A stretch of 33,606 nucleotides of DNA from Candidatus Taylorbacteria bacterium RIFCSPHIGHO2_01_FULL_51_15 (GTDB taxonomy: Bacteria > Patescibacteriota > Minisyncoccia > Phycocordibacterales > UBA10002): contig MHRI01000009.1 in assembly GCA_001820935.1 (NCBI GenBank), forward strand, positions 1-33,606, written 5' to 3'. A model generated the notes under the pieces. That model was not told the DNA's origin. It made no database searches and saw nothing but the letters and a program-made list of their open reading frames with translations. Each line of letters opens with the position of its first letter. Position 1 is the stretch's first letter. This document shows, piece by piece, positions 1 to 33,606 of this stretch. The position numbers and the translations under genes are program-made.

Positions 1-1
1 T

Positions 2-208
2 CCAATGGGCCCTTACGGGCTCATTGTGCGTGAGAACGCCATTTCATTTCGGTATCATTCTGTATGAGAGAAGTCTAGTGGTGTCGGACTGGGGCTTTCT
101 ATTGTAAAATGGATTGCCGAGCTTCACGGAGGTGAGGTGAGTGCGGCAAATCGGAAAGGTAGGGGTATTATCATTAGTTTACTACTACCTATTAAGACTA
201 CGCATTAA
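2..208 (+). pseudogene. C-terminal remnant of a sensor histidine kinase (HATPase_c G-box), cut by the window edge and possibly degenerate
   Basis: Frame 2 reads ...SFRYHSV*EKSSGVGLGLSIVKWIAELHGGEVSAANRKGRGIIISLLLPIKTTH*; GLGLSIVKWIAELHGG is a typical histidine kinase G-box, but there is an in-frame TGA at 65-67. Confidence 0.5.
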
Positions 209-261
209 GTGACGGTCAGCAGGGTGGTTGCATAATCTTGTCATAGTAATACTCTTTTAGT

Positions 262-687
262 ATGTACAGTGAAAAGGTATTCGAAGAGAGCGTCGCGCTT
301 CTGCGCATCGCGCTCGGCATTATTTTCTTCTGGTTCGGCGCGCTAAAGCTCGCGGGTTTTAATCCGGTCTACGATATTGTGTACGCGAGTTTCCCGTTTC
401 TCGCGGACGGGGTGGGGAACCTCTTTCTTGGAGGGTTCGAGGCGCTCATCGGGTTGGCGCTCATCTCCAATGCGTTTGCTAAAACGACGCACCTTATCCT
501 GATCTTCCATCTTCTCGGGACATTTACGGTCTTCATCACCGCTCCGGAGATTATGTTCGATCCACAATTTCCATTTCTGACGCTCGCGGGGGAATTCGTC
601 GTGAAGAATCTTTCGCTTGCTATGGGCGGCATCGTGGTTATCCTCTATCATATGCGCCACCCGCGGCTCTCCAAAGGGTGGATATAA
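262..687 (+). CDS. DoxX-like small four-TM membrane protein
   Basis: 141 aa ORF with about four hydrophobic segments; LLRIALGIIFFWFGALKL resembles DoxX-family N-termini. Confidence 0.6.
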   Translation: MYSEKVFEESVALLRIALGIIFFWFGALKLAGFNPVYDIVYASFPFLADGVGNLFLGGFEALIGLALISNAFAKTTHLILIFHLLGTFTVFITAPEIMFDPQFPFLTLAGEFVVKNLSLAMGGIVVILYHMRHPRLSKGWI

Positions 688-696
688 TAATTCATC

Positions 697-736
697 TTTT
701 AGCAAAGTACCCACGGCCGTGGGTACTTTGCTAAAA
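697..736. repeat. 40-nt perfect palindrome (left boundary of the PaaX/Cas2-like cassette)
   Basis: TTTTAGCAAAGTACCCACGGCCGTGGGTACTTTGCTAAAA equals its own reverse complement. Confidence 0.97.
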
Positions 737-742
737 CAGTCA

Positions 743-1345
743 ATGGATATCAGAGCCCGAAATTTAAAAGTGAGGAGAAAAAGAAAGTCCTTGGTCGGCC
801 CGGTTCAAAAGAAAATACTACTGCTTCTTCTTGGCGGGTTTGTCCTCTCGTGTACTCGTTCCGTAAAAAAGCAGTGGCGCATAGTTAAAGGTATACAGGA
901 AAGTTGGAGGGATATATCACGGCAGGCTGCAGAACGCGCTGTCAGCGCATTGTACGAGTCTAAGCTTTTGGAGGCGAAAGAAGGCAAAGATGGCACGATC
1001 ACGCTTATCTTGAACGAAGACGGCAAGAGACGAGCACTTACCTACCATATTCGCTACACGAAAATTAAACCAACGGGATTCTGGGATAAAAAATGGCGCA
1101 TCATTATGTACGATATACCCGAACACGAGAAGGGGATCCGCGACGCTTTTCGGGATCACCTGACACAACTTGGCATACGCAAACTTCAGCATTCAGCGGG
1201 AATCTACCCATTTGACTGCAAGAACGAAGTCGATTTCTTCATTGAATTATTGGATATACGCAAACATGTCCGCTTTATCGCTGCCGATTCTATAGACGAC
1301 GCAGCCTATTGGAAGCGCAAATTCAACCTCGATAGACATATTTAG
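743..1345 (+). CDS. PaaX-like protein: N-terminal winged-helix-like region plus C-terminal Cas2-like ferredoxin-fold domain
   Basis: ATG at 743 (MDIRARNLKVRRKRK...); C-terminal WRIIMYDIPEHEKGIRDAFRDHLTQLGIRKLQHSAGIYPF resembles the Cas2/PaaX-C pattern (YDIP...L..G....Q.S.). The ORF-track start at 617 overlaps the upstream gene and palindrome and is unlikely. Confidence 0.75.
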   Translation: MDIRARNLKVRRKRKSLVGPVQKKILLLLLGGFVLSCTRSVKKQWRIVKGIQESWRDISRQAAERAVSALYESKLLEAKEGKDGTITLILNEDGKRRALTYHIRYTKIKPTGFWDKKWRIIMYDIPEHEKGIRDAFRDHLTQLGIRKLQHSAGIYPFDCKNEVDFFIELLDIRKHVRFIAADSIDDAAYWKRKFNLDRHI

Positions 1346-1379
1346 CAAAGTACCCACGGCCGTGGGTACTTTGCTAAAT
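1340..1379. repeat. 40-nt perfect palindrome (right boundary; contains the TAG stop of the PaaX/Cas2-like gene)
   Basis: ATTTAGCAAAGTACCCACGGCCGTGGGTACTTTGCTAAAT; shares a 38-nt core with 697-736; stop TAG at 1343-1345. Confidence 0.97.
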
Positions 1380-1425
1380 GAGGGGTTTGCGGTCAATAAA
1401 AAAGTGCGATATCTTGTAGGAATCC

Positions 1426-1498
1426 GGGCGGTTAGCTCAGTTGGTAGAGCGCGTCGTTGACGTCGATGAGGTCAGAGGTTCGAACCCTCTACCGCCCA
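1426..1498 (+). tRNA. tRNA-Val (anticodon GAC)
   Basis: Acceptor GGGCGGT/ACCGCCC, anticodon arm CGTCG-TTGACGT-CGATG, T-arm AGAGG-TTCGAAC-CCTCT. Confidence 0.93.
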
Positions 1499-2274
1499 TT
1501 ACCAAATTGTAGACTGAAAAATCTTGTCTTGCTAAATTGTGCCCCTTCTGCCCAATAAAGCGTGCCATTCTTTGATTGCACATTGTATAGAGTGTAATAT
1601 TCTCTTTTCTCAGGAATTTGATACAGCACATTGAATGTGCCCGAGATAGTGTTATATCCTAAAAGCAAGCTTGTTCGGTATGTTCCACTCTTATACGCTG
1701 CCACAATCACTATGTTTTCGGAGAAATGAATAGAGTCACTGTTGATACGGTATTCGGAAGGCAGTGGTACGGTTTTGGAAACGCCTGATTTCACATTCAC
1801 CAGAACAAGAGTGTTTGCAAGGGTTGACAATGCAATCTGATCACCCGAGATAGCTATTGGCGGACTGTTCGGATTTTGCTTGTTATCAATGTTAGGCAGT
1901 AGGACTCGGCTCTGTTTTGAGGCAAGGTCGAATAACCACACTTCAAAATGGGGTACACTTTGCGGGGAATCTTCACGTTTTTCAACCCAAACAACGAAAG
2001 CGTCTCCCAAAGCTGCCGCATGAACACTTGTGGTATAAAAGATTTCAGTTTCGTCTTTTTTTATGCGCAGATCTCTTGTAGCGTTAAGAGTCATAGTATA
2101 GCCATTTTTGTTAAGGACTTTAGGCCATACATAGATTGAACCCTGAACATTTTCGCTTGTCCCGAGTGAGCCAATCTCGCTTGGCCGTTTCGCATCGGAG
2201 TTATTCCAGAATACCCACATTGCAACGCACGCAACGATGAATATAACAAAGACTTTTAAAACCAGTCTGTTCAT
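1489..2274 (-). CDS. Signal-anchored hypothetical protein, possibly beta-propeller-like; C-terminus overlaps the tRNA-Val 3' end
   Basis: 261 aa; N-terminal TM MNRLVLKVFVIFIVACVAMWVFW; repeated strand-like segments; stop lies inside the tRNA. Confidence 0.6.
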   Translation of the reverse strand: MNRLVLKVFVIFIVACVAMWVFWNNSDAKRPSEIGSLGTSENVQGSIYVWPKVLNKNGYTMTLNATRDLRIKKDETEIFYTTSVHAAALGDAFVVWVEKREDSPQSVPHFEVWLFDLASKQSRVLLPNIDNKQNPNSPPIAISGDQIALSTLANTLVLVNVKSGVSKTVPLPSEYRINSDSIHFSENIVIVAAYKSGTYRTSLLLGYNTISGTFNVLYQIPEKREYYTLYNVQSKNGTLYWAEGAQFSKTRFFSLQFGNGR

Positions 2275-2275
2275 A

Positions 2276-3202
2276 TCATTTCGCGTGCAAGTGCAAATAA
2301 ATATCCTCGAGCGCCTTTACCGCGTCACCGGCGGCAATGTTGTTCTGGTGGTAGAGCCCGTCGGTGCAATCCCCCGCGGCCCAAATGCCGGAGAGGGAGG
2401 TCTGCTGCGTTTTCGGGTCCACTACAATCTGCTTGTACTCGGTGAGCTTCACAAGGTTACCCAAAAATTCAGTCGCGGGGGTCGAGCCGATCTCGACAAA
2501 GATACCTTGCACAGGAAGCTCTTGCGGCCCTCCCGATTCGTCATTTTTATATACAAGGCCGGTAAGGAACCTATCTCCTTTTACTTCCAGAACTTCCGCA
2601 TTGCGAATTGCTCTCATTTTTGGATTTGTAAGCACCTTCTTAATGGTGATCGGATCGGCCTTGAACTCACTGCCGCGCGCGAGGAGCACCACGCTTTTAC
2701 AATAGGCGAGGAGCTGGGCGGCCGTTTCAAAACCGGCGTTGCCTCCACCGATGACCGCGACATCCATACCTGCAAAGAGAGGCCCGTCGCACGAGGCGCA
2801 GTAGGTGATCCCTCTGTGTTCGAGCGGCGCTGCTCCGGGCACCTCAAGTTTCCTTCGCGCGCTTCCCGCAGTGACGAGCACCGTTTTAGTCTCATATTCA
2901 CCCACGTCTGTCTTCACAAGAAAATGTCCAGTCTCGCTTTTTGTAACACTTACGACGGTTTCTCCGGATTTCACATCTACCATGTCTTCCGCGTAGGCGC
3001 GCAGATGGTTTTCGAGGTTTTTAGCAAGTTCGATCCCCGAAATCTTGATGGTCCCGATCCAGTTTTCGATGCCTTCAGAAACCGTGCTCTGCCCGCCAAA
3101 ATCCTTCGCGACAAAAAGAGTCTTGAGGCGCTTCCTCGAAGCGTACACGCCGGCGGCTACACCAGCAGGGCCGCCACCGATGATGGTAAGGTCGTAAAGC
3201 AT
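2276..3202 (-). CDS. trxB: Thioredoxin reductase-like FAD/NAD(P)H oxidoreductase
   Basis: IIGGGPAGVAAGVYASRK, redox motif CASC, VAVIGGGNAGFETA, GIWAAGDCTD. Confidence 0.93.
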   Translation of the reverse strand: MLYDLTIIGGGPAGVAAGVYASRKRLKTLFVAKDFGGQSTVSEGIENWIGTIKISGIELAKNLENHLRAYAEDMVDVKSGETVVSVTKSETGHFLVKTDVGEYETKTVLVTAGSARRKLEVPGAAPLEHRGITYCASCDGPLFAGMDVAVIGGGNAGFETAAQLLAYCKSVVLLARGSEFKADPITIKKVLTNPKMRAIRNAEVLEVKGDRFLTGLVYKNDESGGPQELPVQGIFVEIGSTPATEFLGNLVKLTEYKQIVVDPKTQQTSLSGIWAAGDCTDGLYHQNNIAAGDAVKALEDIYLHLHAK

Positions 3203-3217
3203 AAAGTATGAATTATG

Positions 3218-3266
3218 AAATATGGAATATGGAATATGGAATATGGAATATGGAATATGGAATATG
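3218..3266. repeat. Tandem heptamer (ATATGGA)n
   Basis: About six consecutive atatgga units just upstream of the trxB-like start. Confidence 0.9.
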
Positions 3267-3317
3267 AGGAGACCAGTCTATTCTACCAGAAAAGTGAGTA
3301 AAGGGAATCGCAAAACC

Positions 3318-3343
3318 CGACCTCGGGGTCGGGTTCGTACATC
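3318..3343. terminator. Hairpin AACCCGACC-TCG-GGGTCGGGTT
   Basis: Stem-loop immediately downstream of the minus-strand ftsZ stop. Confidence 0.6.
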
Positions 3344-3362
3344 CTACATCGTACCTCCTACA

Positions 3363-4514
3363 TCACTTCTTCGAACGGCGTAGGAAGGCCGGAACCGCGC
3401 CCCAATCGTCATCGACATCTTCGAGCACCTTCTTTTCTTCAGGCGCTCCGGACTTCGAAGCTTCCTTCGAACCGGAACTTGGCATAATGGTGTTGAATAT
3501 TTTTCCGCGATCTTCCGAGCCTGATTTTTCAGGAGCAAAGAGCGGCTTGCTCTTTTGTCCATCGGGGAAACCGGACGCGATGACCGTAATCTTGATCTCT
3601 CCTTTCTTCAGCTTCTCGTCGCGAATTGTTCCGAAAATGACCTTCGCGTTCGGGTCGATCGATTCGGTAATAACCTTTGCCGCGTCCTGGATTTCAAACA
3701 TCGTAAGGTCATCGCCTCCCGCGATCGAGAAGAGCACACCTTTCGCGCCATTGATAGAGAGCTCAAGGAGAGGGGAGTTGATGGCGAGCTTCGCGGCCTC
3801 CTCCGCGCGCTTCTCGCCCGTCGCTGAGCCGATTCCAATGAGAGCGCTCCCCGCGTTTTCAAGAATGGAGCGAATGTCGGCGAAGTCGAGATTGATGATA
3901 CCCGGAGTGGTGATGAGGTCGGAAATACCCTCAACGGCCTGACGGAGCACCTCATCGCACATCGCGAATGCGGCCTTCGCGGTGGTCTCCTTCGAGACGG
4001 CGGAGAGCAGTCGGTCGTTCGGGATAATGATGATCGCGTCCACTACTTTTCGGAGCTCATCAAGACCTTGTTCGGCGAGGCGAAGTCGCTGGGCACCCTC
4101 GAAGAAAAACGGCTTCGTCGTTACCGCAACGGTGAGCGCACCCATCTCCTTGGCAGTCTTCGCGACAATCGGGGCGGAGCCGGTGAATGTGCCGCCGCCT
4201 TCGCCTCCCGCGATGAAGACCATATCGGCACCCTTGATCGCTTCTTGCAGTTCTTCGCGCGTCTCCTCCGCGGCTCGTTTGCCAACCTCAGGATTCATCC
4301 CGGTGCCAAGGCCACGTGTCAAATTCTTTCCGATATGAATCTTTCGCTTCGCTTGGGTGTTGTGGAGATCCTGCGCGTCCGTATTCACGCCGATAAACTC
4401 AACCCCTTTTACCTTGGAGTTGATCATGTGATTGAGGGCGTTCTTTCCCGAACCGCCGCAACCGAAAACCTTTATTCGCGCGAACGCTTCGACGTCAGTG
4501 GTGATTTGAGGCAT
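3363..4514 (-). CDS. ftsZ: Cell division protein FtsZ (non-canonical tubulin signature); the open frame extends upstream to 4751
   Basis: IKVFGCGGSGKNALNHMI, GEGGGTFTGSAPIVAKTAKEMGALTVAVTTKPFFFEG, NLDFADIRSILENAGSALIGIG; start at MPQITTDVEAF assumed. Confidence 0.93.
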   Translation of the reverse strand: MPQITTDVEAFARIKVFGCGGSGKNALNHMINSKVKGVEFIGVNTDAQDLHNTQAKRKIHIGKNLTRGLGTGMNPEVGKRAAEETREELQEAIKGADMVFIAGGEGGGTFTGSAPIVAKTAKEMGALTVAVTTKPFFFEGAQRLRLAEQGLDELRKVVDAIIIIPNDRLLSAVSKETTAKAAFAMCDEVLRQAVEGISDLITTPGIINLDFADIRSILENAGSALIGIGSATGEKRAEEAAKLAINSPLLELSINGAKGVLFSIAGGDDLTMFEIQDAAKVITESIDPNAKVIFGTIRDEKLKKGEIKITVIASGFPDGQKSKPLFAPEKSGSEDRGKIFNTIMPSSGSKEASKSGAPEEKKVLEDVDDDWGAVPAFLRRSKK

Positions 4515-4760
4515 GTGATTGATTTTCTTAACGAGCGATGGAGCGAGTTCTTGAAAATCATCATCCCGAGAAATCCGACTTTGGATTTCGAGGGAGCATC
4601 GCTCTGTACCCGAAATTTCTAAAATGGCTAAAAGCAGGGCTAAAACGACAATAACTAGACTCTCGGTAAGTAGAGGCCATGATAACAGAGGACGCAAAAG
4701 AGTAAAGGGGTTGACACATCTAGGATTCGTGCTTTTCTTTAGACAGTCCAAAGGGAGGAC

Positions 4761-4797
4761 AACCCCCTCTCAATCTCCCCCTTAGAAAGGGGGAGAG
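4761..4797. repeat. Palindromic CCCCCTT-AGA-AAGGGGG element
   Basis: aaccccctctcaatctcccccttagaaagggggagag; 9-bp perfect stem between ftsA and ftsZ. Confidence 0.8.
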
Positions 4798-4808
4798 GCG
4801 GAAACAAA

Positions 4809-5990
4809 CTACGGCAAGAACTGCCGGAAGAAATTCATGAGACCCTTGCGTGTTTGTTTGACAAACGTGAGACCGGAAATCGTCTCTTCATCGCTATTCT
4901 GCAGGCCAAGGACGCAGAGTCCGTAGGCAACCGACCATGACGCGTCTTTAATCTGCCCTCGAATGTTGTCGCCAAAAGAAACGCTCGCGACGCGCGAGGG
5001 GAGTCGGAGTGACGCCTTAGCAAGGTCATCAACCGTTTCGATAGCCGAGCCGCCACCCGTGAGCACGATGCCCGCGGGAAGGAGCCCGCTTCGTCCCAGC
5101 TTTTTGAGGTGCGCCTCAACAAGTTCGAAGATATCGGAGAGCCGCGCCTCGATAATCTCCTCAAGTTTCTTTCTCGGATAACTTGCGCCGATCACACTTC
5201 CGCGTTTCAGATCCTCGGCCTCCTCGAGCGGGACGCGAAGGCCAAGCGCGATGTCGTTGGTGATATCATTCGAGCCGATCGGGAATATTTCAAGGGAGAT
5301 GGGGAGGTTATTCTCGAACACCGCGATCGACACCGTCTCCGAACCGATGTTCGCAAGGACGACCCCCGCCATCTTTTGCTGTTTAGTGAGTGTGACCAAG
5401 CTCGCGGCGATGGGAGCGGCCACGAGATCCTCAACCTCGATTCCCGCTTCGGCGAGAGTTTCAAGGAGATCGTTCATGTGATGCTCGAAGCAGGTAATAA
5501 AGAGCGTTCGCACTTCAAGCTTGCTCCCTTTCAGTCCTTCCGGTTTTCCCATGATTGCCTTGCCGTCCACTTTGAAAAGCAGGGGAACGGTGTGCAAGAT
5601 CTTTCGGTTTTGCGAAAGAGACGCGGGGATTTCTTCTTTGCTCGTCTCGATCGCCTTTTTGACATCAAGCTCGGTGATTTCGAGGTCGGCTCTCGTAATG
5701 ACCACCGTGCCGCTCGAGGTGAAGCTCGAGAGTCCGATGCCTCCGATCGAAACCACCGCTCTTGTGATGGGGAACCCCGCCGCCTTTGACGCTTGCGAGA
5801 CGGCCTGTCTCACGCTCTTCCCCGCGTCGCTCTGACTCAAAATATAGCCATGCCGAAGTCCTCGCGACTCGGCGAAACCAACTCCCACCACCTTTGGAAG
5901 CTCGCGCTCACCATCGCGCGCGCTCTCCACAGCCACGACGCGCGTTTGATACGTCCCGATGTCGATGCCAACAGCAATAGATTTGGACAT
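4809..5990 (-). CDS. ftsA: Cell division protein FtsA
   Basis: MSKSIAVGIDIGTYQTRVVAVE..., VVLANIGSETVSIAVFENN, AGIVLTGGGSAIETVDDLA; adjacent to ftsZ. Confidence 0.92.
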   Translation of the reverse strand: MSKSIAVGIDIGTYQTRVVAVESARDGERELPKVVGVGFAESRGLRHGYILSQSDAGKSVRQAVSQASKAAGFPITRAVVSIGGIGLSSFTSSGTVVITRADLEITELDVKKAIETSKEEIPASLSQNRKILHTVPLLFKVDGKAIMGKPEGLKGSKLEVRTLFITCFEHHMNDLLETLAEAGIEVEDLVAAPIAASLVTLTKQQKMAGVVLANIGSETVSIAVFENNLPISLEIFPIGSNDITNDIALGLRVPLEEAEDLKRGSVIGASYPRKKLEEIIEARLSDIFELVEAHLKKLGRSGLLPAGIVLTGGGSAIETVDDLAKASLRLPSRVASVSFGDNIRGQIKDASWSVAYGLCVLGLQNSDEETISGLTFVKQTRKGLMNFFRQFLP

Positions 5991-6008
5991 GAATGAAGAG
6001 ATGATCAA

Positions 6009-6074
6009 TAACTGAATAACACGCAAACAACTGAATAACCGAGTGAAGAAAGTTATTCAGTCATTCAGTTATGA
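6009..6074. repeat. Inverted repeat of AACTGAATAAC / GTTATTCAG(T)
   Basis: ataactgaataacacgcaaacaactgaataacc...gttattcagtcattcagttat. Confidence 0.75.
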
Positions 6075-6093
6075 GTCGTTGGTGATGAGTAGA

Positions 6094-6474
6094 TTAAATC
6101 CCAAACTTCTTCCGGAACTTAATCTCTTCACGCTCCATTCTACTACCGTGTCGCAATCCTTTCAAATGAAGGAGGCCGTGGATAAAGAGAAATTTCAGGA
6201 AATTTAAGGGTGTGCGATCAAATACGCGAGCCTGTTCTGTAACTTCCGCGAGACAAAAAATGATTTCACCCGAAGTAGGGGAGAGAGGGAAACTCAAGAT
6301 GTCCGTCGGTCGGGATTTCTCGCGGTAACGCGTATTAAGCTTCTTCATTTCCGTGCTTGTGACAAACACGACGCTGAGCTCGTAGTTTTTTCCGAGGACG
6401 GCATCCTTTGCGGACAGAAAAAAACCCCGGGGCACCGGGAGCTTGAGGGGAGGGTTTGAAACCGAAAGCTTCAT
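6094..6474 (-). CDS. ybeY: YbeY endoribonuclease / rRNA maturation factor
   Basis: RPTDILSFPL and metal-binding HGLLHLKGLRH. Confidence 0.92.
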   Translation of the reverse strand: MKLSVSNPPLKLPVPRGFFLSAKDAVLGKNYELSVVFVTSTEMKKLNTRYREKSRPTDILSFPLSPTSGEIIFCLAEVTEQARVFDRTPLNFLKFLFIHGLLHLKGLRHGSRMEREEIKFRKKFGI

Positions 6475-6504
6475 GGTGTTGTAAATGTCTAAATGGGGAA
6501 CTCA

Positions 6505-6584
6505 ACACCTACTACACCTATAACACCTACAACATCTACCACATTTACTACACCCCCAACATCTATCACATTTACAACAGGTAC
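6505..6584. repeat. Low-complexity ACACCTAC/AACATCTA repeat tract
   Basis: aacacctactacacctataacacctacaacatctaccacatttactacacccccaacatctatcacatttacaacagg. Confidence 0.85.
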
Positions 6585-6590
6585 AACGAC

Positions 6591-6848
6591 CTACCTTCGC
6601 CCCCGCTTCTTTTCCACGGGAAGCTTCCCGAGTTTCGCGAGTCGCTCCCGCTCGGCGCGTCTCTCAATAAACTTAAGGGTAGACATCTTTCTCTTTAACG
6701 TTGATTGGTTCCGGGTTTTGTATCGAAGGCTCCGGACTTTGTTCAGAACGCCCGAACCTTGCACGCGTTTCGAAAAACGGCGAAGCAAGCTCAAACTGCT
6801 TTCGTTTCCAGTCTTCTGCACTTCCACGTTTATATTTACGGCTGACAT
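6591..6848 (-). CDS. rpsU: Ribosomal protein bS21-like
   Basis: MSAVNINVEVQKTGNESSLSLLRRFSKRVQGSGVLNKVRSLRYKTRNQSTLKRK; S21-like basic protein. Confidence 0.75.
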   Translation of the reverse strand: MSAVNINVEVQKTGNESSLSLLRRFSKRVQGSGVLNKVRSLRYKTRNQSTLKRKMSTLKFIERRAERERLAKLGKLPVEKKRGRR

Positions 6849-6927
6849 TGGCAGAAGGATAACACAACGGGTGCGAGAGCGCAATCCCGCACTCCGGAGG
6901 CATATGCCCGTGGGCGCACGAGTGCTA

Positions 6928-8220
6928 TCAGAGTTTCATTCTTTTAAAATAGTCCGCGAGTTTTCCTAGAGGCACCGTCTCTTGCGCGCGGCTTATCGTA
7001 TTTCGCACGATCACCGAGTTTTCGAGAGCCTCGCGCTGTCCGAGAATGATCGAATAGGGGATTTTCAAATGCTCGGCGGAAGACATCTGCGAGATCAGCG
7101 TGTCCCGATTCAAGGTTTGATGCACGGGTATGTTCGCCGCTCGAAGCGTCTCGATCACCCGAAGACTCTTGAGTTTCGCGCAAAATCCGAGTTGCAGAAA
7201 ACAAACAACCGGCCTCCTAAATCGCACGCGACGAGCGACTGCTACCTCCTTCCCCGCGCGGGGGAGGAGGAGATTTAATCCAATGGAAGGAGAATCTCGC
7301 CGGAGGCCGAGGCGCCTGCCTAAGTTGTTATAGCGAACTCCAGAGCAGAGGCACCTTACCTTTCCCTGCTCGTCGCGGCTCCCCAAGGGCGCCTCGCGGA
7401 GCGGAGGTTGGGCAGGGTTTTCCCATATCTCAAAGAGGATTTCTGTGGCGAAGGCGCGGTTCCCCAGCAGCCTATGATCGATCCTGTAGGGGATCTCAAG
7501 CTCCTCAAGAAACTCGAGCACCTCCCTCAAGTGCTTGCGGCTCTCATCACTTAGAAAATTCATCGTTTTCGGAGCCGCTTCCGCGAGAAGTTTGCATTTC
7601 TCATGAGTGCATCGCAAAAGCTCGACGGGACTCTTCCTAAGGAGCGCGCGGCAGGAGAGGGGCAAGGTCGCGAGATGTTGGCGATAGTAATTGCTAAGTT
7701 CGCGCATGAACCTTGAGAATGATTCCCGGTCTCCGACACTGTTGATCGAAAGCGACAGCTCTCCGCTGCCTTCTTTGCGGAGTGTCACGAACGCGGTTTG
7801 AATGAGCGTCGCTTCAGCGATACTCTTTCCCGATCCGATGATTTCAAGGAATAGTCGGCGCTCTCCCGATTTCTTCCTCGATGTCGCACCGATGCTCTGG
7901 AGAAATTCGGAACAGATCATAATCGGATGGGGGGTTTCGTGGAGGCGCTTCTCCTCGTAATAGCGAAACAGCGCGATTCGCTCGGCGAGCGTCGGCGCGA
8001 GCACCGCGGCTTCCTGCCGATCTTCTTCCGAAAATTCACGCGCCCTTTCGCGATCCTCCTTAGTAAGGATAATGGGAGAGGGGAGCGGAGTGAAGCCGTA
8101 ATACAGAGCCGTTTCCACGGCCGGATCTACGTTCCTATACTCAACGTGCGTACCGTGGCGGGACGCTTTGCGTCTTTTTGTCCGGGAGGTATTTCTTACT
8201 TTGAGATGGGGGGAAGACAT
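6928..8220 (-). CDS. hisS: Histidyl-tRNA synthetase-like class II protein, divergent at catalytic motifs
   Basis: LSINSVGDRESFSRF, IPYRIDHRLLGNRAFATEILFEIW at the position of the HisA motif, C-terminal anticodon-binding-like region IPVHQTLNRDTLISQM...IILGQREALENSVIVRN. Confidence 0.72.
   Translation of the reverse strand: MSSPHLKVRNTSRTKRRKASRHGTHVEYRNVDPAVETALYYGFTPLPSPIILTKEDRERAREFSEEDRQEAAVLAPTLAERIALFRYYEEKRLHETPHPIMICSEFLQSIGATSRKKSGERRLFLEIIGSGKSIAEATLIQTAFVTLRKEGSGELSLSINSVGDRESFSRFMRELSNYYRQHLATLPLSCRALLRKSPVELLRCTHEKCKLLAEAAPKTMNFLSDESRKHLREVLEFLEELEIPYRIDHRLLGNRAFATEILFEIWENPAQPPLREAPLGSRDEQGKVRCLCSGVRYNNLGRRLGLRRDSPSIGLNLLLPRAGKEVAVARRVRFRRPVVCFLQLGFCAKLKSLRVIETLRAANIPVHQTLNRDTLISQMSSAEHLKIPYSIILGQREALENSVIVRNTISRAQETVPLGKLADYFKRMKL
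7241..7276. repeat. GC-rich palindromic element inside the hisS-like ORF
   Basis: gctacctccttccccgcgcgggggaggaggagattt; near-palindrome translated in frame as ...NLLLPRAGKEVA... Confidence 0.75.
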
Positions 8221-8382
8221 GAGTGAAAGAAATCTCGAATATCGAACAATAGTCAAAAAATGAAAACAGTGAGAAACTCGTCAGTAGTTTATACTCTTAC
8301 TTTTTTCTAGATTTCTGTCTCGACGGCAAGTAGTGCAAAATTTGTGGAAAAGCTATCGGCTGATATTTGACGCGCTGTGCGC

Positions 8383-8994
8383 CTACCGACGCTCGGCTTT
8401 CCAGGATCCTGGGAAGATACCGAGCTTCGAGAAAGGAAAGAGACGAACGAGCGGGCGTCCGACAATGAACTCTCGTTTCAGTGGTCCCCACAAACGCGAG
8501 TCCGCGCTCTCTGCTCGGTTGTCGCCAAGCACAAAATACTCCCCCTGCTCCAAGGTGACGCTAAGATCATTCTCGTTTCGACTTTCACTGATTTCTCCTT
8601 GCTGCCACTCGAAGCCTGAAGGGTTTCCCTCGCTCTTTATTGTGACGATATCGCCCTGTATTTCGAGCGTTTCTCCCGGGAGACCCGCCACGCGCTTGAT
8701 AAGGAATTTACTTTGCTCCGCCGGAAAGCGAAACACCACCACGTCACCGCGCTTCGGCTCGTCGAATCGGTACGATAGTTCGTCGATGATAAGGTAATGT
8801 CCGCTTTCGAAACTCGGCACCATCGAAGCGCCGCTCACAATGAACGGTTGGGCGATGAAAAGACGGATCGGTATGACGATCGCGAGGGCGAGAACCACGA
8901 ACCTCACAAAATCCAAAACGGATTCTTTCATCGTTTCCTTTTTCTCCACGGGAGGTACGGGGTGTCTTGCTGCGATCTCCTCCTTTTGTTCCAT
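8383..8994 (-). CDS. lepB: Signal peptidase I
   Basis: PFIVSGASMVPSFESGHYLIIDELSYRFDEPKRGDVVVFRFP...FLIKRVAGLPGETLEI...YFVLGDNRAESADSRLWG. Confidence 0.95.
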   Translation of the reverse strand: MEQKEEIAARHPVPPVEKKETMKESVLDFVRFVVLALAIVIPIRLFIAQPFIVSGASMVPSFESGHYLIIDELSYRFDEPKRGDVVVFRFPAEQSKFLIKRVAGLPGETLEIQGDIVTIKSEGNPSGFEWQQGEISESRNENDLSVTLEQGEYFVLGDNRAESADSRLWGPLKREFIVGRPLVRLFPFSKLGIFPGSWKAERR

Positions 8995-9080
8995 GATGCG
9001 TGAATTGTAATGCCGAGAGGCGCATTGACGCAATGTGCGAAGATGTTTCGTAGCGCAGAAAAATATGGTAACATCTTTGA

Positions 9081-9215
9081 AAGCACAAATCACAGTGCAC
9101 AAAAACCAAACAAACTTCTCAAAGTACAATTTCTAAGAATCAAAAGGGAATACTTTTCTTTTGAGTTCTAGAATTTTGTGTTTTGTTTGGGTATTGGACG
9201 ACTGTGTTTTGTCTA
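9081..9215. repeat. Intergenic inverted-repeat element, family B (CACAAA..CCAAAC / GTTTGG..TGTGTTTTG), copy 1
   Basis: Left arm gcacaaatcacagtgcacaaaaaccaaac, right arm ttttgtgttttgtttggg...gactgtgttttgtc. Confidence 0.8.
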
Positions 9216-9249
9216 GTTTTCATAAATCTTAATTCATGCATCGTACATC

Positions 9250-9879
9250 ATGACCTTTATTATCGTTGGTCTAGGAAATCCCGGTAGCGAATACGAAAAT
9301 ACACGCCACAACACGGGCGCGATGCTTCTTGACGTATTCCGAAGAGCTGAAAATCTCGGAGATTGGAAGGAAGATGCGAAGCGAAAAGCCCTCATCTCCG
9401 AAGGAACCGTCACCCCACCTCACTCCTCCCCTCTAAAGAGAGGAGGGGGCAAGAAGGCGCAAAAAGTCACGCTGCTCCTTCCGCAGACCTTCATGAATAA
9501 ATCGGGCGACTCGATTCGCGGACTCATAAAGAGCAAAAAGGATGCTGAGCGGCTGGTGGTACTCCACGACGACCTCGACATTCCATTCGGCTCCTTTAAG
9601 ATCTCCTTCAATAAAAGTTCCGGCGGCCACAAGGGAGTAGAGTCCATCATTCGCGCGGCGAAAACGGAAGCATTCGTTCGCGTGCGAATCGGCATCGCCT
9701 CATCGGTTGCCGCAGTCAAGAAGTCGCAGGACGAGTCGGCGGTTGAGAAGACTATTTTGGGGAAATTCACTCCTGATCAAATGACCATGCTCAAAAAAAT
9801 GTTCAAGCGCATCGCCGAAGGCCTCACCGTTTTAATCACGGAAGGTCGTGATAAGGCCATGTCGAAGTACCACAGCTAG
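9250..9879 (+). CDS. pth: Peptidyl-tRNA hydrolase
   Basis: FIIVGLGNPGSEYENTRHNTGAMLLD, LLPQTFMNKSGDSI, VLHDDLDIPFGSFKISFNKSSGGHKGVESI. Confidence 0.97.
   Translation: MTFIIVGLGNPGSEYENTRHNTGAMLLDVFRRAENLGDWKEDAKRKALISEGTVTPPHSSPLKRGGGKKAQKVTLLLPQTFMNKSGDSIRGLIKSKKDAERLVVLHDDLDIPFGSFKISFNKSSGGHKGVESIIRAAKTEAFVRVRIGIASSVAAVKKSQDESAVEKTILGKFTPDQMTMLKKMFKRIAEGLTVLITEGRDKAMSKYHS
9411..9452. repeat. Palindrome-like insertion in frame within pth
   Basis: caccccacctcactcctcccctctaaagagaggagggggcaa, translated TPPHSSPLKRGGG. Confidence 0.75.
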
Positions 9880-10144
9880 AAGGGCTTGCCCGTGAACACC
9901 TTCTTTTTACGGAGCGATGAGCCGACAATACAGCTGATAGCTTTTAGCTGCTAGGTTTTAGGGAGAGAATCTTTAGAGCTCAATTTAATTGGCAGCTTGT
10001 GGTTGGTGTAGAAGGACAAAATGGTTCGAACACAAAAGCCCGCTCGATCGGAGAGAATTCCGATTCGGTACGGGCGGGCCGTTCGAGAGGGCGGTTTTCT
10101 GTGTTTTCTCTTGAAGCTAGAAGCTAACAGCTATGAGCTAAAAT

Positions 10145-11281
10145 CTACTTCTTTTCACCCACGAACGAGAGGGCCATTTTTTGTTGAGATGGATCGAAGA
10201 GCGTTATCTTGAAGTTATATGTCTTCCCGAGTTCAAGGTTACGGCGAAGGCGGTCTTCACTCCCAAATTCCGAGATGTGTACGAGTCCCGCGACGCCTTC
10301 TTCTATGGAAGCGAGGGCACCGTGCTTGTTGAATTTAATCACCACGCCTTTCACCACATCCTCCTTCTTATACTTCGTGCCGGCTTCCACCCACGGATTT
10401 TGCTTTAGCGCCTTAATGGAGAGAGAAATCTTTCCGTCCTTGATTTCGATGATTTTCACGCGCACCTTGTCGGCCACCTTATAGAGCTTGCGAGGATCTT
10501 CCACGAGCGCCCAGTCGATTTCGGAGATATGCACCAGCCCTTCGAGTCCGTCTTCGAGTTTGACGAATGCGCCAAAATCCACAAGTCCGGTTACCTCGCC
10601 TTCGAGTTCATCAGCGACGTTGTACTTTCCGATAATCTTCTCACGCTCCTTTTCGGTCGTGCTTTTCTCGGAGAAAATAAGTTTCCCTTCTTTCGGAATG
10701 GTCGAAATAATAGTCACCTGCAACTTCTCTCCGACAAGTTTCCGGAGTTCTTCAAAGATCTTATCCTTATCTCCGTCCGGCACGCGAGGGTAGTGATCGG
10801 CTTTGAGCTGTGAGGCCGGCAAAAATCCCGCGATGCCTTGCCACTCAAGGATAAGTCCGCCTTTGTTGGCCTCTTTCACGGCAAGTTCGAACACCTTCTT
10901 GTCGCGGATCGCACTCTCCGCCTCATTCCAAATGAGCGCCTGGCGGGCTTCTTTCAAGGAGAGCTCGATGTAGCCATCGGGATTATCAAAATCCACGATC
11001 TTCGCCGCGATCGTGTCGCCTACGTTGATCTTCTTTATCACATCTCGCGCGTTGATGTATTCGCGCCCATAGATGATGCCGGTTCCGAATGGATGCAGAT
11101 CTACAAACACCTTGCCTTTTGACACGGCGATCACACTGCCATCCACGAGATCCCCAACCGAGGGCGGAGTATGCACCGCGCCCATGAGCTTACTCATGAG
11201 CTTCTCATTTTGCTTGGCGGCTTCGGCAGCCGCCTCTAGTTCATCGCTGGTGAGAGCGACACCTGTATTAGTATCTTCCAT
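10145..11281 (-). CDS. rpsA: S1-domain RNA-binding protein / ribosomal protein bS1
   Basis: Repeated S1 motifs: VGDLVDGSVIAVSKGKVFVDL, DELEGEVTGLVDFGAFVKLEDGLEGLVHISEI, DVVKGVVIKFNKHGALASIEEGVAGLVHISEF. Confidence 0.92.
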   Translation of the reverse strand: MEDTNTGVALTSDELEAAAEAAKQNEKLMSKLMGAVHTPPSVGDLVDGSVIAVSKGKVFVDLHPFGTGIIYGREYINARDVIKKINVGDTIAAKIVDFDNPDGYIELSLKEARQALIWNEAESAIRDKKVFELAVKEANKGGLILEWQGIAGFLPASQLKADHYPRVPDGDKDKIFEELRKLVGEKLQVTIISTIPKEGKLIFSEKSTTEKEREKIIGKYNVADELEGEVTGLVDFGAFVKLEDGLEGLVHISEIDWALVEDPRKLYKVADKVRVKIIEIKDGKISLSIKALKQNPWVEAGTKYKKEDVVKGVVIKFNKHGALASIEEGVAGLVHISEFGSEDRLRRNLELGKTYNFKITLFDPSQQKMALSFVGEKK

Positions 11282-11440
11282 GCCTGTTATTAAATGTGTC
11301 GGGAAACTCAAGGTCAGGTGGTGTACCAAAGGGTTGACCAAGGGCTATTTCCTAACGGGTTGTTAACAAACATCCAAAGTCGGATGTGGCAGACAGTATA
11401 TCTAAATAGGAAAAAAAGTCCACCTTTGCGCCGATCAAAC

Positions 11441-11605
11441 CTGACAAAACACAGGTTGCACAAAAAACCAAACAAGTGTGAAGCATTAAGGTTTAAACTC
11501 CGAGTCGTGTTGTGCTAATTGTGGGTTGTGTTTTGTTTGGAATTTTGTCCGCCAGCCGGCGGATTGTGCCTTGAGAAGTCTTTTGGTACTGTGTTTTTTG
11601 TTTTC
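11441..11605. repeat. Intergenic inverted-repeat element, family B, copy 2
   Basis: ctgacaaaacacaggttgcacaaaaaaccaaacaag...gggttgtgttttgtttgg...ctgtgttttttgttttc. Confidence 0.75.
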
Positions 11606-11648
11606 TTGCTATACTCATTATGCGTATTATCATCTTACCTCCCCAAAC

Positions 11649-12329
11649 GTGATCATTACTTATTTAGGAGGCGAGTTCATTAAGGTCCAATTTGGCGAGA
11701 CGGTGCTTGCGGTTAATCCGCCGTCAAAGGATTCAAAGCTGAAGGCTTCTCGTTTTGGCGCGGATGTCGCGCTCGTCAGTCTCAGTCATCAGGATTTTAA
11801 CGGGATCGAAAACCTCACTCACGGCGAGCGAAAGCCTTTCGTTATTTCGGGTCCGGGCGCGTATGAGGTTAAGGGGATCGTCGTGCAGGGGTTCGCGACC
11901 GATTCGACGTATGGTGGTGAAAAGAAAATCAATACCGTCTATACCGTCTCGCTTGAAGGCATGAAGCTCTGCTTTCTCGGAGTGCTTTCATCTCCCGAAC
12001 TTCCGGCGGAGCTCAAGGAGGAACTCGGCGAGATTGATGTACTCTTTGTTCCTATCGGGGGAGAACCCGGACGACTTTCGCAAGGCGAAACTCGAACGGG
12101 CAAGGGGGATGTTCTTACGCCCGCTGCGGCGAACAAACTCGCTGTGGCGCTCGAACCGCGCCTTGTCATCCCCCTTCATTTTGAGGGTCTCGGAGATAAA
12201 AACGCTTTGAAGCAATTCCTCAAAGAATCGGGAGAGGAAAAGACCACAGTGCAAGACAAGCTGACCCTAAAGAAAAAAGACTTGGAAGGGAAGGAAGGGG
12301 AAGTCATTGTCCTGAAGACAGTACAATGA
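11649..12329 (+). CDS. Metallo-beta-lactamase-fold (UlaG-like) protein
   Basis: GTG start: VIITYLGGEFIKVQFGETVLAVNPPSKDSK...ADVALVSLSHQDFN...PFVISGPGAYEVKGI...RLVIPLHF. Confidence 0.75.
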   Translation: MIITYLGGEFIKVQFGETVLAVNPPSKDSKLKASRFGADVALVSLSHQDFNGIENLTHGERKPFVISGPGAYEVKGIVVQGFATDSTYGGEKKINTVYTVSLEGMKLCFLGVLSSPELPAELKEELGEIDVLFVPIGGEPGRLSQGETRTGKGDVLTPAAANKLAVALEPRLVIPLHFEGLGDKNALKQFLKESGEEKTTVQDKLTLKKKDLEGKEGEVIVLKTVQ

Positions 12330-12456
12330 CAATTATTCTAATTTCTAATTGCTCTAATTATTCTAAGGAATGTACAAATCACCATTTCTGAATTGGTAAT
12401 TTGGTATTGGGGTCTCATTAGGTTAATTAGAGTAATTAGGTGAATTAGGTTAATTT
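12330..12456. repeat. Intergenic inverted-repeat element, family A (AATTAG arms), copy 1
   Basis: aattattctaatttctaattgctctaattattctaa...attaggttaattagagtaattaggtgaattaggttaatt. Confidence 0.85.
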
Positions 12457-12459
12457 CTT

Positions 12460-12771
12460 ATGCTTTCCTTCATCTCCAAACTCCAACGCAAGCCCGAACC
12501 CGTTCGGAAGAAAATCGCGCTTTTCGCTTCCGCCTCCGTCACCTTTCTTATCGTGTTATTCTGGCTCGTCGGTATCTCAACAAGGGATACCGAAACCGTC
12601 GCCTATAACGAGGAAGATATCGGCCCGTTTCAAGTACTTACGGAAGGCATCGGGTCATTTATCGATGACAGCGCGAAGGCGTTCGGCGCGCTCAAGGAAA
12701 CGTTTCTGATTTTTTCTAACCAAACGGCCTCATCTTCGGAGGAGAGGGAACCCGGAGCTGTTTCGAATTAA
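12460..12771 (+). CDS. Small single-TM hypothetical protein
   Basis: 103 aa ORF with TM FASASVTFLIVLFWLVGIS, upstream of gyrA. Confidence 0.6.
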   Translation: MLSFISKLQRKPEPVRKKIALFASASVTFLIVLFWLVGISTRDTETVAYNEEDIGPFQVLTEGIGSFIDDSAKAFGALKETFLIFSNQTASSSEEREPGAVSN

Positions 12772-12867
12772 TTTTTTCCACGCATGGCGCGAGTCTCGAG
12801 GTTTTGCTATTATACCCAAACTAGCGAGGCTTAATTACGAGGCTAGATATAGGCAGATCCATTAGAC

Positions 12868-15456
12868 ATGGCAGCGTCAGAACCAAAAGAAGCCACAAAA
12901 CGGGGCGTGATCGGGCGAAGCATCACGACCGAGATGAAGGAATCATATCTCGACTACGCGATGTCGGTCATTACCGCGCGCGCCCTTCCCGATGTGAGGG
13001 ATGGCCTCAAACCAGTGCATCGGCGCATTCTCTATGCGATGAACGGAATGGGACTTTCGGCATCGGCAAAGACCAGAAAATCGGCTACCGTAGTCGGAGA
13101 CGTACTCGGCAAGTATCACCCGCATGGCGACACTTCCGTCTACGACGCCATGGTTAAAATGGCGCAGACGTTTTCGTTCCGTTACCCGCTCGTTATCGGC
13201 CAAGGAAATTTTGGTTCGCAAGACGGTGACGCCGCTGCCGCGTACCGATATACCGAAGCAAAGATGTCGCGCATCGCCGGCGAGCTCCTTCGTGATATCG
13301 AAAAAGAGACGGTAGACTGGCGCCCGAACTACGACGGTACCCACAAAGAACCGGTAGTGCTTCCTGCCGCAGTACCCAATCTCTTGCTCAACGGAACCTT
13401 AGGTATCGCGGTTGGCATGGCGACCAATATCCCCCCGCATAACCTCCGTGAAGTGGTGGCGGCAACCGTTCACCTCATGGAGCACGAGGATGCCACGACC
13501 GAAGACCTCCTCCAGTTCGTCACAGGCCCCGATTTTCCCACCGGCGGTATCGTGTTCGGTTCGCAAGACCTTCGGCATGCCTACTCAAGCGGCAAAGGAG
13601 GCGTGGTAACTCGAGGTGTCGCGGAAATAGTCGAGAACAAATCGGGCCAGATGCAGATTATCATTACCTCAATACCATACCGCGTGAACAAGGCGGAGAT
13701 GATTATCCAAATAGCCAACCTCGTACGTGAGAAAAAAGTGGACGGTATCAAGGGACTCCGTGATGAATCAACAAGCGATGTGCGCGTCGTGATTGACCTC
13801 AAGCAGGGAAGCTTCCCCGAAAAAGTTCTCAATTTTCTCTACAAGCACACTCAGCTCGAAGAAACCTTCCATTTCAACACGGTCGCGCTCGTAAACGGCG
13901 TGCCGCAAACCCTCTCGCTTAAAGCCTTGCTTGAGCAGTTCATCATTCACCGCAAGGAAGTGGTGAAGCGCCGCACTGCTTTTGACTTGAAACAGGCGGA
14001 AGCGCGCGAACACATCCTTCTTGGTCTCAAGAAAGCGCTCGACCATATCGACGAGATCATCAAGCTCATTAAGAAATCAAAGGACGTGGACGAAGCACGG
14101 GCGGGGCTGCAGAAAGCCTTCAAGTTCTCCGAGATACAGGCACAGGCTATCCTCGATATGCGGCTCCAGAAGCTGTCGGGCCTCGAGCGCAAGAAGATCG
14201 AGGATGAGCTGATGGAAGTGCAGGCGCTTATCGCGGAACTCAAGTCCATTCTGGGAAGCACCAAGAAGATACTCGCTGTCATCAAAAAGGAGCTCCAGGA
14301 GATTGGCGAGAAGTATGGCGACGACCGCCGCACGAGAGTGATGAAGCACGGCGCCAAAGAATTCTCCGAAGAAGACCTTATTCCCGACACGGACGCGGTG
14401 CTTGTTCTTACCAAAGGAGGCTACATCAAACGCACCGATCCCGAAGAGTACCGCAAACAGCGCCGAGGGGGCGTCGGCGTGGTTGACCTTGATACAAAGG
14501 ACGAAGATTTCGTCACGCACGTCATCACCGGTACGACTCATAACGATTTCCTCTTTTTTACGGACAAAGGCAAGGCCTACCAAATTAAGATGTACGAGAT
14601 ACCGGAAGGGAAGCGCGCCACCAAAGGCAAGTCAATCATGAACTTCCTCTCGCTTGCCGCGGAGGAAAAAGTCACGTCCATCCTCCCGATGCCAAAATCG
14701 GTAAAGGCCGCCCTGGGGCTCTCGCTCCTCATGGTCACCCGAAACGGGATCGGCAAGAAGACTGCGGCGGCAAGCTTTCACGATGTGCGCAGGAGCGGAC
14801 TTCTTGCGATTAAGCTCAAGGAAGGAGACGAGCTCGTATCCGCGTCTTTCGTCGAGAAAGGCGACGAAGCCGTGCTTGTGACGAAGAAGGGGCAATCCAT
14901 TCGCTTTAAGGAGAGCGATATTCGGGAAATGGGACGGGGAGCGGGTGGAGTAAAGGCCATGCGCCTTAGCAAGGGCGATTCTATCGTGGGGACCGGCATT
15001 GTTCACCCCAACACCAAAACCTGGAGTGTGCACAAGGGCAAAAGTCGTAGCAATGGCGGCACTGATATTCAAAATAGCACCGAAGAAATGTCAGGTAGTT
15101 TTGGTGCGGTGGTAAATAAGACCCCCGCTTCCGCTAAAGGCTCCGGCGAGGCGACGCCTGAACTTCTCGTCATCATGCAGAACGGCTATGGCAAGAAAAC
15201 CAAGCTTAAGGAATACAAAACTCAAAAGCGCGGGGGCTCCGGCATCAAAACGGCCAAGATCACCCCAAAGACCGGTGAGCTTATCGCGGCTCACGTCGTC
15301 ACGTCTCCCGAGGAGGAAGTGGTCGCGATCTCGAAGAAAAGCCAAGTCATCCGCACGGGCGTGAATGAGATCGCATCCTTGGGCCGCCAGACGCAGGGGG
15401 TACGGATTATGAAATTGCGGGAAGGAGATTCTATTGCATCACTCACTTGTCTTTGA
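12868..15456 (+). CDS. gyrA: DNA gyrase subunit A
   Basis: [74 protein letters not shown]-terminal QRRGGVG and QKRGGSG repeats. Confidence 0.97.
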
Positions 15457-15484
15457 AATTAAGGAGCGAAGCGAGTATAATTTC
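15455..15484. repeat. Hairpin with conserved loop AGGAGCGAAGCGAGTA, copy 1
   Basis: gaaatta-AGGAGCGAAGCGAGTA-taatttc; overlaps the last bases of the gyrA stop. Confidence 0.85.
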
Positions 15485-15488
15485 TTAG

Positions 15489-15548
15489 ACCCCCTCACTC
15501 GAAATTACCGAACAGAGGGGATGATATGATAATTTCGAGTGAGGGGGT
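15489..15548. terminator. Perfect 19-bp inverted repeat downstream of gyrA
   Basis: accccctcactcgaaatta ... taatttcgagtgagggggt, 22-nt loop. Confidence 0.7.
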
Positions 15549-15604
15549 GACGATTTTGTAACATCTCACTTTCGCAGACTCAAGTTCGATTAACAAAATC
15601 AGTC

Positions 15605-16132
15605 ATGTTTAGTGACCCTCAACACTCCATCTCCCAATTCGACCTCCAAAGCGGCAATCACGTCGCTGATCTTGGGGCGGGGGTCGGGACCCTCTCGGTT
15701 ATCATCGCGAAGGCGGTGGGGGAGGCCGGTAAAGTGTACGCCATCGAGATTCAAAAACCGCTTCTCGAAAAACTGAAAAACCACGCGAAAGAGGCGCGAG
15801 TTCACAATGTTGAGGCGCTCTGGGGCGATATCGAACGCGAAAACGGCACGCATCTCAAAGCAGGGACGGTTGATGCCGCTGTCGCCTCAAATGTGCTTTT
15901 CCAAATTGAGCATAAAGAGGGCTTTGTCGAGGAAGCAAAGCGGATTTTAAAGCCCGGTGGACGCCTGCTACTTATAGAGTGGAGCGAGTCATTCGGAGGT
16001 ATGGGACCGCATAAAGATCATGTGATTTCGGAAAAGTCAGCGCGAGCACTTTTCGAACAAGCAGGTTTCGAGTTCGTCAAGAGTATCGAGGCGGGAGAGC
16101 ACCACTACGGGCTCATTTTTAAGAAAAAATGA
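15605..16132 (+). CDS. Class I SAM-dependent methyltransferase
   Basis: HVADLGAGVGTLSVIIAKAVGEAGKVYAIEI...RILKPGGRLLLIEW. Confidence 0.88.
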   Translation: MFSDPQHSISQFDLQSGNHVADLGAGVGTLSVIIAKAVGEAGKVYAIEIQKPLLEKLKNHAKEARVHNVEALWGDIERENGTHLKAGTVDAAVASNVLFQIEHKEGFVEEAKRILKPGGRLLLIEWSESFGGMGPHKDHVISEKSARALFEQAGFEFVKSIEAGEHHYGLIFKKK

Positions 16133-16135
16133 GCA

Positions 16136-16277
16136 GTACACAAAACACAATACACGAAAACCAAACGGATATACCAAAGTACAGTATCCAAAAAAGCCAA
16201 ACGAGAAAGCAGGATTTGCGTTTTGGGAAATTTGTGCTTTGTTTGGATTTTGTGTCGTCTGTGTTTTGTGCCGTTTA
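16136..16277. repeat. Intergenic inverted-repeat element, family B, copy 3
   Basis: gtacacaaaacacaatacacgaaaaccaaacgg...tgctttgtttggattttgtgtcgtctgtgttttgtgc. Confidence 0.85.
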
Positions 16278-16339
16278 AAGGTGGTGGTGTACACATTCTT
16301 GATTTCATTCCCAATCCTTTTTGATATACTTATCTTACC

Positions 16340-17599
16340 GTGAACAGCTTCCAGACCATCATCCTCGGCATTTTCGGCCTCTTCATCATCGCCGGCTTTC
16401 TTGTGATCGCTACCGTTAAGGCGAGGGGAGGGCCTGAAGTCATCACCATTTCAATGTGGGGAAGCATGGAGCGGGAGGCCGTGGAAGGCGTGGCTCGGGA
16501 GTTCCTCGATGATAAAAAGCTGAAGCTCTCCTATACAGAAGTATCCGAAACCTCTCTCGACGAGAAACTCCTCGAAGCGCTCGCGGCGGGACGCGGCCCC
16601 GATATGCTCCTCCTTCCCCTCGAACTCCTCCTTCGCTACAAGGACAAAATACAACTCATTCCATACGCAACCTATACCGAGCGGACGTATAAAGACACGT
16701 TTATACAAGAAGGCGACCTCTTCCTCTCTCCGCAGGGAATCTACGCGCTCCCGTTTTCGGTAAACCCGCTGGTGATGTACTTCAACCGAGATCTTCTCGA
16801 CGAGGCGGGGATGCCCGAAGCGCCACGGTTCTGGGACGAGTTTCTCCTCCTGGGACAGAGCATCAGCACGCAAGATGATTCCGGCGATCTCTCGCAAAGC
16901 GCAGTCGCGCTCGGAGAATACCGCAACATACACTTCGCTCGCGAAATCCTCGCCGCACTCTTCCTCCAGGGCGGGAACCCCATCGTCCGTTCGGGACCCT
17001 CGGGTACTCGCGTCACGCTTAGCGAAAGCGGTATGTCGGCGATTCTCGATTTCTATACCGAATTCGCCAATCCGCTGAAGCCAAGCTACTCGTGGAACCG
17101 CTCGCTTCCACCCTCGAGGGAGGCGTTTCTCGCCTCGAATCTCGCCGTCTACTTTGGACTCGGAAGCGAATACGCCGACATCGAACAGGGAAACCCCAAT
17201 CTCAATTTCGATATCGCGCTCTTTCCTCGGCCTCGGAGCGCCAGTGTGGGGATCACCTACGGGAAGCTCACGGGGGTCGCCCTCCTTCGGGTCGCGAAGA
17301 ATCCCGGGGCCGCCTTCGAGGTCGCGCACCTTCTCACCAGCGTCGCGGCGGCGAAGCGCTTAAGCGCGGGCACGAATCTCCCGCCGGTACAAAGGAGCCT
17401 CCTTGCGGAAAAGCCCACAGATGCCTACGGAGCCATTTTGTACGATTCCGCCATACGAGCGCGAGGGTTTCTCGATCCGAACCCGAAAGTCTCCGCGCAG
17501 GCGTTCGCTACTATGGTAGAATCGGTGACAAACGGAGAGGCACGGAGCGGCGAAGCGCTCCAAAGGGCGCAGAAAGTGTTGCAAGCAGCGGTGAGGTGA
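16340..17599 (+). CDS. ABC transporter-type extracellular solute-binding protein (family 1-like)
   Basis: GTG start; N-terminal TM; ITISMWGSMEREAVEGVAREFLDDKKLKLSYTEVSETSLDEKLLEALAAGRGPDMLLLPLELLLRY...ALPFSVNPLVMYFNRDLLDEAGM. Confidence 0.85.
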   Translation: MNSFQTIILGIFGLFIIAGFLVIATVKARGGPEVITISMWGSMEREAVEGVAREFLDDKKLKLSYTEVSETSLDEKLLEALAAGRGPDMLLLPLELLLRYKDKIQLIPYATYTERTYKDTFIQEGDLFLSPQGIYALPFSVNPLVMYFNRDLLDEAGMPEAPRFWDEFLLLGQSISTQDDSGDLSQSAVALGEYRNIHFAREILAALFLQGGNPIVRSGPSGTRVTLSESGMSAILDFYTEFANPLKPSYSWNRSLPPSREAFLASNLAVYFGLGSEYADIEQGNPNLNFDIALFPRPRSASVGITYGKLTGVALLRVAKNPGAAFEVAHLLTSVAAAKRLSAGTNLPPVQRSLLAEKPTDAYGAILYDSAIRARGFLDPNPKVSAQAFATMVESVTNGEARSGEALQRAQKVLQAAVR

Positions 17600-17610
17600 C
17601 AAAGTCACCT

Positions 17611-17740
17611 CAAATTTCTCTAATTTCTAATTATCCTAATTAATCTAAAGAAATCCCAATTCCTAAATCCCTAATTGAAACTTGGATATTCCCGGCATTT
17701 TTTAGGTCAATTAGAACAATTAGGTCAATTAGGTTAATTG
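17611..17740. repeat. Intergenic inverted-repeat element, family A, copy 2
   Basis: aaatttctctaatttctaattatcctaattaatctaaagaaatcccaattcctaaatccctaattgaaacttggatattcccggcattttttaggtcaattagaacaattaggtcaattaggttaattg. Confidence 0.9.
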
Positions 17741-17745
17741 CTATC

Positions 17746-18252
17746 ATGTTCCGACTTTCCCTCCTCCCATTTTTCGCACTCCTTGCTATACTTTATATAG
17801 CGACTCCGTACGTCGTTGTCGCGGGGGATATTCCAGCGGGGGAGAATACCTACGAAGACTCATACGTGCCGTGTGGGACGAAGGATGTTCAAACCTATCA
17901 TCCAGACACTAAAACGTACACGGGAAGCGCGGCAAGTCCCGAACCAGACGACATCGTGGATAATCCATGCGGATTTGGTGACGTGCTTGTACTCGCGCAG
18001 CGTCTCATCATGGGCTGGATCATTGCCGGAGTCACCTTCGCCACCATGGGCTTTGCCTACGCGGGGTACCTCTACATTACGGCCATGGGGTCGGAGGAAA
18101 AAGTTAGCCACGCGCATTCTATCTTTACCAAGACCACATGGGGATTTGTGTTCATGCTCTCCGCCTGGCTCATCGCCTATACGCTCGAAACCATCTTTCT
18201 TAAAGAAAGTTTCCGAGAGGAGCATTCATTTTTGGAAGGTGTGGATGACTAG
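17746..18252 (+). CDS. VirB2/TrbC-like two-TM pilin-type protein with secreted N-terminal region
   Basis: Signal peptide, then IIAGVTFATMGFAYAGYLYITAMGSEEKVSHAHSIFTKTTWGFVFMLSAWLIAYTLETIF. Confidence 0.65.
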   Translation: MFRLSLLPFFALLAILYIATPYVVVAGDIPAGENTYEDSYVPCGTKDVQTYHPDTKTYTGSAASPEPDDIVDNPCGFGDVLVLAQRLIMGWIIAGVTFATMGFAYAGYLYITAMGSEEKVSHAHSIFTKTTWGFVFMLSAWLIAYTLETIFLKESFREEHSFLEGVDD

Positions 18253-18263
18253 CGACTCCGTAT

Positions 18264-18306
18264 CTCCTCTCCCCCCTTGGAAAGGGGGAGACCAAGAGGG
18301 GGTTGA
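18264..18306. repeat. Palindromic CCCCCCTT-GG-AAAGGGGG element
   Basis: ctcctctccccccttggaaagggggagaccaagagggggttga. Confidence 0.75.
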
Positions 18307-18353
18307 ACACTCTTTTCTCAAGACTTCCCAACGATTTCAATCATAAGGCCACT

Positions 18354-18863
18354 ATGAACCAAACACCAAAGCATTCGTTCCTTTCCTCCTGCCGCAGATT
18401 TCTGGCCACCTCGTTTTTGCTCACCTTTTCGCTTTCTTTCGTTACAGCCTTAGCGTTCTCATTTCTCCCGACGGATGTCTTTGCATACGATCCACGTTGT
18501 AAAACCGATTTTAATTATTCTCAGTCGCATCAAGCGGAATGTCTTGTGGTGGCGAATGAGGACTGCTCCGACGGCAAACTCTGCAACCCGATCAAGTTCC
18601 CCAACCTAACCGCTTTCTTCCTTGAAATTGTGAATACCGTCGTGCAGTACGGCGCCCTGCTTATCGTATTTTTCATCGTCTTCGCCGGCTTTAAATTTGT
18701 CACCGCGCAGGGCAACAGCGAGAAAGTGAGTGAGGCGCGAAAAATGCTCACCTGGGTAATCGTCGGGGCATTCGTGCTCCTGGGCGTCTATGTCATTCGC
18801 GCCGCTATCTGCGGGACGATCGGCCAGCTTGGCATCACGAATGTGTGTGAGGAAGCGAAATGA
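18354..18863 (+). CDS. VirB2/TrbC-like two-TM pilin-type protein
   Basis: Signal peptide; ALLIVFFIVFAGFKFVTAQGNSEKVSEARKMLTWVIVGAFVLLGVYVIRAAICGTI. Confidence 0.75.
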   Translation: MNQTPKHSFLSSCRRFLATSFLLTFSLSFVTALAFSFLPTDVFAYDPRCKTDFNYSQSHQAECLVVANEDCSDGKLCNPIKFPNLTAFFLEIVNTVVQYGALLIVFFIVFAGFKFVTAQGNSEKVSEARKMLTWVIVGAFVLLGVYVIRAAICGTIGQLGITNVCEEAK

Positions 18864-18868
18864 TAGTA

Positions 18869-19000
18869 TTAGAATTATTCTAATTTCTAATTACCATAAT
18901 TATTCTGGGGAAATCCCAATTCCTAAATCCCTAATTGAAACTTGGATATTTTCGGCATTCTTTAGGTCAATTAGAATAATTAGATTAATTAGATCAATTT
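18869..19000. repeat. Intergenic inverted-repeat element, family A, copy 3
   Basis: Core gaaatcccaattcctaaatccctaattgaaacttggatatt..cggcatt.tttaggtcaattagaa matches copy 2 with about 3 mismatches in 67 nt. Confidence 0.9.
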
Positions 19001-19007
19001 TACTGTA

Positions 19008-19367
19008 ATGCTTCGTAATCTAAGCCCTGCGACAATGAAAACTATCTTCTATTTCAGCATTTTTCTTCCCCCTGTTCTTACTTCTGCCGACACGATCAAG
19101 ATTTTCAACACGCCAAACGAGGATCTCAACTTCACCTCATTTGCGAATAGGATCGGGGATATCGCGAATGTCATCATTCCGTTCCTTATCGGGGTGGCGT
19201 TTGTCGTGGTAATCTGGGGTATCTTCAAATATGTGATGAATGCGGGCGATTCGGAGAAGGTTGCGGAGGGACGTAAGGTAATCCTCTACGGCATCATCGC
19301 GCTTTTCCTCATGCTTTCTTTCTGGGGGTTTGTTATGATTGTGAGTAACAGTTTGTTCGGCGAGTAA
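19008..19367 (+). CDS. VirB2/TrbC-like two-TM pilin-type protein
   Basis: IANVIIPFLIGVAFVVVIWGIFKYVMNAGDSEKVAEGRKVILYGIIALFLMLSFWGFVMIV; alternative start at MKTIFYF. Confidence 0.78.
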   Translation: MLRNLSPATMKTIFYFSIFLPPVLTSADTIKIFNTPNEDLNFTSFANRIGDIANVIIPFLIGVAFVVVIWGIFKYVMNAGDSEKVAEGRKVILYGIIALFLMLSFWGFVMIVSNSLFGE

Positions 19368-19375
19368 GTACCAAT

Positions 19376-19413
19376 CCGCCTCCGCCAGTCGGCGGATGGC
19401 GGAGGCGGATGGC
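19376..19413. repeat. GC-rich inverted repeat TCCGCCTCCGCCA-GTCGGCGGA-TGGCGGAGGCGGA
   Basis: 13-bp perfect stem just upstream of the next CDS. Confidence 0.8.
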
Positions 19414-19423
19414 GGAGCGAATC

Positions 19424-19957
19424 ATGCGAATAGTTACGAATAAGATCAAAGATTTTTTCTGTCATTCCCGCATCAGCGGGAATCCAGCTGCTTTAGTGGT
19501 TGCATTGCTGTTTTTGTTCGGAATGGTTTTCGTACCTGCCGGTTATGTATCTGCGAGTCACCCTTGCGTTAACGAAGTATCAGACCCGAATGACGCTCAT
19601 CCCTGTGAACAGGTTGCGGGCTCACTTCCAAGTGACAACCTTACGGACGCAGGGGATAATAACGGCGAAATCACCAGCATACAGGGGCTCCTTTCACGGA
19701 TTAACGCCCTCCTCAACACTATTGTCCCGTTTATTGTGGGGCTCGCAGTCTTCGTCATTATATGGGGGGTCTTCCAATATGTGACGAGAGCCGGAGACGA
19801 GGAAAAACGCGCCGAGGCGAAGCTCTTTGTCGTCTGGGGCGTGGTGTTTGTCTTTATCATGGTGTCAATCTGGGGGCTCGTGAACATTCTTGTGAATACT
19901 TTCGAGCTACGGAAGAGTCCCGTACCGGTCGGGTCAGTGTTTCCTAGTAGCGAGTAA
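19424..19957 (+). CDS. VirB2/TrbC-like two-TM pilin-type protein
   Basis: INALLNTIVPFIVGLAVFVIIWGVFQYVTRAGDEEKRAEAKLFVVWGVVFVFIMVSIWGLVNILVNTFEL; ORF-track start 19409 lies within or next to the GC-rich repeat. Confidence 0.78.
   Translation: MRIVTNKIKDFFCHSRISGNPAALVVALLFLFGMVFVPAGYVSASHPCVNEVSDPNDAHPCEQVAGSLPSDNLTDAGDNNGEITSIQGLLSRINALLNTIVPFIVGLAVFVIIWGVFQYVTRAGDEEKRAEAKLFVVWGVVFVFIMVSIWGLVNILVNTFELRKSPVPVGSVFPSSE
19464..19483. repeat. dRS3-like ATTCCC-N8-GGGAAT element in frame in a pilin-like CDS
   Basis: attcccgcatcagcgggaat, translated within CHSRISGNPA. Confidence 0.8.
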
Positions 19958-19965
19958 TTTAAGAG

Positions 19966-20035
19966 ATGAAGGAAATGAAATATGGACCATGGACTATGAA
20001 ATATGAACTATGAACTATGGACTATGAAATATGGG
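19966..20035. repeat. Family C low-complexity repeat (ATGAACTATGGACTATGAAATATG)
   Basis: gatgaaggaaatgaaatatggaccatggactatgaaatatgaactatgaactatggactatgaaatatggg. Confidence 0.85.
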
Positions 20036-20164
20036 TGTATGGTAAACAGCCACGTCCTCGCAGTGAGGGTTGTTTCTCCCTTAGTAAAGGGAGCACTGCC
20101 TTCTTAGGCAGGAGGGATGTTTCCCCCAAGATAACGCAAGAAATTTAACTCTAACTAAACAACC

Positions 20165-20509
20165 ATGACCATTTCCGGATTTCTCGATCAAGTGCGCGGA
20201 GTTATTGACGCTATTGTCCCCTTCATCATCGGACTCGCGGTCTTTGTGGTGATCTGGGGCATCCTGCGCTACGTCACGCACGCCGCGGATGAAGAGAAGC
20301 GCGCTGAAGCGAGACAGTACATTATCTACGGGATTATCGGTGTCTTTTTCATGCTCTCTATCTGGGGATTTGTGAACATCCTCTACAACACCTTTGATCT
20401 CGATAGGAACATCAGCCCAGGTCAAATTCCGGAGGTTCCACAGCTTACAGGGAGTGATACTGAAAGCGATTGTGATTGGAATCTCGATGGCGAGAATGAC
20501 TGCGAGTAA
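20165..20509 (+). CDS. VirB2/TrbC-like two-TM pilin-type protein with acidic C-terminal tail
   Basis: VIDAIVPFIIGLAVFVVIWGILRYVTHAADEEKRAEARQYIIYGIIGVFFMLSIWGFVNILYNTFDL. Confidence 0.78.
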   Translation: MTISGFLDQVRGVIDAIVPFIIGLAVFVVIWGILRYVTHAADEEKRAEARQYIIYGIIGVFFMLSIWGFVNILYNTFDLDRNISPGQIPEVPQLTGSDTESDCDWNLDGENDCE

Positions 20510-20532
20510 GACTTCCTTATGGGACTTTTAAC

Positions 20533-20880
20533 ATGATTACTACCTTCAAGAACTATTTGGCAAGGGGGAGTGCCGTATTTCTCCTAAGCGCTCCGCTCCG
20601 CCTGTTCGCGCAGCTGGAAAATCCGCCTGAAAACGTTACCGAGCTCCTTAACGACATCAGCACCTATATCCTGAACCCCATCATCTTCACGCTCTTTACG
20701 GCCGCGTTCGTCGTCTTTATCTGGGGGCTTGTTCAGTTCGTGGCACATCTCGACAACGAGGAGGCCCGCGATACCGGCGGCAAGCACATGCTCTGGGGGA
20801 TCATCGGAATGGCGATCATGGCAGGAGTCGTCGGTATCGTGGCGATCATCCAAAACACCATCGCGCAGATTGGAGGGTGA
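20533..20880 (+). CDS. VirB2/TrbC-like two-TM pilin-type protein (more divergent paralog)
   Basis: ILNPIIFTLFTAAFVVFIWGLVQFVAHLDNEEARDTGGKHMLWGIIGMAIMAGVVGIVAIIQNTI. Confidence 0.72.
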   Translation: MITTFKNYLARGSAVFLLSAPLRLFAQLENPPENVTELLNDISTYILNPIIFTLFTAAFVVFIWGLVQFVAHLDNEEARDTGGKHMLWGIIGMAIMAGVVGIVAIIQNTIAQIGG

Positions 20881-21076
20881 AGAGATGAATTATGAAGTGA
20901 GAGGGACCATGAAATCATGAAATATGGTACATTTTCCATGGTCCATATTCCATTTTCTTGGCTGGGGATAACCGACCATTTGCGGTCTGTACCCATAGGT
21001 ATATACTTACAAGGAAATTAACATATATAAAAGGTCGCTTCCTTGATTTTATTTATTAGCTTTTATTAATTTCTAT

Positions 21077-21475
21077 ATGAAGAAATTTGCCATTGCGGCA
21101 TCCTCGTATCTTCTCCCTATCGCTGCGTTTGCAGGTCAAGTGGATACCGGTTCGGACAACATTGCGGACCTTATCACGCAGGTCAACCGGGTGATTAACG
21201 CCATCATCCCATTCATCGTCGGGCTCGCGGTCCTTATCATCATCTGGGGCGTGTTCAACTACATCGCGGGTGCCGGAGACGAAGAGAAACGCGCGCAGGC
21301 CAAGCAATACATCGTCTGGGGTGTCGTTGGAGTCTTTATCATGCTCTCCATCTGGGGACTTGTGAACGTACTCGTTAATAGCTTCGAACTTCGAAAGACG
21401 CCACTTGGTGAAGAACAGTTCCCGAACTTTGACGAAACTATTAATGACCCTCTCGCTCCAGCACGCGACTACTAG
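21077..21475 (+). CDS. VirB2/TrbC-like two-TM pilin-type protein
   Basis: INAIIPFIVGLAVLIIIWGVFNYIAGAGDEEKRAQAKQYIVWGVVGVFIMLSIWGLVNVLVNSFEL. Confidence 0.78.
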   Translation: MKKFAIAASSYLLPIAAFAGQVDTGSDNIADLITQVNRVINAIIPFIVGLAVLIIIWGVFNYIAGAGDEEKRAQAKQYIVWGVVGVFIMLSIWGLVNVLVNSFELRKTPLGEEQFPNFDETINDPLAPARDY

Positions 21476-21490
21476 TCTATATAAGTTTCT

Positions 21491-21522
21491 CAAAACAAGC
21501 CGAAAGGCTTGTTTTGTTTTTG
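21491..21522 (+). terminator. Rho-independent terminator
   Basis: CAAAACAAGCC-GAAA-GGCTTGTTTTG followed by TTTT, 16 nt after the stop. Confidence 0.9.
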
Positions 21523-21584
21523 GTAAATGAAAAGCGCCGTGGGGATGTTACCCATGGCGCTCGCGGTCTTCTTCTCAACGGTGT

Positions 21585-22550
21585 TTATTGTCGCAATCCG
21601 GATCGAACCCTCCCATCTCCGGCGAGAGCAGCTCCGGCGGAATAGCGAGTCACCCGGACTTCAGGCCTTCCCCTGTAGGCTGGGAGGTTCGGATCAATCG
21701 AAGCGGCGTGCTCACGCGCGCTTCGTTCGAACCCACTCACAGGGACGTTCACCCTACCGCTCACTCTACTAGCGTAGATAAGCGAGGTGCCGGTTCCTCC
21801 CGTCCCAATCGTGGGGAGGAGGAAACTCCGAAGCCCGCCAGCGACAGTGTGCAGAGTCCCTCCAACGCCGGAGTCGCTCCGTCTTGTTCGAACTGCCGGG
21901 ACAGTACCGCTACTATTGCGCGTACCGCCCCCACTCCTCACGGCGGGCACCGAGCCGCTGCTATGCGCACCTTGGCTCCCGGTGGAAACGGACGGCACCA
22001 TACCGCCCCCTCTACTTGTTCTTGTGGATCCGGTCCGAACGGCGGGGGTGGAACTGTCGCGGCTTGTCCCTTGAGCCCCTGTGGTAACGGAAGGCACCGA
22101 ACCACTCCGTATCCTTGAAGTACCCGATCTTACTGAAGGGACGAGCCCCCCGCGGTAACCACCAGACGATCCAATGCCCCCTCCCCAGTTTTGCTGCGGA
22201 GGGTAGGTGGTGACAGGGGAGATGGCCACTGCAGAGTTCTCCACGGCACCAAATGTGCGATGAACATATTCGATCCCAAGTTCTTCCGCCGCATCTCGCC
22301 GAATTCTTTCGGCCTCCATCTCGGCGAGATCTTCCTCCAGACCATTCTGGATACCCTTGAGTTGAATCCGATGACCTCCAAAAAGAGGACCTTTGTCATC
22401 AAGTCTCCGTTTCTCCGGATCCTGGACGAAAGTCGTCCTCCCTTTGATGATGGGCTCCGAGCCAAGCTGTTTGTGCGTCGCACACCCAGTGAAGATGCTG
22501 CTCAGAATGATGAAACTGGCAAAGTACAAAAAGATGTTTTTCTCTTTCAT
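21585..22550 (-). CDS. Predicted lipoprotein with about 16-aa Ser/Thr/Gly-rich tandem repeats
   Basis: Lipobox-like SSIFTGCATH; six VP(S/A)V(R/S/T)(S/T)G... repeats. Confidence 0.65.
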   Translation of the reverse strand: MKEKNIFLYFASFIILSSIFTGCATHKQLGSEPIIKGRTTFVQDPEKRRLDDKGPLFGGHRIQLKGIQNGLEEDLAEMEAERIRRDAAEELGIEYVHRTFGAVENSAVAISPVTTYPPQQNWGGGIGSSGGYRGGLVPSVRSGTSRIRSGSVPSVTTGAQGTSRDSSTPAVRTGSTRTSRGGGMVPSVSTGSQGAHSSGSVPAVRSGGGTRNSSGTVPAVRTRRSDSGVGGTLHTVAGGLRSFLLPTIGTGGTGTSLIYASRVSGRVNVPVSGFERSAREHAASIDPNLPAYRGRPEVRVTRYSAGAALAGDGRVRSGLRQ

Positions 22551-22690
22551 GGTTAGATGGTGTTTTCCGAGGTTGTTGGTTTACGGTTTTCTGCCGTTCA
22601 TTATATCATGAATTACACCTATAAGTCAAGCCTCGGTCGATCCAAAAAATGGCTGGATAGCCTAGTATTTGAACTAGAAAGTATGAAAAA

Positions 22691-22719
22691 ACGCTAGTTC
22701 CTCAGGGAGAAACTAGCGT
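22691..22719 (-). terminator. Minus-strand terminator hairpin
   Basis: ACGCTAGTT...AACTAGCGT, followed on the minus strand by TTTTTT; adjacent second hairpin at 22720-22742. Confidence 0.75.
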
Positions 22720-22741
22720 GAAGTGGAAAGATTTTCCACTT

Positions 22742-24433
22742 CTATCGGTTGAACTCAAACCTACGTCCCGTGGCTACCCGTGGGACAAATGCTGGCGTAT
22801 ATCCGGCTCTGGTTCGACCACCTGCGGTGACTGTAGCACTTGCTGAGGCGTTCCCCTCATTCCGTGTTTCCGCGGGATTTGCGGGAAGAAAGATCGGCTC
22901 TCCATTCCTCCCATACAACCACTGGCCATCCATCTGAACCACCCGCCCGTCCTGCAATAGGACAGGGTTCTGGGGTTCTTCGGGAGGTCGAGTCGTTGCG
23001 GCTGTTGCAGGTGCGACCGGCGCATTTCCAGCTTGGGCTTGAGGCTGGAGACTTGTCGAAATCCCTCCCTGTGCCTGCGCTCCCACAGATATTGCTGCGG
23101 TAGCGATGGGCTGCTGTTGCTGGATGGCCACCCGCTGTTCCTTTAGGGCATTTACGAGGGCCACCACCGTCGGTACCTGGGGCACGAGCTGTTGTGCTCC
23201 AAGCGTGCCCGCCTCAACGGTAATCGCCTCCCTGTAGGCTCCGTCTCCACTGGAGGTCTTCCAGTTGGCGTCGACGATGATCCGATTGGTTTCCGGCATC
23301 CGAACGAATCGGGTGTCGGGAGGGGCTACTGGCGTAACGGGGCTTGCCGCAGGTGCCGCCGGTTGAGAGGTGGTACCTACTGGCGCATTTCCAACCGTGG
23401 GTGCAGGCGGAGTGTTCGCCGACGCGGCCGCCTGAGCCAGCTGATTTGTCTTAAAGGCTGCCATCATCCTCGTCATCGTGGCATCCAGGTCAGCTTGTGT
23501 AATCCCCGTTGGCGCGCTGCTTGGGGTTGGCGCAGGTGGTGGGGTCGCTACCGCAACTGCCACCGCGCTGTTTCCCGGAGCGTTAGTCGAGGCTTGGGCC
23601 TGCACTACCGCCTGATTGGTCATCCCGACTGGCACCTGTGGAGCTGCTGGCTGCGTGGCGAGGACTTTAAGCTGTTCCTCAAGCTCCAGGATTCGCTTTC
23701 CAAGGGCTTGTGCCTCCCGTCGTTGCCTCACCACATCTGGAGACGGGGCAGATGGACTTGACGCGTTAGTTTGCATCGCCAGTTGTTTTCGCGCTTCCTC
23801 CGCACCCTGCCTAACGGCGTCCTCCAACTGCGCCTTCATGTTTCCGCGCTCTTTCTCTCGCTCCGATTCGATGTCCTGGATCCTTTTCTCAAAGGCTTCC
23901 CGTTCCACTCTTTGAGCCTCCCGAATTCCTTCCAGTGCCTTTTGCGAACTTGAGTTCGCCAAGGCGTCTGGTTCGGGTTCGCGAATTGGAGGTTCCAACA
24001 AGAGCCCATCAGTGTCGATTTTCGGGATTCCTGGACTCATGGCGGCCCCCCTTGTTGAGCTTGTCGCAAGTAGGGGAGGAGCATTGGTGTCTCCTGCTGT
24101 GTCCGCCTTTTTCACTGGCGACGGAGGCGTACCGACGATGTGGTCGGTCGTAATGCGGGTACTCGATGCCACCTGAGGATTTGTCGTTCCCATAGTGGTA
24201 GCAAGTGCATTGCTCTCGGCGAGACCGTTCGACCCATTTTTCCGTGGAGCAGTGAATCGCGGGAATCCATTGGTGTCATTTGTCGCGACGCCGCTTGTTC
24301 GTGCCGCCAAGTTTGTCCTTGTTCCTGGAGTTGGTGTGTCGGATTCTTCAGACGGCCACCGCCATACGGTTACGATGAGGAGAATACCCACGAGAGCGAT
24401 GAGCCCAAGCAGGTTCTTTGTCTTTGTTGTCAT
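22742..24433 (-). CDS. Single-TM, Ala/Pro/Gln/Thr-rich coiled-coil hypothetical protein
   Basis: MTTKTKNLLGLIALVGILLIVTVWRW TM, then a long coiled-coil region and low-complexity linkers. Confidence 0.65.
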   Translation of the reverse strand: MTTKTKNLLGLIALVGILLIVTVWRWPSEESDTPTPGTRTNLAARTSGVATNDTNGFPRFTAPRKNGSNGLAESNALATTMGTTNPQVASSTRITTDHIVGTPPSPVKKADTAGDTNAPPLLATSSTRGAAMSPGIPKIDTDGLLLEPPIREPEPDALANSSSQKALEGIREAQRVEREAFEKRIQDIESEREKERGNMKAQLEDAVRQGAEEARKQLAMQTNASSPSAPSPDVVRQRREAQALGKRILELEEQLKVLATQPAAPQVPVGMTNQAVVQAQASTNAPGNSAVAVAVATPPPAPTPSSAPTGITQADLDATMTRMMAAFKTNQLAQAAASANTPPAPTVGNAPVGTTSQPAAPAASPVTPVAPPDTRFVRMPETNRIIVDANWKTSSGDGAYREAITVEAGTLGAQQLVPQVPTVVALVNALKEQRVAIQQQQPIATAAISVGAQAQGGISTSLQPQAQAGNAPVAPATAATTRPPEEPQNPVLLQDGRVVQMDGQWLYGRNGEPIFLPANPAETRNEGNASASATVTAGGRTRAGYTPAFVPRVATGRRFEFNR

Positions 24434-24613
24434 AGAACGGGGAGTTGAGTTTTTTGGTTGATGGTTGACTGCAGTTTTTACTGACCCCTCTGTATCCCTC
24501 TGGAAGCACTCTAGCATTTTTAACCCATATTGTCAATGGTGCGCTTGGTACCGCACGAGGTGCACAAATGACCCAATGTATTAACTACTTTTCGATGGAT
24601 AAGCAATAAAAAA

Positions 24614-24635
24614 CGCGCGAACTTTCGTTCGCGCG
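24614..24635 (-). terminator. Minus-strand terminator hairpin CGCGCGAA-CTTTCG-TTCGCGCG
   Basis: Followed on the minus strand by TTTTTTATTG; downstream of the 24655 stop. Confidence 0.85.
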
Positions 24636-24654
24636 CGACCCGACAATGTGCAAC

Positions 24655-26157
24655 TCAAAACCTTTCCCAGTCCATGCTGTTGCCTGCCCTGATCACCACT
24701 GTTTCCTTCCAGGATCCCCTGTCCTTCCTTGTTCCAGCGATGACGAAAACTGTCGTTCCGTCTGGAAGCTCATCCACTGATAGGGGGATGGGCTTTACGG
24801 TCGAGCGGAGCCATGTGATTGTGGTGCCATCCGCCACGTTTGTTTCCACACGGGTGTTCGATTCCGGAAGAATCGGCGTTTCAGCCGGCGGGAGAGTGGT
24901 GATAATTTGCGGCTTCTCCATCATCTCTCGCGTCCATTTGGTGAAGCTCTTGAAGAAGCTTTGCACCCCTTCCATAATCGAGGCAGTTTTGGTATCCACG
25001 TACTTCTCAAGCGACTCCCGGTTTCGTTCCGAAGCCTCCTCGACAATCGCGAGGAACTCTGTTCGACTTGCCTCCGAAGCCTGCCTTAGAGACTTTTGAA
25101 CCATCGCTTGTAATTCGACAGCGAGATTCGTCTGCCACCGTCCTTGCTCTGCGGCGGCACGACTCGTGAGTGCAACCTCGAAATCCAAACGGCGAGTCTC
25201 GTCCTCCTTCCTCGACGCGGCCTCAGAGGATTTTAGTCTCTCGAAGAGGTTTGTCTCCAGACGTCCTCCTTCAGCGACAATCGCTCCAGACACTAAGTCG
25301 GCTACTCGCGACTGCGTTTCCGCGTGAAGCTTCAAGCGCTCCGTCGCGCGGGCTTCCTCATAGGCTTTAAGCGTGGCAAGAAGTTCTTTCCTACCTTCGC
25401 CGAGTTCCGCGATCTTCCCTCCGAGTCGCCCTTCCGCTTCGAGGAGCTTGGCATCGCTTGTTCTGGATAACGTTTCCACAATTTGCGCGAGGTTCGTGTG
25501 AGCCAATGTTCCTTGAGGTAAAGGCTCCAACTTACGGGCTTCCAGCGAGACGAGAGCTTTCGCCACAAGCCGCTTCAACTGCGCAACCTCAACTTCTAGT
25601 TCCGTGTTGACGACCGAGATAGACGCTCTCGTTTCCGGCGTCTTTCCGGTGGTGTCTTGCGGACCAGTCGCCGTTCTCTCTTGAAGAACTGACTCTTGGC
25701 GTAGGCGCTCCGCGTCTTCTTCAGCTTCGCCAGGATGACCCGCCCCAAGTTCAGGGGGCTCCGTATTGTAGTGCTGAGGAAACTCTCGAGTAAATCGATC
25801 CGCCTCTTCTTTCGCATACTCGCGAATGTGAGGAGAAACTTTCGATACGGTCGCACTCGTTTGTCTCTTGAACCAGGAAACGCAACGGTCTCTGAATATA
25901 AACACGGCGACTGCGAGTCCAAGGAAAACAAGAACTGTCAACCTTATCGCGTGCCCTCGATGTGGAGGCGGAGGTTGTGCGGAGTGCGCCGGCGAATGGA
26001 ATGCTCCAGGTTCGTACACGTTGCATCGAGCTCCGCAAGCCTTCAGGTCAGCAATAATCTCGGCGTCCGAAAACTTTGCATGACGTGCAGGAGGTTGGGT
26101 AAAGGGAGCCGTAGAAGGAAGTGGATCAGTCGGTCTTTCATTTACGTTAGTATTCAT
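24655..26157 (-). CDS. Single-TM coiled-coil hypothetical protein
   Basis: MNTNVNERPTDPLPS...; TM RLTVLVFLGLAVAVFIF; long charged helical region. Confidence 0.65.
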   Translation of the reverse strand: MNTNVNERPTDPLPSTAPFTQPPARHAKFSDAEIIADLKACGARCNVYEPGAFHSPAHSAQPPPPHRGHAIRLTVLVFLGLAVAVFIFRDRCVSWFKRQTSATVSKVSPHIREYAKEEADRFTREFPQHYNTEPPELGAGHPGEAEEDAERLRQESVLQERTATGPQDTTGKTPETRASISVVNTELEVEVAQLKRLVAKALVSLEARKLEPLPQGTLAHTNLAQIVETLSRTSDAKLLEAEGRLGGKIAELGEGRKELLATLKAYEEARATERLKLHAETQSRVADLVSGAIVAEGGRLETNLFERLKSSEAASRKEDETRRLDFEVALTSRAAAEQGRWQTNLAVELQAMVQKSLRQASEASRTEFLAIVEEASERNRESLEKYVDTKTASIMEGVQSFFKSFTKWTREMMEKPQIITTLPPAETPILPESNTRVETNVADGTTITWLRSTVKPIPLSVDELPDGTTVFVIAGTRKDRGSWKETVVIRAGNSMDWERF

Positions 26158-26278
26158 GCTACTCTGTGTTGTAAGCATCTTTTTGAAGAGCTTTTGTCGT
26201 GGTTTGGAAGTTGGAAAAGAAAATTGCCTCATTTGGCCCAACACATGGATACCAAACTTATCGACAAATGTCAAGTCC

Positions 26279-26312
26279 CAAAAATCAAGGAGCGAAGCGA
26301 CTATGATTTTTG
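26279..26312. repeat. Hairpin with conserved loop AGGAGCGAAGCGACTA, copy 2
   Basis: caaaaatca-AGGAGCGAAGCGACTA-tgatttttg. Confidence 0.85.
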
Positions 26313-26314
26313 AG

Positions 26315-26448
26315 GATGCCGCAATGTCCTCATTGCGGCGCCCAATGCTTCTCCTTACCCATCGCCTCGGATTCCTCAATCCTTCACCCTCGGAGACTCA
26401 TGGAAGGATTGGGAGATGCCCCGACGTTGCGTCGGGGCGCCCAATCTT
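26315..26448. repeat. Pair of GATGCC[variable hairpin]GGCGCCCAAT elements
   Basis: gatgccgcaatgtcctcattgcggcgcccaat and gatgccccgacgttgcgtcggggcgcccaat. Confidence 0.8.
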
Positions 26449-26462
26449 GAGGATCTCCACAA

Positions 26463-26494
26463 AAAAGCTAAGTCTTGGAAAGACTTAGCTTTTT
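26463..26494. terminator. Bidirectional terminator hairpin
   Basis: AAAAGCTAAGTCTT-GGA-AAGACTTAGCTTTT, downstream of the 26520 stop. Confidence 0.88.
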
Positions 26495-26519
26495 CGTTTG
26501 TAGCTTTGATATTGAAGTT

Positions 26520-27698
26520 TTACGCCACGTGATCTCGCTCTTCTTCTTTTTCATCTTGCTTCTTTTTTCGACGAGCGAAGAGAATACCGATAAAAATCGC
26601 AAGTATGAGACCAAGGATGATAAGGAAGGGCCCCGTGATCCATGAGAGGAGGAGCGCGGCGAGAAGACCAAGGCGGGATTTCGTCACTTCAAGTGGAGGG
26701 CAGGAGAGCGTAAGTATGCTCTCTCCCGAGGTCACCACCACTTTGGCATTTTTGACACCTTCTTTCTCGTACGCTTTTCGGGTAGTGCTCGCCTCGCCTG
26801 AAAGTTCCTCGTCTCCTGTCCAGAGGAAGTCATAGGTTCCGGTTCCGCCCACGGCAGACGCGCGCCAAACTACTTCGTCATTTACGCGCGCTTCCTTTGT
26901 TGAGATCGTACAAAGACCTTCAAGTCTCGGCAAAGAGGGAAGTGTCGGTGTAGGGGGAATCGGCGTAGTAGGTTTTTGAATAACGGGAATTTTGTGAGCG
27001 ACGGTGACCGCATTGGTGCAGGGAGCCACAATTCGCTCATTACCCTTCGTGACGGTAAGCATCGCCGGTTTGATCCCGAGTGTCGTATAGGTTTTTGTCA
27101 CCAGAGGGCGATCGCCGCTAAGCCCATCCGTGCCATCCCACATGTAGGTGGTGGAGGCGGTGATTCCCGAAAGGATCGCGAGCCAAGTGACGCTCTCGCC
27201 CGGAGCCGCTCGCTCCGGAGTGGCGTAACAGGAAGCGCCAAATCCAGGCTCCCGGAACCCCGGAGTCGCGGATCCTTGGATGAGTACCGTTCCGCAAGAA
27301 ACCGTAATCGCCCGATTGCCAGAGGTCACCGTGAGCGTTCCCAATTTCTCTCCATTTGTCGCGTACGCCTTAAGCGTGGTACTCACATTTCCTGAAAGCC
27401 CATCGGTTCCATTCCAGTTGTAGAGGTACGCGCCGGAACCACCCGACACCGAAGAAACCCAGGTTACCGTTTGGCCGACGTTCGCGGCAAGAGACGAAGG
27501 GGCGCAGGAGACAGAGACGCCTGAAGCCACTGGTCGGCCAGAACTGTAACCCCCGCCAATTCCTCTAGGTCCGACTGATACCGCAGGCACATAAGCTGGC
27601 GTGTAGGCAAATAGATTTGAAGGTATGGCAAACCCAATAAGCACCGCAAGCGTAAGAAGCGCGCGCACTGATGTCTTAATGTTGGTCATATTTTTCAT
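26520..27698 (-). CDS. Secreted, C-terminally membrane-anchored protein with three PKD/Ig-like repeats
   Basis: Signal peptide; repeats with VTW..S..SGG.G.Y.Y.W.G.DGLSG...T..KAY...G...; C-terminal TM plus RRKKKQDEKEEE. Confidence 0.75.
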   Translation of the reverse strand: MKNMTNIKTSVRALLTLAVLIGFAIPSNLFAYTPAYVPAVSVGPRGIGGGYSSGRPVASGVSVSCAPSSLAANVGQTVTWVSSVSGGSGAYLYNWNGTDGLSGNVSTTLKAYATNGEKLGTLTVTSGNRAITVSCGTVLIQGSATPGFREPGFGASCYATPERAAPGESVTWLAILSGITASTTYMWDGTDGLSGDRPLVTKTYTTLGIKPAMLTVTKGNERIVAPCTNAVTVAHKIPVIQKPTTPIPPTPTLPSLPRLEGLCTISTKEARVNDEVVWRASAVGGTGTYDFLWTGDEELSGEASTTRKAYEKEGVKNAKVVVTSGESILTLSCPPLEVTKSRLGLLAALLLSWITGPFLIILGLILAIFIGILFARRKKKQDEKEEERDHVA

Positions 27699-27770
27699 AT
27701 CCAGCATTATATCAGATAATCTAGCTTTGTCAATGCCTCGCGGTAACTTTCTGCATCCCTCGAATAGTGG

Positions 27771-27880
27771 CCTTAATTCCTCCTTTTCTAAAGGAGGTGT
27801 CCGAGTCTTCGAGGACGGAGGATTTTGGAAATCCCTCGGCATCATCAGAATGAGCCACTCCCTTTAGGAAAGGGAGAATA
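27771..27880. repeat. Composite palindromic CCTTTTCTAAAGG / CTCCCTTTAGGAAAGGGAG element
   Basis: ccttaattcctccttttctaaaggaggtgtccgag...ccactccctttaggaaagggagaat. Confidence 0.75.
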
Positions 27881-28044
27881 AGAAGTGTGGGCTTGGGCTA
27901 TCTCTCTCTCACTACTTACTACTATCTACTTTCTACTTACTTGCACTGGGTGTGGACAACACTCCGACAAAGCGATGTATCCTGTGCTACCATATACACA
28001 TAGCGGTCGCTCTCTTATTTTTATTTGATTTGTTCTCACCATCC

Positions 28045-28941
28045 ATGTCTACGTCAGTTTCGTTTTTTCGAACATCGGCGCTTGCGGTTGCGGCAATGAT
28101 GTTTGTCTTTCCCGCACTCGCTAGTGCGGATACCGCCGAGGATTTTGGTTCGATTCCCTCTAGCCCCGCAGGTAAAGTCACGCTTTCGGTACAGATGGGT
28201 ACGGCGGTCTCAAAGGGGAATGTGGTGAACGTACCGGCGGGTACGCCGATTACGCTTGTGTGGACAGTACCTACGGGCTGGAAAGGGTGCTGGAGCAATT
28301 GGCAGAGCGCGGCTATTACCGCGAGCGGCAGTTTGCGCGGGAACATTCCGGCAGGACAAGCGAGGCGCGCGTTCATACTCACCTGTTTCGGTGTTGGACA
28401 GTCGCAGACAGTCGCCTTAACAGTCAATGTCGTTAAGCCAGATCTCACGGTTTCTAGTTTTACCGGTAGCGCCACAGCTGTCGGACCTACCCCTGCGGTT
28501 CCCGCTGTTCCAGCAAATCCAAACGCCAATCCTCCCGTGGAGGCCCGCCGCGCCATTCCCGCCAAGTCGAATAAAGGTCTCTATTATGCCGGAACTCCCG
28601 GCACGGGAGCGGCGTCGGGTGGCATCGTGCTCAAGGCAACGGCAAAAAATAGCGGAAAGACTCCCGCTGCGTCAGGTGGATTTGTATTCGCCAAATATGA
28701 ATGGGCGCAAACTACTACGCCTACCAAAGCAGGTACCAGCTGGCAGTTGTTGAAGGAAGGATTCATTGACACTCCTATTGCCCCTAATAAAACCGGGGTA
28801 GTAGATGAGTATAGTCACGCAGCAACTCCGGGTGGACCTTACTATTTCCGAATTACCCTCGATTCGACTGGAGTGGTAAACGAGGCAAAGGAGGACAACA
28901 ACATGAGAATCATCGGGCCGTACACCTTCGTGGCTCGGTAG
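28045..28941 (+). CDS. Secreted CARDB-like (Ig-fold) protein
   Basis: Signal peptide; PDLTVSSFTGSA...GIVLKATAKNSGKTPA...NEAKEDNNMRIIGPYTFVAR. Confidence 0.72.
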   Translation: MSTSVSFFRTSALAVAAMMFVFPALASADTAEDFGSIPSSPAGKVTLSVQMGTAVSKGNVVNVPAGTPITLVWTVPTGWKGCWSNWQSAAITASGSLRGNIPAGQARRAFILTCFGVGQSQTVALTVNVVKPDLTVSSFTGSATAVGPTPAVPAVPANPNANPPVEARRAIPAKSNKGLYYAGTPGTGAASGGIVLKATAKNSGKTPAASGGFVFAKYEWAQTTTPTKAGTSWQLLKEGFIDTPIAPNKTGVVDEYSHAATPGGPYYFRITLDSTGVVNEAKEDNNMRIIGPYTFVAR

Positions 28942-28957
28942 TTGGCACCGCAAGGAA

Positions 28958-29716
28958 ATGCTATTTCTCCTAAAATATTTACGTGGCGGATGCGCTCTCG
29001 CGCTCGTTGCCCTTACCTTACCCGCACTCACGGAAGCCGCGACCTTTCCTACGTCACTTGCGATCATAAAATCGGTCGGCCTCAAGGTCGGAGTGCAGGT
29101 AGATGGCCAGGGAGTGAAATCTCCCGCCGTCGTAGGTGCAAACACGGATTTCACGATTATCTGGAGCACGGCTCCAAATACCGCCCTTGGGTGCGTCGGC
29201 AACTTCGCGGAGGGTCCGCTTCCGCCGTCAGGGTCGGCAGTGGGTTCCATAACAGCTTCTCGATCGTTTGTCATCACCTGCTACGGACGCGGAGCGGCAC
29301 AAACCGCCACCCTGCAAGTGAACGTGGGCGTAGCCGATCTTGTCGTGTCTTCATTTTCGGCTACTGGCCTCAAGAGCGCGAAAGGGCAGAGAGGATCCTA
29401 CCTTGCGGGCCCGTATACTCTGAAAGCCAGCATAAGGAACGCGGGGAAGCTTAAGATCGGGGTGCCGTTTCGCGTTAAGTATCTTGAAAGCGCTGACGGG
29501 CAAGGCAATTGGATCAGCATAAGTGAGAAAACAATCCTAGCGATGCCTGGGGCAGTGACGATCACCCTCGACCCTCTACTTCGACAGGGAAATGCCGGCG
29601 TGGGCGCCCGCTATTATCAAGTATGTCTTGATACCGAAAATAAAGTGAGCGAAGCTAAAGAGGACAACAATTGTTCAAGGGTACTTGGCCCTTATTCATT
29701 TGTCGCCGTGCCGTAG
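28958..29716 (+). CDS. Secreted CARDB-like (Ig-fold) protein, paralog of the preceding gene
   Basis: Signal peptide; ADLVVSSFSATG...YTLKASIRNAGKLKIG...SEAKEDNNCSRVLGPYSFVAVP. Confidence 0.72.
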   Translation: MLFLLKYLRGGCALALVALTLPALTEAATFPTSLAIIKSVGLKVGVQVDGQGVKSPAVVGANTDFTIIWSTAPNTALGCVGNFAEGPLPPSGSAVGSITASRSFVITCYGRGAAQTATLQVNVGVADLVVSSFSATGLKSAKGQRGSYLAGPYTLKASIRNAGKLKIGVPFRVKYLESADGQGNWISISEKTILAMPGAVTITLDPLLRQGNAGVGARYYQVCLDTENKVSEAKEDNNCSRVLGPYSFVAVP

Positions 29717-29808
29717 AGAATTTTACTCCTTCCACACCACCGCCTCTTGCAGTTGTTCTATGCAAGGTTCTACCAGTTATTCCCATCTCTAGTTCACGTC
29801 ATTCGGTA

Positions 29809-29844
29809 TTTAGCAATAGTGTACGAACGTACACTATTGCTAAA
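29809..29844. repeat. Solo near-perfect palindrome sharing ends with the 697/1340 palindromes
   Basis: TTTAGCAATAGTGTACG-AA-CGTACACTATTGCTAAA. Confidence 0.92.
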
Positions 29845-30011
29845 CCCCGAAGGGAGCTGTCCCGCATAAAGCAGGATATGTGTGAATACTGACGAAAGAC
29901 AGTATCACCCCAGCACCAAAGGATAAACGGGCACGCGCTTCGCCCTGGGATGGTGTGGGGTTGTATTTCACATTCCGCTCTAAAACATCGCGGGTGAAAT
30001 ACAAAAAAAGA

Positions 30012-30056
30012 GCGGAGAGTAGGTGAACTGATTGAATCAGTTGCCTTTCTCTCCGC
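30012..30056 (-). terminator. Minus-strand terminator with nested hairpin
   Basis: gcggagag...ctctccgc enclosing aactgattgaatcagtt; T-run on the minus strand. Confidence 0.75.
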
Positions 30057-30080
30057 CCGTTGCGTCTCAATTCCAGGCCA

Positions 30081-31520
30081 CTAGGCCTTCGGTCCCACTC
30101 CCGCCACAAGGTCGGTGAGAGTGGATACCGCGTTCGTTATCCGCACCTCGATGAATCGGGTGTGGATCGGAAACGACGTTCCGCCCGGCTTTCGCTCCAG
30201 AATCTCCGTCCCGTTGATCCTGATCTGGAGCCCGAGCCCTGCCGGTGCAAATTTCACCGACTTTCCCAAGGGCTTCGGTATTCGTGGGCTCCAGAGCTCG
30301 TTCGTGAGCTGTAGGATATGCTTCTCCGGATTTTTCAGCCCGCACCAGATTTCCGGTGCCGCGGCTTTAGTTGGCGTTGGCGCGACCTTCGCGCCCATGC
30401 TTTGCGCCGGTTCCGCCGCGGGCACAGAAGTCATTCGTGCCCGTACCTGTTCGATGGGCACGACCTCGACGACCCGTACGTTGCTTTCCCGGAACTTCAT
30501 GAGCATCCAGATTCCAAGGAGAAGCGCGATGACGCAGAGTGCTGGCATAAGCCAACTCCTCTTTTGCCCCGCGTGATGATCCGTCGAGGCCTCCGTCGCG
30601 TGATGATTTCCTGCTTCACGCGCAGACATCTCCTTTATCGCCTTGGTCACCGCCGATCCAATCCAGAATACAATCGCTATGCCAAGTGCGGCAAAGATAA
30701 AGAATGCTGGATTGTTCAAGGGGTTGCTCAAGTTTTCGTTGAGGATCCTTGACCAGAGTCCCACTCGCGCTTCTACCTGCCTGAATGTCAGCGTTTCCGG
30801 CGACGCTTTGAAGTAATAAGCAAACGGGTTCAGGCTTGGGAAGAGATGAGCAATCAAGTATAGTAACAGGACTACTACCATTCCCGCTTGTGCCAGCCGA
30901 CTCCAGATGTTTTTGTAGGCTCGATTGAGCCATATTGCCGACACCCCCAAAACGGAGAGCACAAGCAATGTAACACTTGGTCGTGGCAGTGCCGCGTAGA
31001 AGAAAAACCCAACGGCTTCGATTACCAGTACAAAGCGCACTGCCTCCATGTATCTACCGATCGCCTTTCGTATGGACTCCATAAGCTCCGATCCGATTCC
31101 TCGAACTTCCCGTAGAATCCCGATGGGTGAGAACCACTGATACCAGCGTAGATCATTCTCAGTTGTTCTCGCGTTCGCTGTCCCTCCACTCGGTGTGGTC
31201 AGTGTACTGATGACGGATCCGAGAGGAGCTGCCATGAGTCCAAGAGCGGCAGAAAGGATTAACCCCGCGATACCCCCCATCGCTACCAATATCCTCCATA
31301 GCGGCTCCGTCCCAGCGAGCCAAGATACAGACGTGGACATCTCGTACGTGGCAATGCCCAACAGCATAAACAGCATTGGAATCGCCATTGCGAACAGAGT
31401 GAAGCGCTCGAGAGCGCGAAGGTATGGCCCCGCCGTTGCCGGTGTGACCACCCCAATCCATCTGAATCCTTGACCTATGCCGGAGAGCAGTAACTTGAAG
31501 AACCGTATTATTGCATTCAT
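30081..31520 (-). CDS. Multi-TM hypothetical membrane protein
   Basis: 479 aa with several long hydrophobic segments and an extracytoplasmic-looking C-terminal region. Confidence 0.65.
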   Translation of the reverse strand: MNAIIRFFKLLLSGIGQGFRWIGVVTPATAGPYLRALERFTLFAMAIPMLFMLLGIATYEMSTSVSWLAGTEPLWRILVAMGGIAGLILSAALGLMAAPLGSVISTLTTPSGGTANARTTENDLRWYQWFSPIGILREVRGIGSELMESIRKAIGRYMEAVRFVLVIEAVGFFFYAALPRPSVTLLVLSVLGVSAIWLNRAYKNIWSRLAQAGMVVVLLLYLIAHLFPSLNPFAYYFKASPETLTFRQVEARVGLWSRILNENLSNPLNNPAFFIFAALGIAIVFWIGSAVTKAIKEMSAREAGNHHATEASTDHHAGQKRSWLMPALCVIALLLGIWMLMKFRESNVRVVEVVPIEQVRARMTSVPAAEPAQSMGAKVAPTPTKAAAPEIWCGLKNPEKHILQLTNELWSPRIPKPLGKSVKFAPAGLGLQIRINGTEILERKPGGTSFPIHTRFIEVRITNAVSTLTDLVAGVGPKA

Positions 31521-31557
31521 TTCTTAATTTCCTTTCGTTTCGAAGTTATTTTGGTTC

Positions 31558-32352
31558 TTAGGGTTTTGAGAGCCAGTGCCACGCCATCCCAATAAGGGAT
31601 CGGCGCTGTGGTCCTCTTGCCGCAACTTTCCTTTCCAATGCCTGATTTGCCGCCTTCCAACGTGCAACCTGTTGTTCCAACTCATGGTTTACAGGTCCCA
31701 GCGTTTTTTCTGCAGCCTTGTCCAGGTAGCGCGCCGTTTCGTCGAGGCGCTTAGTGAGAGGCACCTTCGGCTTTTCCGGGCCCGGACTTTCCTTTGGACC
31801 TTCGAGGACAATTCTCTTAAGCTTATCCCTCGCAGTCGCTTCTGCCTCAAGCTGTTTCAGCACAGCCTCCATCGCTCCGGGATCAAAAGCGTCGGTGGAA
31901 CCCAGGACATCGTCACAACGCTTCAAGAAGGCCTCATCGATTTTGACGATGGCTTTGACAAGCGCATCGTCTAGACCTGTAGTAGATGTTTTCTTTTTCT
32001 TGTCTGACCCGTAGAACTTCTCTCTGAAGCCATCCAGAAAGTCCGAAAACTTCCTTAAGGTAGTCTTCATCGGTTCACCGACGTGTTCGGCTGCCGATTC
32101 AACCTTTCCTGACAACATTCCCAGACCATAGTTGAAGACCTGAAGTCGGAAAGTGCTATCTTTCTTTACGGCTTTGTCGGCCGCTTCTACAGCGGAGTCA
32201 ACAAGCTTGTCAATCTGTGGGTCGAGTAACCCTGCAAAGGTGTTGAGGTCAAGCTTGACGTTAAACACCCTCTTGAAGATACCCACAAGTTCATTGGCCT
32301 CGGCTGGTGTTTCGGGTTCGACTGTTGTTGTAGTGGGGCTGGGTTTTGCCAT
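31558..32352 (-). CDS. Hypothetical helical protein
   Basis: 264 aa ORF, MAKPSPTTTTVEPETPAEANELVGIFKRVFNVKLDLNTFAGLL...; next to the 30081 gene on the same strand. Confidence 0.6.
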   Translation of the reverse strand: MAKPSPTTTTVEPETPAEANELVGIFKRVFNVKLDLNTFAGLLDPQIDKLVDSAVEAADKAVKKDSTFRLQVFNYGLGMLSGKVESAAEHVGEPMKTTLRKFSDFLDGFREKFYGSDKKKKTSTTGLDDALVKAIVKIDEAFLKRCDDVLGSTDAFDPGAMEAVLKQLEAEATARDKLKRIVLEGPKESPGPEKPKVPLTKRLDETARYLDKAAEKTLGPVNHELEQQVARWKAANQALERKVAARGPQRRSLIGMAWHWLSKP

Positions 32353-32559
32353 GCATGTCTTTCTAGACTCGGCTGTTTGGGCCGAGTCGTTTGGTTGTTT
32401 TGGTTATGGTTTTGTCAAAGGGCGTGACCGCCACTTTGACGGTTCATTGATGGGCATACTATCACACTTTCGTGCGGAAGTCAATACCCTGAAGTGCTGG
32501 AATAGCCCTGTATTTAAGCTTTTCTTCAGATTTTGAAAGCCATTTTTCTACGGGCGGGA

Positions 32560-32921
32560 GCTTTGCTCCGTCCCAAACTCAAAAAACTCGTTATGGGAGG
32601 GAGAGGACTTGAACGTTACTCGTTCAGTACAGGTTTTCCATCCCGACATAGCGTCGGGATATGGGAGAACCTTTTCAAGTCCTTTCCGAAAAGCGCCCGC
32701 GCTTTTCTCCGCCACTCAAAATATATTCGCTTCGCTCTTTATTTTATGGGCGGGAGAGGAATCTTGAGTCTTACAGACTCTGTTCAGGTTTCCCATTTTC
32801 TCGCTTTCAGAAAAGCTCAAAAATATGGGAGAACCTTTTCAAGTCCTCTCGCGCAAAGCAAGTAGTTGCTTTGCTCCGTCCCAAACTCAAAAACTCGTTA
32901 TGGGCGGGAGAGGACTTGAAC
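32560..32921. repeat. Nested direct and inverted repeats derived from the tRNA-Leu 3' end
   Basis: gctttgctccgtcccaaactcaaaaa(a)ctcgttatggg[a/c]gggagaggacttgaac at 32560-32614 and 32868-32921; atatgggagaaccttttcaagtcct at 32659-32683 and 32823-32847. Confidence 0.88.
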
Positions 32922-32981
32922 CTCCATGGATTGCTCCACTGGTTCCTAAAACCAGCGCGTCTACCATTTCGCCACCCGCCC
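32901..32981 (-). tRNA. tRNA-Leu (anticodon TAG)
   Basis: Minus strand GGGCGGGTGGCGAAATGGTAGACGCGCTGGTTTTAGGAACCAG...GAGGTTCAAGTCCTCTCCCGCCCA. Confidence 0.92.
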
Positions 32982-32985
32982 TTTT

Positions 32986-33080
32986 GTGAAGTATGAAGTA
33001 CGAAATATGAATACTGGACCCCAAAGCTGAGAGATGCGAGCTACCTGATTCCTAATTCAGTATTCATACTTCGCATCTTC
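32986..33080. repeat. Family C inverted repeat between the tRNAs
   Basis: gtgaagtatgaagtacgaaatatgaatactgg...cagtattcatacttcgcatcttcgc. Confidence 0.75.
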
Positions 33081-33088
33081 GCTTCTTG

Positions 33089-33161
33089 TCCGCCCAGTAG
33101 GGATCGAACCTACGACCTTATCCTTAAGAGGGATCTGCTCTACCAGCTGAGCTATGGGCGG
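33089..33161 (-). tRNA. tRNA-Lys (anticodon CTT)
   Basis: Minus strand CCGCCCATAGCTCAGCTGGTAGAGCAGATCCCTCTTAAGGATAAGGTCGTAGGTTCGATCCCTACTGGGCGGA. Confidence 0.9.
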
Positions 33162-33199
33162 GAATGCTCCGCTACGTTATAGCATAATTTCTTCAGAAA

Positions 33200-33606
33200 T
33201 TAAACCTTAGCTGAAGCGGGGAAGATGATATCCCAAAGCGCGCCCGCGACATTACGCGGTTCCCCTTCGAGAGGATAATGATGAAGATCGATGAAGGGGA
33301 GCGAGTTGCACTCGATGACTCCACTTCGCGGTTGCTCCTGCCACGGGACGCGGACATCCCCCATAATAAAATCAACGCCGACCAGGGGGTCCTGAAGCAG
33401 TTCACCTATTGTTTCGAGGAGTTTCCTGTTCTCGGGATGCACGCAGTCGGTAAGATCGGTCGTGCTCGCCCCAATGCCGCGGCTCACTTTCTGATTGAGA
33501 AAGATGAGTTGCCCTTTTTGGGGAATACTCTCCAGCCCGAGGTTCTGGCGAGCGAGTTCTTGCTTTGCCTCCGCGTCAAGGACGATAGGGTGGAACGTCG
33601 GGCCAT
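33200..33606 (-). CDS. ATP-grasp domain protein (cyanophycin synthetase/glutathione synthase-like), N-terminus beyond the window
   Basis: SRGIGASTTDLTDCVHPENRKLLETIGELLQDPLVGVDFIMGDVRVPW...GVIECNSLPFIDLHHYP; the frame stays open to the window end. Confidence 0.75.
   Translation of the reverse strand, partial: GPTFHPIVLDAEAKQELARQNLGLESIPQKGQLIFLNQKVSRGIGASTTDLTDCVHPENRKLLETIGELLQDPLVGVDFIMGDVRVPWQEQPRSGVIECNSLPFIDLHHYPLEGEPRNVAGALWDIIFPASAKV

Follow-up and report, generated by a model that had tools for sequence, protein, structure and literature searches.

A winged-helix/Cas2-like protein gene and its cognate perfect palindromes in Patescibacteria: a possible analogue of REP/RAYT systems

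The palindrome-bounded cassette

The window, which comprises 33,606 nucleotides of contig MHRI01000009.1 from Candidatus Taylorbacteria bacterium RIFCSPHIGHO2_01_FULL_51_15 (genome G000), contains a gene (743..1345, plus strand) that lies between two palindromes. The gene encodes a 200-amino-acid protein with an N-terminal winged helix and a C-terminal Cas2-like ferredoxin domain, a combination for which we use the name PXC. The left terminal palindrome (697..736) has 20-nucleotide arms around an axis at 716/717, with an outer TTTAGCA motif and a ACGGCCGT centre, and an identical 38-nucleotide core is found in the right terminal palindrome (1340..1379). Each is 40 nucleotides long, with arms that are 100% complementary and have no spacer between them. 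The ATG at 743 begins 6 nucleotides 3' of the left palindrome, the TAG stop codon (1343-1345) is included in the right one, and the whole unit spans 683 bp. This layout had been proposed in a sequence-only reading of the window, and its palindromes, shared core, spacing and unit length were all verified. The cassette is preceded by a gene for a DoxX/DUF417-like membrane protein (262..687, plus strand), which served as a marker for finding the orthologous site in relatives, and is followed by tRNA-Val(GAC) (1426..1498, plus strand).

When folded as DNA, the left palindrome gives a hairpin of 18 bp (-18.4 kcal/mol, z -8.5). When as many as three mismatches are allowed, no further copy of the 38-nucleotide core is found in the window, and none is expected from 100 shuffles of it. 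The palindromes match no Rfam family, and a weak test revealed neither a terminator nor a sigma-70-like promoter at them.

The sequence-only reading overlooked a third, related palindrome of a second family (29802..29851; core TTTAGCAATAGTGTACG..CGTACACTATTGCTAAA at 29809-29844), which is solo, with no PXC gene nearby, as well as additional TTAGCAA..TTGCTAA palindromes elsewhere in the genome. The centre of this third palindrome is not palindromic (ACGAACGT), and its family occurs three more times in the genome (C3:20123, C9:34549 and C17:25242). A related arm, AATAGTGTACGGCCG, is borne by a PXC gene in G002 (L024), and by none in G000 as sampled.

Features of the PXC protein

PaaX_M is the only Pfam family that PXC matches (2e-19, 69.9 bits, cut-off 24, residues 114-184). 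The score against the full-length PaaX equivalog TIGR02277 is far below its cut-off (19 bits versus 264.55), and that against the Cas2 equivalog TIGR01573 is just below (21.2 bits versus 24.5). No transposase, HUH or recombinase domain was recognised in the protein. A profile of homologues weakly matches MarR-type winged helices in its N-terminal part and, also weakly, Cas2 3exc in its C-terminal part.

An AlphaFold2 model built with 79 sequences (pLDDT 90) predicts a winged helix at about residues 20-101 and a ferredoxin-like domain at about 114-184. A structural comparison with Cas2 and PaaX had been proposed in the sequence-only reading, and the model resembles both: the top Foldseek matches are Cas2 structures 3exc and 5zyf, and VapD 3ui3 and E. 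coli PaaX 8a39 are also found. None of these matches has E <0.001, and probabilities are near 1.0 for Cas2 and PaaX. Of these structures, 3exc is the RNase SSO8090 and 3ui3 is the VapD endoribonuclease. Asp124, at the end of beta strand 1, aligns with the catalytic Asp of 3exc and is invariant in alignments of 44 and 79 sequences, whereas E. coli PaaX aligned with PXC lacks an Asp at this position. Also, E. coli paaX has a long palindrome on neither side. Among PXC pairs (four close and one more distant), omega is 0.07-0.10, and PXC is thus evolving under purifying selection.

Distribution of PXC genes and flanking palindromes

PXC relatives are present in 60 of the 148 genomes searched within the order, with no more than 12 per genome, and in 94 of 290 genomes across the phylum. 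A scan of the sequence collection returned 539 confirmed relatives when a 15-sequence PXC alignment was the query, and none when the window PXC was used alone. The 80 relatives listed of these 539 come from Patescibacteria/Parcubacteria MAGs, and from many lineages where the record names one. The genomes are drafts, mostly MAGs, and were covered as sequence stretches and by pattern searches. A search of IMG/VR for palindromes of the ACGGCCGT type returned no exact match. A putative viral contig in that collection (L274, IMGVR_UViG_3300031949_000100) encodes one distant PXC relative (36% identity), which has no palindromes.

PXC genes tend to have a copy of their own palindrome type at each end. 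When about 250 bp to either side of the gene was examined, 44 of 91 PXC homologues had matching palindromes on both flanks, in comparison with 0 of 147 control ORFs from the same loci. In a second set of 81 genes from named genomes, which overlaps the first, 25 have such a pair and 45 have at least one strong palindrome, and the pair is present in 5 of 28 PXC genes of a phylum-wide sample taken mostly outside the order. The same arrangement occurs in independent studies and assemblies. The expectation from the sequence-only reading that homologues are flanked by matching palindromes holds, with the correction that about half of PXC genes have no detectable pair.

Palindromes vary in sequence and retain their symmetry

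The same reading anticipated that the palindromes would covary with the protein, and they do: protein identity correlates with palindrome similarity (Mantel r 0.441), and none of 2000 permutations reached this value. Palindrome centres differ among PXC homologues, with CGGCCG, CGATCG, GCTATAGC and GCGATAGC among the variants. In palindromes of the genus, TTTAGCA recurs as the outer motif and ACGGCCGT as the centre, and the roughly seven bases that separate them are variable. The 75 palindromes in 13 genomes of the genus comprise 49 distinct arms, but 45 have perfect inner arms, and symmetry extends outside TTTAGCA by a mean of 1.01 bp, versus 0.46 bp expected. Thus, palindromic character is kept while the sequence changes. 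At two orthologous sites (L139/L164 and L129/L143), palindromes occupying the same place differ symmetrically in their arms or centre.

In one cassette palindrome of G008, the inner half is of the resident type (AAACACTC) and the outer half (ATTTGCTC) corresponds to the commonest solo type in that genome. This single case looks like a change of specificity caught midway. Recombination at palindrome centres was considered as a general origin of the pairs and was rejected: the inner and outer halves of 43 pairs are equally diverged (78 versus 67 mismatches), and the cases that favour it are single hybrids. We therefore claim no general exchange at centres.

In G000, two further hybrid palindromes surround a different small gene of about 115 codons (L142:2127-2771, on C20), and a stretch of about 40 bp that precedes each of them is duplicated. 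The small gene may be cargo moved between palindromes. The possibility that it is a degenerate PXC gene was rejected, as another gene lies there.

Occupied, solo and empty sites

The comparison within the genus involved 13 genomes, each from a different species, so the positions of insertion boundaries within spacers are only approximate at the base level. At syntenic sites, the palindrome-PXC-palindrome unit is present in some genomes and absent in others. The site between the DoxX-like gene and tRNA-Val is occupied by the whole unit in G000, whereas in G002 and G008 it has a solo palindrome whose arm sequence differs from that in the window. A solo palindrome also precedes tRNA-Val in G003 and G001, and none was found near this site in G009 or G005. 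The window cassette is an extra PXC copy in G000, and it is 72% identical to the copy located between proS and mreB in G001.

The proS-mreB site has a PXC gene in 10 of the 13 genomes, in both orientations; in the tenth of these, G010, it is a split pseudogene that lacks palindromes. In three genomes, the PXC gene at this site belongs to a distant subfamily and is oriented the other way, and G002 and G009 have neither PXC nor a palindrome. The flanking DNA of five proS-mreB copies is 75-80% identical on the left and about 70% identical on the right, and their palindromes nonetheless differ. Base-level insertion boundaries were sought here and abandoned, because the spacers are too diverged. 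Together, the occupied and empty proS-mreB and DoxX sites imply that PXC genes are gained and lost at preferred sites, yet are also inherited in place. A search of relatives for empty sites, as the sequence-only reading recommended, was therefore productive, and the proposal of a palindrome-mobilised element is partly supported, in modified form: the cassette is present or absent at given sites, but PXC often stays in place, as at proS-mreB, and the palindromes are the more mobile part.

After proS in G006 (L344), there is a different insertion with inverted-repeat ends GGTAATTAGTGGGAAAAGTAACC, which seemingly encodes part of an IS-type protein, hinting that the proS spacer is an insertion hot spot.

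Solo palindromes and insertions within genes

Genomes of the genus contain from 0 to 19 palindromes of the form TTTAGCA..TGCTAAA, in comparison with 0-1 for the reversed control. Solo copies are found between genes, over stop codons, at 3' ends of genes, near tRNAs and inside genes. Solo copies identical to palindromes of a cassette in the same genome are found on C32 (the window type) and at C3:36705 (the type of the C34 cassette). Among 148 solo palindromes, 16 share at least 14 of 16 half-arm bases with a cassette of the same genome, versus 3.3 expected from other genomes, and the mean match to the genome's own cassettes is 8.09, which is 3.7 standard deviations higher than that of label permutations (7.59, sd 0.137). 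This matching covers the sampled stretches of each genome. Within that sample, the majority of solo palindromes have no matching cassette in the genome that carries them, and they may therefore derive from other sources.

Some genes have acquired solo palindromes as in-frame insertions. Palindromes of 36-40 bp occur in frame inside the conserved genes for a PfkB-like kinase, TruB, TsaD and NifS. The kinase gene has one in G003 and G011, and none in G002, G005 or G001. In this cleanest case, the gene of G003 is longer than that of G002 by exactly 36 nucleotides, the length of the palindrome, and no target-site duplication is therefore evident; elsewhere, the flanks are too diverged for comparison at the base level. 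In G008, a decayed palindrome of another type is located in the same loop. In nifS, three palindrome types are represented among G008, G001 and G010, whereas G007 and G009 have no palindrome there; tsaD has one in G008 only. In stretches from genomes with PXC, 20 perfect palindromes and 5 with GATA/GACC-type centres were counted in 400 kb, versus 5 in 334 kb from genomes without it; the genus sample deliberately avoided known palindromes, and the greater density in PXC genomes is only suggestive.

Some solo palindromes are located within longer repeats. In G010, one lies midway in a MITE-like repeat of about 253 bp that is present at least twice (L149:2472 and L150:2542). In G007, palindromes with TTTAGCATTAAG arms (L156, L157 and L158) share 60-80 bp of flanking sequence with a second inverted repeat (ACACTATC..GATAGTGT), which suggests that they belong to a larger composite element.

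Comparison with known systems

Short palindromic repeats in bacterial genes and spacers have long been known. In the openly accessible papers that we searched, we found no link between PaaX/Cas2-like proteins and palindromes. Of the systems compared, REP/RAYT (TnpAREP, REPtron) is the closest, as the sequence-only reading had suggested. A RAYT is a single palindrome-flanked gene with dispersed, cognate short palindromes of a protein-specific type (PMC3116915, PMC8266576), and the protein is mostly inherited vertically, rarely copied and not self-mobile, both for RAYT (PMC3116915) and for TnpAREP (PMC8266576). Likewise, PXC has palindromes on both sides and cognate copies dispersed in the genome, the palindrome type is tied to the protein, and the gene is mostly inherited vertically and not self-mobile. 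However, PXC combines a winged helix with a Cas2-like domain, whereas RAYT is an HUH (Y1) nuclease related to IS200/IS605 TnpA. PXC palindromes also lack the conserved GTAG foot: those of the window begin with TTTTAGCA/ATTTAGCA, and most of the palindromes listed lack GTAG; CGTC was the other foot tag considered. Moreover, they are perfect, 36-50 bp long and low in copy number (0-19 per genome for the genus motif), several are in frame within genes, and several PXC paralogues can occur in one genome.

Rickettsia palindromic elements (RPEs) are short palindromes that are tolerated in frame within conserved protein genes, according to PMC10969869, which cites Ogata 2000 and 2002. PXC palindromes are similarly inserted in frame in the PfkB, TruB, NifS and TsaD genes, with empty orthologues for PfkB, NifS and TsaD. 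By description rather than by sequence, they differ in length (36-40 bp, versus about 150 bp for the known RPE families), and they have a candidate cognate protein gene between two copies.

PaaX repressors (PF20803; E. coli PaaX, PDB 8a39) share with PXC a winged helix followed by a Cas2-like domain and a WDxKW motif, but PXC lacks the C-terminal PaaX part and linkage to phenylacetate genes, keeps Asp at the Cas2 catalytic position and has palindromes at both gene ends. Cas2 and VapD have the same fold, and the beta1-alpha1 region aligns with the catalytic Asp of 3exc. In contrast to these proteins, PXC includes a fused winged helix, its neighbours are not cas genes, and it scores below the curated Cas2 cut-off. 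IS200/IS605 elements resemble the PXC unit in being single genes with hairpin-bearing ends, and possibly in inserting without target duplication, none being evident in the PfkB case, but the PXC unit has no Y1/HUH transposase, has perfect palindromes at both ends and is mostly immobile as a whole.

Interpretation and alternatives

PXC and its palindromes look like an undescribed selfish or semi-domesticated DNA system. The reading that we favour, as reasonably probable though far from secure, is that the cassette belongs to a Patescibacteria-wide system of PXC proteins and cognate perfect palindromes of 36-50 bp, analogous to RAYT/REP and built around an unrelated protein. We infer that PXC mobilises the palindromes. 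Its winged helix would read the palindrome arms, as duplex DNA or as a cruciform or single-stranded hairpin, and the Cas2-like domain would cleave the palindromes or act as a scaffold for host enzymes that do so. Palindromes might then be copied in trans to new places or used as templates, and resident palindromes might be rewritten to the type of the resident PXC. Occasionally, a whole cassette would enter a new site, as at the DoxX-tRNA-Val site of the window. As the start codon lies 6 nucleotides beyond the left palindrome, PXC bound there would probably also repress its own gene. Tentatively and with considerable doubt, we make the more specific claim that PXC proteins represent a new type of enzyme that mobilises DNA. 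Such an enzyme would be a nuclease of winged-helix/Cas2 fold that recognises, cuts and copies perfect palindromes, disseminates solo copies in trans and converts resident palindromes to its own specificity.

The frequent synteny of PXC counts against a mobilising system, and an ordinary regulator would also show it. The main rival is that PXC is an autoregulated PaaX-type transcription factor whose palindromes are co-evolving operators, at the ends of its gene and in a dispersed regulon. The MarR-like similarity of the winged helix, the PaaX_M match, the abutment of the left palindrome on the start codon, the purifying selection and the covariation of palindromes with the protein are all compatible with such a regulator. 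It accounts for covariation and synteny, but not for solo palindromes that are in-frame insertions inside coding genes or are located at 3' ends and over stop codons, nor for a 3' copy over the PXC stop codon, nor for the excess of palindrome types (the 75 palindromes of 13 genomes have 49 arm sequences, versus at most 8 PXC copies per genome). E. coli paaX lacks such flanks and, as a weaker point, the cassette has no recognisable sigma-70-like promoter. The sequence-only reading had named autoregulation as its alternative and considered an operator in a stop codon odd; this oddity does count against the alternative, which we regard as unlikely while retaining it as the main rival.

It is quite improbable that some unrelated host or phage activity spreads the palindromes and that PXC is a silencer or passenger that has picked up a palindrome on either side. 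Palindrome families outnumber PXC genes per genome, a few long palindromes occur in some genomes without PXC, and the gene between the two hybrid palindromes of G000 is not PXC, but the type of palindrome varies with the sequence of PXC, and solo copies are closer to the resident PXC type than to foreign types. We give slightly less weight still to the idea that the palindromes function as RNA hairpins, with PXC as a Cas2/VapD-like ribonuclease that cleaves or caps its own and other mRNAs in a post-transcriptional or toxin-like circuit. The structural matches to RNase SSO8090 (3exc) and the VapD endoribonuclease (3ui3), the invariant Asp and stems that stay perfect as arm sequences change would all suit this idea. 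Yet the palindromes are symmetric and unoriented relative to genes, the winged helix suggests DNA, and palindrome gain by insertion requires a process at the DNA level in any case. Assembly artefact or chance is a negligible explanation, even with draft assemblies that are mostly MAGs and some cassettes near contig ends, given that no control ORF (0 of 147) has a pair, independent studies and assemblies agree, and syntenic orthologues carry divergent palindromes.

The mechanism by which REP sequences are disseminated has been described as poorly understood (PMC8266576). One phylum holds dozens of protein-palindrome pairs whose specificities covary, together with sites that are empty and insertions that are in frame, so the spread of palindromes and their coexistence with essential genes are directly testable. 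Also, PXC has the Cas2 fold and retains the catalytic Asp outside CRISPR systems, which bears on the origin of Cas2 and PaaX. If PXC does mobilise palindromes, the system would be a counterpart of REP/RAYT whose protein does not belong to the HUH superfamily, and the Cas2 fold would have been put to use independently in mobile DNA.

Other repeats in the window

The window contains repeats of other kinds. Two imperfect, intergenic inverted repeats (12345-12439 and 18886-18993) have a common TAATTAGA-like unit and constitute another repeat family of the genome. A perfect 19-nucleotide inverted repeat with a 22-nucleotide loop (15489-15548) directly follows a gyrA-like ORF (12868-15456). About six consecutive ORFs for small membrane proteins (17746-21475) look mutually similar, with a PFI.G.A..V.IWG-like motif, and probably form a tandemly duplicated family.
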